From: Sulfuricaulis limicola
Lineage (GTDB): Bacteria; Pseudomonadota; Gammaproteobacteria; Acidiferrobacterales; Sulfurifustaceae
Length of the DNA stretch: 64,000 nucleotides
Direction of reading: 5' to 3'
Assembly: GCF_002355735.1 (NCBI RefSeq)
Contig: NZ_AP014879.1
Location: forward strand, 372,001-436,000
This document shows, one piece after another, positions 1-64,000 of this stretch. Made by a program: the position numbers and the translations under genes. The notes under the pieces are model-generated. The model was not told the DNA's origin. It worked only from the letters and a program-made list of their open reading frames with translations, and did not search any database. Each line of letters begins with the position of its first letter. Position 1 is the first letter of the stretch.

Positions 1-975
1 ATCTGGATCGAAACCGGTCTGCCGGGCCTGGTGCTGCTGCTGACGGTGCTGGTCACGGCGACGACGCTGTTCGTGCGTGCCCTGCGCAGGACGGGGCTGC
101 GCGATCGCACACACCTCGAAATGACGGGCCTTTTCTGCGGGTTGATGACAGTGGCCGGACACAGCGTCGTGGATTTCAATCTGTATATATTGTCCATCAT
201 GATGATGTCGGGCCTGGCGATGGGCCGGTTTCACGAACTGGCCCTCGGCAAGCTGAAAGCGTCAACGCTGACGCTGCGCCCCTCCCGGTTTGTCGGCAGG
301 CAAGCCTATCGTCCGATTGTCCTGCTGCTCGTATTGCTGCCCATTTTTTATTTCCTGGCGCTGGGCATGGCCAACTCCTATTACGACCGGGGGATGGCGC
401 AGGCACGTGAAGGCAAATTGCAGGAGGCTGACGAGAGCCTGGCCACCGCGCACCAGCTCACACCCTCGGATGACCGCATCCTGATAGCGCACGCCGACCT
501 GTACCGGCACGCCGTCGCCACGCTCCCGGCGGATGATCCCGGAAGGAAAACGCTGTATGAAGACGCGCTGCGGTTCCTGGATCAGGCGCAGCAGGCCAAC
601 GCGCTGCGAGGACTGACCTTCGTCATTCGCGGGCGGCTCTATCAGCAGAATCCGGCATTTGCCGGCGAGAGCGGGCAGACGCTTGCCATCGAGTCCTTCC
701 GGCGCGCACTGGCGCTGAATCCGCGGCTGTTCCAGGGGCGGATGGATTACGTTTCCCTGTTGCTGCAGGCCGGCAACAAGCAACAGGCGCTTGAGAGCCT
801 GGATGAAGGTGTCAGGCATGATTATCCCGTCATGCCGGAGTTGATCCCCTTCTACTCCCTGACTGCGAAACTCAGGCGCGAGGCCGGCAGGGCGGAAGAA
901 GCCGGGGCCCTGGAAGCCAGGATCAGGGAACTCGAAAAACAGACTGTCTCCGCGTATCAACTTCGCGGATATTAG
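1..975 (+). CDS. O-antigen ligase / Wzy-like membrane protein, C-terminal part
   Basis: This reading frame is open from base 1, so the gene begins left of the window and only its last 324 codons are seen. The opening residues IWIETGLPGL and the two hydrophobic segments that follow resemble the end of the polytopic core of O-antigen ligase/Wzy-type proteins. The soluble tail (from about base 400) looks like TPR repeats (for example LQEADESLATAHQLTPSDD and ALALNPRLFQGRMDYVSLL), as in the Wzy_C_2 group that includes pilin glycosylation ligases. It lies directly upstream of a type IV pilus locus, so a role in glycosylating the pilin or a surface polysaccharide is an inference from context. Assignment to the superfamily is fairly secure, the substrate is not. 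Confidence 0.6.
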   Translation: MWIETGLPGLVLLLTVLVTATTLFVRALRRTGLRDRTHLEMTGLFCGLMTVAGHSVVDFNLYILSIMMMSGLAMGRFHELALGKLKASTLTLRPSRFVGRQAYRPIVLLLVLLPIFYFLALGMANSYYDRGMAQAREGKLQEADESLATAHQLTPSDDRILIAHADLYRHAVATLPADDPGRKTLYEDALRFLDQAQQANALRGLTFVIRGRLYQQNPAFAGESGQTLAIESFRRALALNPRLFQGRMDYVSLLLQAGNKQQALESLDEGVRHDYPVMPELIPFYSLTAKLRREAGRAEEAGALEARIRELEKQTVSAYQLRGY

Positions 976-1201
976 CCCTATCCCCCGCGACACCCTTGGT
1001 TCCTGAAAGCTGGCTCGGTAATTGCTAGTGATACAAGGGTATTCAGGCCCCTGCTTGAAATTTGGAGGGGGTCGAGCATTACCCTGGTCGATAACCGGGA
1101 GCGCCTGTTTTTTCGACTATAGTGGGGTTAAGTCAATATTTTCAGTGAATTAGGCCGCCGATTTCGTTTCCGGGACAAGCAGCGGCTGACGGGGAATCAC
1201 G
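976..1201. other. Intergenic region ahead of the msh locus
   Basis: This 226-base gap separates the glycosylation gene from mshE and should hold the promoter of the pilus locus. A TATAGT hexamer at 1118-1123 could be a -10 element, but no good -35 box sits 16-18 bases upstream. No terminator hairpin with a T-run is evident after the upstream stop codon. Confidence 0.3.
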
Positions 1202-2926
<1,725 letters not shown>

Positions 2927-2927
2927 C

Positions 2928-4157
2928 TTGCCGTTGTTCCAATACAAGGGACGCAATCAGCGCGGCGAGGCGGTGCGGGGCCATCTCGAGGCCGTTTCGC
3001 CGGACGCCGTGGCGGCGCAGCTGATGAACAGCGGTGTCATTCCTATCGATATCGGTGTGGCCCAGGTACGGGAAGACGTGTTCGCCGGCTTGAAGGCGCG
3101 CCTGGCCGCCAGCACCCGCATCACCCTGACCGACCTGTCGCTTTTCAGCCGCCAGATGTACACCCTGATCAAGGCCGGCGTGCCCATCATGCAGGCGCTG
3201 CGGGGTCTGCGCGATTCGACCCAGAATCCGGCGCTGGCCAAGGTCATCATCAGCGTCGGTGAAAGCCTCGACACGGGTCTCGATCTCACCAGCGCCCTGC
3301 GCCGGCATCCACAGGTGTTTTCACCGCTGTACGTAAACATGGTACAGGTAGGCGAGACCACGGGCAGCCTGCAGGAGGTTTTCCTGCAACTGGCGATTTA
3401 CCTCGAACGCGAGAAGGATACCCGTGACCGCATCAAGTCGGCGACGCGCTACCCCATGTTTGTCGTGGCGGCGATTTTCATCGCGATATTTATCATTAAT
3501 TTGTTCGTGATTCCGACCTTCGCCAAGGTCTATGCCGGATTCAAGATTGAATTACCCATGGCGACCCAGATCCTCATCGCCTCGTCCAATTTCACCGTTG
3601 CCTATTGGCCAGTGATTCTGATGACGATCATCACCGCTGTCTTCGCGTTGCGTTATTACGTCCGCACCCCTGAGGGCCGCTATCGCTGGCACAAAATGAA
3701 ACTCGACATCCCGGTGGTCGGCAAGGTGATCTACAAGGCCACGCTGGGACGGTTCGCCCGGGCGCTGGCGGTGATGATGAAATCCGGCGTGCCGCTGGTG
3801 CAGGGCATGACCGTCATCAGCCGCGCGGTGGACAACGACTATATCAGCGACCGCATCGTGCAGATGCGCGACGGCGTCGAGCGCGGCGAAACCATCGCCC
3901 GCACCGCTGCCGCCACCGGCATGTTCCCGTCGCTCGTAATCCAGATGATTGCCGTGGGCGAGGACACCGGCTCGGTGGACGAACTCATGTTCAACGTGGC
4001 GGAATACTATGAGCGCGAGGTGGATTACGACATCACCAATCTCAGCACCGCCCTCCAGCCGATCCTGATCGTGTTCCTGTCCATCATGGTGTTCATCCTG
4101 GCGCTGGGCGTGTTCCTGCCGATGTGGGACCTCGCCCAGGTGGCGCGCAAAGGTTAG
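2928..4157 (+). CDS. mshG: MSHA pilus inner-membrane platform protein MshG (GspF/PilC family)
   Basis: The protein has two tandem T2SSF domains, each with the motif of the family (LSLFSRQMYTLIKAGVP and RFARALAVMMKSGVPL), and three hydrophobic segments near residues 170-195, 215-235 and 378-400. It would form the inner-membrane platform that couples MshE to pilin polymerisation. It starts with TTG directly after the mshE stop, preceded by GGAGGAATAA, which fits translational coupling. At 409 aa it is of the usual size. No anomalies are seen. Confidence 0.93.
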   Translation: MPLFQYKGRNQRGEAVRGHLEAVSPDAVAAQLMNSGVIPIDIGVAQVREDVFAGLKARLAASTRITLTDLSLFSRQMYTLIKAGVPIMQALRGLRDSTQNPALAKVIISVGESLDTGLDLTSALRRHPQVFSPLYVNMVQVGETTGSLQEVFLQLAIYLEREKDTRDRIKSATRYPMFVVAAIFIAIFIINLFVIPTFAKVYAGFKIELPMATQILIASSNFTVAYWPVILMTIITAVFALRYYVRTPEGRYRWHKMKLDIPVVGKVIYKATLGRFARALAVMMKSGVPLVQGMTVISRAVDNDYISDRIVQMRDGVERGETIARTAAATGMFPSLVIQMIAVGEDTGSVDELMFNVAEYYEREVDYDITNLSTALQPILIVFLSIMVFILALGVFLPMWDLAQVARKG

Positions 4158-4258
4158 CTTTGATGCCGGTTATGGCCAATCCTGAGAAACTGGACAAGCT
4201 TAAAACCGTAACCTACTGTTTTCTTAAGCTGCCGTATTTCAACGGGAAGGGACAAAAG

Positions 4259-4825
4259 GTGAGCCGGGAAAGCCGGGACCCGAAGCGTCGGGGGTGCTTG
4301 AGGCGTTGTAACGGAGGCTTTTCCCTGCTGGAGCTGGTCATCGTGATTGTGATCATTTCCGTGCTGCTGGTACTGGCGATTTCGCGCTTATTGTCCCTGA
4401 TGGTGGATGCCGAGCGGGTGACCATGGAATCCGTGGCCGGGACGCTACGCAGTGCGATTGGCATGAAGGTTGCAGAAAGTATCGTGAAGTCGAAGGTTGC
4501 GGAGCTTCCGGCCTTCGAGGGCAGCAACCCGATGGCGCTGCTGGCGGAAACGCCGCGGAACTATCTGGGTGAACTGGACGGGGCCGACCCGGCCAGGCTC
4601 GAGGACGGCAACTGGTATTACGACAAGCGTGACAAGACGCTGGTCTATTTGGTCCGCAACAAGGGTTTTTTTACCGGCGGACAGCCCAAGCCCCCGCGGG
4701 CGCGCTTCGCGGTGAGATTGGTCTACAGTGACAGGAACGGGAACGGTGTATTCGATGCAGGCGCGGATGAGATACAGGGCTTGCGCCTGGGCCCCATGGA
4801 ACCTTACTCCTGGTCCCGAGAGTGA
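4259..4825 (+). CDS. MshB-like type IV prepilin
   Basis: A prepilin with the cleavage/hydrophobic motif GG-FSLLELVIVIVIISVLL near its N-terminus and a soluble body of about 150 residues. The frame is open upstream to base 4124, but I place the start at GTG 4259. It is preceded by GGGAAGGGA at good spacing and gives a 20-residue basic leader; an ATG at 4163 would give an unusually long leader. It sits between mshG and the major pilin gene, the usual place for MshB. The C-terminal DRNGNGVFDAGADE stretch resembles a calcium-binding type Dx[DN]xDG-like loop, which is an inference. Sequence beyond the pilin motif is not recognisable to me. Confidence 0.7.
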   Translation: MSRESRDPKRRGCLRRCNGGFSLLELVIVIVIISVLLVLAISRLLSLMVDAERVTMESVAGTLRSAIGMKVAESIVKSKVAELPAFEGSNPMALLAETPRNYLGELDGADPARLEDGNWYYDKRDKTLVYLVRNKGFFTGGQPKPPRARFAVRLVYSDRNGNGVFDAGADEIQGLRLGPMEPYSWSRE

Positions 4826-4919
4826 ATCGGACCGGGGGTGGCAGTGGATGGCGGCTGGTAATGAACCCGGCTGCTAAAGTGTGGTAGAGCAACTTGATTT
4901 GAAACGCAGGAGATTAAAC

Positions 4920-5345
4920 ATGTCCAAACAGCAAAGCGGTTTTACTCTTATTGAATTGGTGGTGGTTATCGTTATTCTCGGTCTGCTGGCTGCCACGGCG
5001 TTGCCGCGGTTCGTCAATCTGACCGGCCAGGCGCGCGTGGCGAGCTTGCAAGGCATCGCCGGTGCCGTGGCCTCGGGCGCAGCCCTGGCGCGGGCCCAAT
5101 GGCTGGTGAATGGCAGCACCGGCGCGGGGAGCGTGACCGTCGATGGTGTGGTCGTTGCCGTCAACGGCTCCGGCTATCCGACCAACACGGGTATCGGCAA
5201 CATGATTACCAATCTGCAGGGATACACCTACGACGGCGCCGGCAATTTCACGCCGGACAGCGGCGGCGCTGCGAATTGCCGCGTTCAATATACCGCGGCC
5301 AGCGGCACGGTGGTTGTCCAGTCCGGCGGTACGGGATGCCCGTAA
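4920..5345 (+). CDS. mshA: Major MSHA-type pilin MshA
   Basis: A 141-aa prepilin with a very short leader, MSKQQSG, followed by [24 protein letters not shown] (given here as the canonical N-methylated helix; Glu is at mature position +5). Two cysteines near the C-terminus (ANCRVQ and GTGCP) could close a disulfide-bonded D-region loop. The ATG at 4920 has a strong AGGAG site eight bases upstream. The short leader, small size and terminator immediately downstream suggest this is the abundantly made structural subunit. Glycine/serine/threonine-rich body is typical for mannose-sensitive haemagglutinin-type pilins. Confidence 0.88.
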
Positions 5346-5501
5346 TCAGCCGGCATTGAACGGCCAAGCTGTACCGAGTTGATTCATGCATTACTGATGT
5401 AGCTCCTGCGTTCGGCGGCGCGGCTTTGGCCGCCGAGAAAGAGGAACCGGCGCAACCTGACAAGAGGGGTTGCCATGCAAGGCCGGTGAAACCGCAAACT
5501 T

Positions 5502-5537
5502 GGGGCGCTGGCGAGAGTCAGCGCCCCATTGTTTTTT
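5502..5537 (+). terminator. Rho-independent terminator/attenuator after mshA
   Basis: GGGGCGCTG at 5502-5510 pairs perfectly with CAGCGCCCC at 5519-5527 and is followed by ATTGTTTTTT. Its place between the major pilin and the minor-pilin genes would let mshA be made in excess over the genes downstream. Confidence 0.85.
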
Positions 5538-5549
5538 CAGGTGTGACAG

Positions 5550-6053
5550 ATGGCAGGCAGTCCCGACATCCGGTCAGGCCATGAGGACGGCTTCACTCTG
5601 GTGGAGCTGGTGGTCATCATTTTGCTCCTGGGGATACTCGCGTTTACCGCCATCCCGCGCTTTCTCGACAAGGGCGCCATCGATGTCAGCGTCATGGCGG
5701 AGCAACTCGCGAATGACATCCGCTATACCCAGTCACTGGCCATGACCAGCGGCCAGCGCAACCGCATCAATCTCACGGCCACCACCTACCAGATCACCAC
5801 CAGCAGCGGCGGGTTGCTGACGCATCCGGTGACGGGCGGCACTGGCCCCATCGCTCTCAACGGCGTGACGCTCAGCGGGTGGAGCCCGCCGCTGACGAAC
5901 AACTACGTCGCCTTCGACGGCCGCGGCGTGCCTTACAGTCTCGTCACCAGCAGCACCGGGATCGCCGGCAACGCCACGATCACCCTGTCCGGCGGCGGCC
6001 ACACGCGCACTATCGTGATCTCGCCGGAAACGGGAAGGGTTATCGTCCAATGA
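5550..6053 (+). CDS. GspH/FimT-type minor prepilin, first set (MshC-like)
   Basis: 167 aa with a leader ending in DG, then FTLVELVVIILLLGILAFTA, and a body showing the GspH/FimT pattern (ANDIRYTQSLAMTSGQRNRI near residue 54-73, and a C-terminal VISPETGRV strand). Such minor pilins prime assembly at the pilus tip. It overlaps the next gene by four bases (ATGA). It is the first member of a C-D-O-P-ordered set that is repeated about 5 kb further on. Confidence 0.8.
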   Translation: MAGSPDIRSGHEDGFTLVELVVIILLLGILAFTAIPRFLDKGAIDVSVMAEQLANDIRYTQSLAMTSGQRNRINLTATTYQITTSSGGLLTHPVTGGTGPIALNGVTLSGWSPPLTNNYVAFDGRGVPYSLVTSSTGIAGNATITLSGGGHTRTIVISPETGRVIVQ

Positions 6054-6469
6054 AGACGCGCTTTCATGTCCGCGGCGTGACCCTGATCGAGCTGATTGTC
6101 TTCATCATCATCGTGGGAGTGCTGGTTTCGGGGCTCATGAGCGGATTCAGCACCAGCTTGCGCGGCAGTGGCGTGCCCAAGCAGGTGACGCAGGCGCTGC
6201 AACTGGCGCAGGAGCGCATGGAGCTGATCCGGGCGCGCAAGGACGTGCTGGGATTTGCCGGGTTCACTGCCGCCACTTACGATCCTTGCGCCAACGGATC
6301 CACCCATCCGGCCTGCAGCTCGACATTCGGGTATACCGTCACGCCCGCGCTGGATGAAACCGGCGCCTGCCTGGGGGGTGATGCGAACTACAAGTGCATC
6401 ACGGTCACCGTGACCGATGCCAGCGGCGCCAGACTGTCCGAACTGCAGGCGGCGGTGGCGAATTACTGA
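6050..6469 (+). CDS. MshD-like minor prepilin, first set
   Basis: 139 aa. The start ATG overlaps the stop of the preceding prepilin gene. The processing site is RG-VTLIELIVFIIIVGVLVSG, so Val rather than Phe would be the first mature residue. The body has QLAQERMELIRARKD, typical of the PilV/GspI/MshD class, and four cysteines that may form disulfides. It is co-translated with its neighbours and likely part of the tip complex. Confidence 0.75.
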   Translation: MKTRFHVRGVTLIELIVFIIIVGVLVSGLMSGFSTSLRGSGVPKQVTQALQLAQERMELIRARKDVLGFAGFTAATYDPCANGSTHPACSSTFGYTVTPALDETGACLGGDANYKCITVTVTDASGARLSELQAAVANY

Positions 6470-6470
6470 T

Positions 6471-7052
6471 ATGACGTCCTCCGTGAAAAGCCAGGGCAAC
6501 CGGTTTCTCCACCGTCCCGCGCGACGCCCACGCCGGCATGTTCGCGGATTCACGCTGGTCGAGCTGGTCGTGGCGATCATTCTGGTGGGAATCATTTTCG
6601 GTTTCGGCAGTGCGCTGCTGGGCAAGGTATTCAGCTCGTATTCCCTGAAACAGGATATCGCCGGCGGCGACTGGCAGGCCAGGGTGGCGCTGGAGCGCGC
6701 GGCGCGCGAGCTGCGCGCGGTGCGTTCGGCGACGGCGGCCGATCTCGACATTGCCTCCACCGCGCAGGTCCGGTTTGTCGACGCAGACGGCAACAGTGTT
6801 TGCTTCTATCGCAACGCGGGAGCCAACCGCATGATGCGCAGCGCGGACGGTCCGGCTTCGGCCTGCGGCAGCACCAATCCGCAGGTGCTGGCCGACAATA
6901 TCACCGCGCTGGCGTTCAGCTACTGGGACAACGCCGGCAACGCGACCGCGGTGGTGGCCAGCGTTTATTTCATCACGGTGCAAATGACCGTGGTCGAAGG
7001 CGCTTACAGCGGACAATTCCGCACCAACGTCCGGCCGAGGAATTTCTTCTGA
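6471..7052 (+). CDS. MshO-like (PilW/GspJ class) minor prepilin, first set
   Basis: 193 aa. After a basic leader of about 24 residues comes RG-FTLVELVVAIILVGIIFGF, followed by the WQARVALERAARELRAVRSA helix that marks PilW/GspJ/MshO proteins. It starts one base after the preceding stop codon and its stop overlaps the next ATG. It is shorter than the second-set MshO (342 aa). Confidence 0.75.
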   Translation: MTSSVKSQGNRFLHRPARRPRRHVRGFTLVELVVAIILVGIIFGFGSALLGKVFSSYSLKQDIAGGDWQARVALERAARELRAVRSATAADLDIASTAQVRFVDADGNSVCFYRNAGANRMMRSADGPASACGSTNPQVLADNITALAFSYWDNAGNATAVVASVYFITVQMTVVEGAYSGQFRTNVRPRNFF

Positions 7053-8041
7053 TGTTGAACGCCCCGCGATATTTTTCGCATGCGCGCGCCAGCCGGGGAT
7101 CACCGGCTGCCGGCCAGCGCGGCTTTCTCCTGATCGCCGCCGTGGTGCTGATCGTCGTGGCGGCGCTGCTGCTGTCGGTGACGGTCTGGTTCCCGGTCGT
7201 CGACAACCAGGCCACGGTGCGCCATCTGGGTTCCAAGCAGGCCCTGTTCATCGCCGGCAGCGGGATCGAACGCGGCATTCGCCAGTGGAGTCTCGACAAT
7301 TCCTATGCCGGCGAGGGTCCGGTCAGTTTCGGCGAAGGCAGTTTTACCGTGACCACCCATGACGACGATTTCCAGGGGGCCGCGCTGCCGGCGACGAAAA
7401 AACGCATTCGCAGCGTCGGCCAGGTCGCCGATACGGGAATGCGCGTGGTCGAGGTGATCGCCCGCCGCACCGCACTGTTTCTGGAACAGTTTCCTGGTTC
7501 AGCGGGCTTTGCCGCCGACTGGCCGACCCAGATCCTGACCAACAACGAGGGCAGCAGCGGTTTCGACGCCGCGAACTGTCCCGTCGCCACCTGTCCTGAC
7601 ACGCTCGCCGGTTCCGGTTCCATGTTGATACGGACCACTCCCGCCGGACCGAATGACCGGGTCACCGGTTATCGCGAGCAGGCCCTGGCGACGCCGGTCG
7701 TCACCGGTGCCGGCGGTCTGACCGTTGATATCGGGGTCGCCTTCGACAAGTCCGGTGGCAACGTGAACACCAACACCGTCTCCGTGCGCCTGTTCGATTC
7801 CGCCGCCAATGTCCTCACCAGCGTGTGGAGCGATAGCGCCCTTACTACCGCCGGCTGGGTGCTGGACGAGGTGACGGGCGTGGTCCTGCCGGCGAACCGT
7901 CACTACGACCGCATCCGCCTATACTTTGATCTGCGCGAGCAGGGCAACAACACGGTCGTTACCCGGCTCGACGAGATCAAATTGAGCAGCACCGGTGCCG
8001 GACTGGCGGTCCAGGAAGCCTGGCGCGAGGTTTACCAATGA
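7052..8041 (+). CDS. PilX/MshP-like membrane-anchored minor pilin component
   Basis: 329 aa with a single N-terminal segment QRGFLLIAAVVLIVVAALLL followed by a GSGIERGIRQW helix. This is the layout of PilX/GspK/MshP proteins that lack Glu5. The following 200 residues look like a beta-rich extracellular domain (LFDSAANVLTSVWSDSALTT). The C-terminus EAWREVYQ resembles the end of the 554-aa secreted protein two genes downstream. It overlaps both neighbours (ATGTTG after TGA; ATGA at the end), so it is co-translated with the set. Confidence 0.65.
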   Translation: MLNAPRYFSHARASRGSPAAGQRGFLLIAAVVLIVVAALLLSVTVWFPVVDNQATVRHLGSKQALFIAGSGIERGIRQWSLDNSYAGEGPVSFGEGSFTVTTHDDDFQGAALPATKKRIRSVGQVADTGMRVVEVIARRTALFLEQFPGSAGFAADWPTQILTNNEGSSGFDAANCPVATCPDTLAGSGSMLIRTTPAGPNDRVTGYREQALATPVVTGAGGLTVDIGVAFDKSGGNVNTNTVSVRLFDSAANVLTSVWSDSALTTAGWVLDEVTGVVLPANRHYDRIRLYFDLREQGNNTVVTRLDEIKLSSTGAGLAVQEAWREVYQ

Positions 8042-8961
8042 ACGGAAAATCGGGCCTTTCACTGACGCCACCGGGCACGCAACGCGGCTTCCTGCTGATC
8101 GCCGCGGTGGTGCTGATCGTGGTCGCCACCCTGCTGCTGACCGTCATGGTATTTCTGGGGGTGACCGGCACCGAATCCAGCGTCGGGCACTCGCAGTCGG
8201 CTCAGGGTTTCTTTATCGTCGAAAGCGGGGCCGAATTCGAACAGCGCAGCCTGGCGCAGAATCTGAACTGGTACCGCACCACGACCGACCCGTTCGACGT
8301 GACCACGCGGACCATGGGCGCGGGCAGCTTCGCGATCCGGACGCAGGTGCCGGCCACGCTGCTGCGCACGCGCATTCCGACGGCGGCCTCGACCGCGCCG
8401 ATCCGGGTCTATACCACCAACCGCTTTCCATGCCCGGCCTGCGCCAACACCTGCGGCCCGTGCTACCTGCAGATCGACGACGACATCGCCGGCGGGGCCG
8501 AATTCGTGCAGTACACCGGCATCAGCGGCGATACCTTCACCGGCATCACGCGCAACCGGACCATCGGGACCGTCACCGGCGCCGCCGCCGCCTTCGACCG
8601 TGGCGCGTCGGTGTATCCCGTGACCACCCTGATCAGCGCGGTCGGGTCCACCAGCTGCACGGTGATTCCGAGTCCGTTTCAGATTACCGCGCATTCCAAG
8701 TTTCTTTCCGCCGGAACGATTGACATTGAGGGCGAGGAATTCACCTATACCGGTTCCAGCATTTCCGGCACCACCATGACCCTGACCGGTGTCCAGCGTT
8801 GCCAGAACACGCCCCCGGTCGGTGCGCTGCATCCTGCCGGCCGCCCGGTGACGCCGGTGCTGACCAACATCAGCGACACCGCCGATTACGAGGCCGAGGT
8901 GCAGATTCGCGGGACGGCCGGTGCGGCGGTGCGGGAAGCGCGCAAGGTTATCCGCCGATGA
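8038..8961 (+). CDS. Second PilX/MshP-like component, first set
   Basis: 307 aa. The N-terminal segment RGFLLIAAVVLIVVATLLLT is almost identical to that of the preceding gene, so the two are probably tandem duplicates that diverged in their extracellular parts. A cysteine-rich loop (CPACANTCGPC) sits near residue 131-141 and could bind metal or form disulfides. Glu and Asp follow the membrane segment in VESGAEFEQRSL. Function beyond the pilus assembly context is not known. Confidence 0.6.
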   Translation: MNGKSGLSLTPPGTQRGFLLIAAVVLIVVATLLLTVMVFLGVTGTESSVGHSQSAQGFFIVESGAEFEQRSLAQNLNWYRTTTDPFDVTTRTMGAGSFAIRTQVPATLLRTRIPTAASTAPIRVYTTNRFPCPACANTCGPCYLQIDDDIAGGAEFVQYTGISGDTFTGITRNRTIGTVTGAAAAFDRGASVYPVTTLISAVGSTSCTVIPSPFQITAHSKFLSAGTIDIEGEEFTYTGSSISGTTMTLTGVQRCQNTPPVGALHPAGRPVTPVLTNISDTADYEAEVQIRGTAGAAVREARKVIRR

Positions 8962-8979
8962 AAACCAGGATGATGTGAC

Positions 8980-10644
8980 ATGAGACGCCCGATCATTATT
9001 TGGATCTTGGCCATGCTCGCGGCCCTCTGGCTCGCCCCGGCGCAGGCCGCCCGCACCTTTACCGCCACCCAGACCAGCCCGGCCTTTGGCTCCGCCGTGG
9101 ACATGGGCTCGGCCCAGGCGGTCACTTTCAGCGTTCTGAATACCAGTGGCGGCGGTAACGCCGGCGAGCGCATCTACGAGATGCGTTTCCGGTTGCCCGG
9201 CACCGGGACGGTGTTCGCCTCGTCCACCGCCGCGCCGGCGGGCTGGACCCGCACCGCCTTCAGCACCACCTCGGTAACCTTTCGTGCCAGTTCCTGGGCC
9301 AATTCCATTCCCAGCGGTAGCGCGCTCGGCTTCACGCTGAACATGGTAATGCGCACCACCACCGCGGACGTGACCGAAAGCCTGCGCGACGCCCGCGCCA
9401 GCTATACCCTCGATACGAACTTCACCAACGGCATCACGCGCAGCGGCCGCTACACCCCGAGCAATACCAGTTCGTGGGCCTCGTGGGCGCTGAAGTCATT
9501 GCAGATAGTGTCTTTCCAGACGACGGATACCCTTGGCAATCCCATTACCGCTATCGGTTCCAATACACAATTTCGCGTGGTGCTGACGGTGAAAAACATA
9601 TCGAGCACAACCCAGAGCAATATCGTCTCGAATCCTGCCACCCCTGCCGTCACGGTGCTCACGGGGGCGGTCAGCGCGAGCGTGGTCCCGCCCACGGTGT
9701 ACAGTCCCAGTCCGCTCACGCTCGCCGCCGGCGCCACGGGCACCATCACGTATACCTACAACACCACGGTGCCGAGCAGCGGCACCATACGCTTCAGCGT
9801 GACTAACGTGCGTAACGGCGCCAACAACGCCACTTCCCGCAGCGCCGTCTCCAATATTCTGGCGGTGAGCAGTTTCGTGGTGAACATCAACGTCAGCAAG
9901 ACCTGCCTTTACGTGAGCAACACCGTGACGGTCACCATGGACTACATCAACAACAGCGGCGCCGCGATCAACAATATCGCCGCTTCCCTGGCGCCATCTA
10001 CCGGCGGCATTGTGACCCTGGTGTCGGGGCCGACATATGCCTTCACTTCGGTCGGCGCTGGCTCAACGGTAGCCAATGCCGTCAGCTGGAATTATCAGAT
10101 CACCGGCGGGACCACGGGGCAGACCTTCACTTTCAACGGCTCGGCGACCGGTAACAGCGGTACGATCACCACGCCAACGGCCATCTCGGCAGTGATTACG
10201 CGCGCCGGTTTCGACCCCGTGGTTACTCCAAGCAATACCAATGCCTCAAGCACCAACGCACAGATCAACTGGGGCATTACGAACAATGGATGCGCCCCGG
10301 TCAAGAGCATATCGATCACCCTGCCAGCCGGCTTTGCCTGGAATGGCGACGCCTATTCACTGGTCAACGGCGCGGACGAGAGCTGGACGGTGTCCGGCGG
10401 CAATCCCGCGACCTTCACGGCGCCGGCGGTGGTGAATTACTTGCCGCTGACATTCGATGCGGACTATTCCCTGGTGTTGTCGACGCCGGCCGCGCCGGGA
10501 ACATATGCCTTCGATTTGGGCGTGACCGATTCCAGCGATGTGTTTTCGACCCGTCCCGTCACCCTGACGGTCGACCCGTTCAACACCGGCAGCCCCAGCC
10601 TCAACCGCACGGCACCGGGCCCCTGGCGCGAGCAGTATCAATAG
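8980..10644 (+). CDS. Secreted beta-rich protein of the pilus locus
   Basis: 554 aa with a clear Sec signal peptide (cleavage likely after APAQAA near residue 24). The rest is Thr/Ser/Asn-rich and looks like repeated immunoglobulin-like (DUF11/CARDB-like) units, for example VVLTVKNISSTTQSN and ITYTYNTTVPSSGTI. I do not recognise a specific family. Its position at the end of the first minor-pilin set matches the position of MshQ after the second set, which suggests a pilus-associated adhesin or tip protein; this is an inference. The C-terminus is GPWREQYQ. Confidence 0.6.
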   Translation: MRRPIIIWILAMLAALWLAPAQAARTFTATQTSPAFGSAVDMGSAQAVTFSVLNTSGGGNAGERIYEMRFRLPGTGTVFASSTAAPAGWTRTAFSTTSVTFRASSWANSIPSGSALGFTLNMVMRTTTADVTESLRDARASYTLDTNFTNGITRSGRYTPSNTSSWASWALKSLQIVSFQTTDTLGNPITAIGSNTQFRVVLTVKNISSTTQSNIVSNPATPAVTVLTGAVSASVVPPTVYSPSPLTLAAGATGTITYTYNTTVPSSGTIRFSVTNVRNGANNATSRSAVSNILAVSSFVVNINVSKTCLYVSNTVTVTMDYINNSGAAINNIAASLAPSTGGIVTLVSGPTYAFTSVGAGSTVANAVSWNYQITGGTTGQTFTFNGSATGNSGTITTPTAISAVITRAGFDPVVTPSNTNASSTNAQINWGITNNGCAPVKSISITLPAGFAWNGDAYSLVNGADESWTVSGGNPATFTAPAVVNYLPLTFDADYSLVLSTPAAPGTYAFDLGVTDSSDVFSTRPVTLTVDPFNTGSPSLNRTAPGPWREQYQ

Positions 10645-10677
10645 CGCGAAAAACATGGACAATTACGGCGCACGCGC

Positions 10678-11145
10678 ATGAACAATACTTTCACCCGAGG
10701 TTTCACCCTGGTCGAACTGATCGCGGTGCTGGTCATCGTCGCGCTGATCTCGGCCGTGGGCCGGTCGCTGTTTTTTGAGGTTGACGTGTTCCGCCAGCGC
10801 GGATTCTTCGAGGAGACGCTGTCCGCGGTGCGTTACGCGCAGAAGCTCGCGGTGGCCAGCGGCTGCCCCGTGCGCGTGCAGACCACGGTGACCGGTTTCA
10901 CCCTGTTCCGGTCCGCGAACGTGGCGGCATGTGCCGGGGGTCCTTACAACACCCCGATCGCCGATCCTTCGGGCGGCGCGGCCACTTTTACGCGCACCGC
11001 GCCGGACGGCGTTGTCGTCGATGCGCAAAGCATCATTTTCGCCGCCGACGGCACCGTCAACATGGCCCCGCCGACGCTCGATGTCAGCGTCGGCGGTCGT
11101 CAATTCCGTGTGCACCGCGATACCGGGTTTGTGGAGCGGCGATGA
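10678..11145 (+). CDS. GspH/FimT-type minor prepilin, second set (MshC)
   Basis: 155 aa with RG-FTLVELIAVLVIVALISAV and the FimT-like helix EETLSAVRYAQKLAVASGCPV, followed by a beta-strand body ending in FRVHRDTGFVERR. It opens the second C-D-O-P set. The next gene begins at the overlapping ATGA. Confidence 0.82.
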   Translation: MNNTFTRGFTLVELIAVLVIVALISAVGRSLFFEVDVFRQRGFFEETLSAVRYAQKLAVASGCPVRVQTTVTGFTLFRSANVAACAGGPYNTPIADPSGGAATFTRTAPDGVVVDAQSIIFAADGTVNMAPPTLDVSVGGRQFRVHRDTGFVERR

Positions 11146-11609
11146 ATTCGGCAAGGCTCTCCGTCGGGATGCGCGGCGCCACCCTGGTGGAGCTGATCGT
11201 CGCCATTATCATCATCGGCGTGGCGTTGGCCGGCGTGCTGACGGTCTTCGTGCGCAACACCCGCGCCAGCGCCGATCCCCTCATCTGGCACCAGGCCACG
11301 GCGATCGCGGAGGCCTATCTGGAGGAGGCGCTGACCAAAAATTTCACCGTCGGTCCCGGCAACACGCGCCAGACTTTCGATGACGTGCTCGACTACAACT
11401 TCACCGACGTCGGTGCGCACGACCAGACCGGAACGCCAATTGCCGGACTCGAGGGCTACACGGTCCAGGTCCAGGCGGCCGTCGACGCCCTGAACGACAT
11501 CACGCTCGCCAGCGGCAACGCCATACGCGTCACGGTGACGGTGACGCCGGCGGTGTCCGCCAGCAGCACCGTCGTCGTCAGCGGTTATCGCGCCAACTAC
11601 GACCCCTGA
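11142..11609 (+). CDS. MshD-like minor prepilin, second set
   Basis: 155 aa. The leader MNSARLSVGMRG is followed by ATLVELIVAIIIIGVALAG, so Ala would be mature residue +1. The helix ATAIAEAYLEEALTKNF is characteristic of MshD/PilV-type proteins. It is translationally coupled to the preceding gene and lies nine bases before the MshO-like gene. Confidence 0.8.
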   Translation: MNSARLSVGMRGATLVELIVAIIIIGVALAGVLTVFVRNTRASADPLIWHQATAIAEAYLEEALTKNFTVGPGNTRQTFDDVLDYNFTDVGAHDQTGTPIAGLEGYTVQVQAAVDALNDITLASGNAIRVTVTVTPAVSASSTVVVSGYRANYDP

Positions 11610-11617
11610 TCCCGCTC

Positions 11618-12646
11618 ATGCGCCCGACACCCTCATCTTCCCGGTCAGCACCGCCGCGCGCGCGACGCAACGCCGGCGTGACCCTCATTGAGCTGATCGT
11701 GGTGATCACCATTACCGGCATCATCGCCGTGGTGCTGGGTTCGTTCATTCTGCAACCGATCCAGGGCTATGAGGCCCAGGTGCGTCGCGCCGAGCTGGTG
11801 GATGCGGCGGAAATGGCATTACGGCGCACTGCCCTCGAAATCCGCCAGGCGCTGCCGAACAGCGTGCGCATCCGCGACGCGCTCGGCACCACCGGCGACG
11901 TGACCTGCAACGCCGCGGGCCAGGTTTGCACCATCGAGATATTGAATACCCTGGATGGCGCGCGTTACCGCGAAGGGCCGGGGACGCTTCCCGGCGGCGG
12001 CCATCCCCACGGAAACCCGGGCTTCCGATTGAGTTTCAGTGGTGCGGACACGGACGGATTCAACATCGTCGGGTTCTTTGAAAACTTCCAACCCGGGTTG
12101 CCGTTCACCTCGACCGCGGGGAACCTGGGAGAACGGCTCGCCATCTACAACCAGGGCGCGGTGCCGGCCGTGGCCTGCGCCGGTACGGCCGCTGATGCCT
12201 ACTCGGATGCCAATTGTCCCGCTGGCTCGCGCGTCGTCATGACGAATCCAAACGTCGTCAGGTTCACCATCGCCGACGACGGTGGCGGTGACGAGCTTCA
12301 CATCGCTCCGGTCCCTCCCGCGGTGGGTTTCAATTTCCGCTGGGCCTCTCCCAACCAGCGCGTCTTCATCGTCGACACGCCGCTGAGCTTTGTATGCACT
12401 GCCGGGGCCAACGGCAACATCACGCGCTACGCGAACTATCCGATTACCGCCGCGCAGCAGGTGACGCCGGCCGGCGCCACGAATATCGCCCTGCTTTCGC
12501 GGCCGGTCAGCGCCTGCCGGTTCAGCTACGCGGCCGGCACGAACCAGCGTGCCGGTCTGGTGACGCTCGACATCACCGTCAGCGACGCCGCCAGCGGCGA
12601 GCAGGTGCGCCTGCTGCACCAGGTGCACGTGGACAACGCCCCATGA
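11618..12646 (+). CDS. mshO: MshO-like minor prepilin, second set
   Basis: 342 aa with leader RRNAG, then VTLIELIVVITITGIIAVVL, and the diagnostic AEMALRRTALEIRQALPNSVR helix. This class normally carries a large C-terminal domain, and the length here fits MshO better than the short first-set paralogue. Its stop overlaps the ATG of the MshP-like gene. Confidence 0.82.
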   Translation: MRPTPSSSRSAPPRARRNAGVTLIELIVVITITGIIAVVLGSFILQPIQGYEAQVRRAELVDAAEMALRRTALEIRQALPNSVRIRDALGTTGDVTCNAAGQVCTIEILNTLDGARYREGPGTLPGGGHPHGNPGFRLSFSGADTDGFNIVGFFENFQPGLPFTSTAGNLGERLAIYNQGAVPAVACAGTAADAYSDANCPAGSRVVMTNPNVVRFTIADDGGGDELHIAPVPPAVGFNFRWASPNQRVFIVDTPLSFVCTAGANGNITRYANYPITAAQQVTPAGATNIALLSRPVSACRFSYAAGTNQRAGLVTLDITVSDAASGEQVRLLHQVHVDNAP

Positions 12647-13098
12647 CCCGCTTCCCGTCCGCGCCCGGAATTCGCCAGCGCGGCTTTGCGCTGGTCGCGG
12701 CTATCTTTATTGTCGTGGTGCTGGCCATGCTCGGTGTCATGATGGTCACCCTCAGCGGCGTACAGCGCGCCACCGCCAGCGCCGCGGTGCAGGGCGCGCG
12801 CGCCTATTACGCTGCGCGCGCCGGGGTGGAGTGGGGGATCTTCGGGGCCCTGAACAACACCGTGGCCACCTGCGGCAACGCGCCAGCCACGCCGACCACG
12901 AACAACTTCAATTTTGCCGTAAACGGACTTAACGGGTTTGCCGTCAGCGTGGTTTGCCGCTACACGGAGCACCGCGAACGCAGCGATCCGTACAACGTCT
13001 ATGTCATCAACGCCACCGCCACCTCCGGCGCGTTCGGCAGCGACAACTATGTATCGCGCACGCTCAGAACGACCGTGACCAGCGCGCCGCCGCCGTAA
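12643..13098 (+). CDS. mshP: MshP-like membrane protein, second set
   Basis: 151 aa with RG-FALVAAIFIVVVLAMLGV and the following AYYAARAGVEWGIFGAL, the hallmark of MshP/PilX proteins. A pair of cysteines (ATCGN and VVCRY) may form a disulfide. It is co-translated with mshO and ends 14 bases before an embedded sigma-factor gene. Confidence 0.82.
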   Translation: MTRFPSAPGIRQRGFALVAAIFIVVVLAMLGVMMVTLSGVQRATASAAVQGARAYYAARAGVEWGIFGALNNTVATCGNAPATPTTNNFNFAVNGLNGFAVSVVCRYTEHRERSDPYNVYVINATATSGAFGSDNYVSRTLRTTVTSAPPP

Positions 13099-13112
13099 GC
13101 TCCGATATTGCC

Positions 13113-13625
13113 ATGCGGGACCCGGTTGAGCTCATGCGCCTCTATTGCCGTGACGGCGATGCCGCCGCGTTTCGCGAATTCTATCGCTCGCAGTCGCCGC
13201 GCTTGTGGAAGTTCCTGGTGGCGCGCGGCTGCCCCCCGGAGGAGGCTTATGATCTCGTGTCCGAGGCGTTCATGCGTTTCGTGCAGACCGTCTGCCGCGA
13301 CCCGCGCGCGCCGCGGGCGTTTCTCTACCGCATCGCTGCCAACCTGCGAATCGATGCCATCCGCCGGGCGCGCGCCCGGCCGGCCGATCCATTGCCGGAG
13401 GATGTGGCCGACGACGGCGGCGGGCCGGAAGGGGAAGAGGCCGCCCATCTGCGGGAACTGGTGGCCCGCCTGCCCGAAGGCGAACAAAACATGCTCCTGA
13501 TGCGTTATTGGATAGGACTGAGCCATCAGGAAGTGGCGTTGGCGCTGGACCTGCCGGAGGGCACGGTGCGGCGCCGGTGTGCGGAACTCATCGCCAAACT
13601 GCGGGAACGCTGGAACGAAGGATGA
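13113..13625 (+). CDS. ECF-type RNA polymerase sigma factor
   Basis: 170 aa with sigma region 2 (EEAYDLVSEAFMRFVQTV and FLYRIAANLRIDAIRRAR) and region 4 (LPEGEQNMLLMRYWIGLSHQ followed by EVALALDLPEGTVRRR), but no region 1 or 3, as in ECF factors. I chose ATG 13113 because it is the first in-frame start after mshP. It overlaps the next gene at ATGA, and that gene looks like its membrane-bound regulator. The pair lies between mshP and mshQ in the same orientation, so it is probably made from the pilus operon; its target promoters cannot be told from this window. Confidence 0.85.
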   Translation: MRDPVELMRLYCRDGDAAAFREFYRSQSPRLWKFLVARGCPPEEAYDLVSEAFMRFVQTVCRDPRAPRAFLYRIAANLRIDAIRRARARPADPLPEDVADDGGGPEGEEAAHLRELVARLPEGEQNMLLMRYWIGLSHQEVALALDLPEGTVRRRCAELIAKLRERWNEG

Positions 13626-14002
13626 AACACGAAGCACCGACCGAGCGCGAAATCGCGGACCTGTTCGCGCCGGCTTTCGACCGGCTGGCCGAGCCCGATG
13701 CACGGCGCCTGGCGGCGATTGAGCAGCGGTTGCTGGAGCGCCCGCGCCGCCGCGTTGGCGCCGCCTGGTGGTGGCTGTTCGCGGTGCTGACGACGGGCGC
13801 GGCCAGCGCACTGTGGTGGGCCGTGAACTATGATTCAGCTGACGGGCCGGAGCCGACCGCGCCGGAGATCGTGTCGCCGCCGGCAAGCACCCCGGCGCCG
13901 GAACCGGCGCCGCCGCCGGGCCAGACGGGGAACTCGGAGACGAAATCCGCCGGCGCGCCGGCGCCGAAACAGGGACCGGTGATTTATCGGAAGGGGCATT
14001 GA
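13622..14002 (+). CDS. Small membrane protein, putative anti-sigma factor
   Basis: 126 aa: a cytoplasmic N-terminal helix region (EREIADLFAPAFDRLAEPDARR), one membrane segment near residues 48-67 (WWWLFAVLTTGAASALWWAV) and a Pro/Ala-rich periplasmic tail. The arrangement and the four-base overlap with the ECF sigma gene fit an anti-sigma factor. It has no cysteine, so it is not a zinc-type (ZAS) anti-sigma. Function rests on context alone. Confidence 0.55.
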   Translation: MKHEAPTEREIADLFAPAFDRLAEPDARRLAAIEQRLLERPRRRVGAAWWWLFAVLTTGAASALWWAVNYDSADGPEPTAPEIVSPPASTPAPEPAPPPGQTGNSETKSAGAPAPKQGPVIYRKGH

Positions 14003-14070
14003 GAGGCCCCACGAGGCGCAAAAAGATTCGACTGTTTCGACGTCAAGATGAATGCAGGAATGAAAACAGC

Positions 14071-17000
14071 ATGAATGTCATGAGCCCGGTTTCGGAAAAA
14101 CGTGATCTGTCCCCGTTCGCGGGCAATGTTTTCACTTTGCTCCTGTTGACGCTGGGATTTGTCATGATCATCGCGAACCCGGCACAGGCGGCGCCGCCCG
14201 CTTTCCAGGCAGCGGGAACCGCGGTCGGTGGAAACGGAAATATCACCACGCTGACATGGCCGGCGCACCAGGTAGACGACATCGCTCTTTTGTTCGTCGA
14301 GAGCACGGGAGGCGAGCCGGTCGCTCTTTCCAACAATACGGCAGGATTCGTTGCGGTGGCCAACAGTCCGCAGGCAACGGGCACGGGCACGAATGGAACG
14401 CGTATCTCGGTGTTCTGGGCGCGCGCGACATCCAACTCGATGACCGCGCCGCAAGTTGACGACCCGGGCAACCATGCCTATGCCCAAATCATCACCTACC
14501 GCGGCGTCATCGCTACCGGCAATCCCTGGGACGTCACTGGCGGCGGCGTCAAGGCAACGGCCAGTACGTCGATCACGGTCACCGGCGTCACCACCACCGT
14601 GCCGGATACGCTTATCGTTCAGGTTGCGGCGCATGACCGCGACAACACCGGGGCACATTTCAGCGGACAGACCAATGCGAACCTGACGGGCATCGCCGAA
14701 CGATCCGACGCCGGAACGACTCAGGGTAACGGCGGCGGTTTCGCGGTGTGGGACGGCGTCAAGGCAACCGCCGGCGCGACCGGCAACACCACGGCGACCC
14801 TGTCCAACTCCGTGGTCAACGCCTTCCTGACCATCGCCCTCAAGCCACGGCTGCTTTCCGTGGATTCAATCAGCCTGGCCAGTACCAATCCAACCGAGCC
14901 GGGCGTTTCCGTATCCTGGACGGTAACGTTCAGCGCGAGCGTGACCGGTGTCGATGCCACGGATTTCGCGCTGGTCCAGGCCGGCGGCGTTTCGGGCGCC
15001 AGCATCACCTCGGTGACCGGCGGCGGGACATCATGGACGGTGACGGCAAATACCGGCAGTGGTACCGGCACCCTGGGTTTGAATCTGGTCGATAACGATT
15101 CGATCATCGATGCGGGCAGCATTCCGCTCGGCGGCGCGGGCGCCGGCAACGGGAATTTTACCGGGCAGGTCTACACCGTCTCTCCGCCCTTCTGTTCGCC
15201 GCCGTCCAATGTTCCCGCGGGTGTTTCGGTGAGCTGTGTATGCGACCGGTTCGGCCGCGCCAGTCTCAATCCCTCCACCATTTTCGGCGGCAACTGGACC
15301 GTATCCCTGGGCTCAACCGATGCAACCGGCATCCTCCCTGACATCAATGCCACCACCGGTTTGCTGCGTCTGACCGAGAGCAGCGCCAATAACGCCAAGG
15401 CCGCCACGGTGCCGGGCATCTTCCCCGCCGCCGGCAACTACATCTCGGTGGAATTCAATCATTACGCTTACGATGGCACCGGCGCCGACGGCATCGCAGT
15501 CACGCTCTCCGATTATTCCGTGCCCGCCGTGCCCGGCGGTTTCGGCGGTTCACTGGGCTACGCGCAACGCAGCGATGGCACCCAGCCGCCGGGTTTCAAT
15601 GGCGGTTGGGTCGGTATCGCGCTCGATGAATACGGCAATTTCCAAAGCTCGACCGAAGGGCGCGTGCTGGGCGCATGCGGCACCGCAGCGTGCCGCCCGC
15701 AATCCGTAGGCGTGCGTGGTCCGGGGAGCGGCGCCAACGGTTATCGCTGGATGGGCGGTACGGGCAGCAGTCCGGGCGGCCTGACGATCGATAATCGTAC
15801 TTCCACCACGCCGTCGCCCGGATACGCTTATCAAGTGATCGTCGACGCCCGCAACAGCGCCAGCGGAACGATCAATGTCAGTGTCAACCGGGATGCCACG
15901 ACCAAAGACGGCAGCAACTACGTTTCCCTGTTCGGGCCGTTCAATGCCTACACCGAGGCGGATTACGCCATGAGCCAGGGCTGGATCCCGCAGATCGTGC
16001 CGGACTACTGGAAGATTTCCTTTACCGGCTCCACCGGCGGCTCGGACAACATTCATGAAATCGGCGGCCTGCGCGTCTGCGCCCAGACGGTGCTGCCGCC
16101 CACTGGTGGCACGGCGAGCGGATTTTCCGCCATCGACGAGGCCTATCCGGGGGCGCCCACCGTGCCGGCCTACCAGAATTTCCAGACCGGCGATATCTAC
16201 ATGAAGCTGACCGGGGTGGCGTTCCGGCTCTGGGTGGCGGCGCTATCCGGCTCCGGCATCTCAACCGGGTATTCCGCCACCAGCGCCAAGTACGTGTCGG
16301 TGAAGATCGTTGACAACAGCGACAACGCTTGCGGCACCGATGCCGCCCGCACCTGCAATGCCGCTTGCACCAGCAAGGCCGCGGTGGAAGCCGGCGCCAC
16401 CCAGATCGCCACCTTCGCTTCGGGCGGCACCACCGGTGTGGCCTCGCCGTCGCCGCAGTTCACGCTCAATTCGGCATGGAAAAATTTGATCGCCGTCATG
16501 CGCGAGTGCACTACGTCGGCCTGCAGCGCCTTTACCGCCACCGCGCCGGCCTGCTCGGCGGATTCGTTCTCGGTGCGGCCGACCGGTGTAACGGTTGCCT
16601 CTACCAATGCCACCAACAGCACCACGGGTGGCACGCCCATTTTCAAGGCCGGCAGCGACACCTTCAACCTGACCGCGACCATCGCCGGGATCGCCGGCAA
16701 TCCCAGCCGCTATACCGGCACTCTCAAAATTAACAGTACCGCCATGCAGGCGCTGCACTCGCCCTCGGTGCTTGGGGTGCTTGCGGGTACTTTTCCCGCC
16801 GCCGTGTCGGGCACGCCGGCCGCAACGGCCACGGGCAACAACTTCACGTACGACGAAGCGGGCGGGTTTATTTTTCGGGGATATAACCCGGCGAGCGACG
16901 CCACGGCACGAAGAGGAATCTATGATGGTGTCGTCGCCACGACCGAGTGCGCGTCGTTAACGCTGGCGCAGTGCGACCTCTTGCGGCTCGCTACCTGGAC

Positions 17001-18021
17001 GGGAATTGACAGCGTCAGCACCAAGGCCAACTGCGTCTCGAGCAATTATTCGAACACCAAGGACGCCAGCGGCAAGTACGGCTGCCTGTTCGGCCTCACC
17101 GCCGACAGCGCGGGCATCGGCCGCTTTACGCCGGCCTACTTCGACGTCACCCGGATTCATGCCTGTCTTGGAGCGACACCCTTCACCTATTCCGGCCAGC
17201 CCTTCTCACAGGTGACGGTGACCGCGAGAGCGGGTGCGGGGACGCCGACGAAGAACTACAACGGGACCACCGGTTTGGCCAAGCTGGTCACGCTTTCCGA
17301 CGGCAATGGTTTCGCCGGCGGAGTTTTCGGAAATGGATCTACTACTGATGGATCTTTTCCTGCCGCCAGTTTCACCAGCAATGGCGACCAGACGAGGACC
17401 GACGAGAAGTATACGTTTACGGACAGGGAAACCCCGCCGGTGACGCTGGCCTTGCGTGCGACCGACACGGACAACGTCAGCTCCGCCGGCCACACCGAGG
17501 ATCCCGCCGAGGTCCGCAGCGGGCGGCTGCGCATCCAGAACGCCTACGGTTCCGAGCTGGCGGCGCTGCCGTTGCCGATGCGAGCGGAATACTACGTGGA
17601 TACGACCATCACCGCGCCGGCGACCACTCCCTCGATCATCGGCTGGATCACGAACAGCGCGGACACCTGTTCATCTGCCGCGTTGAATGCCTTGTCGAAT
17701 TTTCAGGGGAATTTGAACTCTGGTGAAACGTGCGTGCAGGATACGGGTAATCCGGGTGTCAGCGGCCAGGGCTGCGCGGTCGCGGGCCTCCCCGCCGATC
17801 GTTATACCTCGCCGCCCGCCGCCGGGAGTTACAACCTGAATCTGAAAGCCCCGGGGGCAGGCAATGATGGCAGCGTGGACATCAGCGCCAATCTGTCGAC
17901 CAGACCCTGGTTGCGTTTTGACTGGAATGGCACGGGTGACACCGATCCGTCCGGACGTGCCAGTTTCGGTCTGTATCGCGGCAGTCCGCGGCATATTTAT
18001 TTCCGGCAGCGCTTTAACTGA
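14071..18021 (+). CDS. mshQ: MshQ-like giant secreted pilus-associated protein
   Basis: About 1316 aa from ATG 14071, chosen because it places a normal signal peptide (hydrophobic stretch then NPAQAAPP) at the N-terminus; the frame itself is open to 13999. In order: a domain with TLTWPAHQVDDIALLFVEST, a Calx-beta-like stretch (VSWTVTFSASVTGVDATD), a legume-lectin/concanavalin-like domain at about residues 390-670 (DGTGADGIAVTLSD, GGWVGIALDEYGNF), and a C-terminal DUF6701-type region typical of MshQ, with ACLGATPFTYSGQPF near residue 1030. The lectin-like domain makes a surface adhesin plausible. It closes the second minor-pilin set. Confidence 0.85.
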   Translation: MNVMSPVSEKRDLSPFAGNVFTLLLLTLGFVMIIANPAQAAPPAFQAAGTAVGGNGNITTLTWPAHQVDDIALLFVESTGGEPVALSNNTAGFVAVANSPQATGTGTNGTRISVFWARATSNSMTAPQVDDPGNHAYAQIITYRGVIATGNPWDVTGGGVKATASTSITVTGVTTTVPDTLIVQVAAHDRDNTGAHFSGQTNANLTGIAERSDAGTTQGNGGGFAVWDGVKATAGATGNTTATLSNSVVNAFLTIALKPRLLSVDSISLASTNPTEPGVSVSWTVTFSASVTGVDATDFALVQAGGVSGASITSVTGGGTSWTVTANTGSGTGTLGLNLVDNDSIIDAGSIPLGGAGAGNGNFTGQVYTVSPPFCSPPSNVPAGVSVSCVCDRFGRASLNPSTIFGGNWTVSLGSTDATGILPDINATTGLLRLTESSANNAKAATVPGIFPAAGNYISVEFNHYAYDGTGADGIAVTLSDYSVPAVPGGFGGSLGYAQRSDGTQPPGFNGGWVGIALDEYGNFQSSTEGRVLGACGTAACRPQSVGVRGPGSGANGYRWMGGTGSSPGGLTIDNRTSTTPSPGYAYQVIVDARNSASGTINVSVNRDATTKDGSNYVSLFGPFNAYTEADYAMSQGWIPQIVPDYWKISFTGSTGGSDNIHEIGGLRVCAQTVLPPTGGTASGFSAIDEAYPGAPTVPAYQNFQTGDIYMKLTGVAFRLWVAALSGSGISTGYSATSAKYVSVKIVDNSDNACGTDAARTCNAACTSKAAVEAGATQIATFASGGTTGVASPSPQFTLNSAWKNLIAVMRECTTSACSAFTATAPACSADSFSVRPTGVTVASTNATNSTTGGTPIFKAGSDTFNLTATIAGIAGNPSRYTGTLKINSTAMQALHSPSVLGVLAGTFPAAVSGTPAATATGNNFTYDEAGGFIFRGYNPASDATARRGIYDGVVATTECASLTLAQCDLLRLATWTGIDSVSTKANCVSSNYSNTKDASGKYGCLFGLTADSAGIGRFTPAYFDVTRIHACLGATPFTYSGQPFSQVTVTARAGAGTPTKNYNGTTGLAKLVTLSDGNGFAGGVFGNGSTTDGSFPAASFTSNGDQTRTDEKYTFTDRETPPVTLALRATDTDNVSSAGHTEDPAEVRSGRLRIQNAYGSELAALPLPMRAEYYVDTTITAPATTPSIIGWITNSADTCSSAALNALSNFQGNLNSGETCVQDTGNPGVSGQGCAVAGLPADRYTSPPAAGSYNLNLKAPGAGNDGSVDISANLSTRPWLRFDWNGTGDTDPSGRASFGLYRGSPRHIYFRQRFN

Positions 18022-18289
18022 GCTGATTTTCCGTCGCTGATTCCTGCCCTTCCCGGGGCTTGTTCGGGCTCCGGCTGCACCCGAAAACACCGCGTCATTC
18101 CTCGGTTTTCCCCAAAGTTGGTTCCTGAAAACCGCATTGACAACAGGGGGTTGTTGACCGATTCTTAACCTAAACCTCAGGAAAACAAGCAATATGGCTG
18201 ATGCCTGAGAGTTTGGCCGCGATTTTGCATAGTTAAGGGACACGTTCGGGATAAGGAGAATTCCCCTGTTACCGTTTCTGAGAAAGAAA
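18022..18289. other. Intergenic region ahead of the mshI operon
   Basis: This 268-base gap probably carries the promoter of the second pilus operon. A TTGACA at 18137-18142 has no convincing -10 partner at 16-18 bases. An AAGGAG ribosome-binding site stands at 18253-18258, which is too far (31 bases) from the ATG at 18290 but well spaced (seven bases) for a CTG at 18266 in the same frame. Confidence 0.35.
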
Positions 18290-19198
18290 ATGCTGCCCGG
18301 GCTGACCGGTGTCGGACTGCAGTCCGACGGCGTGTGCGTGGTCCGCGTTGAGCGCGCCACCGGCCGGCCGCCGGCACTGACACTGGTGGATTTTCGCCCC
18401 TGGGGCGATCAGGGCCAGGAGAAGGTGCTGGAGCGTGTCGCGCACGATTACGATCTCGGGCGTTCGCGCTGCACCACCGTGCTCGATGCCAACGAATATT
18501 CCCTGTTGCTCACCGAGGCACCGGATGTGCCGCCGGACGAGTTGCGCGCGGCCATCCGCTGGCGCATCAAGGACCTGATCGATTTCCACATCAACGACGC
18601 CACGCTTGACGTCTTCGATCTGCCGGGCGAGAAGGCTGCCGGCCGTGCGCGCTCGATGTATGCCGTGGCGGCGCGCAGCAGCGCCATCCAGAAGCGCGCC
18701 GACATGATGAGTGCTGCCGGTATCAACCTCGATGTCATCGACATTCCCGAGATGGCACAGCGCAATCTGGCGGCGTTGTTGCCGGAAGACGCCAGGGGCG
18801 TAGCGCTGCTGTCGTTCACGTCCGGCGGCGGCCTGATCACCATCAGCAAGCAGTCGGAGATTTATCTCAGCCGCAACATCGACATCGGGCTCGAGATGAT
18901 GACGTCGTTTCAGGATGCCAACGAATTGTTCGATCGCATCGTGCTTGAAATGCAGCGCTCGCTCGATTATTACGACAGCCACTTTCGCCAGGCGCCGATC
19001 ACCACCATCGCCCTCGCCCCGATGCCGCGCGAGGTGCCGGGACTGCTGGATTACCTCAAGGCCAACCTCAGCGCCAGCGTGATCACGATGGATTTGACGA
19101 AACTCCTGGAATGCGAGGCGGACCTGAAACCGGAGCTGCAGTCGGCCTGCCTCAACGTATTGGGCGCGGCCTTGCGGCAGGAGGAGAGGGCGCTGTGA
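18290..19198 (+). CDS. mshI: MSHA biogenesis protein MshI (PilM-like)
   Basis: 302 aa from ATG. The fold pattern is that of PilM/MshI, an actin/HSP70-like cytoplasmic protein that links the ATPase side to the PilN-like membrane protein. Visible features are GVGLQSDGVCVVRVERATG at the N-terminus, ELRAAIRWRIKDLIDFHIND, and LLSFTSGGGLITISKQ. An upstream in-frame CTG at 18266 would add eight residues (xLPFLRKK) and matches the AAGGAG site better. The stop overlaps the GTG of the next gene. Confidence 0.82.
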   Translation: MLPGLTGVGLQSDGVCVVRVERATGRPPALTLVDFRPWGDQGQEKVLERVAHDYDLGRSRCTTVLDANEYSLLLTEAPDVPPDELRAAIRWRIKDLIDFHINDATLDVFDLPGEKAAGRARSMYAVAARSSAIQKRADMMSAAGINLDVIDIPEMAQRNLAALLPEDARGVALLSFTSGGGLITISKQSEIYLSRNIDIGLEMMTSFQDANELFDRIVLEMQRSLDYYDSHFRQAPITTIALAPMPREVPGLLDYLKANLSASVITMDLTKLLECEADLKPELQSACLNVLGAALRQEERAL

Positions 19199-19812
19199 GC
19201 CAGCAGATCAATCTCTACCAGCCGATATTCCGCAAGGAAGAGAAGAAATTCTCGGCGGTCGCCATGTTGCAGTCGGTCGGTCTGGTCGCGATCGGCGTGG
19301 CGGCGCTGTATGCCTTCATGTGGTGGCAGACGGGAGCGCTGAAAAGCGAGCTGCGGCGCGCGGAACAAAGTCACGTCGAAGCCAGCAAGCGCCTGGCCGA
19401 TGCCGCGGCAAGGTTCGGCCAGCGCAAGGGCCCGAGCTCGCTCGATACTGAAATTTCCCGCCTCGAAGGCGAAATCGTCGCCAAGCAGCAGTTGCAGGAA
19501 ATTCTCCAGCGTGGCGTCTTCAGCAATACCAGCGGTTTTTCGGATTACTTCGCATCCTTCGCGCGCCAGCTCGTCCCGGGGGTGTGGCTGACCGGATTCG
19601 ACATCACCGGCGCGGGAGAAGAAATGTCGCTGGCCGGGCGCACTACCAATCCGGAACTGGTGCCGCGCTATATGCAGAAGCTCTCGTCGGAAAAATCGCT
19701 TTCCGGCATCGAGTTCCGGACGTTTCAGATGAGCCGCCCGGAGCCGGATGCCAAGAACCCGGAAACGGTGTTCGTCGAGTTCCAGGCCAAGACCGCCGCG
19801 AACCCGGGATAG
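19195..19812 (+). CDS. PilN-like pilus assembly protein (second half of the MshI module)
   Basis: 205 aa starting with MSQQINLYQPIFRKEEKKFS, the signature PilN N-terminus that docks on PilM-like MshI. A single membrane helix follows (residues 23-43), then a coiled coil (SELRRAEQSHVEASKRLADA) and a ferredoxin-like periplasmic domain. GTG 19195 overlaps the mshI stop. It forms the inner-membrane alignment complex with MshJ. Confidence 0.85.
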   Translation: MSQQINLYQPIFRKEEKKFSAVAMLQSVGLVAIGVAALYAFMWWQTGALKSELRRAEQSHVEASKRLADAAARFGQRKGPSSLDTEISRLEGEIVAKQQLQEILQRGVFSNTSGFSDYFASFARQLVPGVWLTGFDITGAGEEMSLAGRTTNPELVPRYMQKLSSEKSLSGIEFRTFQMSRPEPDAKNPETVFVEFQAKTAANPG

Positions 19813-19814
19813 CC

Positions 19815-20480
19815 ATGACAGCCGACGATCTGAAAAAGCAGTTTCAGGGATTCGCCAACCGGGTCGACGCCATGTCGCTGCGCGAGCGTGCGATGATTTT
19901 CATCACGCTGCTGGTGGCGCTGTATTTCCTGGCGGTCAACGTCCTGTTCGGTCCCCTGAGCGCCGAGAAAGACAGGGTGCAACAGCAGCTTACCCAGAAA
20001 CGCCTGGAAACCCAGGCACTGGAAGCGCAGATTCAGACCATGGCGGGCAGCGGCACCGAAGGTGTCGACGCCGCCAAGCGCAATAAGCTGGAAACACTGC
20101 GGGAAAACCTGAAGACCATGGACACGGAACTGGTGCGTGTCACGGCCGGGCTTGTTCCCCCCAGGGAAATGGCGCGGCTCATTGAACAGATGCTGCTCAA
20201 GAATCGGGGCTTGCAGGTCATGCGGGTGGAAAGCATCCCGGCCACTCCGTTGCTGGAGGGAGGCGCCGGCGTGACCGGTGCCATGGTTTACAAGCACGGC
20301 ATGCGTGTTGAGGTCAAAGGCGGATATCTGGACATCCTGCGCTACCTCAAGTCTCTGGAAGCGCTGCCTTGGAAAGTCTTTTGGGGAAAGGCTGCCCTCA
20401 AGACGGAAAAATATCCCGATTCCCGCGTCAGCCTGGTGATCTACACCCTCAGTACGCATGAGGCCTGGATCGGACTGTGA
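19815..20480 (+). CDS. mshJ: MSHA biogenesis protein MshJ (PilO-like)
   Basis: 221 aa with one membrane helix (IFITLLVALYFLAVNVLFG, residues 29-47), a coiled coil (KRLETQALEAQIQTM) and a PilO-type periplasmic domain. Its place after the PilN-like gene and before mshK matches known MSHA loci. The GTG start of mshK overlaps the stop codon. Confidence 0.85.
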   Translation: MTADDLKKQFQGFANRVDAMSLRERAMIFITLLVALYFLAVNVLFGPLSAEKDRVQQQLTQKRLETQALEAQIQTMAGSGTEGVDAAKRNKLETLRENLKTMDTELVRVTAGLVPPREMARLIEQMLLKNRGLQVMRVESIPATPLLEGGAGVTGAMVYKHGMRVEVKGGYLDILRYLKSLEALPWKVFWGKAALKTEKYPDSRVSLVIYTLSTHEAWIGL

Positions 20481-20953
20481 CTGTCATGACTGGCATGAAA
20501 CTTGATATGGGAATCTGCGTGCAGGCCGTAAGCCGCAGCGTCTTGCAAGTGGCGTTGAAAACGCTGGCTCCGCTTGCCGTCATGACCGGCCTGGCGGGAT
20601 TCATGGCGAATGCCTGGGCGGAGGATTTCGCCGGGCTCTCGGACCCGACGCGGCCGGCCTACAGCACCGAGAACGGCACGGCTGTTGTGACGGCCGCCAG
20701 GCCGACGGGGCCGATGCTGCAATCGACTTTCATCTCGGCGAGCCAGCGACGCGCCGTGATCGGCGGCAAGTCTTATGTGGTGGGTGACAAGTTCGGCGGC
20801 GGGACGATTACGGACATACAACCGTATGAAGTGGTGTTGAAGAAGGCGGACCGTGAAACGCGTCTGCGTTTGATGCCGAAACTGGCGAAACAGACGCAGG
20901 TGGTCAAGGTACCGGTGGGCAGTCAGGAAGGTGGCCAAAATGTGGACAAATAA
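20477..20953 (+). CDS. mshK: MSHA biogenesis protein MshK
   Basis: 158 aa if GTG 20477 is used; ATG codons at 20486 and 20495 are alternatives. A signal-type hydrophobic stretch ends near NAWAED, and the mature part begins with LSDPTRP, a motif shared by MshK and PilP-like periplasmic proteins that link the inner-membrane complex to the secretin. The 3' end overlaps the mshL start by 14 bases. Confidence 0.78.
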   Translation: MTVMTGMKLDMGICVQAVSRSVLQVALKTLAPLAVMTGLAGFMANAWAEDFAGLSDPTRPAYSTENGTAVVTAARPTGPMLQSTFISASQRRAVIGGKSYVVGDKFGGGTITDIQPYEVVLKKADRETRLRLMPKLAKQTQVVKVPVGSQEGGQNVDK

Positions 20954-22631
20954 TATCGGGATGACGATCCGGCGGACGCTGGTTGCGGCGCTGGGTATGT
21001 TGCTGGTGGGGTGTCAGAGCGTTTCGCCCGGGTGGCGCGATTCGGTGAGCGCCAGCGTGGACGAAAGTCTGTCGCAGGCGCGCGCCGGCAAGGACGGTAA
21101 AGGGGTTCCCTCCGACGTGAGCAGCGCCTTGCTGCCGCCGATCGAGATCACGCTGCCCCAGGGCGGTGCTATCCCGCTTGAGCCGCGCTTCGATCTGACC
21201 GTGAACAACGCGCCCGCGCGCCAGGTGTTCATGGGCCTGGTTGAGGGCACGCCGTACAGCATGATCCTGCATCCGGACGTGAGCGGAACCATTTCGCTCA
21301 ATCTCAAGGAAGCCACCGTGCCGGAAGCGCTGAACGTTATTCGCCAGGTCTACGGCTACGAGTACCGCCGCGACGGCAACCGCTTTTTCATCCTCGGCAG
21401 CGACATGCAGACGCGCATGTTCCCGGTGAACTATCTCAATCTCTCCCGCAAGGGCATGTCCGACACGCGCGTGTCGGCCAGCGGTTTGACCGCCACGGGT
21501 GCTACGGCCGGTTCGGGAGCGGCGACGACAACCACGCAGGGAGCCAGCGGCGTGCAGATTCAGACCCAGACCCAGGCGGATTTCTGGAAAGACCTGACCA
21601 CGGCACTGACAGCCATCGTCGGCGCCGACGGCGGGCGAAAAGTGATTATCAATCCGCAGGCCGGTATTGTCCTGGTGCGCGCCATGCCGGACGAGTTGCG
21701 TCTGGTGGAGGAGTATCTGGGCGTGACCCAGGGCAGCATGAACCGCCAGGTCATTCTCGAGGCCAAGATCGTCGAGGTCCAGCTCAAGGACGGTTTCCAG
21801 AGCGGCATCAACTGGGCCGGCATCGCCAACAAGAACGGCAAGAGCTACACCGTCGGCCAGGTGGGCGGCGGTACATCGCTTGGTAACACGGGACTCAGCG
21901 AAATCGCCGCGAATACCGGCAACCTGAATCCGACGACCGGAATTTTCAGTCCCATTTCCGGTACCAACAGCTCTGCCTTCGGCGGCGTGTTCACGCTGGC
22001 GATACAGGCCAACAACTTCGCGGCGTTTTTCGAACTGTTGAAAACGCAAGGCGACCTGAACGTGCTTTCGAGTCCGCGCGTCTCCACCATGAACAACCAG
22101 AAGGCGGTGATCAAGGTGGGCACGGACTCCTATTTCGTGACCAAACAGGACACCACTGGGGCCTCCACCGCGACCGGCCAGCCGACCGTTTCGACCGAAT
22201 TGTCGCCGTTCTTCTCCGGCATCGCCCTGGACGTGACGCCGCAGATCGACGAGGCCGGCAACATCAACCTGCATATTCATCCTTCCGTGAGCGAGGTGTC
22301 GGAGAAGCTGATTACCGTCGCGTCGAACCAGACCATCTCGACGGCGCTGAGTTCGGTACAGGAGTCGGATAATATCGTGCGCGCCGGCAGCGGCCAGATC
22401 ATCGTGATCGGCGGCCTGATGAAGGAGGCCAGCACCGATGACAACGCCTCCGTGCCCGTGCTCGGCGACATTCCGCTGATCGGCAACCTGTTCAAGCACA
22501 AGAAGGTGACGCGCATCAAGCGCGAGCTGGTCATCCTGCTCAAGCCGACGGTCATCAATGTCGGCCAGGACTGGAACGACGCGGCCGGCGAGTCGCAGGA
22601 GCGCATCCGGAAAATCCGCATCGGATCCTGA
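20940..22631 (+). CDS. mshL: MSHA outer-membrane secretin MshL
   Basis: 563 aa. ATG 20940 is preceded by AGGAAGG at eight bases. The N-terminus is a lipoprotein signal (ALGMLLVGC-QS). An STN/N0-like domain (FDLTVNNAPARQVFMGLV) is followed by an N1-like domain (LVEEYLGVTQ) and the secretin domain (residues about 275-550) with LSSPRVSTMNNQKAVIKVG and the terminal VPVLGDIPLIGNLFK motif. It forms the outer-membrane gate for the pilus. Confidence 0.93.
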   Translation: MWTNNIGMTIRRTLVAALGMLLVGCQSVSPGWRDSVSASVDESLSQARAGKDGKGVPSDVSSALLPPIEITLPQGGAIPLEPRFDLTVNNAPARQVFMGLVEGTPYSMILHPDVSGTISLNLKEATVPEALNVIRQVYGYEYRRDGNRFFILGSDMQTRMFPVNYLNLSRKGMSDTRVSASGLTATGATAGSGAATTTTQGASGVQIQTQTQADFWKDLTTALTAIVGADGGRKVIINPQAGIVLVRAMPDELRLVEEYLGVTQGSMNRQVILEAKIVEVQLKDGFQSGINWAGIANKNGKSYTVGQVGGGTSLGNTGLSEIAANTGNLNPTTGIFSPISGTNSSAFGGVFTLAIQANNFAAFFELLKTQGDLNVLSSPRVSTMNNQKAVIKVGTDSYFVTKQDTTGASTATGQPTVSTELSPFFSGIALDVTPQIDEAGNINLHIHPSVSEVSEKLITVASNQTISTALSSVQESDNIVRAGSGQIIVIGGLMKEASTDDNASVPVLGDIPLIGNLFKHKKVTRIKRELVILLKPTVINVGQDWNDAAGESQERIRKIRIGS

Positions 22632-22660
22632 ACGCATAACTTCTCGGGTGGGCAAGGACA

Positions 22661-23593
22661 ATGTACGCGACACATTTCGGGCTGCAGGAACTGCCCTTCA
22701 CCATCACACCGGACACGAGCTTTTTCTTCGCCCATGCGTCGCACCAGGAGGCGCTGAACACGCTGCTGGTGGCGGCGCGCAGCGGCGAGGGCTTCATGAA
22801 GGTGATCGGCGAGGTCGGCACCGGCAAGACCCTGCTGTGCCGCAAGTTCCTCGGCGCGCTCGATCATCGTGAGTTCGTCACCGCCTATATTCCGAATCCC
22901 TACCTGCAGCCGATGACGCTGCTGTTCGCCATCGCCGACGAGCTCGACATCAAATATCCGCAGCACATCAACCAGCACCAGCTGCTCAAGCTGCTGAACC
23001 GCTACCTCATCAATACCTACGCCGAGGGCAAGCGTGTGCTGCTTTGCCTCGACGAGGCCCAGGCGATTCCGATCGAAACCCTGGAGGGCCTGCGCCTGCT
23101 GTCGAACCTCGAGACCGAGCGGCGCAAACTGCTGCAGGTGGTGCTGTTCGGCCAGCCGGAGCTGAACGCGCGCCTCGACAATCCCTCGATCCGCCAGCTC
23201 AAGCAGCGCATCAGCTTTGCCTGCCAGCTTTCTCCGCTCAACCTGAGCGAAGTCGAATTCTATATTTCGCACCGCCTGGCCGTGGCCGGCTATCGCGGCG
23301 CGCGACTGTTTCCGCACAAGGTGGTGAAGCGGATCTATCATGTCAGCCAGGGCATCCCGCGCCTGGTGAACATCCTCGCGCACAAGTCGCTGATGGTGGC
23401 GTTCGGTGAAGGTGCGCGCGCGGTGTCCGAAAGGCACGTGCGCCTGGCCGTGGCCGATACCGAATCCACGCAGGGCGCGCTGACAGTGAAGGCGCGCATC
23501 AAGCGTTACCTGACGGCGCTGGTGTCGTCGCTGGCGGCCTTCGGTCTGACATTGCTTCTTTCCGCGTCGCAGATCCCGGGTGGCCTGGCGTGA
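22661..23593 (+). CDS. mshM: MSHA biogenesis ATPase MshM (ExeA/GspA-like)
   Basis: 310 aa AAA-type ATPase. It begins MYATHFGLQELPFTITPD, the usual start of ExeA-like proteins, and has Walker A GEVGTGKTLLCRKF and Walker B RVLLCLDEAQAI. The C-terminal 30 residues are hydrophobic (LVSSLAAFGLTLLLSAS) and may anchor it in the membrane. ExeA-type proteins help insert or assemble secretins in the cell wall. The stop overlaps the GTG of mshN. Confidence 0.9.
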   Translation: MYATHFGLQELPFTITPDTSFFFAHASHQEALNTLLVAARSGEGFMKVIGEVGTGKTLLCRKFLGALDHREFVTAYIPNPYLQPMTLLFAIADELDIKYPQHINQHQLLKLLNRYLINTYAEGKRVLLCLDEAQAIPIETLEGLRLLSNLETERRKLLQVVLFGQPELNARLDNPSIRQLKQRISFACQLSPLNLSEVEFYISHRLAVAGYRGARLFPHKVVKRIYHVSQGIPRLVNILAHKSLMVAFGEGARAVSERHVRLAVADTESTQGALTVKARIKRYLTALVSSLAAFGLTLLLSASQIPGGLA

Positions 23594-24972
23594 GCCTGAT
23601 CAACAAGATGTTGCAGGACCTGGAGACGCGCAACAATCCCCAGGCCGAAGCGGCAATCAAGAAACCCGTTTATGAAGACCTCAAGCCCCTGAACCGGGTG
23701 CCGGCGCCGCGCGCGTCGCGCCGCCTGCCGCTGATGCTGCTGGCAATGGTCGTGGCGCTCGGTGCCGGCGCCTATGCCTGGACCCAATGGGGACACGGTC
23801 TCGTGGCAAGCCTGTCTTCTGACAAAGTGGCGGCCAAGCCGGCGCCAGTGGCGGCGCGCAAAGCAACGTCGCCCAAACCGGCTCCGGCCCCGGTGGCGGT
23901 TGCCGCGGTTGCCCAGACTGAAGTGATCACGCCGACCGTGCCCCCGGCGCCGGCCGAGAAACCCGCGGAATCGCCAGTGAACATGGCGCAGGCTCCGGTC
24001 GCGCCCCCGGTTGTTGCAGAACCGAAAAAACCTGAAACGATATCCGCGCCGAAGCCGGCTGTGATACCGACAAGCTCCAAAGTCACAACCGCGAAGGAAA
24101 ACGGATATTGGACGGTTTCCCGCGGCGAGACGCTGTATGGTGTTTCCGTCCAGACCGGGATTGAACTCCTGGCGCTGTCCCGATGGAACAATCTTGGTCA
24201 CCAGCATGTAATTTATCCCGGCCAGCGCTTGCGCCTGACACCGCCGGCAAACGTTGCGGAAAAGGAAAAGACGGCGGTTGCCTCGGCGGCGCCGGCGCGC
24301 AAATCCGAAACAAAACCGGCTCCGGTGATGGCCGCTTCCGCCGGCGCTGGTCCAGCCACGAACCTCGTTATGGACAAACGGATCAAGCCCTTCAGTCCGA
24401 ACGAAAATGCGGAAAGCGAATATCGCCGCGCCGCCGACTTGCTGCAGAAAGGGGTCATGGCCGATGCCGAGAAGCACCTGAGGCTGGCGTTGAAAGCTGA
24501 TGCGGCGCACACGCCGTCGCGCGAGTTGCTCGCCGGGCTGATGTTGCAACAGGGGCACTGGCGTGAGACACAGGAGCTTCTGGAGCAGGGGATCGAAGCG
24601 GTGCCGGCCCATTATCCGTTCGCGCAACTGCTGGCACGGGTGCATGTCGAGCATGGCGCCGATCAAAAGGCGCTGGCTGTCATGGAATCAAGCCGTCGTG
24701 CCGGCGCCGAGAATCCCGATTACGTGGCATTCCTGGCGGCGTTGTATCAGCGCGTCGGCAAGCATGCCGAGGCCGTCAAGACCTACAACGAGGCTGTCAA
24801 ACTCAATCCGCAGGAAGGGCGCTGGTGGCTGGGCATGGGCATTTCGCTCGAGGCGATGCAGGACCGGAACGCCGCCGGCGCCGCCTATGAGCGCGCCATC
24901 CAGAGCGGCGTGCTGGACGACAAGCTGCTCCAGTACGTGCGCCAGCGACTGGCGGTATTGAAAAGGCAGTGA
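23590..24972 (+). CDS. mshN: MSHA biogenesis protein MshN with LysM and TPR domains
   Basis: 460 aa. The N-terminus MSLINKMLQDLETRNN is the MshN/GspB-like signature, followed by one membrane helix (LPLMLLAMVVALGAGAYAW). A long Pro/Ala-rich periplasmic linker leads to a LysM module (GYWTVSRGETLYGVSVQTG ... YPGQRLRLTP, about residues 172-220). TPR repeats fill residues 270-455. The LysM unit would bind peptidoglycan, consistent with a helper of secretin assembly alongside MshM. A palindromic repeat begins at its stop codon. Confidence 0.85.
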   Translation: MSLINKMLQDLETRNNPQAEAAIKKPVYEDLKPLNRVPAPRASRRLPLMLLAMVVALGAGAYAWTQWGHGLVASLSSDKVAAKPAPVAARKATSPKPAPAPVAVAAVAQTEVITPTVPPAPAEKPAESPVNMAQAPVAPPVVAEPKKPETISAPKPAVIPTSSKVTTAKENGYWTVSRGETLYGVSVQTGIELLALSRWNNLGHQHVIYPGQRLRLTPPANVAEKEKTAVASAAPARKSETKPAPVMAASAGAGPATNLVMDKRIKPFSPNENAESEYRRAADLLQKGVMADAEKHLRLALKADAAHTPSRELLAGLMLQQGHWRETQELLEQGIEAVPAHYPFAQLLARVHVEHGADQKALAVMESSRRAGAENPDYVAFLAALYQRVGKHAEAVKTYNEAVKLNPQEGRWWLGMGISLEAMQDRNAAGAAYERAIQSGVLDDKLLQYVRQRLAVLKRQ

Positions 24973-25037
24973 AAAGTTAAAAGTGCAAAGTTAAAAGTTA
25001 AAAAAACGCCGTTCAACTTTTCACTTTTAACTTTTCA
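24970..25037. repeat. AT-rich palindromic repeat between mshN and comF
   Basis: TGAAAAGTTAAAAGTG (24970-24985) is the exact reverse complement of CACTTTTAACTTTTCA (25022-25037), with a second partial copy of the AAAGTTAAAAGTTAAA unit inside. The left arm includes the mshN stop codon. It lies between two convergent genes and could act as a bidirectional terminator. Confidence 0.75.
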
Positions 25038-25051
25038 TTTTTCATTGTTGG

Positions 25052-25729
25052 TCAGGCCCTCGCCACCACCCACACCCGTATTTCCTTCGCACCGCTGTGG
25101 CGCAGGCATTCTGCCAGTGCATTGACGGTGTGGCCGCTGGTCATCACGTCATCGACGATGGCCACCCGCTGATCGCGGAACGCCGCGTTTACCTCGAAAG
25201 CACCACGCACGTTTTTGCGTCGCTGATCCCGCGGCAATTCCATTTGCGGCGCGGTCGCGCGCAGGCGCCGTGCGCCATGCCGGTCGAACGGAATCCGCAG
25301 TTCACGGCCGACGCAGCGGGCGATCTCGAGCGACTGGTTGTAGCCCCGGTGGCGCAGGCGCGAGACATGCAGCGGGACCGGCAGCATCACGTCGGGCAGC
25401 GGATCGTCCAGCGCCAGCAGATGTTGCGACAGGTATCCGCCGAGCACGCGCGACAGTTCGAGGCGGTCATGGTATTTGAGGTGCTGGATCAGCCGGTCCA
25501 CCGGAGCGGCATAACGAAACACCGCGCGCGTGGCGTCATACGCGGGCGGGTGCCGCTGGCACTCGCCGCAGGCGGCGTCGGTTCCGACGGCAGCGCCCGG
25601 CGCGCCGCAGCGCGGGCAAGCCCCTTGCATCCGCGGCAGCGACTGATCGCAGGCCGCGCATAAATCACGGCCTGCCGGCGTGCGCGCGTGGCACAACAGA
25701 CAATTCCGGGTCCATAGCCACTCGTGCAT
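25052..25729 (-). CDS. comF: ComF-family phosphoribosyltransferase-like protein
   Basis: 225 aa from ATG 25729; a TTG at 25747 would add six residues. Two zinc-type CxxC pairs lie at the N-terminus (CLLC, CAAC, CPRC, CGEC), followed by LIQHLKYHDRLELSRVLGGY and the PRPP-binding loop VAIVDDVMTSGHTVNAL. ComF proteins take part in DNA uptake and transformation. It faces away from the biotin operon and shares its upstream region. Confidence 0.9.
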   Translation of the reverse strand: MHEWLWTRNCLLCHARTPAGRDLCAACDQSLPRMQGACPRCGAPGAAVGTDAACGECQRHPPAYDATRAVFRYAAPVDRLIQHLKYHDRLELSRVLGGYLSQHLLALDDPLPDVMLPVPLHVSRLRHRGYNQSLEIARCVGRELRIPFDRHGARRLRATAPQMELPRDQRRKNVRGAFEVNAAFRDQRVAIVDDVMTSGHTVNALAECLRHSGAKEIRVWVVARA

Positions 25730-25740
25730 TTTCAGCACAA

Positions 25741-25773
25741 TTGTCAACTTTCCATGAGGTACTATGTTGACTG
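25741..25773. promoter_or_regulatory. Candidate BirA operator upstream of bioF
   Basis: TTGTCAAC at 25741-25748 and GTTGACTG at 25766-25773 form an imperfect inverted repeat with 17 bases between, the geometry of the TTGTAAAC...GTTTACAA biotin operator. The right arm covers the -35 hexamer of the candidate bio promoter. Six of the eight arm positions are complementary. Confidence 0.45.
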
Positions 25774-25794
25774 ATGCCGGGGAAGCACTACACT
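25767..25794 (+). promoter_or_regulatory. Candidate sigma-70 promoter for the bio operon
   Basis: TTGACT at 25767-25772 and TACACT at 25789-25794 are separated by 16 bases. The promoter lies about 125 bases before the bioF start and overlaps the candidate BirA operator. Confidence 0.45.
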
Positions 25795-25918
25795 GCCGCT
25801 ATTTATATAGAAGATGATTGATCGTAGCGAGCAGGACTGTGTTGCCGGCTTGTCCCGACACTGGCCTGAAACCCCTTACCTTTTCACAAATTTTCCGCTG
25901 CCCGCCTCACGAATTTTC

Positions 25919-27061
25919 ATGAAAACACTGGAAGCTGATCTGTCACGGCGCCGCGCGCAAAACCTGTATCGCGAGCGCCTCGTGCTGGAATCGTCCCAAG
26001 GCGTGGAAGTCCGGGTCGGTGCGGAAACGCTGCTGTCCTTCTGCAGTAACGATTACCTGGGCCTGGCGAACGATCCGCGGGTGATCGCGGCCTTCCAGCA
26101 GGGCGCGCAGCGTTACGGCGTGGGCGCCGGGGCCTCGCATCTCGTCAGCGGCCACAGCCGTGCGCATCACGTCCTCGAGGAAGAACTCGCGGATTTTACC
26201 GGCGCCGCGCGGGCGCTGCTGTTTTCCACCGGCTACATGGCGAACCTCGGGGTGATGAGCGCGCTCACCGACCGGCACGATGCGATTTTCGAGGATCGCC
26301 TGAATCACGCCTCGCTGATCGATGCCGCGCGCCTGGCCCGCGCCCGGGTGACGCGCTATCCGCATGCCGACGTGGCGCGGCTGGCGGATATTCTGAAACA
26401 CGCGCCGCGTGGCGGGCTGGTCACGACCGACGCGGTCTTCAGCATGGACGGCGATATCGCGCCGCTCGCGGGGCTGGCCGGGCTGGCGTCTGAACAGGAT
26501 GCTCGCCTGCTGGTGGATGACGCCCATGGTCTGGGCGTGCTGGGCCGGAACGGCCGTGGCACGCTGGAGCATCTGGGTATGCCGCTGGCGCCGCCGGTGA
26601 TTCTCATGGGCACGCTGGGCAAGGCCCTGGGGGTTTTCGGGGCCTTCGTGGCCGGCGAGGAAGCGCTGATCGAAACGCTGATCCAGCGGGCGCGTACCTA
26701 TATATATACCACCGCGCTGCCGCCGGCCGTGGCCGAGGCGGTACGCGCCAGCCTGCGCATCGTGCGTGAGGAGGGCTGGCGGCGCGACCGGCTGCGGACA
26801 CTGGTGGCGCGCTTCCGCGCCGGCGCCGAACGCCTGGGTCTGGTGCTGCTGGCGTCGCCGACGCCGATCCAGCCGGTGGTGCTCGGCACGGCCGAGGCTG
26901 CGCTGGCGGCCAGTCAGCGGCTGCGCGAGCAGGGCATCCTGGTGCCGGCGATCCGCCCGCCCACGGTGCCGGAAGGCTCGGCGCGCCTGCGCATCACCTT
27001 TTCCGCCGCGCATGAGGAAAAGCATGTCGATCGCCTGCTGGAAGCGCTCGCGATGTTATGA
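25919..27061 (+). CDS. bioF: 8-amino-7-oxononanoate synthase BioF
   Basis: 380 aa PLP enzyme joining alanine with pimeloyl-ACP, the first committed ring-precursor step of biotin synthesis. Visible signatures are SFCSNDYLGLA, the DDAHGLGVLG loop, and the PLP lysine in ILMGTLGKALGVFGAF. ATG 25919 is chosen because it gives the normal N-terminus LEADLSRRRAQNLYR; the frame is open to 25814. Its stop overlaps the bioH start. bioA and bioB are not in the window. Confidence 0.93.
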   Translation: MKTLEADLSRRRAQNLYRERLVLESSQGVEVRVGAETLLSFCSNDYLGLANDPRVIAAFQQGAQRYGVGAGASHLVSGHSRAHHVLEEELADFTGAARALLFSTGYMANLGVMSALTDRHDAIFEDRLNHASLIDAARLARARVTRYPHADVARLADILKHAPRGGLVTTDAVFSMDGDIAPLAGLAGLASEQDARLLVDDAHGLGVLGRNGRGTLEHLGMPLAPPVILMGTLGKALGVFGAFVAGEEALIETLIQRARTYIYTTALPPAVAEAVRASLRIVREEGWRRDRLRTLVARFRAGAERLGLVLLASPTPIQPVVLGTAEAALAASQRLREQGILVPAIRPPTVPEGSARLRITFSAAHEEKHVDRLLEALAML

Positions 27062-27846
27062 GTATTCATTTCGAACAGAGCGGTTACGGCCCGGACGTGG
27101 TGCTGATACACGGCTGGGGTTCGCACGGCGGAGTGTGGACGGAAATCGCGCGCGAGCTCTCGAAGGATTTTCGCGTGACGGTGCCCGACCTTCCCGGTCA
27201 TGGGCGCTCGCACGATTTTGCGCCGGATGCGTTCACCCCGGAAATCATGGCCGAGCAGATCCGGCACCGGCTTTCCGGCCCGGCGCAGTGGGTTGGCTGG
27301 TCCATGGGTGGTCTGGTGGCGCTGGCCGCGGCACAGCAGCTGGCGCGCGCCGTCACCGGCCTGGTGCTGGTCAACGCCACGCCCAAGTATGTTCAGTCGC
27401 CGGATTGGCCGCACGCCATGCCGCCCGCGGTGCTGGAACAGTTTGCGCAAAATCTGGAACAGGATTATGCCGGCACCATCGATCGTTTCCTGACTTTGCA
27501 AACGGCCGGTGACGACCGCGCCGTATTGCGCCGGTTGCGCGAAATATTCCGTCACGGCGAACCGGTCACGGCGGCGCTGCGCGCCGGTCTGCGCCTGCTC
27601 AAGGAAGAAGACCGGCGCGGCGTGCTGGCCGGCATCGATACGCCGGCGCTGGTGATCCAGGGCGAGCGCGACCGGCTGGTGCCGATGGGCGCGGCGCGCT
27701 ATTACGCGGAGCACCTGCCGCGCGCGCGGCTGGCGCCGATCCCCGGCGCCGGGCATGCGCCGTTTCTGTCGCACCCGGCGGCCTTTCTCGAAGCACTGAA
27801 GGGATTTATTCAGCATGACAGGACAGGCGAACATATATATGACTGA
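27058..27846 (+). CDS. bioH: Pimeloyl-ACP methyl ester esterase BioH
   Basis: 262 aa alpha/beta hydrolase. HGWGSHGGVW forms the oxyanion region, GWSMGG holds the nucleophile Ser, and GAGHAPFLSHP the catalytic His; the Asp is likely in GERDRLVP. It removes the methyl group from pimeloyl-ACP methyl ester made with BioC. It overlaps bioF by four bases and the bioC frame by about 30. Confidence 0.92.
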   Translation: MSIHFEQSGYGPDVVLIHGWGSHGGVWTEIARELSKDFRVTVPDLPGHGRSHDFAPDAFTPEIMAEQIRHRLSGPAQWVGWSMGGLVALAAAQQLARAVTGLVLVNATPKYVQSPDWPHAMPPAVLEQFAQNLEQDYAGTIDRFLTLQTAGDDRAVLRRLREIFRHGEPVTAALRAGLRLLKEEDRRGVLAGIDTPALVIQGERDRLVPMGAARYYAEHLPRARLAPIPGAGHAPFLSHPAAFLEALKGFIQHDRTGEHIYD

Positions 27847-28714
27847 GCCGCTGATGCTCGACAAACGCCGCCTGAGACTATCCTTCGCGCAGGCAGCGGA
27901 TACCTACGACGCGGTGGCCGTGTTGCAGCGCGAAATCGCCGATCGCCTGCTGGGACGCCTGGAAGTGGTGCGGCTGCAGCCGCGGGCGATACTCGATATC
28001 GGTTGCGGCACCGGCTACGACCTGCGCCGCCTGTCGCAGCGCTATCCGCGCGCCCGGGCGCTGGGACTGGATATCGCCGAGACCATGACGCAACGTGCGC
28101 GCCGCCGTCTCGGCCGGTGGCGGCGGTTCGCCGGGCGCAGCCTGTTCGCCTGCGGCGACGCCGAGCGCCTGCCGCTGGCCACGGCCTCCGTGGATATGGT
28201 GGTGTCCAACCTCGCGTTGCAATGGTGCCATCCACCGGCCGTATTCGCCGAGGCGCGGCGCGTGCTGCGTCCCGGCGGGCTGTTCATGTTCACCACTTTC
28301 GGGCCGGATACCCTGCGCGAGTTGCGCGCGGCCTGGCGCGCGGCGGACGATGCCGCGCATGTGCACAACTTCATCGACATGCACGACCTGGGCGACATGC
28401 TGATACACGCGGGATTCGCCGATCCGGTCATGGACATGGAGGCCTTCACACTGACGTACGCCGACGTGCGCGGCGTGATGCGCGACATCAAACAACTCGG
28501 CGCGCACAATGTCGCCGTGTCACGCGCGCGCGGGTTGACCGGCAAGGCGCGTTTCGCCCGGTTCCGCGCAGCCTACGAAGCGCTGGCACAGGATGGAAAA
28601 ATCCCGGCGACTTATGAAGCGATCTACGGGCATGCCTGGGTGCCGGAGACCGAGCCGGCGCGCGACGGCATTGCCACGATCCCGGTGGGCCGCATCGGAC
28701 GCGGCCGGCCATGA
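27815..28714 (+). CDS. bioC: Malonyl-ACP O-methyltransferase BioC
   Basis: 299 aa SAM-dependent methyltransferase with motif I ILDIGCGTGYDLRRLSQ and post-motif segments SVDMVVSNLALQWC and RVLRPGGLFMFTTFGPDTL, the latter highly typical of BioC. ATG 27815 has GAAGGGA ten bases upstream; ATG 27839 (MTEPLMLDKRRLR) is an equally credible start. BioC starts pimelate synthesis by masking malonyl-ACP; BioH, encoded just upstream, unmasks the product. Confidence 0.92.
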   Translation: MTGQANIYMTEPLMLDKRRLRLSFAQAADTYDAVAVLQREIADRLLGRLEVVRLQPRAILDIGCGTGYDLRRLSQRYPRARALGLDIAETMTQRARRRLGRWRRFAGRSLFACGDAERLPLATASVDMVVSNLALQWCHPPAVFAEARRVLRPGGLFMFTTFGPDTLRELRAAWRAADDAAHVHNFIDMHDLGDMLIHAGFADPVMDMEAFTLTYADVRGVMRDIKQLGAHNVAVSRARGLTGKARFARFRAAYEALAQDGKIPATYEAIYGHAWVPETEPARDGIATIPVGRIGRGRP

Positions 28715-29400
28715 GCGGCGGCTGGTTCGTCAGCGGCACCGATACCGGCGTGGGCAAGACGCTGGTTTCGCGTCTGCTGCTGGAGGCGCTGAAACATGCC
28801 GGGCATCCCGCCGCGGGCATGAAACCGGTGGCGAGCGGCTGCCACGTCACCGCTGCCGGTCTGCGCAGCGACGATGCGCTGGAATTGATGCAGGCCAGCG
28901 GCGCCGCGGCCGATTACGCCGACGTGAATCCCTATGCCCTCCGCTCCGCCTGCGCGCCGCATATCGCCGCGCAGGAGATGGGCGTTGCAATACGGCTGGA
29001 GAAAATTCTCGAAAGCTTCCGGCGCTTGCAGGAGAAATCCCCGTGGGTGGTGGTGGAAGGCGTAGGCGGCTGGATGGTGCCGCTCGGCGAGCAATTGACC
29101 ATGGCGGAGGTTGCGCGCGCTTTGAGTCTGCCGGTGATTCTGGTGGTCGGTCTGCGCCTTGGCTGTCTCAATCATGCGCTGCTGACGGTGGAAGCGATCC
29201 GGCGCGCGGATATACCGCTCGCCGGCTGGGTCGCCAACCGTATCGATCCTGCCATGACACATGTACCGGAAAACATCGCCGCGCTGGCACAAAAAATTGA
29301 AGCGCCCCTGTTGGCCCAGATTCCATATCAATCTGCCGCGAAACCCGATGTCGCTGCGGCCGTGTTCCCGGTTGCTGAAATGATAATGCGTTTCAATTAG
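28711..29400 (+). CDS. bioD: Dethiobiotin synthetase BioD
   Basis: 229 aa P-loop enzyme: FVSGTDTGVGKTLVSRLLLE is the nucleotide-binding loop, GMKPVASGC the substrate loop, and VVEGVGGWMVPL the conserved Glu-Gly-Gly-Gly region. It closes the dethiobiotin ring in an ATP-dependent step. The ATG overlaps the bioC stop (ATGA). Confidence 0.94.
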   Translation: MSGGWFVSGTDTGVGKTLVSRLLLEALKHAGHPAAGMKPVASGCHVTAAGLRSDDALELMQASGAAADYADVNPYALRSACAPHIAAQEMGVAIRLEKILESFRRLQEKSPWVVVEGVGGWMVPLGEQLTMAEVARALSLPVILVVGLRLGCLNHALLTVEAIRRADIPLAGWVANRIDPAMTHVPENIAALAQKIEAPLLAQIPYQSAAKPDVAAAVFPVAEMIMRFN

Positions 29401-29624
29401 AACGAACGCGCAAAACGCGCGGAGCTGACAAATTGACAGACGGCATCACCCGGTTGTTAACATTTTTCATCCGGTTTTATTCCCTCAAAACCCGTGTTTT
29501 TAGCCTGAAATGTGTATTGCGGCGATTTGACGCATGTGATAGTTTGCGCGCGCCAAAATGGCTTGAGCTGGATCAATGATTTTTTGATTCAGCGGGAGAT
29601 GTAAGGATTTCCGTGGCGGCGTGA
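29401..29624. other. Intergenic region before the oxidase cluster
   Basis: The 224-base gap is locally AT-richer than its neighbours and should contain the promoter of the DUF2244-cox unit. A TTGACA stands at 29433-29438 with TTAACA 18 bases further on, a weak promoter candidate. No terminator hairpin is clear. Confidence 0.3.
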
Positions 29625-30116
29625 GTGAGGATGGACGCACGCTTTACGCCCGAGGGCGACACCGGAGAAGGCCTGCGCGTGATCGTGCGGCCGAACCGTA
29701 CGCTGACCCTTCGGGGCATGACAGCGTTGTTCGCGGTGCTGACCGTCGTTGTCCTTACCATTGGTATCGGTTTTACCCTGGCAGGCGCCTGGCCGGTGTT
29801 GCCGTTCGTCGGTCTGGAGGCCGTGGTGGTGGGTGCCGTGCTGTACCGGCTGTTCCGCCACGCTGACGACCACGAGCAGATCATGGTCGACCGCGAGCGC
29901 GTCACGGTGATCCGGTGGCGGGGCCGGCGCGAGCAGCGCGACGAGTTTCAGCGCTACTGGACGAAGGTCGTGCTGGAGCGCCACCGCGGCTGGTATCCCT
30001 CACAACTGAAAGTGGGGTCGCACGGGCGGTTCGTCGTCATCGCCGCCGATGTGAACGAGAAAGAACGAGAGTCGCTGTCGGCAGCCCTGAATGATTTTTT
30101 TCAGAAAAAGGGCTGA
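29625..30116 (+). CDS. DUF2244 integral membrane protein
   Basis: 163 aa (GTG 29625; ATG 29631 is an alternative). After a short N-terminal strand (GLRVIVRPNRTLTLRGM) come two membrane helices (residues 33-55 and 60-78) and a C-terminal domain with FQRYWTKVVLERHRGWYPSQ, a hallmark of DUF2244. The family is often next to cytochrome oxidase genes, as here; its exact role is unknown to me. Confidence 0.75.
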   Translation: MRMDARFTPEGDTGEGLRVIVRPNRTLTLRGMTALFAVLTVVVLTIGIGFTLAGAWPVLPFVGLEAVVVGAVLYRLFRHADDHEQIMVDRERVTVIRWRGRREQRDEFQRYWTKVVLERHRGWYPSQLKVGSHGRFVVIAADVNEKERESLSAALNDFFQKKG

Positions 30117-30192
30117 GCACAAAGCGACGCACCGGACAAATCCGGCCGGCAGTCAGAACGATTTGATATATACATCATTACGGGAGATAGGC

Positions 30193-31332
30193 ATGTCGAT
30201 GACTTTTGTTAAGCGGCTCCCAGGCGTTGTGTCCCGCCTGATCCTCGGTTCAAGCCTGTGGTTCACGGTCCCGGCGGCATTCGCCGAGTACGGACTCAAT
30301 TTCCAGCCGCCGGTAACCTCCATCGGCCACAAGCTTCTCGATCTGCACAACATGGTTATGCTGATCTGCGCGGTCATTTTCGTGATCGTCTTCGGCTTCA
30401 TGTTTTATTCCATCTTCGCGCACCGCAAGAGCCGCGGGCACAAGGCCGCGCAATTCCACGAGAACTCCACCCTGGAAGTCGTCTGGACCATCATCCCGTT
30501 CGTGATTCTGGTGAGCATGGCGCTGCCATCCACCGCGACGTTGCTGGAGATGGACGACACCAGCAAATCCGACCTGACGGTCAAGATCACCGCCTATCAA
30601 TGGAAGTGGAAATACGACTACCCGGATCAGGACGTCGGTTTTTTCAGCACGCTGGCTACTCCCCGCGATCAGATCGAGAACAAGGCCACCAAGGGCGAGC
30701 ATTACCTGCTGGAGGTTGATAATCCGATCGTGCTGCCGGTGGGCAAGAAGGTTCGCTTCCTGGTCACCGCCAACGACGTGATTCACGCCTGGTGGGTGCC
30801 GCAACTGGGCGTGAAGAAGGACGCCATCCCGGGCTTCATCAATGAAATGTGGACCCGCATCGACGAACCGGGCATTTACCGCGGCCAGTGCGCCGAGCTG
30901 TGCGGCAAGGATCACGGCTTCATGCCGATCGTGGTGCAGGCCGTCAGCGCCGAGGATTTCACCCGCTGGGTCTCGATGCAGAAGGACAAGGCCGCGACGG
31001 AATCGGCCGGCGGCGCCAAGACCTGGAGCAAGGACGAACTGGTGGAGAAGGGCAAGAAGGTGTTCGCCTCGACCTGTGCCGCCTGTCACGGCGCCAACGG
31101 TGAGGGCATGGGTCCGTTCCCGAAAATGGCCGGCAGCAAGATCGCCAATGGCCCGCTCGCCGATCACCTGAACATCGTCATGAACGGCAAGGCCGGCACG
31201 GCGATGCAGGCGTTCGCCGCCCAGCTGAACGATACCGATCTGGCCGCCGTGGTGACCTTCGAGCGCAACGGTTTCGGCAACAAGGCCGGTGACATGGTGC
31301 AGCCGTCCCAGGTCAAGGCCCTGCGCAAGTAA
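30193..31332 (+). CDS. coxB: Cytochrome c oxidase subunit II fused to cytochrome c (caa3-type)
   Basis: 379 aa. A signal-like segment is followed by two membrane helices (about residues 52-75 and 95-115). The CuA domain shows ANDVIHAWWVPQLG for the first His ligand and CAELCGKDHGFM for the Cys, Glu, Cys, His and Met ligands. A C-terminal cytochrome c domain carries the haem-binding CAACH near residue 296. The ATG has GGGAGAT upstream. The fused cytochrome marks a caa3-type enzyme that takes electrons through its own haem c. Confidence 0.93.
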   Translation: MSMTFVKRLPGVVSRLILGSSLWFTVPAAFAEYGLNFQPPVTSIGHKLLDLHNMVMLICAVIFVIVFGFMFYSIFAHRKSRGHKAAQFHENSTLEVVWTIIPFVILVSMALPSTATLLEMDDTSKSDLTVKITAYQWKWKYDYPDQDVGFFSTLATPRDQIENKATKGEHYLLEVDNPIVLPVGKKVRFLVTANDVIHAWWVPQLGVKKDAIPGFINEMWTRIDEPGIYRGQCAELCGKDHGFMPIVVQAVSAEDFTRWVSMQKDKAATESAGGAKTWSKDELVEKGKKVFASTCAACHGANGEGMGPFPKMAGSKIANGPLADHLNIVMNGKAGTAMQAFAAQLNDTDLAAVVTFERNGFGNKAGDMVQPSQVKALRK

Positions 31333-31359
31333 CATATAGAATTCCAGGAGAAGCTAAAC

Positions 31360-32919
31360 ATGGCAACCGCACATCACGCAGATCATCCCACCGGCCTTTC
31401 GCGCTGGTTGTTCACTACCAACCACAAGGACATCGGCACCCTGTACCTGGTCTTCGCCTTCGTCATGGCCATCATCGGCGGCCTGATGTCGCTGGTGATC
31501 CGTTCCGAGCTGTGGCAGCCGGGCCTGCAACTGGTGGACCCGAACTTCTTCAACCAGATGACCACGGTGCACGCGCTGGTCATGATCTTCGGTTTCGCCA
31601 TGCCCGGGTTCGTGGGCCTGGCCAACTGGCAGATCCCGATGATGATCGGCGCGCCCGACATGGCGCTGCCGCGCATGAACAACTGGTCGTTCTGGATCCT
31701 GCCCTTCGCGGCGACCCTGCTGATCCTGAGCTTGTTCATGCCCGGCGGCGGTCCCGCCGGCGGCTGGACCATCTACCCGCCGTTGTCGGTACAGGGCGGC
31801 ATGGGCACCGACTTCGCGCTGTTGTCCATCCACATGCTCGGCATCTCCTCGATCCTGGGCTCGATCAACATCATTGCCACCATCCTCAACATGCGCGCCC
31901 CCGGCATGACGCTGATGAAAATGCCGATGTTCGTGTGGACCTGGCTCATCACCGCGTTCCTGCTGATCGCCGTCATGCCGGTGCTGGCGGGCGCGGTCAC
32001 CATGCTCATCACCGACCGCCACTTCGGCACGCACTTCTTCGACGCCGGCGGCGGCGGCGATCCGGTGCTGTGGCAGCATGTGTTCTGGTTCTTCGGCCAC
32101 CCGGAGGTGTACATCCTGGTGCTGCCGGCGTTCGGTGTGTTCTCGCAGATCATCCCGACCTTCGCGCGTAAGTCGCTGTTCGGCTACGACTCGATGGTGT
32201 TCGCCACCGCCTCGATCGCGTTCCTGTCGTTCATCGTGTGGGCGCATCATATGTACACCGTCGGCATGCCGATGGCGGGCGAGCTGTTCTTCATGTACGC
32301 CACCATGCTGATCGCGGTGCCGACCGGCGTAAAGGTGTTCAACTGGATCTCGACCATGTGGCGCGGCTCCATGACCTTCGAGACGCCGATGCTGTGGGCT
32401 ATCGGCGGCGTGTTCGTGTTCACCATTGGCGGCCTCTCGGGCCTGATGCTGGCGATCACGCCGGTGGACTTCCAGTACCATGACACCTACTTCGTCGTGG
32501 CGCACTTCCACTACGTGATCTTCGGCGCCTCGGTGTTCGGGCTGTTCGCCGCCGTGACCTACTGGCTGCCCAAGTGGACCGGTCACATGTACAGCGAGAC
32601 GCTCGGCAAGTGGCATTTCTGGCTGACCATGATCGGTTTCAACCTGACGTTCTTCCCGCAGCACTTCCTCGGGCTGGCCGGCATGCCGCGCCGCATTCCC
32701 GATTACTCGCTGCAGTTCACCGAGTTCAATAAGTGGTCCACGGTAGGCGCGTTCATGACCATCGCCGCGCAGCTGATCTTCTTCTACCTGGCGATCCGCT
32801 GCATGAAGGGCGGGGCCAAGGCGACCGACAAGGTGTGGGAAGGTTCGGACGGCCTGGAATGGACCCTGTCCTCGCCGCCGCCGTACCACAGCTTCACCGT
32901 GGCGCCGAAGATCAAATAG
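31360..32919 (+). CDS. coxA: Cytochrome c oxidase subunit I
   Basis: 519 aa with 12 predicted membrane helices. GHPEVYIL carries the proton-shuttling Glu and the His-Tyr pair, WAHHMYTVGM the CuB histidines, PTGVK the K-channel lysine and VVAHFHYV the haem ligands. The D-channel entry region APDMALPRMNNWSFW is also kept, so this is an A1-type haem-copper oxidase. CAGGAGAAG precedes the ATG. Confidence 0.96.
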   Translation: MATAHHADHPTGLSRWLFTTNHKDIGTLYLVFAFVMAIIGGLMSLVIRSELWQPGLQLVDPNFFNQMTTVHALVMIFGFAMPGFVGLANWQIPMMIGAPDMALPRMNNWSFWILPFAATLLILSLFMPGGGPAGGWTIYPPLSVQGGMGTDFALLSIHMLGISSILGSINIIATILNMRAPGMTLMKMPMFVWTWLITAFLLIAVMPVLAGAVTMLITDRHFGTHFFDAGGGGDPVLWQHVFWFFGHPEVYILVLPAFGVFSQIIPTFARKSLFGYDSMVFATASIAFLSFIVWAHHMYTVGMPMAGELFFMYATMLIAVPTGVKVFNWISTMWRGSMTFETPMLWAIGGVFVFTIGGLSGLMLAITPVDFQYHDTYFVVAHFHYVIFGASVFGLFAAVTYWLPKWTGHMYSETLGKWHFWLTMIGFNLTFFPQHFLGLAGMPRRIPDYSLQFTEFNKWSTVGAFMTIAAQLIFFYLAIRCMKGGAKATDKVWEGSDGLEWTLSSPPPYHSFTVAPKIK

Positions 32920-32937
32920 GACACGGACGGAATCGCC

Positions 32938-33054
32938 GTGACTGATGCCCTGCATGACGACAAGCGCCGGCAACGCATTCGCCTCACGGTGGCGGCGTTG
33001 CTGCTGCTGGTCGTGGTGATGTTCGTATCCGCCGCCTGGCTGAGGCTCGCATGA
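32938..33054 (+). CDS. 38-aa single-helix peptide of the cox operon
   Basis: A GTG-started frame of 38 codons: a charged N-terminus (MTDALHDDKRRQRIR) and one membrane helix (LTVAALLLLVVVMFVSAAWL). It fills the space between coxA and ctaG exactly and overlaps the ctaG ATG by four bases, which strongly suggests it is translated. Small single-helix assembly proteins are known at this place in other cox operons, and this may be one of them. Confidence 0.6.
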   Translation: MTDALHDDKRRQRIRLTVAALLLLVVVMFVSAAWLRLA

Positions 33055-33674
33055 CGACGCCGGACACCCGTGCCGCCAACAACCGCCGGCTGGCGCTGAA
33101 GCTCGGCGTGGTGACCCTGGCGATGTTCGGTTTCGGCTTCGCGCTGGCGCCGATGTACGACCTCATGTGCAAGGCCTTCGGGCTCAATGGCAAGACCGGG
33201 CGCATCGAGGCGCAGGCCGCCGTGCAGCCGGTGGACATGAACCGCACGGTGACCGTCGAATTCACCGGCCTGGCCACCACCGGTCTGCCCTGGGAGTTCA
33301 GGCCGCTGGTGAAAAAGCTCGAGGTGCACCCCGGCCAGACCATGGAAGTGAAGTATCTGGTCCGTAACCTGGCGCAGGAGGAAATCACCGGCCAGGCCAT
33401 CCCGAGCGTCGCCCCCGGCGTTTCCGCGGCGCACTTCAACAAGATCGAATGCTTCTGCTTCACCCAGCAGACCCTGAAGCCGGGCGAGACGCGCGAGATG
33501 CCGGTGCGGTTCGTGGTCGATGCCGGCCTGGACAAGGATGTGCGGACCATCACCCTGTCGTATTCGTTCTTCAACACCAACAAGCTGTCGGCGAAGAAAT
33601 ACGGCGGCGAGGCGGTGGAGCAGGGCGAGGACCACGCCCATCATGTGCATCCTGTAACGTCGTCCGGTAGCTAG
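33051..33674 (+). CDS. ctaG: Cytochrome c oxidase assembly protein CtaG (Cox11)
   Basis: 207 aa with one N-terminal membrane anchor (LGVVTLAMFGFGFALAPMYD) and a periplasmic copper-binding domain holding the CxC motif in KIECFCFTQQTL. Cox11 delivers copper to the CuB site of subunit I. A His-rich tail (EDHAHHVHP) may help bind copper. It sits between coxA and coxC as usual. Confidence 0.93.
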   Translation: MTTPDTRAANNRRLALKLGVVTLAMFGFGFALAPMYDLMCKAFGLNGKTGRIEAQAAVQPVDMNRTVTVEFTGLATTGLPWEFRPLVKKLEVHPGQTMEVKYLVRNLAQEEITGQAIPSVAPGVSAAHFNKIECFCFTQQTLKPGETREMPVRFVVDAGLDKDVRTITLSYSFFNTNKLSAKKYGGEAVEQGEDHAHHVHPVTSSGS

Positions 33675-33719
33675 TCAAACGTCATAACGATTCTTGAAAA
33701 TGAGAACGAGGATATAAAC

Positions 33720-34601
33720 ATGTCCGCTGCCCACTCTGATAACAATTATTATCTGCCCAATCCGAGCGCCTGGCCGGTGATCACCTCGGCCGGCCTGTTT
33801 TCGCTGGCGCTGGGTTTCGTCCTGATGATGAACAGCATCAAGGCCGGGTCGTGGATCATGCTGTCCGGGGCCGCGATCATCATCCTCATGATGATCCGCT
33901 GGTTCGGGCAGGTGATCGCCGAATCCGAAAGCGGCACCTATAACACCCAGGTCGACCGCTCGTTCCGCTGGGGCATGGCGTGGTTCATCTTCTCCGAGGT
34001 CATGTTCTTTGCCGCCTTCTTCGGCGCGCTGTTTTACGTGCGCCATTTCGCGGTGCAGTGGCTGGGCGCTGACGATCTGCTCTGGCCCGGCTACGATGCC
34101 AGCTGGCCGACGGCCGGACCCAAGGGTCCGCTGCCGATTACCCCCGATACCGCCGCCGGCCTGAACCAGTTTTCGCCCATGGGCGCCTGGGGCATTCCCG
34201 CCATCAACACCCTGATCCTGCTGACCTCCGGCGCCACCGTGACCTGGGCCCACTGGGGCCTGCTCAAGGACAACCGCGCGCAGCTCATCACCGGACTGTT
34301 CCTGACCGTGGCGCTGGGCATCTCGTTCCTGACGCTGCAGGCGTTTGAATACGTGCATGCCTACACCGAGCTCGGGCTCACGCTCAAGGCCGGTGTCTAT
34401 GGCGCCACCTTCTTCATGCTCACCGGTTTCCACGGCCTGCACGTGACCCTGGGCACGATCATGCTGATCGTCATCCTGGGTCGTTCGATCGTCGGCCATT
34501 TCCGCCCGGATCACCACTTCGGCTTCGAAGCCGTGGCCTGGTACTGGCACTTCGTGGACGTGGTATGGCTCGGCCTGTTCATCTTCGTGTACTGGCTCTG
34601 A
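33720..34601 (+). CDS. coxC: Cytochrome c oxidase subunit III
   Basis: 293 aa with seven hydrophobic helices. Characteristic stretches are FRWGMAWFIFSEVMFFAAFF, ITGLFLTVALGISFLTLQAF and WYWHFVDVVWLGLFIFVYW at the C-terminus. GAGGATATAAAC lies just before the ATG. A strong terminator follows. Confidence 0.95.
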   Translation: MSAAHSDNNYYLPNPSAWPVITSAGLFSLALGFVLMMNSIKAGSWIMLSGAAIIILMMIRWFGQVIAESESGTYNTQVDRSFRWGMAWFIFSEVMFFAAFFGALFYVRHFAVQWLGADDLLWPGYDASWPTAGPKGPLPITPDTAAGLNQFSPMGAWGIPAINTLILLTSGATVTWAHWGLLKDNRAQLITGLFLTVALGISFLTLQAFEYVHAYTELGLTLKAGVYGATFFMLTGFHGLHVTLGTIMLIVILGRSIVGHFRPDHHFGFEAVAWYWHFVDVVWLGLFIFVYWL

Positions 34602-34622
34602 CCCGGCCGGCAAGACTCAAAT

Positions 34623-34658
34623 AAAAAAGGCGCTGCCATTCCGGCAGCGCCTTTTTTT
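34623..34658. terminator. Terminator after coxC
   Basis: AAAGGCGCTGCC (34626-34637) pairs perfectly with GGCAGCGCCTTT (34643-34654), flanked by an A-run on the left and a T-run on the right, so it can work for coxC and for the converging DUF2909 gene. Confidence 0.92.
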
Positions 34659-34682
34659 ATCGGGCAAGGCCCGTCTGTTTTT

Positions 34683-34898
34683 TCAATTCAACAGATGCAG
34701 CCCGCCCGGCGGGATGATGCCGAAGCGGAAACCGGCCATCAGCAACAGAAACAGCGTGATCGACAAGCCGATGCGCCAGGTCAGCGCCTGGGCCGTACGC
34801 TTCCCCTGCCCCTTGTCCTTGAACAGAAAAACCAGCGCGGAGAACAGGCTGGCCAGAATGAGCGCCAGCATGGCGAAGACGATGATCTTGATCAGCAT
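34683..34898 (-). CDS. DUF2909-type twin-helix membrane protein
   Basis: 71 aa with two membrane helices (IIVFAMLALILASLFSALVF and IGLSITLFLLLMAGFRFGII) joined by a basic loop FKDKGQGKRT. Proteins of this type are common in proteobacterial oxidase clusters. It converges with coxC and shares an upstream region with SURF1. Confidence 0.75.
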   Translation of the reverse strand: MLIKIIVFAMLALILASLFSALVFLFKDKGQGKRTAQALTWRIGLSITLFLLLMAGFRFGIIPPGGLHLLN

Positions 34899-34974
34899 CG
34901 GAAAATCCGGGAAGTGACGGAATCTGGATTATACTGGATACATCCATGAATTTCCCCGCGGCGTTCAGCGTGAC

Positions 34975-35715
34975 ATGAAACCTCCACGGCGTTTCCGGCC
35001 GGCACCGATCCCGAGCCTGGTGTTCGCGGTGTTGTTGCCGCTGTTCCTGTATCTGGGTTACTGGCAGCTGCAACGGGCGGAAGAGAAACGCCTGTTGCAG
35101 GTGGAGTACGACACGCGCGCCAACGGGCCGGCGGTGCAGGTGGAGCGGCGGCTGCAGCGCGCCGAAGAACTCCGCTTCTACCGCGTGGTCGCCAAAGGCC
35201 ATTACGAAACCGACTACCAGATACTGATCGACAACCGCGTGCACCAGGGGCGCGTCGGTTACCACGTGATCACGCCGCTGCGGCTCGAGAACAGCGAGGT
35301 GCGGCTGCTGGTCAATCGCGGCTGGATCGCGCTCGGCGAGGATCGTGACCACCTGCCGGTATTCGAAACCCCCGCCGGTCTGCAACAGGTTACCGGCGTG
35401 GCCACGGTGCCGGCGGAAAAATATTTCACGCTGGCCCAACCGGAACCGGGTTGGCAGCGTGTGTGGCAAAACATGGACCTGGCGCGTTATGGCGCGGTCG
35501 TGCCGTTTCCGGTGCAGCCGGTGGTGCTGCTGCTCGATCCGGCGAGTGGCGCCGGCGGTTTTACCCGCGACTGGAGCCGGCTGGATGCCGGGATTTCGGT
35601 GCATCAGGGCTATGCCTTCCAGTGGTTCATGCTGGCGGCGGCGCTGGCCAGCATCTATCTTTTCATGAGTCTGCGCCGCCGTGGCACAGACACGCCGGAG
35701 CAGGAGCAACCATGA
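34975..35715 (+). CDS. SURF1-family oxidase assembly protein
   Basis: 246 aa with a membrane helix at each end (residues 14-30 and 216-234) and a periplasmic domain between. Family marks are LFLYLGYWQLQRAEEKR near the N-terminus and RLLVNRGWIALGEDRD in the middle. SURF1 helps insert haem a into subunit I. The next gene overlaps by four bases. Confidence 0.88.
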   Translation: MKPPRRFRPAPIPSLVFAVLLPLFLYLGYWQLQRAEEKRLLQVEYDTRANGPAVQVERRLQRAEELRFYRVVAKGHYETDYQILIDNRVHQGRVGYHVITPLRLENSEVRLLVNRGWIALGEDRDHLPVFETPAGLQQVTGVATVPAEKYFTLAQPEPGWQRVWQNMDLARYGAVVPFPVQPVVLLLDPASGAGGFTRDWSRLDAGISVHQGYAFQWFMLAAALASIYLFMSLRRRGTDTPEQEQP

Positions 35716-36323
35716 CCGATGCCGACCGCCGAACCGCCTCGCGCCGCAAGATTCTGTTGCTGGCGGCGTTGTTTACCCTGCCCGTGATCATTGCCTACGC
35801 GCTGTATTTCAGCGGCTGGCGCCCGGCCTCGACCGGCAACCATGGCGAGCTGGTGCAGCCGGCGCGCCCGATCGCGGATGCCGCGCTGACCCGGCTCGAC
35901 GGCGGATCCATGCGCTTCAGCGAGCTGCATGGCAAGTGGACGCTGATCACGTTCAGCGCCGCGGAGTGCCTCAAGCCCTGCGAGCGCAATCTCTATGTCA
36001 TGCGCCAGGTCATCGCCGCGCAGGGTGACAAGGCCGGGCGTGTCCAGAGCATGCTGGTGGTGACGGACCCGAAGGCGCTGGATTTGCTGCGCTATACCGT
36101 CAAGGATTATCCCGGCATGCGCGCGATCGTCGGACCGCCGGAGGCGGTCGGCGCGCTGGCGCGCCAGTTCACGCTGTCCGCGGGCAGCCCGCTCGACAAT
36201 CTGAACCGCGTTTATCTGGTCGACCCTCTGGGCAACTTCATGATGAGTTATCCCGCCGATGCCGACCCGAACGGCATCCGCAAGGATCTGGCGCGCCTGC
36301 TGCGAGCGTCCCGGATCGGCTGA
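35712..36323 (+). CDS. SCO-like thioredoxin-fold protein of the cox cluster
   Basis: 203 aa with one N-terminal membrane helix and a thioredoxin-like domain. LHGKWTLITFSAAECLKPC holds a CxxxC pair that matches the copper-binding position of SCO proteins, and VYLVDPLGNFMMSYP is a typical later strand. The His of canonical SCO proteins is not obvious here (a canonical SCO1 is encoded 2 kb downstream). It lies between SURF1 and ctaA, as do related proteins in other genomes. Confidence 0.7.
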   Translation: MTDADRRTASRRKILLLAALFTLPVIIAYALYFSGWRPASTGNHGELVQPARPIADAALTRLDGGSMRFSELHGKWTLITFSAAECLKPCERNLYVMRQVIAAQGDKAGRVQSMLVVTDPKALDLLRYTVKDYPGMRAIVGPPEAVGALARQFTLSAGSPLDNLNRVYLVDPLGNFMMSYPADADPNGIRKDLARLLRASRIG

Positions 36324-36324
36324 G

Positions 36325-37347
36325 ATGTTGAGCGGCGGCAGTCACACAAAATTTTTCCGGCTGGCGCTGGCCGCCACCCTGTTTTCCTTTTTGGGGGTGG
36401 TTTTCAGCTCCTACTCGCGCCTGTCCGAGGCCGGCCTCGGCTGCCCCGACTGGCCGGGATGCTATGGCCAGTCGTTCACCCCGGTCACGGCGCGCGATAT
36501 CGACCGCGCCAAGCCGGCGGGGCGGGTGGTGCGGCCGGAGGACCGCGCCTGGCGCGATGTGGTGCAACGGTATTTGTCCGGCGTGCTCGGGCTGCTGCTG
36601 CTGCGCCTGGCGTGGCGCGGCTGGCAACTCAAGAAACACAAACGCAACCAGCAGGTGCTGATCCCGCTCGCCACCATGCTCTTGAGTTTCACGCTCGCCT
36701 TTGCCGGGGCGCTCACCATCAGCCTGAAATTCAAACCACTCGTGATGATGATGGAATTGCTCGGCGGCATGATCATCCTCGGGGCCTTGTGGTGGGTGGC
36801 GCTGCGCGAGCAGAAAATCTGGAAATCGGTCAGCCCGTCACCGGTGGCGCGTTCGCTGCGCCCGCGCGTGCTGGCGGCGTTGTTGATCGTTTTCATCCAG
36901 ATCGCCCTGGGTGGCTGGTCGATGGTGAATTATGCCGGGCTGACGTGTCCGGATTTTCCCACCTGCCAGGGTCTCTGGTGGCCGCCGATGGACCAGCTCA
37001 ACGCCCTGACCCTGTGGCGCGACATCGGGCTGGAATACGAAAGCAAGCTGCTGGACCTGCCGGCGACCACGGCGATTCACATGAACCACCGCCTGGGAGC
37101 ACTGATCACCCTGCTGTATGTGGGCTGGCTGTCCCTGCGGGTCATACGCGTGGGGTCGGAGGAGCAGCTGCGCTGGCACGGTTTGCTGGTGCTGTTGCTG
37201 CTGGCGGAGCAAATGGTCCTTGGAATCCTGCAGGTGATGACCCATCTGCCGCTGGCGCTGGCGGTGGCGCACAATGCCGTGGCGGCCCTGCTACTGCTGA
37301 GCCTGATAACCCTGTATCATAAGGCCCGGCCGCCCCGAACCCGGTGA
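36325..37347 (+). CDS. ctaA: Haem A synthase CtaA
   Basis: 340 aa with about eight helices. [20 protein letters not shown] is the conserved first extracellular loop, [19 protein letters not shown] the matching second loop, and [14 protein letters not shown] a haem-ligand histidine. It converts haem O to haem A, the cofactor of the oxidase encoded upstream. ATG 36325 follows the previous stop by one base. Confidence 0.93.
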
Positions 37348-37366
37348 TTTTCAGTCCCGAACAGCC

Positions 37367-38311
37367 ATGAAGTCAGACAATCCCGCCATTACGGCGAAAA
37401 CATCTCGCCGCCATGCCCGTACGCTTGCGCGTGAATATTACGAGCTGACCAAGCCGCGCGTGGTGTCGCTGATCGTTTTCACGGCCGTGGTCGGCATGTT
37501 CCTGTCCGTGCCCTCGGGCCTGCCGGCCGTTCCGCTGCTGCTCGGGACGCTCGGCATCGCGCTCGCCGCCGGTTCCGCCGCCGCCATCAACCAGATTCTC
37601 GACCAGCGTTTCGACTCGATTATGACGCGCACCAGCTTCCGGCCGCTGCCGACCGGGACGCTGACCACGCGCGAGGCGCTGATTTTCGCCCTGATCCTGG
37701 GCACGGCTTCGATGCTGATCCTCACGCTGTGGGTCAACACGCTCACGGCGGTGCTGACGTTCATCTCGCTCATCGGCTACTCGATCATCTATACCGTGTA
37801 TCTCAAGCACGCCACGCCGCAGAACATCGTCATCGGCGGGGCCGCCGGCGCCGCACCGCCGGTGCTCGGCTGGACCGCGATCACGGGCGAGGTCGCTTCC
37901 GACGCGCTGCTGCTGTTCCTGATCATTTTCCTGTGGACGCCGCCGCATTTCTGGGCGCTGGCGCTGTACCGCGAGAAGGAATATGCCAAGGTCGGCATCC
38001 CCATGCTGCCGGTCACGCACGGGCGCAAATTCACCCAGCTCCAGATCCTGCTCTACACCGTGCTTCTGGTGGCGGTGACCATCATGCCGTTCGCCACCCG
38101 CATGAGCGGCTGGCTCTATCTCATGGGCGCGGTGATACTGAACGCGGGCTTCCTGTACTACGCTGTGCGGCTGTACCGGGATTACAGCGACGAGCTGGCG
38201 CGCAAGACCTTCCGCTACTCGATCAATTATCTGGCGCTGCTGTTCGCGCTGCTGCTGGTCGATCACTACCGCGTCTATATCCACGAGGCGCTGCAATCCG
38301 CGCTGTATTAG
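37367..38311 (+). CDS. ctaB: Protohaem IX farnesyltransferase CtaB
   Basis: 314 aa UbiA-family prenyltransferase making haem O from haem B. The active-site signature [20 protein letters not shown] and the second Asp-rich region ([17 protein letters not shown]) are intact, and there are about nine helices. It acts just before CtaA and is encoded directly after it. Confidence 0.94.
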
Positions 38312-38316
38312 AACAT

Positions 38317-38356
38317 CCCCTCGCCCGCGTTAGCGGGAGAGGGGTCGGGGAGAGGG
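38317..38356. repeat. GC-rich palindromic repeat between ctaB and SCO1
   Basis: CCCCTCGCCCGC (38317-38328) and GCGGGAGAGGGG (38333-38344) pair at 11 of 12 positions around a GTTA loop, followed by TCGGGGAGAGGG. This sequence type is a widespread dispersed element in proteobacterial genomes. Confidence 0.6.
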
Positions 38357-38373
38357 TGCCAATCGAAACCACA

Positions 38374-38958
38374 ATGTCTCTCAAGCAATTCTTATTTCTC
38401 CTTTTTGCGTCAGGGCTTTTTGCCTGCACGCCGGCGCCAACATTCAAATCAACGGACATCAGCGGCGTGGAGTGGGGCGGCGATTTCACGCTCACCGCTC
38501 ATACCGGCAAGCCGGCCAGGGCCTCGGATTTCAACGGCAAGGTGGTGGTCATGTTCTTCGGTTACACCCACTGCCCGGACATCTGCGCCCCGACCCTGGC
38601 AAAGCTCAACCAGGTCGTGAAACGCCTCGGCGATGAGGCGAAGAACGTGCAGGTGCTGTTCATCACCGTGGATCCTGAACACGACACCGTGCCGCAGCTC
38701 GCGGGCTTCATTCCCCCGTTCAATCCTTCCTTCATCGGCCTCACCGGCAGTGACAAGGAAATCGCTGCCGTGGCGGCGGAATACAAGGTCGCCTACGGCC
38801 AGAACCCCCAAGCCAAACCAGGACAGATCCTGGTGGACCATTCCACCGGCATTTTGGTGAAGGACAGAAAAGGGAAGTTACGATTGCTGGTAAAGAATGA
38901 CGTTACAGTCGACGATCTCGAGCATGACGTCAGGGTTCTGTTGAAAGAGAAGAATTAA
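38374..38958 (+). CDS. SCO1/SenC-type copper chaperone lipoprotein
   Basis: 194 aa with a lipoprotein signal (LLFASGLFAC-TP). The thioredoxin-like domain has VVVMFFGYTHCPDICAPTL with the copper-binding CxxxC, and the third ligand His in ILVDHSTG. SCO proteins load copper into the CuA site of subunit II. It is the last gene of the oxidase cluster. Confidence 0.9.
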   Translation: MSLKQFLFLLFASGLFACTPAPTFKSTDISGVEWGGDFTLTAHTGKPARASDFNGKVVVMFFGYTHCPDICAPTLAKLNQVVKRLGDEAKNVQVLFITVDPEHDTVPQLAGFIPPFNPSFIGLTGSDKEIAAVAAEYKVAYGQNPQAKPGQILVDHSTGILVKDRKGKLRLLVKNDVTVDDLEHDVRVLLKEKN

Positions 38959-39008
38959 TCTTCCTCATCCTTGTGCCGGCGCGGGGAATTTTCTACCATG
39001 GCCGGAGC

Positions 39009-39536
39009 ATGTTGACCATCGCCGATGCTGCGCCCGATTTCAGCCTGCCCGGGGTGTATCAGGGCAAGGTCAAGAATTACTCCCTGCGCGATGCCCGCGG
39101 CCAGTGGCTGGTGCTGTTTTTCTATCCAGCCGATTTCACCTTCGTCTGTCCCACCGAGGTCACCGGCTTCAGCAGGCTGGCCGGTGATTTCTCCAGGGAA
39201 AAGGCACTGATCTATGGTGTCAGTGTTGATCCGGTCGAGAGTCACCGTTCCTGGGCCGAGGAGCTGGGCGGCATCACCTATCCGCTCCTGAGCGACGCCG
39301 ACAAGAAGGTCACCCGCGCCTACCAGGTGTTGCATCCGAAGGACGGCGTCGCCATCCGCGCGACCTATGTCATCGACCCCGAGGGCATCATCCAGTACAG
39401 CGCCGCGTCCAACATGAACGTCGGCCGCAGCGTGGAGGAAACCCTGCGCGTGTTCCGCGCGCTGTGCACCGGCCGCCTGTGCCCGGCCGACTGGAAGCCC
39501 GGCGACGCCACCGGCGGGTCCGAGCATAAATATTGA
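39009..39536 (+). CDS. AhpC/TSA-family peroxiredoxin
   Basis: 175 aa from ATG 39009, preceded by a possible longer frame from 38973. The peroxidatic Cys is in FTFVCPTEV and the resolving Cys probably in GRLCPADW. The sequence DPVESHRSWAEELGGITYPL is typical of typical-2-Cys enzymes. It reduces peroxides with thiol partners and fits beside a respiratory oxidase cluster. Confidence 0.9.
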   Translation: MLTIADAAPDFSLPGVYQGKVKNYSLRDARGQWLVLFFYPADFTFVCPTEVTGFSRLAGDFSREKALIYGVSVDPVESHRSWAEELGGITYPLLSDADKKVTRAYQVLHPKDGVAIRATYVIDPEGIIQYSAASNMNVGRSVEETLRVFRALCTGRLCPADWKPGDATGGSEHKY

Positions 39537-39538
39537 TC

Positions 39539-40264
39539 ATGGCGCACCCGGTCGAGGAAAAGCGCAAAAAGATCGAGGCGCGCAGCCGCGTGCGCGAATT
39601 CGTGTTCGGCATCCAGGACGGCCTCATCAGCACCGTCGGACTGCTGGCCGGGATGCAGGCGGCGGGCTCGAGCCGCTTCGTGATCCTGATGGCCGGCACC
39701 GCGGCGATCTGCTCCGGCGCGTTTTCCATGTCGGCCGGCGCCTACCTGTCGTCCAAGGCGGAAAAGGAAATTTTCGATCACGAGCTGGAGAAAGAAGCGA
39801 AGTTCGTCGAGCAGGAGCCATACCTGGCGCAGGAGGGCCTGCTCGAAGCGCTGCACCGCGAGGGCCTGGCGCGCGAGACCTGTTATCGCATCGTCAAGCT
39901 GATGCACGAACAGAAGTCGGTGTTCGTGGCGACTTTCCAGGAAAAGGTGCTCGGGCTCGGCAGCGCCGACGTCAATAATCCGGTCAAGGGGGCGCTGGTG
40001 ATGGCGCTTTCCTTCATCGTCGGCGGCGTGCTGCCGCTGGCGCCGTTCGCCTTCCTGCCCCTGCAATGGGCCCTGGCAGCGGCGGTGCTGGTCACCGGCG
40101 CCGTGCTTTTCGGCGTCGGCATGTTCAAGGGCCGGCTCGCAGGCCAGTCCATGGGACGCTCGGGACTCGAATTCTTCGCCATTGCGCTGATCGCCACCGG
40201 CCTCGGTTACGCCGTGGGTTTCCTGCTTGAGCGCTACGCCGGCGCGCCATTGCCCGTTGCCTGA
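39539..40264 (+). CDS. VIT1/CCC1-family iron or manganese transporter
   Basis: 241 aa with five likely membrane helices. FVFGIQDGLISTVGLLAGMQ is the first helix signature and GAFSMSAGAYLSSKAEKE the second, both diagnostic of the family; an acidic cytoplasmic domain lies between helices 2 and 3 and could bind metal. It exports or stores Fe/Mn. The start is three bases after the peroxiredoxin stop, so an operon is likely. Confidence 0.88.
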   Translation: MAHPVEEKRKKIEARSRVREFVFGIQDGLISTVGLLAGMQAAGSSRFVILMAGTAAICSGAFSMSAGAYLSSKAEKEIFDHELEKEAKFVEQEPYLAQEGLLEALHREGLARETCYRIVKLMHEQKSVFVATFQEKVLGLGSADVNNPVKGALVMALSFIVGGVLPLAPFAFLPLQWALAAAVLVTGAVLFGVGMFKGRLAGQSMGRSGLEFFAIALIATGLGYAVGFLLERYAGAPLPVA

Positions 40265-40269
40265 TCTCC

Positions 40270-40692
40270 TCAGTTTTTAACCGGGCCGGCGGACGTCAGC
40301 CGGGCCACGATCAGGCCGTGGAAATAATCGTCCGGTGACTGAAAGCGCCAGCCGAGATGCGCGCGGCAGTTGGTGCACAGTGCAATGCGCCAGGCATAGC
40401 CCGGAAACCAGGTGAATTCGGTGGTGGCCTCGCCGATGGGCGCGCAACCGGGAGCTTCGCGGAAGCAACTGATGTGATAGGCGATGCCGTGCGGATTGGT
40501 GCAATGGTGCTCGTGCGCGCCCTGCACGGGAATGCGCTGGTCCTGATGCGTGACGGGATGGCGACAGGCGGCGCAGAACAGGCGTTTTTCTCTTTTCGGC
40601 CTGGTGGCTGCGGGCTGTTTCAGCGCCTGTTGCTTTTCCTCTCCTGTCCGGGGATCGAAGCAGATCAGGTTGGAGACAAGCGCCGTCGCCAT
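40270..40692 (-). CDS. Cereblon-like CULT-domain protein
   Basis: 140 aa. Two CxxC pairs (Cys40/Cys43 and Cys106/Cys109) would bind zinc. Trp95, Trp101 and Trp115 in TWFPGYAW and HLGW are spaced six and fourteen residues apart, as are the three cage tryptophans of human cereblon, and Asn66 (NPHG), Tyr99 and Phe117 also line up. The His that precedes the first Trp in human cereblon is Phe93 here. In known members the cage binds cyclic imides and uridine-like ligands. It follows a FIST-domain gene by 11 bases on the same strand. Confidence 0.8.
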   Translation of the reverse strand: MATALVSNLICFDPRTGEEKQQALKQPAATRPKREKRLFCAACRHPVTHQDQRIPVQGAHEHHCTNPHGIAYHISCFREAPGCAPIGEATTEFTWFPGYAWRIALCTNCRAHLGWRFQSPDDYFHGLIVARLTSAGPVKN

Positions 40693-40703
40693 GGCCGGTT
40701 CGC

Positions 40704-41819
40704 TCAGGAAAACAGGGTCAATACCCCGGTGAAGCCGTACAGCCGGTTGTGCGAGATCTCGCCGTTGGCGAAAAAGCCCACCAGCGGGATGTCGCCCAGT
40801 TCCTGGCGGATCGCCCGCAGTTCCGCCGAGTCGGCGCCGAACATGTGCACCCCGCGACCGAGGCAGGAATAGTACACGCCGCCCTTGGGCCGGCCGCCGA
40901 GGCGTGACTTGATGTCGCGCAGCATGCGCAGCAGGTCTTCGTAGGCGGTGCGGATGTCACGCTTGCAGAATATGATGGTGTCACCGGGATTCAAATAGCC
41001 GCCCACGGCCAGCAGTTTGTTTTCCGCGTCCACGCCCAGCAGGTTGCGCACCACGTAATCGCCGGTGTCCGAACCCTTGATCGGAAATCCAGCGAAGATA
41101 TAGCCCGCGGCGCGCCCCGGGTCGCGCGCCAGGACTTCACCCACTTCCTCGTTGAACACGTCGAGTGCCGGCCGGTCGTCGATACGGATGGCGATGTTGT
41201 TGCGGCATTCGGTGATCTGGTGTTTCTGTCCCAGCGGCGAGCAGCCCTGGGTGTGGCCGGTGGCGACCGGCACGCGCGAGGAAAACAGCACGCCGGACAG
41301 GCCGCCTTCGGTCAGGCCACCGGCGATCTGGAAATTCGGCCCGCGCGAGGAGCTCAGTCCGCCCACCAGGTAACCGTCATTGATGGTCTCGGCAAGCTCG
41401 GCGATGAAGGCCGGGGTTTTCGGATTGCGCGGGTCGCCGTGCACCACGGCAAAGCGCGCGTCCGCCTGCTCGCACCAGGCGCGGTGCCCGGAGAATTCGT
41501 CGATATCGGATTTGATGGCGGGGAACACGCGGAAGCTGTCTATCGGAAAATCGGCGATCATCAGGCTGAGCGCGGGCAGGTCGTTGTATTCCTGGGCCGT
41601 GGCGCACACGCCGACGCCGACGCTGCCGACCCAATTCACGATGTCGGTCTGTTCCTTGAAGAAGCCCAGGATGGCCGGCAGGTCGCCGGCGAGGTGATCG
41701 GTGACGTACAGAAAACCCAGGCTGGCCTCCGCGGGAATGTCGCCGATCTGCGCGAGGCAGGCGTTGGCGGCCTGCCGCCAGTCCGCGGCGGTGGCATGTG
41801 CCACGCGGAACATGTCCAT
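40704..41819 (-). CDS. FIST N/C-domain sensor protein
   Basis: 371 aa with a FIST_N domain (SLGFLYVTDHLAGDLPAILG, WVGSVGVGVC) and a C-terminal FIST_C domain (GVYYSCLGRGVHMFG and VGFFANGEISHNRLYGFTG). FIST modules are predicted to sense small ligands such as amino acids. No output domain is attached, so it may act through a partner; the CULT-domain gene is directly downstream in the same unit. Confidence 0.88.
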   Translation of the reverse strand: MDMFRVAHATAADWRQAANACLAQIGDIPAEASLGFLYVTDHLAGDLPAILGFFKEQTDIVNWVGSVGVGVCATAQEYNDLPALSLMIADFPIDSFRVFPAIKSDIDEFSGHRAWCEQADARFAVVHGDPRNPKTPAFIAELAETINDGYLVGGLSSSRGPNFQIAGGLTEGGLSGVLFSSRVPVATGHTQGCSPLGQKHQITECRNNIAIRIDDRPALDVFNEEVGEVLARDPGRAAGYIFAGFPIKGSDTGDYVVRNLLGVDAENKLLAVGGYLNPGDTIIFCKRDIRTAYEDLLRMLRDIKSRLGGRPKGGVYYSCLGRGVHMFGADSAELRAIRQELGDIPLVGFFANGEISHNRLYGFTGVLTLFS

Positions 41820-41932
41820 GACAAATCCCTTTCAAAGAGGATGGGCTGGAGCCCGATGGGAGCGATACTATAGGCAATTGAACAGGGTTAGAACCCGTCC
41901 CCCCTCAAACCCCGAAATAAAAAGGTGAATTT

Positions 41933-42997
41933 ATGACCCGGCTCATGCAAAAGCGCTCGCGCAAGACCGGCCTGCCGCCCGGCACGGCCGTGCATATCGG
42001 CGAAAAACGAACGGAACGCACGCGCCTCCAGTTGCTGCATTACGACGCTGCGCAAGTGACGGAACGGGAGCTGGAGGGCGTTGAGGAAGGCGTGAACCTG
42101 CGCCCGGGGACGGGCGTGACCTGGGTGCATGTCACGGGCGTGCACGACGTGGCCCTGCTCGACCGGCTCGGTCGCGGCTTCGGGCTGCACCCCCTGGTGC
42201 TGGAGGATATCTCGAACACCGACCAGCGTCCCAAGTTCGAGGATTACGGCGATTACATCTATGTCGTGCTCAAGATGCTGCACGACGGTACTCAGGGCCA
42301 GGAGATCAAGACAGAACAGGTGAGCATCATCTTCGGCAAGGATTACGTGTTGTCGTTCGAAGAGGCCGAGCCCACGGTTTTCGATCCGGTGCGCGAGCGC
42401 ATCCGCGCCGGACGCGCCCGGACGCGCGAGCGCGGCGCGGATTATCTGGCGTACAGTCTGCTGGATGCCGTGGTGGACAATTATTTCGCGCTGCTGGAAC
42501 AGGTAGGTGAGCGCATGGAAGAGCTGCATGGCGCGCTGCTGGCGTCGCCATCGCCGCGGATGCAGCAGAGCCTGCATCAGTTGCGGCGCGAGATGGTGTT
42601 GCTGCGCAAGTCGGTATGGCCGCTGCGTGAGGTGCTGGGCGGGCTCGAGCGAGGCCAATCCGGGCTCATCGGAAAAGAAACTTACATCTACCTGCGGGAC
42701 GTGTACGACCACACGGTGCACGTGATCGATACCATTGAAACCTTTCGTGACATGATCGGCGGCCTGATGGACATCTACCTCATGAGCCTGAGCAACCGCA
42801 TGAACGAGATCATGAAGGTGTTGACCATCATCGCCACCATTTTCATGCCGCTGACATTCATCGCCGGTGTGTACGGCATGAATTTCCGGCATATGCCCGA
42901 GTTGGGCTGGGAGTGGGGTTATCCGCTGGTACTGCTGCTGATGGCGACGGCGGCCGGCGGCATGCTGCTGTTCTTCCGCCGCAAGAAATGGATCTGA
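41933..42997 (+). CDS. corA: Magnesium/cobalt transporter CorA
   Basis: 354 aa. A large cytoplasmic domain (VLEDISNTDQRPKFEDYGDY is typical) leads to two C-terminal membrane helices with the selectivity motif YGMNF between them. The C-terminus FFRRKKWI is also classical. It faces away from the FIST gene with about 110 bases between. Confidence 0.93.
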   Translation: MTRLMQKRSRKTGLPPGTAVHIGEKRTERTRLQLLHYDAAQVTERELEGVEEGVNLRPGTGVTWVHVTGVHDVALLDRLGRGFGLHPLVLEDISNTDQRPKFEDYGDYIYVVLKMLHDGTQGQEIKTEQVSIIFGKDYVLSFEEAEPTVFDPVRERIRAGRARTRERGADYLAYSLLDAVVDNYFALLEQVGERMEELHGALLASPSPRMQQSLHQLRREMVLLRKSVWPLREVLGGLERGQSGLIGKETYIYLRDVYDHTVHVIDTIETFRDMIGGLMDIYLMSLSNRMNEIMKVLTIIATIFMPLTFIAGVYGMNFRHMPELGWEWGYPLVLLLMATAAGGMLLFFRRKKWI

Positions 42998-43024
42998 AAA
43001 GATCCAGCCGTTTCCAGGCGGCTT

Positions 43025-43363
43025 CTACTTGAGGCTGTGGATGTCGAGGGCGCAGCTGAAGGGCGGGGATTGGCTGAGCGTGAGTGACAGCGCGTAGGCC
43101 GCCGCCGGCTGCATGTTGACGGTGACCATTTCGACGTTGGCGATACGGCAGGTGGCGTAGAGTTTGGTGAGCCAGGAGTAATACACCTCGTCGATCAGGC
43201 GTATGCTCTTGAGGTCGTACACCAGGCGGCGCGCCTCGTGGCGCTGGAGAAACTCCAGTACCGGCGCGACCATGGATTCCGGATTGCTGGGGTCCAGCCC
43301 CTCGCCGGGTTCCAGCAGCACGTTGCCATCCCCGATGGGCGTCAGGTGGATGCCTTCAATCAT
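43025..43363 (-). CDS. RsbS-like STAS-domain protein
   Basis: 112 aa, a single STAS domain (VLEFLQRHEARRLVYDLKSI, LYATCRIANVEMVTVNMQ). At the position of the phosphorylated Ser59 of Bacillus RsbS the sequence reads LIDE, with Glu59. It is the last gene of a unit that starts with a diguanylate cyclase and includes RsbT/RsbX-like and RsbR-like proteins, suggesting a stressosome scaffold role. Confidence 0.78.
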   Translation of the reverse strand: MIEGIHLTPIGDGNVLLEPGEGLDPSNPESMVAPVLEFLQRHEARRLVYDLKSIRLIDEVYYSWLTKLYATCRIANVEMVTVNMQPAAAYALSLTLSQSPPFSCALDIHSLK

Positions 43364-43420
43364 GCCGTTCGGTTCCTGTATTCATGCCGTGGCTCGGTCC
43401 TTGCGCGGTGTCGGGGAAGC

Positions 43421-44299
43421 TTACTTGCCGGGACGGCTCACCTCAATGCTCAGCTGGCGGAACGCCTCTTTCAGGCCTTCGGACAGTTTGGAGCGCGTGG
43501 TGACGCTGCTGAGGTCGATGTTGAGGCTGGTCAGGGCGCGCGCGATCTCGGGCCGGATGCCGGTGAGGATGGCGGTGGCGCCCATGAGGCCGGTGGCGCG
43601 GATCATCTGGATCAGGTGATGTGACACCTGCGAGTCGATCGCCATCACGCCGGTGACGTCGATCACCACCACGCGCGCGCGGTCCGATTCGATGCGCGAC
43701 AGCAGTTTTTCCATCACGATCATGGTGCGCGAAGAGTCGAGCGAGCCGATGATGGGCAGCGTCAACACGCCTTCCCAGATCTCGGTGATCGGGGTCGAGG
43801 TCTGTTTCAGCTCCTCCTGTTGCGCCTGGATGGTCTTTTCCTTGGTTTCCAGGTAGATGTGAAATACCTCGAGGATGATGTCATTGAAGATCGTTCCGAG
43901 CAGCATCAGGATCTCGCGCGATTTTTCGAAGCTGACCGACTTGTCGGCCTCGAGGTTTTCCAGGAAGGTGCTCTGGAGGAAGTGGATGTAGCGCACGAAT
44001 TCATCCATGTCGCCGCCGCGTACCTGGATTTGTTGCGAGAAGTTGGCGAAGAACTGCCGCAGCGCCTTGTATTCCGCGCCGCGCCGGTCGACTCTGGCGC
44101 CCGCCTGCAGCAGCATGGTCAACAGCTCGAGGAATTCGAGGCTGTAATCGTTGATCTCGTTGTTCGAGAGCAGGTTTTTGTGGCCGAAAATGCTTTGCCC
44201 CTGCTTCTCGATGATGGCCGAGATCTTGCCCACATTGAGCATGAGCTGCTCGATCAATATCTGGTTGGTGGTTTTTTGCTCCGGTGTTTCCTTGGCCAT
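43421..44299 (-). CDS. RsbR-like STAS-domain scaffold protein
   Basis: 292 aa. The N-terminal 150 residues are alpha-helical (an RsbRD-like or globin-like sensor region) and the C-terminal STAS domain has VVVIDVTGVMAIDSQVSHHL and GIRPEIARAL, the pattern of RsbR paralogues; Ser replaces the first phosphorylated Thr of Bacillus RsbR. It probably binds the RsbS-like and RsbT-like neighbours. The upstream gene ends two bases before its start. Confidence 0.85.
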   Translation of the reverse strand: MAKETPEQKTTNQILIEQLMLNVGKISAIIEKQGQSIFGHKNLLSNNEINDYSLEFLELLTMLLQAGARVDRRGAEYKALRQFFANFSQQIQVRGGDMDEFVRYIHFLQSTFLENLEADKSVSFEKSREILMLLGTIFNDIILEVFHIYLETKEKTIQAQQEELKQTSTPITEIWEGVLTLPIIGSLDSSRTMIVMEKLLSRIESDRARVVVIDVTGVMAIDSQVSHHLIQMIRATGLMGATAILTGIRPEIARALTSLNIDLSSVTTRSKLSEGLKEAFRQLSIEVSRPGK

Positions 44300-44301
44300 G
44301 A

Positions 44302-45330
44302 CTATTTCCTCATGTTTGGGTTTACGCGAATGGTGAACACGGACCGATCATCGTTTTGCCGGCCCATGACCTGTCCCAGCACCAGCGCGATCAGCTGTGG
44401 ATGCAGGCGCCACAGGTCGGGAAAGCTGCGCAAGGTCATGCTGCGCCGCAGCCCGTCGGAGGCGGTAATGAGCAGGGCCTGGTCGGGAAAGGGATAAGAG
44501 AAGGTTTCCAGCGAGCGGTGGGTATGGCCCAGTACGCCGGGAGAAAACGAGATCGCTTTTTTCTCGCCACAGGAGACGAGGTAGGCGACCATGTCGCCGA
44601 CGCCGCAGATGGTCATGGTGCGGGTGGCATGGTCCACTTCGCTGATCATGGCCACGGCGCCGCGTGTCCCCTGCAGCCGGGTGCTCAGGCGCTGCATCAA
44701 TCCGTCCACCGGTGTTTCAGCGTCGAGAAAATGGCCGATGCCTGTCACGACTTCCTCGGCCTCGCGCCCATGACCGAGACCGTCCATGTGCAGCCAGCGG
44801 GTTTTGGACTCTCCGGTGCGGACCTGAATCAGGTCGCCGTTGAAGTTGCTGTCCAGGTAGGCGCGCGTATAACTGCCGAGATCGTGAAAATATCCCGGAT
44901 CGCGGTCCTCGCGATAAAAGCGCGACCACACGGCGGTGCCGTGCCAGTCCGAATTCCTGGCATGTTCGGCCGGCAGACTGTAGATCTCGCTGTCATCGGA
45001 CAGGCGCCGGATGGCGCCCAGGCCCTTGCCCATGGTGCCGGCGGTGGTATAGCCGTCCTGGACGGCGCTCGACACGTTGAGAATGCCCTTGCCGTAATCG
45101 AAGGCAAACAGGTCCAGCGCCGGTGCGGGGTCGCTGATTTCCCAGATCTGCACCAGACCGTTGCCTTCGGCGAATTTGTTCTGGTTCGTCACCATTTCAT
45201 TGCACACCAGCTCCATATGCTCGCGCTGGAGATCACCGAAACCCATTCTTCGCGACACGGCGCGCAGTTTCGAGCGCAGCAGCACCACACCGCTGTCTCC
45301 CTTCGCTCCCTGCTCGATGAGCAATTTCAT
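44302..45330 (-). CDS. RsbT-like kinase fused to RsbX/SpoIIE-type phosphatase
   Basis: 342 aa. The N-terminal GHKL-type ATPase domain shows an N-box (VCNEMVTNQNKFAEGN), a G1 box (DYGKGI) and a G2 box (TMGKGLGAIRRL). The C-terminal PP2C-like domain shows DGLGHGREAEEV and LLITASDGLR with metal-binding aspartates. Such a fusion can both phosphorylate and dephosphorylate STAS proteins. It is encoded between the diguanylate cyclase and the RsbR-like gene on the same strand. Confidence 0.85.
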   Translation of the reverse strand: MKLLIEQGAKGDSGVVLLRSKLRAVSRRMGFGDLQREHMELVCNEMVTNQNKFAEGNGLVQIWEISDPAPALDLFAFDYGKGILNVSSAVQDGYTTAGTMGKGLGAIRRLSDDSEIYSLPAEHARNSDWHGTAVWSRFYREDRDPGYFHDLGSYTRAYLDSNFNGDLIQVRTGESKTRWLHMDGLGHGREAEEVVTGIGHFLDAETPVDGLMQRLSTRLQGTRGAVAMISEVDHATRTMTICGVGDMVAYLVSCGEKKAISFSPGVLGHTHRSLETFSYPFPDQALLITASDGLRRSMTLRSFPDLWRLHPQLIALVLGQVMGRQNDDRSVFTIRVNPNMRK

Positions 45331-45357
45331 TTCGTCCCTTGAGCTGCTTTTCTTTTT

Positions 45358-46296
45358 TCAAACCGCGTTGGCCCTGGCTTCCTGGACCTCGTCGGTGACG
45401 AAGCGTCCGCGTCCCTGATGCTTGGCCTCGTACAAGGCGGCATCCGCGCGCCCCACCAGTTTCTCGATGCTTTCCGCCTCACGCATCCGGGCGATGCCGA
45501 TACTGCACCGGTTCTCGAACAGGCCGAGAATCTTGCCGGCGACGCGCCTGGCGATCGCCAGGTCGGAATAAAGAATGATGGCGAACTCGTCGCCGCCGAT
45601 GCGGCAGGCGTGATCCACGTGTTCGCGCACGCTGGCGCGCATGGCATTGGCCATTTTTTTCAGGTACTCGTCCCCGTACTGATGGCCGTGGGTGTCGTTG
45701 ATTTCCTTGAACTTGTCGAGATCGAGCATCATGAGGCAGAGTTGCTCGCCCTGGTGCTTGCAGCGCAGGAAGGCCTCGCGCAGGCGGGTGTCGTAACCGC
45801 TGCGGTTGTACAGGCCCGTCAGGGCGTCGGTCTGGGCGGCGAGGATGGATTTGTTGAGCTCGGTTTTTTTCATCTCGAGCAGGGTTTCGAGCTCCTCCAT
45901 TTCGGTGCGCGCGCGCTGTTTGGCGCTTTCGAGGTCGGCGATGATCTGTTCGTTGCGCCGCTTGAGCAGCGTGGAGTCGGTGGACTCACTGGCGTTTTTC
46001 AGCTGCGTGGCGAGCGCCGCGACCCGCTCGGTGGCCGGCGGCTGCGTCAGGGTGGCGAGCGGTTGGCGCGTCTCGCCCCAGGCGAGACAAAGGTGGAGAT
46101 CATGCAGGACGAGATTGACCTCCACCGGCAGGCGCGCCTTGGCGCAATCCGCGCGCAACTGGCGCAACACCGCCTCAAGTGTGTTGGCCGAGGCGAAAAC
46201 ATTGCCGCCGAGCGCCTCGACGGCATCCATGGCAAAGCGCGCCAGACGCTGCCGGTCGGGCTCGACGATGATGGTCAATGTCAGCAGATTCTGCAT
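45358..46296 (-). CDS. GGDEF-domain diguanylate cyclase of the stressosome unit
   Basis: 312 aa from ATG 46296; the frame extends to 46380, but the shorter start gives a more regular N-terminal domain. An N-terminal alpha/beta domain of unknown type (VEALGGNVFASANTLEAVLR) is followed by a coiled coil (residues about 105-155) and the GGDEF domain with DALTGLYNRSGYDTRL and the active site RIGGDEFAII. The product-inhibition RxxD motif is not intact: the Asp is present but its Arg is replaced by Glu. It would make c-di-GMP under control of the Rsb-like proteins encoded behind it. Confidence 0.85.
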   Translation of the reverse strand: MQNLLTLTIIVEPDRQRLARFAMDAVEALGGNVFASANTLEAVLRQLRADCAKARLPVEVNLVLHDLHLCLAWGETRQPLATLTQPPATERVAALATQLKNASESTDSTLLKRRNEQIIADLESAKQRARTEMEELETLLEMKKTELNKSILAAQTDALTGLYNRSGYDTRLREAFLRCKHQGEQLCLMMLDLDKFKEINDTHGHQYGDEYLKKMANAMRASVREHVDHACRIGGDEFAIILYSDLAIARRVAGKILGLFENRCSIGIARMREAESIEKLVGRADAALYEAKHQGRGRFVTDEVQEARANAV

Positions 46297-46537
46297 CTTT
46301 AGTTGTTCAGGGGCCGCGACCCTGCGGTCATTTGTCCGGAACTCCAGCAAATACACTGATTTATAGTGAGTGTAGTGCATAGGTCATGCCAGCCTGAGCG
46401 CCCGGGTCTGGCACGAAAAGCCCGGAATTCGCGGCCAAATGCGCGGGGATCGGGGGCGCCGGAGGGGTGGGGGAGCAGGGATTGGTCTGCCGGGCGGCGG
46501 CGGACAGGGGCAGGCGGGGGTTATCCCCCGGTAAAGG

Positions 46538-48016
46538 CTAGCGCTTGCCGCCCAGCAGGGAACCCAGCACGCCGCGGATCAGGTTGCGGCCGATCTGGCT
46601 GCCGATGGAGCGGGCCGCGCTTTTGACCATGGCCTCGGCCGCGCCTTCGCGCCGGCCACCGCGCGGACCGGTGGAGCCGAGCAGGCTGTCCAGCAATCCG
46701 CCGCCGCTTTTTTCGGGCGCCGCGGCAGCGGGCACAGCAGTCTGGGCCGCGCGTTGCTTCAGGATTTCGTAGGCCGATTCACGATCAACGGTTTTTTCGT
46801 ACTGACCCTTGACGGCGGAGGCGTCGAGCAGGCCCTGGCGCTCGGCGGCGCTGAGCGGACCGAGCCGGCTCTGCGGCGGGCAGACGAAGGCGCGCTCGAC
46901 GATACCCGGACTGCCTTTCTCGTCCAGCAGCGACACCAGCGCCTCGCCCACGCCCAGCTCGGTGATGACGGATTCGATCTTGAGTTTGGGGTTGGCGCGA
47001 AAGGTTTCGGCCGCGGCGCGCACCGCTTTCTGGTCGCGCGGCGTGAAGGCGCGCAGCGCGTGCTGCACGCGGTTGCCGAGCTGGCCCAGCACCTGGTCCG
47101 GGATGTCGAGCGGATTCTGCGACACGAAAAACACACCCACGCCCTTGGAGCGGATCAGGCGCACGACCTGCTCGATCTTTTCCAGCAGCGCCGTCGGCGC
47201 GTCGTCGAACAGCAGGTGCGCCTCGTCGAAGAAAAACACCAGTTTCGGCTTGTCGCGGTCGCCGACCTCGGGCAACTGCTCGAACAATTCCGCCAGCAGC
47301 CACAACAGGAAGGTGGCATAGACCTTGGGCGACTGCATGAGTCTGTCGGCGGCGAGGATGTTGATCACGCCGCGACCGTCCTGCGTCTGCATCAGGTCGT
47401 CGAGGTTCAGCGCCGGTTCGCCGAAAAACTTTTCCGCGCCCTGGTTCTCCAGCGTCAGCAGCGCGCGCTGGATGGCGCCGACCGAAGCCCCGGAAATGTT
47501 GCCGTAGGCGGTGGTGAAGTCCTTGGCGTTGTCGCCGACATGCTGGGCCATGCTGCGCAGGTCCTTGAGGTCGAGCAGCAGCCAGCCGTTGTCGTCGGCG
47601 ATTTTGAAGATGAGATTGAGCACGCCTTCCTGCGTGTCGTTGAGATTGAGCAGGCGCGACAGCAGCAGCGGCCCCATCTCGGAGACCGTGGCGCGCACCG
47701 GGTGCCCCTGCTCGCCGAACACGTCCCACAGCGTTACCGGGAATCCCTGGTAGGCGAAGCCCTCGGGCTTCAGCAGCTTGACGCGTTCTTCCACCTTGGG
47801 ATTGCCGCCGCCTTTCTGGCTGACGCCGGCCAGGTCGCCCTTGACGTCGGCCATGAACACCGGCACGCCGATGGCGCTCAAGCGCTCGGCCATCACTTGC
47901 AGCGTGACGGTTTTGCCGGTGCCGGTGGCGCCCGCAATCATCCCATGGCGGTTGGCCATTTTCGGCAGGAGGTGAATCCATTCCCTGCTTTTGGCGATCG
48001 GCAGCGGTTCGGTCAT
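46538..48016 (-). CDS. HerA-like/DUF853 P-loop ATPase (YjgR type)
   Basis: 492 aa. Walker [13 protein letters not shown] near residue 32 and Walker [17 protein letters not shown] are clear, with a later [20 protein letters not shown] segment typical of DUF853 proteins. Its cellular role is not well defined; relatives are annotated as helicase HerA-like. It lies ten bases after the aminotransferase gene and is probably co-transcribed with it. Confidence 0.87.
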
Positions 48017-48026
48017 GGGAGTTTCC

Positions 48027-49208
48027 TCAGTTCGGTACCGCCACGTTTTGCGCGGCGTTCATGGCCACGCCGGTGCGAATCGGGGCGCGCATGTCGGCCA
48101 GCACGGCCTCGAGCGCTTCCAGACAGTACATGACGTTTTTCATGTTGGCGCCGTAGCCCATGAGGCCGATGCGTATGATCCTGCCGGCGAGCGCCCCGAG
48201 GCCGGCGCCGATTTCGAGATTGTAATCGTTCAGCAGGCGGTTGCGCAGCACGGCCTCGTCCACGCCTTCCGGCACCACGATGGCGTTCAGCTGCGGCAGG
48301 CGCGCCGATTCCCTGACGAGGAAGGACAGCCCCATGGCTTCGATGCCCGAGCGCAGCGCCAGATGCTGATGCCGGTGTCGCGCCCAGGAATGTTCCAGCC
48401 CTTCTTCCTGCAGCATCGCCAGCGCTTCGTGCAGCCCATATAAGGTATTGATCGGGGCGGTGTGGTGATAGGCGCGCTTGCCCGAGCCCCAGTAGCCCAT
48501 CACCAGATTGAGATCGAGGAACCAGCTTTGCACCCGGGTTTTGCGCTGCTTGATCTTGTCCACCGCGCGGTCGTTCATCGTGAGCGGCGCCAGGCCCGGG
48601 GTGCAGGACAGGCATTTCTGCGAGCCGGAGTAGACGGCGTCGAGGCCCCACTCATCCACCTTCAGGGGCGAGCCGCCGAGCGAGGTTACGGTGTCCACGA
48701 TGGTCAGGCAGTCATGGTGGCGCGCGATACCGGCGAGCGTCTTGGCGTCCGATTGCACGCCGGTGGAAGTCTCGGCATGCACGAAGGCGACGATTCTGGC
48801 ATCACGGTGGGTCTTGAGCGCATCCTCGAGTTTGTCCGGGCTCACCGGCGTGCCCATGGCATCCTCGACCACGATCGGCACGCCGCCGGCGCGCTCGATG
48901 TTTTCCTTCATGCGTGCGCCGAATACGCCGTTGATGCACACGACGACTTTTTCACCCGGCTCCACCAGGTTGACGAAGCAGGCCTCCATGCCGGCCGAGG
49001 CGGGCGCGGAAATGGGAATGGTCAAGGCATTGCCGGTCTGGAAGGCGTACTGCAGCAGCCCCTTGATCTCCTCCATCATGGCGATGAAGGCGGGGTCGAG
49101 GTGGCCGATGGTCGGGCGCGCCATGGCCGTGAGCACGCGCGGATGCACGTCCGAGGGTCCCGGTCCCATCAGGGTGCGAACCGGGGGATTGAAGGATGTG
49201 TAACTCAT
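48027..49208 (-). CDS. Alanine/serine--glyoxylate aminotransferase, class V
   Basis: 393 aa PLP enzyme with [15 protein letters not shown], the [16 protein letters not shown] segment, and the PLP lysine in [14 protein letters not shown]. It would convert glyoxylate and an amino donor to glycine, or serine to hydroxypyruvate. Its place beside an IclR regulator and a glyoxylate operon supports that role. The substrate preference cannot be read from the sequence. Confidence 0.88.
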
Positions 49209-49315
49209 GCTTTATGTCGTTCCGGGGCTGCGGGAAGCGCGCAGTATAGAGTCATTGCGCATGGGCGCAAACCGGCTGCGCCCCGGATGCGTGCAATGTG
49301 TAAATACGGGTAAAT

Positions 49316-50080
49316 TCAGGACTTGGCAGAGTAACCGAGTCGGGCGGACAGGTCGGCGCCGGCCTTCTTGATCAGGGCCACCCAGGATTGCTGGCGCCGT
49401 TCGTGCGGCGCCGAGATGGAAAGGCCCGCCACCATGGTCCCGTGGGCGTCGCGCACCGGCACGCCGATGCAGCTCACGCCCTGTTCCGCCTCCTCGTTGT
49501 CGAGCGCATAACCCTGCTTGGGCGCGTTGGCGATCTGGGCCCAGAGCTTGGTGACCTGGGTATGGGTGTTGGCGGTGTAGCGCGGCAGGCCGGTGCGCCG
49601 CGCGTACTCGCGCGTGGCCTTCTCGCCGCTGCCGGCGAGAAACAGCTTGCCCACCGCGGTCACGTGCAGCGGCGCGCGGCTGCCGATCACCTGCTCCACG
49701 CGCATCATGCGGTTGGGCGCGACGCGCTCGACGTACACGACTTCGTCGCCTTCGCGTACGGTGAGGTTCACGGTTTCGCCCACCTGCGCGCACAGTGCCT
49801 CCATGATCGGCTTGGCCTCGCGCAGCAGGTCGACCTTGCCGTGCACGTGACTGCCGAAGTGCAGCAGCTTCACGCCCAGCGCGTAGCGGCCGGCGGAGGT
49901 GCGCTCCACCAGCCCGTGACTGGCGAGCGCGTTGAGGATGCGGAAGGCGGTGGAGGGATGCAGCCGGGTTTCGGCCGACAGGAATTTCAGGCTGGCCGGT
50001 TCCGGGTGCGTGGTGATGGCTTCCAGCAGCGCGGTGACGCGGTCGATGACCTGGATGGAGGAGGCGGCGGCTTTTGGCAT
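49316..50080 (-). CDS. IclR-family transcriptional regulator
   Basis: 254 aa. The N-terminal winged helix (FLSAETRLHPSTAFRILNAL) is followed by the IclR effector domain (VGKLFLAGSGEKATREYARR, GVSCIGVPVRDAHGTMVAGL). It is transcribed away from gcl with an inverted repeat just before its start codon, so it is the likely regulator of the glyoxylate genes and of itself, probably responding to glyoxylate or a related acid. Confidence 0.9.
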   Translation of the reverse strand: MPKAAASSIQVIDRVTALLEAITTHPEPASLKFLSAETRLHPSTAFRILNALASHGLVERTSAGRYALGVKLLHFGSHVHGKVDLLREAKPIMEALCAQVGETVNLTVREGDEVVYVERVAPNRMMRVEQVIGSRAPLHVTAVGKLFLAGSGEKATREYARRTGLPRYTANTHTQVTKLWAQIANAPKQGYALDNEEAEQGVSCIGVPVRDAHGTMVAGLSISAPHERRQQSWVALIKKAGADLSARLGYSAKS

Positions 50081-50118
50081 ATTTCGTATAATGAAATCGA
50101 TTATGTATTGTGAAATAT
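50081..50118. promoter_or_regulatory. Candidate IclR operator in the iclR-gcl intergenic region
   Basis: TATTTC at 50081-50086 and GAAATA at 50113-50118 are inverted arms, with AATCGATT as an inner palindrome (50095-50102). The site directly precedes the iclR start codon and is AT-rich in a GC-rich setting. Confidence 0.4.
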
Positions 50119-50285
50119 GCTAACCTGCGTTAGCCTTTCGTGCAAGCCCGGTGGCGATCGCCGGCGGGCGGACAGGCTTCCTGCTGGATTTCCCCTGAAG
50201 ACGATGGTAAGACGGGCGAGCGCAGCGAGCAGGGATCACTTTTCGAAGCACAATTCCGTGTCGTGATATACCGAGGAAACAAGCC

Positions 50286-52049
50286 ATGGCAAAAATGACC
50301 GCAACCGAAGCGGCGATACGCGTGATGGAAAGCGAAGGCGTCGAGCTGACGTTCGGCGTTCCGGGCGCCGCGATCCTGCCGCTGTATCAGGCGATGAACG
50401 GGAGCAAGATCAAGCACGTGCTGGTGCGCCACGAGGAAGGCGGGACCCACGCCGCGGAAGGTTACACGCGCGCCGCCAGCGGCCGCATCGGCGTCTGCAT
50501 CGGCACCTCCGGTCCGGCCGGCACCAACATGATCACCGGCCTGTACTCGGCCATGGCCGACAGCATTCCGATCCTGTGCATCACCGGCCAGGCGCCGCGC
50601 GCCAAGCTGCACAAGGAAGATTTCCAGGCAGTCGACATCGCCGCCATCGCCAAGCCCGTGACCAAGTGGGCCATCACCGTCATGGAAGCGGCGCAGGTGC
50701 CGCGCGCCTTCCGCCAGGCGTTTCATCTCATGCGTTCGGGTCGTCCCGGTCCGGTCTTGATCGATTTGCCAATCGATGTTCAGAAAGAAATCATCGAGTA
50801 CGATCCGGAGTCCGATTTCCCGCTGGAGGTGTTCAAGCCGCGCCCGCACCGCAAGCAGATTGAGAAGGCGCTCGACATGATGATGGCGGCGCAGCGGCCG
50901 CTGATCATCGCCGGTGGCGGCATCATCAATGCCGAGGCTTCGGACCTGCTGGTGGAGCTGGCCGAACTGACCCAGACGCCGGTCATTCCGACGCTCATGG
51001 GCTGGGGCAGCATCCCCGACGATCATGCACTGAACGCCGGCATGATGGGTCTGCAGACCCAGCACCGCTATGGCAACGCCACCTTCCTGCGCAGCGACTT
51101 CGTGCTCGGCATCGGCAACCGCTGGGCCAACCGCCAGACCGGCAGCCTCGACGTTTACACCAAGGGGCGCAAGTTCGTGCACGTCGACATCGATCCGATG
51201 CAGATCGGCCGCGTGTTCTGCCCCGATCTCGGCATCGTCGGCGACGCCAAGTATGCGCTCGAGGAATTCGTCGCGGCGGCACGCGCGCGCAAGCAGGCCG
51301 GCAAGATCACGAACCGCCAGCACTGGATCGCGGAGGTGCAGGAACGCAAGTACACCATGCAGCGGCGCACCGATTTCGACAACGTGCCGATCAAGCCGCA
51401 GCGCGTGTTCCAGGAAATCAACAACGTGTTCGGCGACGACACCTGTTTCGTCACCGCCATCGGCCTGTACCAGATCGCCTCGGGCCAGTTCCAGAAGGTC
51501 AACAAGCCGCGCAACTACATCGTCTGCGGCCAGGCCGGTCCGCTGGGCTGGGAAATCTCGGCCTGCACCGGCGCCAAGCTGGCCGATCCGGACAAGGAGG
51601 TCGTGGGCGTGGTCGGCGACTATTCGTTCCAGTTCCTGATCGAGGAGCTCGCGGTCGCGGCCCAGCACCATGTGCCGTTCGTGATGGTGCTGATCAACAA
51701 CTCCTACCTTGGGCTGATCCGCCAGGCCGAGATCGCCTACAAGATGGACTACGAGGTGCAGCTGAGCTTCAACAACATCAACTGCCCGGAGATCGGCGAC
51801 TACGGCGTGGACCACGTCAAGGCCGTGCAGGCCATGGGCTGTCTGGCCACGCGCATCTTCGATCCGAAACTCATGGCGCCCGCCTTCGAGGAGGCGCGCC
51901 GCCTGAGTAAGGAAAAGCGCGTGCCGGTCGTGGTCGAGGTGATCACCGAGCGCGTGACCAATATCTCCATGGGCCCGGAGATCGACAAGATCAACGAGTT
52001 CGAGGAGATTCTCGACCGCAAGCCGGCGAAGAAAACCGAAGCGGCCTGA
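50286..52049 (+). CDS. gcl: Glyoxylate carboligase (tartronate-semialdehyde synthase)
   Basis: 587 aa ThDP enzyme joining two glyoxylates into tartronate semialdehyde with CO2 release. Family marks are [54 protein letters not shown] and [14 protein letters not shown] at the end, all near-identical in type to E. coli Gcl. At the position where E. coli Gcl has Val51 this protein has Glu50 (VRHEEGGTH). GAGGAAACAAGCC precedes the ATG. It heads a unit with hyi, glxR and glcF. Confidence 0.92.
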
Positions 52050-52073
52050 AAAAGCCGAACTTAATGAATATGA

Positions 52074-52169
52074 TTTTGAACCGCCAAGACGCCAAGAACG
52101 CCAGGTTTTTAAATTAAAAAAGCCTTTCTTGGCGACCTTGGCGTCTTGGCGGTTAATTTCTTTTTTGTC
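52074..52169. repeat. Palindromic repeat type A, copy 1 (gcl-hyi gap)
   Basis: AACCGCCAAGACGCCAAG (52079-52096) is the exact reverse complement of CTTGGCGTCTTGGCGGTT (52137-52154). A T-rich run follows. Copy 2 is at 53996-54090. Confidence 0.9.
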
Positions 52170-52192
52170 AGGAATTCTAGGAAGGAAAAACC

Positions 52193-52975
52193 ATGCCCAA
52201 ATTCGCCGCCAACCTGACCATGCTGTACAACGAGGTCGATTTCCCCGACCGCTTCGAGGCCGCTGCCCGCGATGGCTTCAAGGGCGTCGAGTACCTGTTT
52301 CCCTATGCTTACGATAAAAACCAGCTCGCGGACAAGCTCAAGACACACAAGCTGACGCAGGTGTTGCACAACCTGCCGGCGGGCGACTGGGGCGCGGGCG
52401 AGCGCGGCATCGGCTGTCTGCCGGCGCGCGTCGGCGAATTCCAGGACGGCGTCGGCAAGGCCATCGAGTACGCCACCGCGCTGGGATGCAAGCAGGTCAA
52501 CTGCCTCGCCGGGATCGCGCCGAAGGACGCCAAGCCGGACGCGCTGCGTAAGACCTTCGTCGAAAATCTGAAATTCGCTGCCGGCAAGCTCAAGGCCGCC
52601 GGCATTCGGCTCCTGATCGAGCCGATCAACACCTTCGACATCCCGGGCTTTTATCTCTCGCGCACGGCGCAGGCGCTGGAAATCATGAACGATGTCGGTT
52701 CGGACGACCTGTTTCTGCAATACGACGTGTACCACATGCAGCGCATGGAGGGTGAACTGGCGGCGAGCCTGAAGAACCATCTCGCGCGTATCCGCCACAT
52801 CCAGATCGCGGATAACCCTGGTCGTAATGAACCCGGCACCGGCGAAATCAATTACTCATTCCTTTTCAAACATATCGACCAGATCGGTTACGACGGCTGG
52901 ATCGGCTGCGAGTACAAGCCGGCGGGCAAGACCAGCGCCTGCCTCGGCTGGGCCGCGGCGTATCTGTCGCGTTAA
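52193..52975 (+). CDS. hyi: Hydroxypyruvate isomerase
   Basis: 260 aa TIM-barrel of the Hyi family. Start MPKFAANLTMLYNEVDFPDR and segments FKGVEYLFPY, IEPINTFDIPGFYLSRT and LQYDVYHMQRMEG are characteristic, with acidic metal ligands in IEPIN and QYDVYH. It interconverts hydroxypyruvate and tartronate semialdehyde. AGGAAGGAAAAACC precedes the start. Palindromic repeats flank it on both sides. Confidence 0.9.
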   Translation: MPKFAANLTMLYNEVDFPDRFEAAARDGFKGVEYLFPYAYDKNQLADKLKTHKLTQVLHNLPAGDWGAGERGIGCLPARVGEFQDGVGKAIEYATALGCKQVNCLAGIAPKDAKPDALRKTFVENLKFAAGKLKAAGIRLLIEPINTFDIPGFYLSRTAQALEIMNDVGSDDLFLQYDVYHMQRMEGELAASLKNHLARIRHIQIADNPGRNEPGTGEINYSFLFKHIDQIGYDGWIGCEYKPAGKTSACLGWAAAYLSR

Positions 52976-52983
52976 CATCTTAA

Positions 52984-53085
52984 GTGAATGGACAGGATTA
53001 ACAGGATTTACAGGATTAAAAAATTTGTGAAATAAAAATCATGTTAATCCTGTGAATCCTGTCTAATTTTTCTTTTTTATGGGTT
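52984..53085. repeat. Palindromic repeat type B, copy 1 (hyi-glxR gap)
   Basis: GACAGGATTAACAGGATT (from 52991) and AATCCTGTGAATCCTGTC (to 53063) form a long imperfect hairpin made of repeated ACAGGATT units. Copy 2 is at 59363-59494. Confidence 0.88.
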
Positions 53086-53101
53086 TTTTAGGAGAACAAC
53101 C

Positions 53102-53980
53102 ATGAAAATCGGATTTATCGGTCTCGGCATCATGGGCCGCCCCATGGCCCAGAATCTTATGAAGGGCGGTCACACCCTGTACCTGTTCAGCCGCTCGGGC
53201 GTGCCCCAGGACCTGGTCGGCAACCAGGGCATCGCCTGCAAGACCGCCAAAGAAGTGGCCCAGAACGCCGAGGTGATCATCACCATGGTGCCGGACACGC
53301 CGCACGTGGAGTCCGTGCTGTTCGGCAAGGACGGCGTGGCCGAGGGCCTGTCCGCGGGCAAGATCGTGGTGGACATGAGTTCGATTGCGCCGCTCGAAAC
53401 CAAGAAATTCGCCGAGCGGATTAACAAGCTCGGTTGCGAATACATCGACGCCCCGGTGTCCGGCGGCGAAGTCGGCGCCAAGAACGCCGCGCTCACCATC
53501 ATGTGCGGCGGTACCGAGGCCGCCTTCGCCAAGGTGAAACCCTTGTTCGAATTGATGGGCAAGAACATCACGCTGGTGGGTGGCAACGGCGACGGCCAGA
53601 CCTGCAAGGTGGCCAACCAGATCATCGTGGCGCTGACCATCGAGGCGGTGGGCGAGGCGCTGCTGTTCGCCTCCAAGGCCGGGGCCGATCCGGCCAAGGT
53701 GCGCCAGGCCCTGATGGGCGGCTTCGCCTCGTCGAAAATCCTCGAAGTGCACGGCGAGCGCATGATCAAGCGCACCTTCAATCCCGGCTTCCGCATCGAG
53801 CTGCACCAGAAGGATTTGAACCTGGCGCTGTCGGGCGCGCGTGCGCTCCACATCAGCCTGCCCAACACGGCCACCTGCCAGGAGCTGTTCAATGCCTGCG
53901 CCGCCAACGGCGGCAGCGCCTGGGACCACTCGGCCATGGTGCGAGCGCTGGAAATGCTGGCCAAGCACGAAATCAAATAA
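53102..53980 (+). CDS. glxR: 2-hydroxy-3-oxopropionate (tartronate semialdehyde) reductase
   Basis: 292 aa of the beta-hydroxyacid dehydrogenase family. The nucleotide-binding motif is IGFIGLGIMGRPMAQNLMKG, the substrate motif YIDAPVSGGEVGAKNA, and the catalytic Lys is in GQTCKVANQI. It reduces tartronate semialdehyde to glycerate, completing the Gcl route. TTTTTTAGGAGAACAACC precedes the ATG and comes right after a type B repeat. Confidence 0.92.
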   Translation: MKIGFIGLGIMGRPMAQNLMKGGHTLYLFSRSGVPQDLVGNQGIACKTAKEVAQNAEVIITMVPDTPHVESVLFGKDGVAEGLSAGKIVVDMSSIAPLETKKFAERINKLGCEYIDAPVSGGEVGAKNAALTIMCGGTEAAFAKVKPLFELMGKNITLVGGNGDGQTCKVANQIIVALTIEAVGEALLFASKAGADPAKVRQALMGGFASSKILEVHGERMIKRTFNPGFRIELHQKDLNLALSGARALHISLPNTATCQELFNACAANGGSAWDHSAMVRALEMLAKHEIK

Positions 53981-53995
53981 GGAAGGTATGATTAT

Positions 53996-54090
53996 TTGAT
54001 TTTGAACCGCCAAGAACGCCAAGTTTTTAAATTAAATAACTGCTTTTCTTGGCGACCTTGGCGTCTTGGCGGTTAATCTCTTTTTTAAAT
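53996..54090. repeat. Palindromic repeat type A, copy 2 (glxR-glcF gap)
   Basis: AACCGCCAAGAACGCCAAG (54005-54023) pairs with CTTGGCGTCTTGGCGGTT (54057-54074) with one bulged A. Both copies share the flanking TGATTTTGAACCGCC and GGTTAAT...TTTTTT, so they are copies of one element. Confidence 0.9.
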
Positions 54091-54155
54091 AGAACTTCCA
54101 TCATGATTTAGGTATCGTTCGGCCATCCGCCAACGCCACCCACGCCGCGCGCACC

Positions 54156-55382
54156 ATGCAAACCGCCCTGGCCGATTTCATCCGCGACACGCCGCAGGGC
54201 ATCGAGGCCGATGCCGTGCTGCGCACCTGCGTGCACTGCGGCATGTGCAACGCCACCTGTCCAACCTACCAACTGCTGGGCGACGAGCTCGACGGTCCGC
54301 GCGGGCGCATTTACCTGATCAAGCAGATGCTCGAAGGCGCCACGGTCACGCGCAGCACCCTGACGCATCTGGACCGCTGCCTCACCTGCCGCAATTGCGA
54401 GACCACCTGTCCCTCGGGCGTGCAGTATCACAAGTTGCTGGATATTGGCCGCACCCTCGTCGAGCAGAAAGTGGAACGCGGCCGTTTCGATCAATTGAAA
54501 CGCTGGTTGCTGCGGGCCGTCATTCCCTATCCGGCACGCTTCACGCCGTTGTTGCGGCTGGGGCAGCTGGTGCGTCCGCTGTTGCCGCCTTTTCTCAAGC
54601 GTTCCGTGCCGCCGCGCCAATCGGCGGCTCCGTGGCCGGCGACGGCGCATGCACGCACGATGCTGGTACTCGAAGGTTGCGCCCAGCCCGCCATCGCGCC
54701 CAACATCAATGCCGCCGCCGCGCGCGTGCTCGACCGGCTCGGCATCCGTCTGGTCGCCGCTTCCGGCGCCGGCTGCTGCGGCGCGGCCAGCCACCATACC
54801 TCCGGCGTGGACCAGGGCCTGGACTTTGCGCGCCGCAACATCGACGCCTGGTGGCCGCATGTCGAATCCGGCGCCGAGGCCATCGTCATGACCGCGAGCG
54901 GTTGCGGCGTGCACGTGAAGGAGTACGGCCAGTTCTTGAAAAGCGATCGCGTGTACGCAACCAAAGCCAAAAAAATTTCCGAATTAACGAAAGACATCAG
55001 TGAAATTCTGGCGCGCGAGGATTTTTCGAAACTGTCTTCAGGCGCGCAACCGGAAATGAAGGTCGCTTTCCATGCCCCGTGTTCGCTGCAACACGGACAG
55101 AAACTGAACGGCGTCGTGGAAAAAATCCTGCGCGGCGCCGGTTTGACCCTGGTCGCCGTGCCGGACGGTCATCTCTGCTGCGGTTCGGCGGGAACCTATT
55201 CCATCTTGCAGCAGGATCTTGCGCAGCGGCTGCTCCGCAACAAGGTCGGCGCCCTGGAATCAGGCGGTCCCGACCTCATCGCCACGGCCAACATCGGCTG
55301 TCTCGCGCATATCCAGAGCGGGACGAAGCTGCCGGTGCGGCACTGGATCGAGGTGCTGGACGCCTCCGTCTCTCCGCGCTGA
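54156..55382 (+). CDS. glcF: Glycolate oxidase iron-sulfur subunit GlcF
   Basis: 408 aa. Two ferredoxin-like clusters (CVHCGMCNATCP and CLTCRNCETTCP) precede two CCG domains (GAGCCGAASHHT and GHLCCGSAGTYS). It would pass electrons from the flavin subunits of glycolate dehydrogenase to the respiratory chain, feeding glyoxylate to Gcl. No glcD or glcE is in this window; they must be elsewhere if the complex is made. Confidence 0.92.
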   Translation: MQTALADFIRDTPQGIEADAVLRTCVHCGMCNATCPTYQLLGDELDGPRGRIYLIKQMLEGATVTRSTLTHLDRCLTCRNCETTCPSGVQYHKLLDIGRTLVEQKVERGRFDQLKRWLLRAVIPYPARFTPLLRLGQLVRPLLPPFLKRSVPPRQSAAPWPATAHARTMLVLEGCAQPAIAPNINAAAARVLDRLGIRLVAASGAGCCGAASHHTSGVDQGLDFARRNIDAWWPHVESGAEAIVMTASGCGVHVKEYGQFLKSDRVYATKAKKISELTKDISEILAREDFSKLSSGAQPEMKVAFHAPCSLQHGQKLNGVVEKILRGAGLTLVAVPDGHLCCGSAGTYSILQQDLAQRLLRNKVGALESGGPDLIATANIGCLAHIQSGTKLPVRHWIEVLDASVSPR

Positions 55383-55601
55383 GAAACCATTTATCGTGAT
55401 CTGATCGGTGTTATCCCCGTTTCCGGGCCGTATCCTTGCTCCCGGAGGCCGGGAAACCGCGCATAATCAGTCAGTTGCCAGATTACCCTGCCGGCCTTGT
55501 GGCACCCCCTTTCAGACCGCATATAAACGCAGTCAAATATGGTCTATATAAGTAATGGCTAAAGTACTCATTCACATCTTTTCAAGTATCACGGAACGAA
55601 C
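55383..55601. other. Intergenic region after glcF with an inverted repeat
   Basis: This gap of about 220 bases shows an inverted repeat, AGACCGCATAT (55514-55524) and ATATGGTCT (55537-55545), which is complementary apart from two bulged bases. TATATA at 55546 could be a -10 box. No clear terminator hairpin with a T-run is seen after glcF. Confidence 0.35.
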
Positions 55602-55805
55602 ATGAAACTGCTGTTGGACAATCTGTTTTATCTGGGCCAGATCGCCAGTCTCGTCGGACTTGGCTGGGGTGCGTGGCTGGTTCTGCGTGAATATCTGATG
55701 GATACCGTCTGCCACGGCGTCTGCCTTGGACGCAAAGTCTCCGGCCTGAGTCTGTCGCTCGCGTGCTGCCTGTTGCATCCCTTTCGCCGGACGGTGCGGG
55801 TCTGA
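55602..55805 (+). CDS. Small hypothetical membrane protein
   Basis: 67 aa from an ATG with GGAACGAAC upstream. One probable membrane helix (LGQIASLVGLGWGAWLVL) is followed by a Cys- and basic-rich tail. I do not recognise a family. It might be a chance frame, as it stands alone between glcF and the tct operon. Confidence 0.35.
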   Translation: MKLLLDNLFYLGQIASLVGLGWGAWLVLREYLMDTVCHGVCLGRKVSGLSLSLACCLLHPFRRTVRV

Positions 55806-56084
55806 CCCGCGCCGCTCCCCTCATCGTTTTCACCATATAAAAAAGCGTTTCATTGGGTGCTCAAGGTTCTTGAGTTGCCCGACTTCTCCCGTTACATTGA
55901 GTCACGGGACCACCGGACATTCCAAAATCGTTCATCTTCGCGTCAGTCGATAGCCGGAGGCGTGCATCACACCGGGATCCCGCCGTCAGGCAATGCTGTC
56001 TGAATCGACAAATGCCGCGGGAAATCGCGGTGTCGCCGGCGACGCAAAACGACAGAAATAACCGCAACAAGGACAGGAGGCATA
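55806..56084. other. Intergenic region ahead of the tct operon
   Basis: This 279-base stretch should hold the tct promoter. It contains a perfect inverted repeat, CTCAAG-GTT-CTTGAG (55860-55874), of operator size. A strong GACAGGAGG ribosome-binding site precedes the tctC ATG. Confidence 0.4.
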
Positions 56085-57110
56085 ATGCAAACCAATACCA
56101 CAGGTATCTTATGCAGCACCTTGGCCAGGACGTGCGTCGCCGCCGCGGCCACGCTGGGCCTGCTGGCTCCGGCAGCAGCCGCGGGCTGGGAGCCGACCAA
56201 ACCGGTGGAGTTCGTCATTCCCGCCGGCACCGGCGGCGGCGCTGACCAGATGGCGCGCTTCATCCAGGGCATGGTCACCAAGCACAACCTGATGAAGCAG
56301 CCGATGGTGGTGGTCAACAAGTCGGGCGGCGCGGGCGGCGAGGGTTTTCTTTACGTCAAGGAACACAACGGCGATCCGCACAAGATCATCATCACCCTGA
56401 GCAACCTGTTCACCACGCCGCTGGCGACCGGCATTCCGTTCAACTGGAAGGAGCTGACGCCGGTGTCGATGCTGGCGCTCGACGAGTTCGTGCTGTGGGT
56501 CAACGCCGAAGCGCCGTACAAGACCGCCAAGGAATATCTTGACGCGGTGAAGGCCGGCGGCGACAACCAGTTCAAGATGGCCGGCACCGGCTCGAAGCAG
56601 GAAGACCAGATCATCACGGTCGCGCTCGACAAGTTCACCGGCAAGAAATTCACCTACGTTCCATTCAAGGGCGGCGGTGACGTCGCCGTGCAGCTGGTCG
56701 GCGGTCACGTGAATTCCAGCGTGAACAATCCGATCGAGGCCGTGGCCCACTGGCGCGCCGGCAAGCTGCGTCCGCTGTGCGTGTTCGACGACAAGCGCAT
56801 GCCGTACAAGGAAAAGGTCACCGACACCATGGCCTGGAGCGACATTCCCACCTGCATGGAGTCCGGCGTGAAAGTGGACTACCTGATGCTGCGCGGCATT
56901 TTCATGCCCGGCGGCGTCAGCCAGGACCAGGTGAATTACTACATCAACCTGTTCAAGCAGGTGCGCGCGCTGCCGGAGTGGAAGGAGTTCATGGAGAAGG
57001 GCGCGTTCAACCAGAGCTTCATGACCGGCAAGGAATACGCCGGCTGGGTGGAGAAGGCAGAGGCGACTCATAAAACGCTGATGAAGGACGCCGGATTTCT
57101 CGCACAGTAA
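56085..57110 (+). CDS. tctC: TctC-family periplasmic solute-binding protein
   Basis: 341 aa with a signal peptide ending near PAAAAGW. The mature start WEPTKPVEFVIPAGTGGGAD is the TctC/BugT signature, and VPFKGGGDVAVQLVGGHV is the second conserved region. It captures a carboxylate for the tripartite tricarboxylate transporter encoded next. The substrate is not readable; the glyoxylate/glycolate genes upstream make a small hydroxy or keto acid plausible. Confidence 0.9.
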   Translation: MQTNTTGILCSTLARTCVAAAATLGLLAPAAAAGWEPTKPVEFVIPAGTGGGADQMARFIQGMVTKHNLMKQPMVVVNKSGGAGGEGFLYVKEHNGDPHKIIITLSNLFTTPLATGIPFNWKELTPVSMLALDEFVLWVNAEAPYKTAKEYLDAVKAGGDNQFKMAGTGSKQEDQIITVALDKFTGKKFTYVPFKGGGDVAVQLVGGHVNSSVNNPIEAVAHWRAGKLRPLCVFDDKRMPYKEKVTDTMAWSDIPTCMESGVKVDYLMLRGIFMPGGVSQDQVNYYINLFKQVRALPEWKEFMEKGAFNQSFMTGKEYAGWVEKAEATHKTLMKDAGFLAQ

Positions 57111-57146
57111 CAATACCGGCTGGTAAAGACGTCGAGCAACAAATGG

Positions 57147-57187
57147 AACAGGGTGAAGATTGTCGTCAGGTCTTCACCCTGTTTTTT
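57147..57187 (+). terminator. Terminator/attenuator between tctC and tctB
   Basis: CAGGGTGAAGA (57149-57159) pairs with TCTTCACCCTG (57171-57181) and is followed by TTTTTT. It would keep the binding protein in excess over the membrane subunits. Confidence 0.88.
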
Positions 57188-57221
57188 GTCCCGGCGCGGG
57201 ATGTGACGGAGGAGCCAGAAG

Positions 57222-57737
57222 ATGAGCGATGACGGGCATCACGAAAGCGGGGCCCATCGCGGCGTTTCTACGAAGACGATGGAAATCGTCGTGGCGCTGC
57301 TGACCCTCGCCCTCGGGCTGGTGGTGATTTACGACAGCCGCCGCGTCGGCGCCGGCTGGGCCGAGGACGGCCCGCAGGCCGGCTATTTCCCGTTTTACAT
57401 CGGCATTATTCTCTGTTTCGCCAGCGCCTGGACCCTGTGGCAGACATTGTTCTCCGGCAAGGCCGCCGCCGGCGTCTTCGTCAGCCATAAAAAACTCCGG
57501 CTGGTGCTTTCGGTGTTCGTCCCGGCCGTGATCTACGTGGCCGCGACCTGGTTCATCGGCATTTACGTCGCCTCCGCTGCGTTCATCGGCGTATTCATGT
57601 ACTGGCATGGCCGCTTCGCCTGGAGCCGGATCGTCCCGGTCAGCCTGAGCGTGCCGGTGGCCATGTTCCTGCTGTTCGAGGTCTGGTTCCTGGTGCCCCT
57701 ACCCAAGGGCCCGCTGGAGGCATTGATCGGTTACTGA
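57222..57737 (+). CDS. tctB: TctB-family small membrane subunit
   Basis: 171 aa with four membrane helices. GWAEDGPQAGYFPFYIG near residues 44-60 is a typical TctB stretch. It lies between tctC and tctA as in other tripartite tricarboxylate transporters. Confidence 0.85.
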   Translation: MSDDGHHESGAHRGVSTKTMEIVVALLTLALGLVVIYDSRRVGAGWAEDGPQAGYFPFYIGIILCFASAWTLWQTLFSGKAAAGVFVSHKKLRLVLSVFVPAVIYVAATWFIGIYVASAAFIGVFMYWHGRFAWSRIVPVSLSVPVAMFLLFEVWFLVPLPKGPLEALIGY

Positions 57738-57825
57738 CGCCGGGGGCGAAGGCCCCTGGCATGTGTTACTCAGGATGACGGGGATTAGCGACCGTCGTCC
57801 GCAACAAGGGGGAGGGGAAGCGAGC

Positions 57826-59352
57826 GTGGAAGAATTCAGCAGCCTGATGCAGGGCTTCAGCGTCGCGCTCACGTATCACAACCTGCTGTTCATGTTCGTC
57901 GGCATCCTGCTGGGAGTGCTGATCGGTGTGCTGCCCGGGCTCGGCGGCGCCAACGGCGTGGCGATCCTGCTGCCGCTCACCTTCACCATGCCGCCCACCA
58001 GCGCCATCATCATGCTGTCGTGCATCTACTGGGGCGCGCTGTTCGGCGGCGCCATCACTTCCATTTTGTTCAACATACCGGGCGAGCCGTGGTCGGTGGC
58101 GACCACCTTCGACGGCCATCCGATGGCCAAGGCCGGCCGCGCTGGCGAGGCCCTGACCGCCGCCTTCACCTCGTCTTTCATCGGCGCCCTGATCGCGGTC
58201 ATCGTGATTACCTTTCTGGCGCCGCTGGTGGCGAAATTCTCCCTGAAGTTCGGACCACCGGAATTTTTCGCGGTGCAGTTGCTCACCTTCTGCAGCTTCG
58301 TCGGTCTCGGCAAGGGTCATCCGGCCAAGACCATCGCCGCCATGATGCTCGGCTTTGCGCTCGCCGCCGTCGGCCTCGACACCGTCACCGGCACCCTGCG
58401 TATGACCTTCGGTACCACCGAACTGCTGCGCGGCTTCGACTTCCTGATCGCGGTGATCGGCCTGTTCGGCATCGGCGAGATCCTGCTCACCATGGAGGAA
58501 GGACTGGCGTTCAAGGGCGTGCACGCGCGCATCAACCCGCGCGTGGTGTGGCACACCTGGAAGCAGCTGCCGAAATACTGGATGACGGCCTTGCGCGGCA
58601 CGCTGATCGGCTGCTGGATGGGCATCACCCCGGGCGGCGCCACGCCGGCCTCGTTCATGAGCTACGGCATCGCCAAGCGCTTCTCCAAGACCGGCGAGAA
58701 ATTCGGCACCGGCGAGATGGAGGGCGTGGTGGCGCCGGAAACCGCGGCGCACGCCGCCGGCACCAGCGCGCTGCTGCCGATGCTGACGCTCGGCATCCCG
58801 GGCTCGCCCACCGCCGCCGTGCTGCTCGGCGGCCTGCTGATCTGGGGCCTGCAACCGGGTCCGCTGCTGTTCGTGGAGCAAAAGGACTTCGTGTGGGGCC
58901 TGATCGCCAGCATGTATCTCGGCAACATCGTCGGCCTGATCATCGTGCTGACCACGGTGCCGTGGTGGGCGGCGATCCTGCGCGTGCCGTTTTCCATCAT
59001 CGCGCCCATAATAGTCGTGATCTGCGCCATCGGCGCCTATACCGTGCACAACGCCATGCTGGACGTGGCGCTGATGCTGGTGTTCGGCGTCGTGGGCTAT
59101 CTGTTCAAGAAACTGGATTACCCGCTGGCGCCGCTGGTGCTGGCGCTGGTGCTGGGCGACATGGCGGAAAGCTCGTTCCGCCAGTCCATGCTGCTGTCGC
59201 GCGGCGAGGTGTCGATTTTCTGGTCCAACGGCCTGGTCGGCAGCATCTGCGCGCTGGCGATGCTGATGCTGTTCTGGCCGGTGATCACGAAGCTGCTGGC
59301 GCGCCTGCGCCGCGGCGACAACGACCTGGACGAAGCGCGTCCGGTGGAATAA
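57826..59352 (+). CDS. tctA: TctA-family large membrane subunit
   Basis: 508 aa from GTG 57826, chosen because GGGGAGGGGAAG is upstream and the N-terminus then matches the family (FSVALTYHNLLFMFVGILLG). About 11 helices are present. The signatures GVLPGLGGANGVAILLPLTF and its second copy GITPGGATPASFMSYG, plus LTLGIPGSPTAAVLLGGLLI, are intact. It forms the sodium- or proton-driven channel of the transporter. Confidence 0.92.
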   Translation: MEEFSSLMQGFSVALTYHNLLFMFVGILLGVLIGVLPGLGGANGVAILLPLTFTMPPTSAIIMLSCIYWGALFGGAITSILFNIPGEPWSVATTFDGHPMAKAGRAGEALTAAFTSSFIGALIAVIVITFLAPLVAKFSLKFGPPEFFAVQLLTFCSFVGLGKGHPAKTIAAMMLGFALAAVGLDTVTGTLRMTFGTTELLRGFDFLIAVIGLFGIGEILLTMEEGLAFKGVHARINPRVVWHTWKQLPKYWMTALRGTLIGCWMGITPGGATPASFMSYGIAKRFSKTGEKFGTGEMEGVVAPETAAHAAGTSALLPMLTLGIPGSPTAAVLLGGLLIWGLQPGPLLFVEQKDFVWGLIASMYLGNIVGLIIVLTTVPWWAAILRVPFSIIAPIIVVICAIGAYTVHNAMLDVALMLVFGVVGYLFKKLDYPLAPLVLALVLGDMAESSFRQSMLLSRGEVSIFWSNGLVGSICALAMLMLFWPVITKLLARLRRGDNDLDEARPVE

Positions 59353-59362
59353 AACCTTTAAT

Positions 59363-59494
59363 GAATTAAATGGACAGGATTAACAGGATTTACAGGATTA
59401 AATAATTTGCGAATAAAAATCTTGTTAATCCTGTGAATCCTGTCTAATTTTCTCTTTTTGTTATGGGTTCTTTAGATACAGGAAATCCTGTCTA
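59363..59494. repeat. Palindromic repeat type B, copy 2 (after tctA)
   Basis: GACAGGATTAACAGGATT (from 59373) and AATCCTGTGAATCCTGTC (to 59444) repeat the type B hairpin. A further ACAGGAAATCCTGT palindrome at about 59478-59491 extends it. Confidence 0.88.
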
Positions 59495-59527
59495 TTCTTT
59501 TTCTTAAGCGGTTCTGAGGAGAAAGCC

Positions 59528-60361
59528 ATGCCGGTAATCGCCATGAATCAGGAGATGGGCTCGCAGGGCAAGCTCGTCGCCGAAAAGCTCGCCGAGGAAC
59601 TCGGGCTGGAGATTGTGCGCCACGAAATCATCGATCACGTGGCGCAGAAGATGCACATGCGCAAGAGTGCGTTGCAGCGCTTCCTCGAGGGCAAGTCCGG
59701 CCTGCTGGAGCGCTGGGGCACGGACGAGGCCAGCCTGGCGCTGTTCAAGGTCGAGGAAATCCTCGACCTGGCGGCCAAGGGCAACGTCATCATCCGTGGC
59801 TGGGGCGCGACCCATATCCTGCGCCCGATCCCGCATATCCCGTGCGTGCGCGTCGGCGCGCCGTTCGCCACGCGTCTCAAGTGGGTCATGGATTCGCTCG
59901 GCACCGACGACGAGGACATGGTGGCCGAGGAGATCCGCCACAGCGACGCGGCGCACCGGGCCAACATGCAGCACCAGTTCGGCGTCGGCTGGGGCGAGCC
60001 CATGCAGTACGACATCACGCTCAACACCGAGCGCCTGTCGGTGGCGACCTGCGTCGAGATGATCAAGGCGCTGCTGAAGCGCCCCGAATTCGAGGAGACG
60101 CCGGAATCGCGCGCCAAGCTCGCCAACCTCACGCTCGAATACCACACACGCGCGGCCCTGCGCGCCAGCCCCCGGACCGCCGACGTCAAGATCTCGATCA
60201 GCGCGGACAATGGCAAGGTCAGGCTCGAGGGCATCGCCGCCAGCCCCGACGAGCAGCACGCCATCACCGAGGTGGTGTCGCAGGTCGCGGGCGTGAAGGG
60301 CGTGAGCAACAAGCTCAAGGTCATGAAGGATGTCAGGATTTTTCCGTCGTCCAGGACCTAG
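59528..60361 (+). CDS. Cytidylate-kinase-like protein with C-terminal BON domain
   Basis: 277 aa. The first 195 residues resemble the cytidylate kinase-like family (MNQEMGSQGKLVAEKLAEEL as a P-loop-like start, NVIIRGWGATHILRPIPHI). The end (VKISISADNGKVRLEGIAAS ... VAGVKGVSNKLKV) is a BON domain, which usually binds membranes or phospholipids. The fusion is uncommon. It follows the tct operon across a repeat and AGGAGAAAGCC precedes the ATG. Substrate is unknown. Confidence 0.75.
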   Translation: MPVIAMNQEMGSQGKLVAEKLAEELGLEIVRHEIIDHVAQKMHMRKSALQRFLEGKSGLLERWGTDEASLALFKVEEILDLAAKGNVIIRGWGATHILRPIPHIPCVRVGAPFATRLKWVMDSLGTDDEDMVAEEIRHSDAAHRANMQHQFGVGWGEPMQYDITLNTERLSVATCVEMIKALLKRPEFEETPESRAKLANLTLEYHTRAALRASPRTADVKISISADNGKVRLEGIAASPDEQHAITEVVSQVAGVKGVSNKLKVMKDVRIFPSSRT

Positions 60362-60476
60362 GGCCCCGACCCGGTTTCCCTTTCTTTTTTGTGTGACCCC
60401 GGCCGCGGCGGATTTCCTCCCGTGGCATGAAACCCGCCTGCTTGAAGATCGCCGCCCGACGGGTCAGGATAGCGGC

Positions 60477-60818
60477 ATGATTCGTCTGACCAAAGCCTTG
60501 AACGCCTGGGGCACCCCGGAGTTCGAGGGCGCCCTCAAGCAGGAAATCGAGCAGCTGGATGGGGCGCAGCTGCCCTTGCAGCAGGGGCTGAAAACCGGCA
60601 GTTATGCCCTGGCCGGGCACAAGGCGATGCTCATCAGCACCTCCGAGGACGCGGGCATCATCCGCGTGAAGGCCGGCATCTTCTATTCCGGCATCCTCAC
60701 TGGTTGCGCCTGTGCTGACGACCCCACGCCGGTCAACGAGGAAAGCGAGTACTGCGTAGTACAATTGGATATCGATAAACAGACGGCTGAAACGGCAATA
60801 TCTTTGTTAGCGGAATAA
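60477..60818 (+). CDS. Conserved-looking small protein of unknown function
   Basis: 113 aa from ATG 60477. The sequence has AGIFYSGILTGCACADDPTP with two cysteines and an acidic C-terminal half, and no membrane helix. It ends 12 bases before the yebC-type gene and is probably co-transcribed with it. I do not recognise a named family. Confidence 0.6.
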   Translation: MIRLTKALNAWGTPEFEGALKQEIEQLDGAQLPLQQGLKTGSYALAGHKAMLISTSEDAGIIRVKAGIFYSGILTGCACADDPTPVNEESEYCVVQLDIDKQTAETAISLLAE

Positions 60819-60830
60819 GAGGACGTAAGC

Positions 60831-61532
60831 ATGGGTGCGCAGTGGAAAACCAAGATCAAGGAAACGACGGCCGCTGCCAAGGGCCGCATCTTCACCAAGT
60901 TGGCGAAGGAAATCATGGTGGCGGCGCGCGCCGGCGCCGATCCGGAGATGAACTCCAAGCTGCGCATGTCGATTGACCAGGCCAAGAAGGCGTCCATGCC
61001 CAAGGACACCATCGAGCGCGCCATCAAGAAGGGCGCCGGGCTGCTGGACGACGGCGTGACCTTCGAGAAAGTCATCTACGAAGGCTTCGCCCCGCACCGC
61101 GTGCCGGTGATCGTCGAATGCCTGACCGACAACGTGAACCGCACCGTTACCAACATCCGCATCCTGTTTCGCAAGGGGCAGCTCGGCAACTCGGGTTCGG
61201 TGGCCTGGGATTTTGACTATCTCGGGATGATCGAAGCCACCCCGGCCGCCGCCGGCGCGGACGCGGAGACTGCCGCCATCGAGGCCGGCGCCAGCGACCT
61301 GGAGCCGGCCGAAAACGGCGCCACGCTGTTTCTCACCGCGCCGTCCGATCTGGACGCGGTATCCCGCGCCCTGCCGGCGCAGGGATTCACCGTGCAGTCC
61401 GCCCAGCTCGGCTACCGCCCGAAAAATCCGGTGACGCTGGGCGCCACCGAGCGTGCCGAGGTCGAGGCGTTCCTGGAGGAAGTGGATGCCGACGACGATG
61501 TGCAGAACGTTTATGCGGGGCTGGCGGATTGA
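60831..61532 (+). CDS. YebC/PmpR-family DNA-binding regulatory protein
   Basis: 233 aa. It has [20 protein letters not shown], the conserved N-terminal helix block, [16 protein letters not shown], and [21 protein letters not shown] (given in part). The N-terminus [18 protein letters not shown] differs from the usual MAGHSKWANIKHRK, placing it in a divergent YebC subgroup. Members regulate transcription or assist ribosomes at difficult motifs. It converges with lexA. Confidence 0.88.
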
Positions 61533-61592
61533 TGCCGGGCGATCCCGGTCAGCACGTCCCGGATTGAATATCTTTTCAGGTGAGACGCGGGC

Positions 61593-62213
61593 CTACATGC
61601 GCTCGCGCAGTACGCCGACACCAAGACCCTCAATTGCAAGTGTGTCTGCGCGCAGGTCGATCTCGATCGGATTGAAATCAGGATTCTCGGGGAGCAGGCG
61701 GATGAGATAGGCGCTGCGCTGGTGGAAGCGTTTGACCGTGACTTCCTCGTCGTTCACCCGCGCCACCACGATGTCGCCACTTTCCGCGCGCCGGGTTTTG
61801 TGCACAGCCAGCAGATCGCCGTCGAGTATCCCCGCATCGCGCATGCTCATTCCCCGTACGCGCAGCAGGTAATCCGCGCGCGGCTTGAACAGGCGCGGAT
61901 CAATCCGGTAATGATCCTCCACGGATTCCACGGCCAGGATCGGCGCGCCCGCCGCCACCCGGCCCACCACCGGCAACGAGAATTCCGGCGATTGCGCGCC
62001 TTGCGCCACGATTCTTATCCCCCGCGAAGCCCCCGGCGTCATTTCGATGACGCCCTTGGCTTCGAGCGCGCGCAGATGGGATTCGGCGGCGTTGGGTGAT
62101 TTGAAGCCGAGTGCCGCGCAGATGTCCGCGCGCGTCGGCGGCAGGCCGGATTTTTCGATGTGGCGGCGGATGAGGTCGAGGATTTCCTGCTGACGCCGGG
62201 TGAGTTCGAGCAC
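61593..62213 (-). CDS. lexA: SOS repressor LexA
   Basis: 206 aa from GTG 62213. The winged-helix domain begins [20 protein letters not shown] and contains [20 protein letters not shown]. The self-cleavage site Ala88-Gly89 lies in [11 protein letters not shown], and the catalytic pair is Ser123 ([13 protein letters not shown]) and Lys161 (VTVKRF), so the repressor looks fully functional. Only eight bases separate its start from the intI stop on the same strand, and no CTG-N10-CAG box lies in the roughly 180 bases before it, so expression probably comes from the intI promoter. Confidence 0.95.
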
Positions 62214-62221
62214 GGGCTATC

Positions 62222-63274
62222 TCACATTCCGCCGGAATGGCCTGAAACAGAAACGCCCCAGGGGATGCGCAGCTCGCGCGCGTGAAATGGCAGTGACGTA
62301 CCGGTTTGCGGTGCGTCGCTATCGAGCGGACTGAGGACAGCCCGTCCGCCACGATTCAGGACATGGGTATAGATCATGGTTGTCGAAACATTGTTGTGAC
62401 CAAGCAATTCCTGCACGGTACGGATGTCATAACCGGACTGCAACAGATGGGTGGCGAACGAATGCCTGAGCGTATGCGGCGTCGCGGGCTTGTGAATCCC
62501 GGCATCGCGCAAGGCCTGGCGCATGGCCCGCTGAACATTGGCCTCATGCGCATGCCAGCGCCGGGTGATGCCGCTTCTCGGGTCGAGCGATAACCTGCTG
62601 GAGGGGAACACGTATTGCCACCCCCACTCGCGCCCGGCATTCGGATATTTGCGCGCCAGGGCAAAGGGCAGGTAGACGTCGCCGTAGCCTGCCCGGAGGT
62701 CGGAATCGTGCAGCCGTTTCACCCGTGCCAGGTGGTGGGTGAGCGGCGCCACCAGCGAGGCGGGCAGCATCGTGACGCGGTCCTTGGCGCCCTTGCCCTC
62801 GCGGATGACGATCTCGCCGCGGGCAAAATCCACGTCCTTCACGCGCAGGCGCAGGCACTCCATGATGCGCATGCCGGTTCCGTAAATGAGCCGGAGCATG
62901 AGCCCCGGGGTTCCTTCAATGCGGGCAAGCAGGGCATTCACTTCCTCCCGTGTCAGCACCACCGGCAGGCGCTTGGACCGCCGGGCGGACTCGACGTTGT
63001 CGAGCCAGGGCAGGGTCTGTCCAAGCACTTCCTTGTAGAGAAACAGCAGAGCGCTCATGGCCTGATTCTGGGTGGAGGCGGAAACCCGATCGACGACTGC
63101 GAGGTGGGTCAGGAACTTTTCCAGCTCGTGTGCGCCCAGTTCCCGGGGGTGACGTTTGTCGTGGAAGTAGATAAACCGTCTGATCCAATGGATGTATGCT
63201 GATTCGGTGCGCAAGCTGTAGTGTTTACGCCGAATCCGGTCCCGCACCTGATCAAGCAATTTGGGTGGTTGCAT
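62222..63274 (-). CDS. intI: Integron integrase IntI
   Basis: 350 aa tyrosine recombinase. Catalytic residues are Arg126 (YGTGMR), His257 and Arg260 ([12 protein letters not shown]), His283 (LGHNN) and Tyr292 ([12 protein letters not shown]). The additional patch at residues 191-215 ([20 protein letters not shown] then YVFPS) is specific to integron integrases and absent from phage or XerC/D enzymes. ATG 63274 has GGAGGGG just upstream; a TTG 33 bases further out is less likely. It is transcribed away from the cassettes and towards lexA. No frameshift or stop is seen. Confidence 0.96.
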
Positions 63275-63294
63275 GGTTCCCCTCCATGTCGGGT

Positions 63295-63324
63295 TTGTTA
63301 TTTTCAATATTTACGTACTAGAAT
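63295..63324 (+). promoter_or_regulatory. Candidate cassette promoter Pc
   Basis: TTGTTA (63295-63300) and TAGAAT (63319-63324) are 18 bases apart on the + strand, pointing into the cassettes about 100 bases before the attI junction. Integrons usually have such a promoter between intI and attI. Confidence 0.35.
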
Positions 63325-63363
63325 GAACAAATAGCAATAAAAAGAGGCAGTTATGATAAACTA

Positions 63364-63379
63364 CTGTATAAATATACAG
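63364..63379. promoter_or_regulatory. LexA box (SOS box) upstream of intI-lexA
   Basis: CTGTATAAATATACAG, within TACTGTATAAATATACAGTA (63362-63381), differs from the E. coli SOS consensus at one base and has the full CTG-N10-CAG core. It lies 90 bases before the intI start and covers the -10 hexamer of its promoter. Confidence 0.92.
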
Positions 63380-63398
63380 TATTATGTCGTTTTGTAAA
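63371..63398 (-). promoter_or_regulatory. Promoter of intI-lexA
   Basis: On the - strand TTTACA (63398-63393) and TATATT (63376-63371) are separated by 16 bases; each matches five of six sigma-70 positions. The -10 box is inside the LexA box, so repression by occlusion is expected. Confidence 0.6.
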
Positions 63399-63430
63399 GC
63401 GACATTTAGGCCGTCTACTTTTAGTTGGGC
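63384..63430 (+). other. attI-like recombination site of the integron
   Basis: The cassette junction GTTGGGC stands at 63424-63430. Upstream of it an inverted repeat ATGTCG/CGACAT (63384-63389 and 63400-63405) could be an integrase-binding element. The left boundary of attI cannot be fixed from sequence alone. Confidence 0.65.
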
Positions 63431-63439
63431 ATAACCAGA

Positions 63440-63757
63440 ATGCAGCGAGAGAAACCCACCAAGCGTCTTCAGTTTCTTTTTGGCCTTGCGGCAGTTTGGC
63501 TTGTTGTGGCGGCCCTGCTCATCCTGCAACTGTGGCCCGACCTACCGAAAACCGATCTTGGGTGGTTTCTTCTAGTTGTAGTTGGTCCTCCCGCTTATGT
63601 CGCGGGTGAAGGGTTTTTTGGGTGGCTCTTCTCCGAGAAGCACGGCAAAGAAATCTCAACGAAACAGTTTTCGTGGCTGCGAGTAGCGCTCGCGTTTGTT
63701 GTGGTGGCGGTTGTCTTCGGTCTCAGTATTGTTGTTTCGTCTATCCTCAAACAATGA
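63440..63757 (+). CDS. Gene cassette 1: small membrane protein
   Basis: 105 aa from ATG 63440, 15 bases inside the cassette. Hydrophobic stretches are FGLAAVWLVVAALLILQL, WFLLVVVGPPAYVAG and VALAFVVVAVVFGLSIVVSS, so two or three membrane helices are likely. No family is recognised. Codon use and base composition are AT-richer than the chromosome around it, which fits a horizontally acquired cassette. It ends nine bases before attC. Confidence 0.75.
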   Translation: MQREKPTKRLQFLFGLAAVWLVVAALLILQLWPDLPKTDLGWFLLVVVGPPAYVAGEGFFGWLFSEKHGKEISTKQFSWLRVALAFVVVAVVFGLSIVVSSILKQ

Positions 63758-63765
63758 ACATTCAT

Positions 63766-63830
63766 GCCCAACAAGCGCTTCGAGGCGGACGCGCCATACA
63801 GCGGCGCGCCGCTCAAGCGCGGCGTTAGCC
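63766..63830 (+). other. attC recombination site of cassette 1
   Basis: R'' GCCCAAC (63766-63772) and R' GTTAGCC (63824-63830) bound a 65-bp imperfect palindrome. The inner arms GCGCTT-c-GAG-GCGG-a-CGCGCC and GGCGCG-CCGC-CTC-AAGCGC-type sequence pair with two extrahelical bases and a short ATACAGC loop, as needed for folded single-strand recombination. The R'' is the exact complement of the GTTGGGC at the cassette's left end, proving one unit. Confidence 0.92.
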
Positions 63831-63857
63831 GCCAAAAATCCATTTACTTGCGGTGTA

Positions 63858-63875
63858 TGCATATAGTGCATATAC
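63858..63875 (+). promoter_or_regulatory. Repeated motif before the cassette-2 toxin gene
   Basis: TGCATATA occurs twice in tandem (63858-63865 and 63867-63874) just before the start codon, within a partly palindromic GTATGCATATAGTGCATATAC. It could be the cassette's own promoter/operator, as expected for autoregulated toxin-antitoxin genes. Confidence 0.35.
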
Positions 63876-63882
63876 TGAATCA

Positions 63883-64000
63883 GTGCGCTTCCAATACGAT
63901 CCTGCAAAAGCCGTAAGTAATCTGAGAAAGCACGGGGTTTCCTTTGCGGACGCCGAAGGTGTGTTTTATGACCCGCTGGCGATCCATCGGCTGGAACCGG
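63883..64000 (+). CDS. brnT: Gene cassette 2: BrnT-family toxin, N-terminal part
   Basis: A GTG-started frame runs off the right edge after 39 codons. The visible residues MRFQYDPAKAVSNLRKHGVS and ADAEGVFYDPLAIHRLE match the start of BrnT (DUF497) ribonuclease toxins, which have the pattern DPxKaxxNlxKHGvsF. The antitoxin brnA would be expected just outside the window. The cassette starts at GTTAGCC 63824. Confidence 0.85.
   Translation, partial: MRFQYDPAKAVSNLRKHGVSFADAEGVFYDPLAIHRLEP

Follow-up and report, generated by a model that had tools for sequence, protein, structure and literature searches.

A bacterial CULT-domain protein with a complete tryptophan cage, encoded directly downstream of a FIST gene in Sulfuricaulis limicola

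MsCI4, cereblon isoform 4 of Magnetospirillum gryphiswaldense (MGR_0879), is a much-used crystallographic stand-in for cereblon, and one MsCI4 sequence is present in 47 PDB entries. The protein is a single CULT domain with zinc-binding cysteines, three tryptophans, the NPxG hairpin motif, which has been called highly conserved in CULT domains (PMC4449219), and a phenylalanine two residues ahead of the first cage tryptophan. Fold, cage and zinc site are shared by the thalidomide-binding domain of human cereblon (CRBN), and C-terminal cyclic imides have been described as modifications recognized by animal cereblon (PMC11974815 and PMC13001092). FBXO22, a second human ubiquitin ligase receptor used for degraders, contains a FIST domain in which Cys326 is engaged by aldehyde degraders, a use that was abolished when Glu362 was changed to alanine (PMC13316043). 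FIST domains also occur in NosP-type sensors, haem proteins that sense NO and have a partner histidine kinase. In these, FIST_N and FIST_C make up a free-standing protein (PMC12570481).

We analysed a 64,000-nt stretch of the Sulfuricaulis limicola genome (hereafter the window) and found a 140-residue ORF that has all of the MsCI4 features named above, directly downstream of a FIST gene (Table 1). In a phmmer search of 177,635 PDB sequences, the best solved relative of this ORF was MsCI4 (E = 1.5e-22); animal cereblon came next (E = 2.9e-13 for its top entry, 9dom, which we take to be human cereblon), and all PDB chains that matched with E < 0.3 were named cereblon. Residues C40, C43, N66, W95, Y99, W101, C106, C109 and W115 are identical to those of MsCI4 in the phmmer alignment, and W95-Y99-W101 have the same spacing as W79-Y83-W85 of MsCI4. 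An earlier reading of this DNA, made from the sequence only, had proposed that Trp95, Trp101 and Trp115 are spaced as in the drug-binding cage of human cereblon, that Cys40, Cys43, Cys106 and Cys109 line up with its zinc ligands, and that Asn66, Tyr99 and Phe117 match as well. The cage, the four cysteines, Asn66 and Tyr99 were all borne out by the MsCI4 alignment, whereas Phe117 corresponds to the phenylalanine of the Y101F mutant of MsCI4 (4v32) and not to Tyr101 of the wild type. The cage tryptophans of human cereblon are residues 380, 386 and 400, and its corresponding phenylalanine is F402. Pocket residue F93 is a phenylalanine, as in MsCI4, at a position where we take human cereblon to have His378. 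Tyr83 of MsCI4 has been tied to Tyr384 of the human protein (PMC4449219).

Table 1. Positions of the CULT and FIST features in the window
Feature	Coordinates	Strand	Evidence
CULT-domain protein, 140 aa	40270..40692	minus	phmmer against MsCI4, AlphaFold2 model, structural superposition
N-terminal LICFDP preceding the domain, this protein's version of an LFFD-like motif (short, hydrophobic-Asp)	40651..40668	minus	
First zinc motif, C40-x-x-C43	40564..40575	minus	Aligns with MsCI4 CxxC; Cys in 100/104 rows at each position
NPxG hairpin motif, N66-P-H-G69	40486..40497	minus	MsCI4 alignment and aligned rows
Tryptophan cage stretch, W95 to W115 (W95, W101, W115)	40348..40410	minus	MsCI4 alignment; three Trp in 100/104 rows
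Second zinc motif, C106-x-x-C109	40366..40377	minus	MsCI4 alignment; Cys in 102/104 and 101/104 rows
Gap between FIST stop and CULT ATG, 11 nt	40693..40703	minus	
FIST_N + FIST_C protein, 371 aa, directly upstream, same strand	40704..41819	minus	Pfam, 94.6 and 89.7 bits, above cut-offs
Weak terminator-like stem, FIST 3' end	40713..40728	minus	Among 8 terminator-like sites in 39400-43500, against a chance expectation of 3.5
FIST Glu354, aligns with FBXO22 Glu362	40758..40760	minus	GE in 16/16 subfamily members
FIST Cys319, aligns with FBXO22 Cys326	40863..40865	minus	CxGRG in 16/16 listed subfamily members

Comparison with a second Sulfuricaulis sp. locus from a scan of GTDB species genomes (L001) revealed 25, 27 and 67 differences at codon positions 1, 2 and 3 over 138 codons, a distribution indicating that the CULT frame is protein-coding and constrained. 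We found no LON domain ahead of the CULT domain in the 140-residue ORF when Pfam matches with E values up to 1 were considered; only sub-threshold matches to Yippee-Mis18 and HscB_4_cys appeared. Yippee-Mis18 (PF03226) scored 18.7 bits against a gathering cut-off of 26.6 and was rejected. A search of the window's own genome with PF03226 gave no match, as did 14 controls, and is thus uninformative. The sequence-only reading had named a better hit to a different zinc-ribbon family as a refutation of its proposal; such a hit was looked for and not found, with MsrB likewise scoring below its cut-off.

We also compared the predicted structure with solved ones. The AlphaFold2 model, built from an alignment of 41 rows, had a mean pLDDT of 88.3, with 10-residue blocks over residues 41–130 at 95–99 and low confidence in the first 30 residues, and it contains the predicted beta-tent fold. 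The matched fold spans residues 34–138, so that the ORF is a single domain plus a low-confidence N-terminal tail. When the model was searched against the PDB with Foldseek, places 1–29 were taken by MsCI4 ligand complexes, and CRBN appeared from place 30, interspersed with more MsCI4. Superposition with VIA-align gave a Z score of 19.6 (r.m.s.d. 1.4 Å, 102 aligned residues) for MsCI4 (6r0q_B) and 18.0 (r.m.s.d. 1.3 Å, 100 aligned residues) for CRBN (9odr_D), and the fold lacking the three-tryptophan cage that the sequence-only reading had named as refuting it did not appear in the prediction. Sequence identity in the structural alignments was 36–40% with MsCI4 and 31% over 100 residues with CRBN (9odr_D). 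Unlike CRBN, the 140-residue ORF has neither a LON domain nor a DDB1-binding part; unlike MsCI4, the window protein has LICFDP in its N-terminal tail, and whereas MsCI4 is compared here as a protein alone, the window gene has a FIST neighbour. The titles of the PDB entries of solved relatives name thalidomide, pomalidomide, deoxyuridine, valerolactam and glutarimides as ligands, and CRBN with GLUL-cN (9nr3) was among the structural matches. Sequence, predicted fold and conservation agree that this is a CULT domain whose cage is complete. The ORF encodes a genuine CULT protein, a conclusion that we regard as practically certain, and it adds one protein to an already known bacterial CULT kind.

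To describe the spread of such proteins, we scanned GTDB species genomes once, with six peptide patterns that included the cage stretch TWFPGYAW and that therefore favour intact cages, and obtained 40 CULT loci; later loci from genome samples were found with a profile built from these 40. Genes in all loci were read as long ORFs, with no gene caller. The hosts of the scan loci were Gammaproteobacteria, Rhodospirillaceae, Desulfovibrio-type and other sulfate reducers, Spirochaetes, myxobacteria (Myxococcales), an acidobacterium, Limisphaera and others. Profile searches detected CULT in 22 of the 57 genomes of the window's order, the Acidiferrobacterales, in 29/369 genomes of a class sample and in 21/398 of a phylum sample, the window's genome being counted each time. 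The statement of the sequence-only reading that bacterial CULT proteins are few is too strong in the light of these counts, and the present spread is wider than the picture drawn in 2015, when Lupas et al. described CULT mainly from delta-proteobacteria, with few alpha- and gamma-proteobacterial members and one spirochaete (PMC4287342). Because CULT is spread through the Gammaproteobacteria, tractable hosts can be chosen. Searches for CULT in plasmid and phage collections gave no match at E = 1e-5. Conservation was scored over 104 aligned rows, comprising 103 distinct domain sequences and the window's full protein, which is thereby counted twice. All three tryptophans together with all four cysteines were present in 98 of the rows. 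Tryptophans were missing in L040, L063, L090 and L091, and cysteines in these and in L057 and L089; all of these rows look frame-broken, partial or cut at a contig end.

The FIST protein encoded directly upstream had a single significant match in the PDB, namely FBXO22 (E = 5.1e-4, residues 305–361), and the match persisted with a five-sequence profile (E = 2.6e-4). Only these 57 residues of the window protein match FBXO22, and Pfam detected no F-box in it. The alignment pairs Cys319 and Glu354 with the FBXO22 residues Cys326 and Glu362. However, a second FIST gene in the window's genome also has the Cys/Glu motif, which marks the alignment as a family feature rather than special evidence for an FBXO22-like job. 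This second gene, at L125:2652-3770, lies beside genes that by eye appear to encode an endonuclease III-like protein and an RnfB-like ferredoxin. The window FIST protein is free-standing with FIST_N and FIST_C, as NosP-type sensors are, but differs from them in that its gene is not adjoined by one for a histidine kinase; a SpoIIE/HATPase-type gene is found at a distance of 2.5 kb. The terminator-like stem at the 3' end of the FIST gene argues against co-transcription of FIST and CULT. We also modelled an artificial FIST–CULT chain from locus L003 with AlphaFold2, using an alignment that held only five FIST rows, and obtained a mean pLDDT of 54.2 and a pTM of 0.34. Confidence was high in the CULT part and over the first ~60 residues of FIST but not in most of FIST, so this model says nothing on contact between the two proteins.

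The FIST–CULT arrangement recurs in the order. Of its 22 genomes with CULT, 13 (nine in one family, f1, and four in another, f5) have a same-strand FIST gene immediately before the CULT gene; L001, L002, L003 and L006, which by their matching lengths and scores appear to duplicate four genomes of the order, were kept out of this count. The gap between the two genes is 11–45 nt in the 10 pairs whose ORF starts permit reading. Among the nine paired f1 loci, CorA lies beyond FIST in eight, and VIT1 and a peroxiredoxin lie beyond CULT in three. All four f5 loci retain the pair, with FIST 58–61% and CULT 44–50% identical to those of the window, and no adjoining CorA or VIT1 match was found; in one of them (L119) a peroxiredoxin-family gene follows 3.4 kb downstream, and the upstream side lies beyond the contig end. 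At E = 1e-161 or better, members of the FIST subfamily were present in 16 genomes of the order, three of which (G048, G040 and G031) had no CULT match. In G048 a gene for a 1,088-residue phosphoesterase-family protein (L113:1882-5148) occupies the place of CULT between VIT1 and FIST, and G037 has the order CorA–CULT–VIT1 without FIST. Neither FIST nor CULT, then, strictly depends on the other. Outside the order, no FIST gene was found beside CULT in the loci examined, of which those from profile searches cover about 1.5 kb on each side. For a wider view of neighbours, we removed exact duplicates together with seven loci that were broken or partial, which left 97 distinct loci, 57 of which had a same-strand upstream ORF of at least 110 residues no more than 260 nt from the domain start. 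The upstream families were FIST (13), DUF7939 (5), TauE (4), BatD (4) and others shown once or twice; downstream, no family occurred in more than three of 39 same-strand ORFs. The FIST–CULT pairing, of which our searches of the open-licence literature found no mention, is less expected than the CULT protein itself; FIST domains and cereblon came up together there in a paper on FBXO22 degraders.

The explanation that we consider best, and hold with about as much belief as doubt, is that the CULT protein is soluble and reads cyclic imides, possibly in concert with the FIST protein. Such a free-standing domain would form a zinc-pinned beta-tent with a three-tryptophan cage that may take up a cyclic imide of five or six ring members, or a mimic of one, for instance uracil or uridine. 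Given the ligands in its solved relatives, the protein very probably binds cyclic imides in vitro. It would act as a small reader, and, because the same cage reads them in animal cereblon, the likeliest natural ligand would be imides at damaged protein or peptide C termini; by analogy with CRBN we propose this identity only tentatively. The remark of the sequence-only reading that the natural ligand is debated is partly outdated, as C-terminal cyclic imides are now described for animal cereblon; for bacterial CULT proteins, a literature search found no established physiological ligand. PIMT-family genes, possible makers of such imides, occur in 359 of the 369 class-sample genomes; being near universal they say nothing on the role of CULT, and their co-occurrence was discarded as support for damage reading. 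An alternative that we judge unlikely is that the cage senses a free small molecule (a pyrimidine such as uracil or uridine, or an unattached cyclic imide or lactam) rather than modified protein ends. MsCI4 structures do contain deoxyuridine and valerolactam (entry titles 4v31 and 5ohb), binding of uracil and uridine was reported by Lupas et al., who argued for a widespread ligand (PMC4287342), and in other families of the class CULT is preceded by a same-strand gene for a TauE/SafE-type transporter (6/29 class-sample genomes and five families, counted locus by locus). This alternative has to be set against the C-terminal imides read by the cage of animal cereblon, and Pfam detected no pyrimidine or imide catabolism genes among the seven window neighbours scanned. 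It is very improbable that the protein is instead an enzyme of the MsrB or GFA kind. The beta-tent superfamily includes such enzymes (PMC4287342), and there was a trace NCBIfam match to MsrB, but at 13.7 bits this is far under the cut-off of 179, and conservation falls on the residues of the ligand cage and zinc site.

Lacking both a LON domain and a part for docking to a ligase, a soluble cyclic-imide reader of this kind would have to hand its signal to another protein, and in this lineage the leading candidate is the FIST protein from the gene directly in front. This conserved neighbour, kin to FBXO22, is a concrete partner candidate, although a functional partnership, to which gene order points, is at present possible but rather doubtful. 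One competing explanation, to which we give a little under an even chance, is that FIST and CULT are neighbours through inheritance of a gene arrangement within one bacterial order, without functional meaning, and that CULT acts alone. Consistent with this, the adjacency was seen only in f1 and f5, and genomes with FIST alone or CULT alone exist. Presence of the two genes was associated over the 57 genomes of the order (P = 6e-5), but within f1 and f5, where 13 genomes have both, three FIST only, seven CULT only and one neither, the association vanished (Fisher P = 1.0); the order-wide value thus reflects lineage and was set aside. By contrast, f5 keeps the pair without the CorA and VIT1 neighbours that accompany it in f1, and the same-strand gene upstream of CULT belongs to the FIST family more often than to any other, although the order is over-sampled in that count. 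The CULT tree, in which 5 of 35 inner branches are well supported, fits one origin of the pairing or more. A bolder version of the partnership, which we consider improbable, is that the two proteins together constitute a bacterial module that recognizes chemically damaged protein ends or reactive metabolites, in which CULT would grip cyclic imides in its tryptophan cage and FIST would add a reactive-cysteine or cofactor pocket and relay the signal. If this were true, domains of two eukaryotic ubiquitin ligase receptors, CRBN and FBXO22, would already have acted together in bacteria.

The N-terminal tail of the window protein carries an LFFD-like motif ~25 residues ahead of the zinc ribbon. With L057, L063 and L089–L092 left out, we found this motif in 12 of 13 FIST-paired CULTs, where shuffling predicts 0.6, the pattern having been written after the sequences were seen. 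It was also present in 5/8 unpaired CULTs of the order, 6/23 of the class sample, 0/20 of the phylum sample and 1/33 of the other loci. As the motif is not specific to FIST-paired proteins, we rejected it as a FIST docking element. The loci with a TauE/SafE-type upstream gene are L068, L069, L073, L076, L085 and L089, and in L072 a DUF819 gene lies upstream of CULT. The CULTs of L068, L069, L072, L073 and L076 cluster in the CULT tree with moderate support (88/84). Beyond CorA, at 43025-45330 of the window, genes for a STAS protein, an RsbR-like STAS protein and SpoIIE-type phosphatase/HATPase proteins stand in a row, and their homologues hold the same place in L001.
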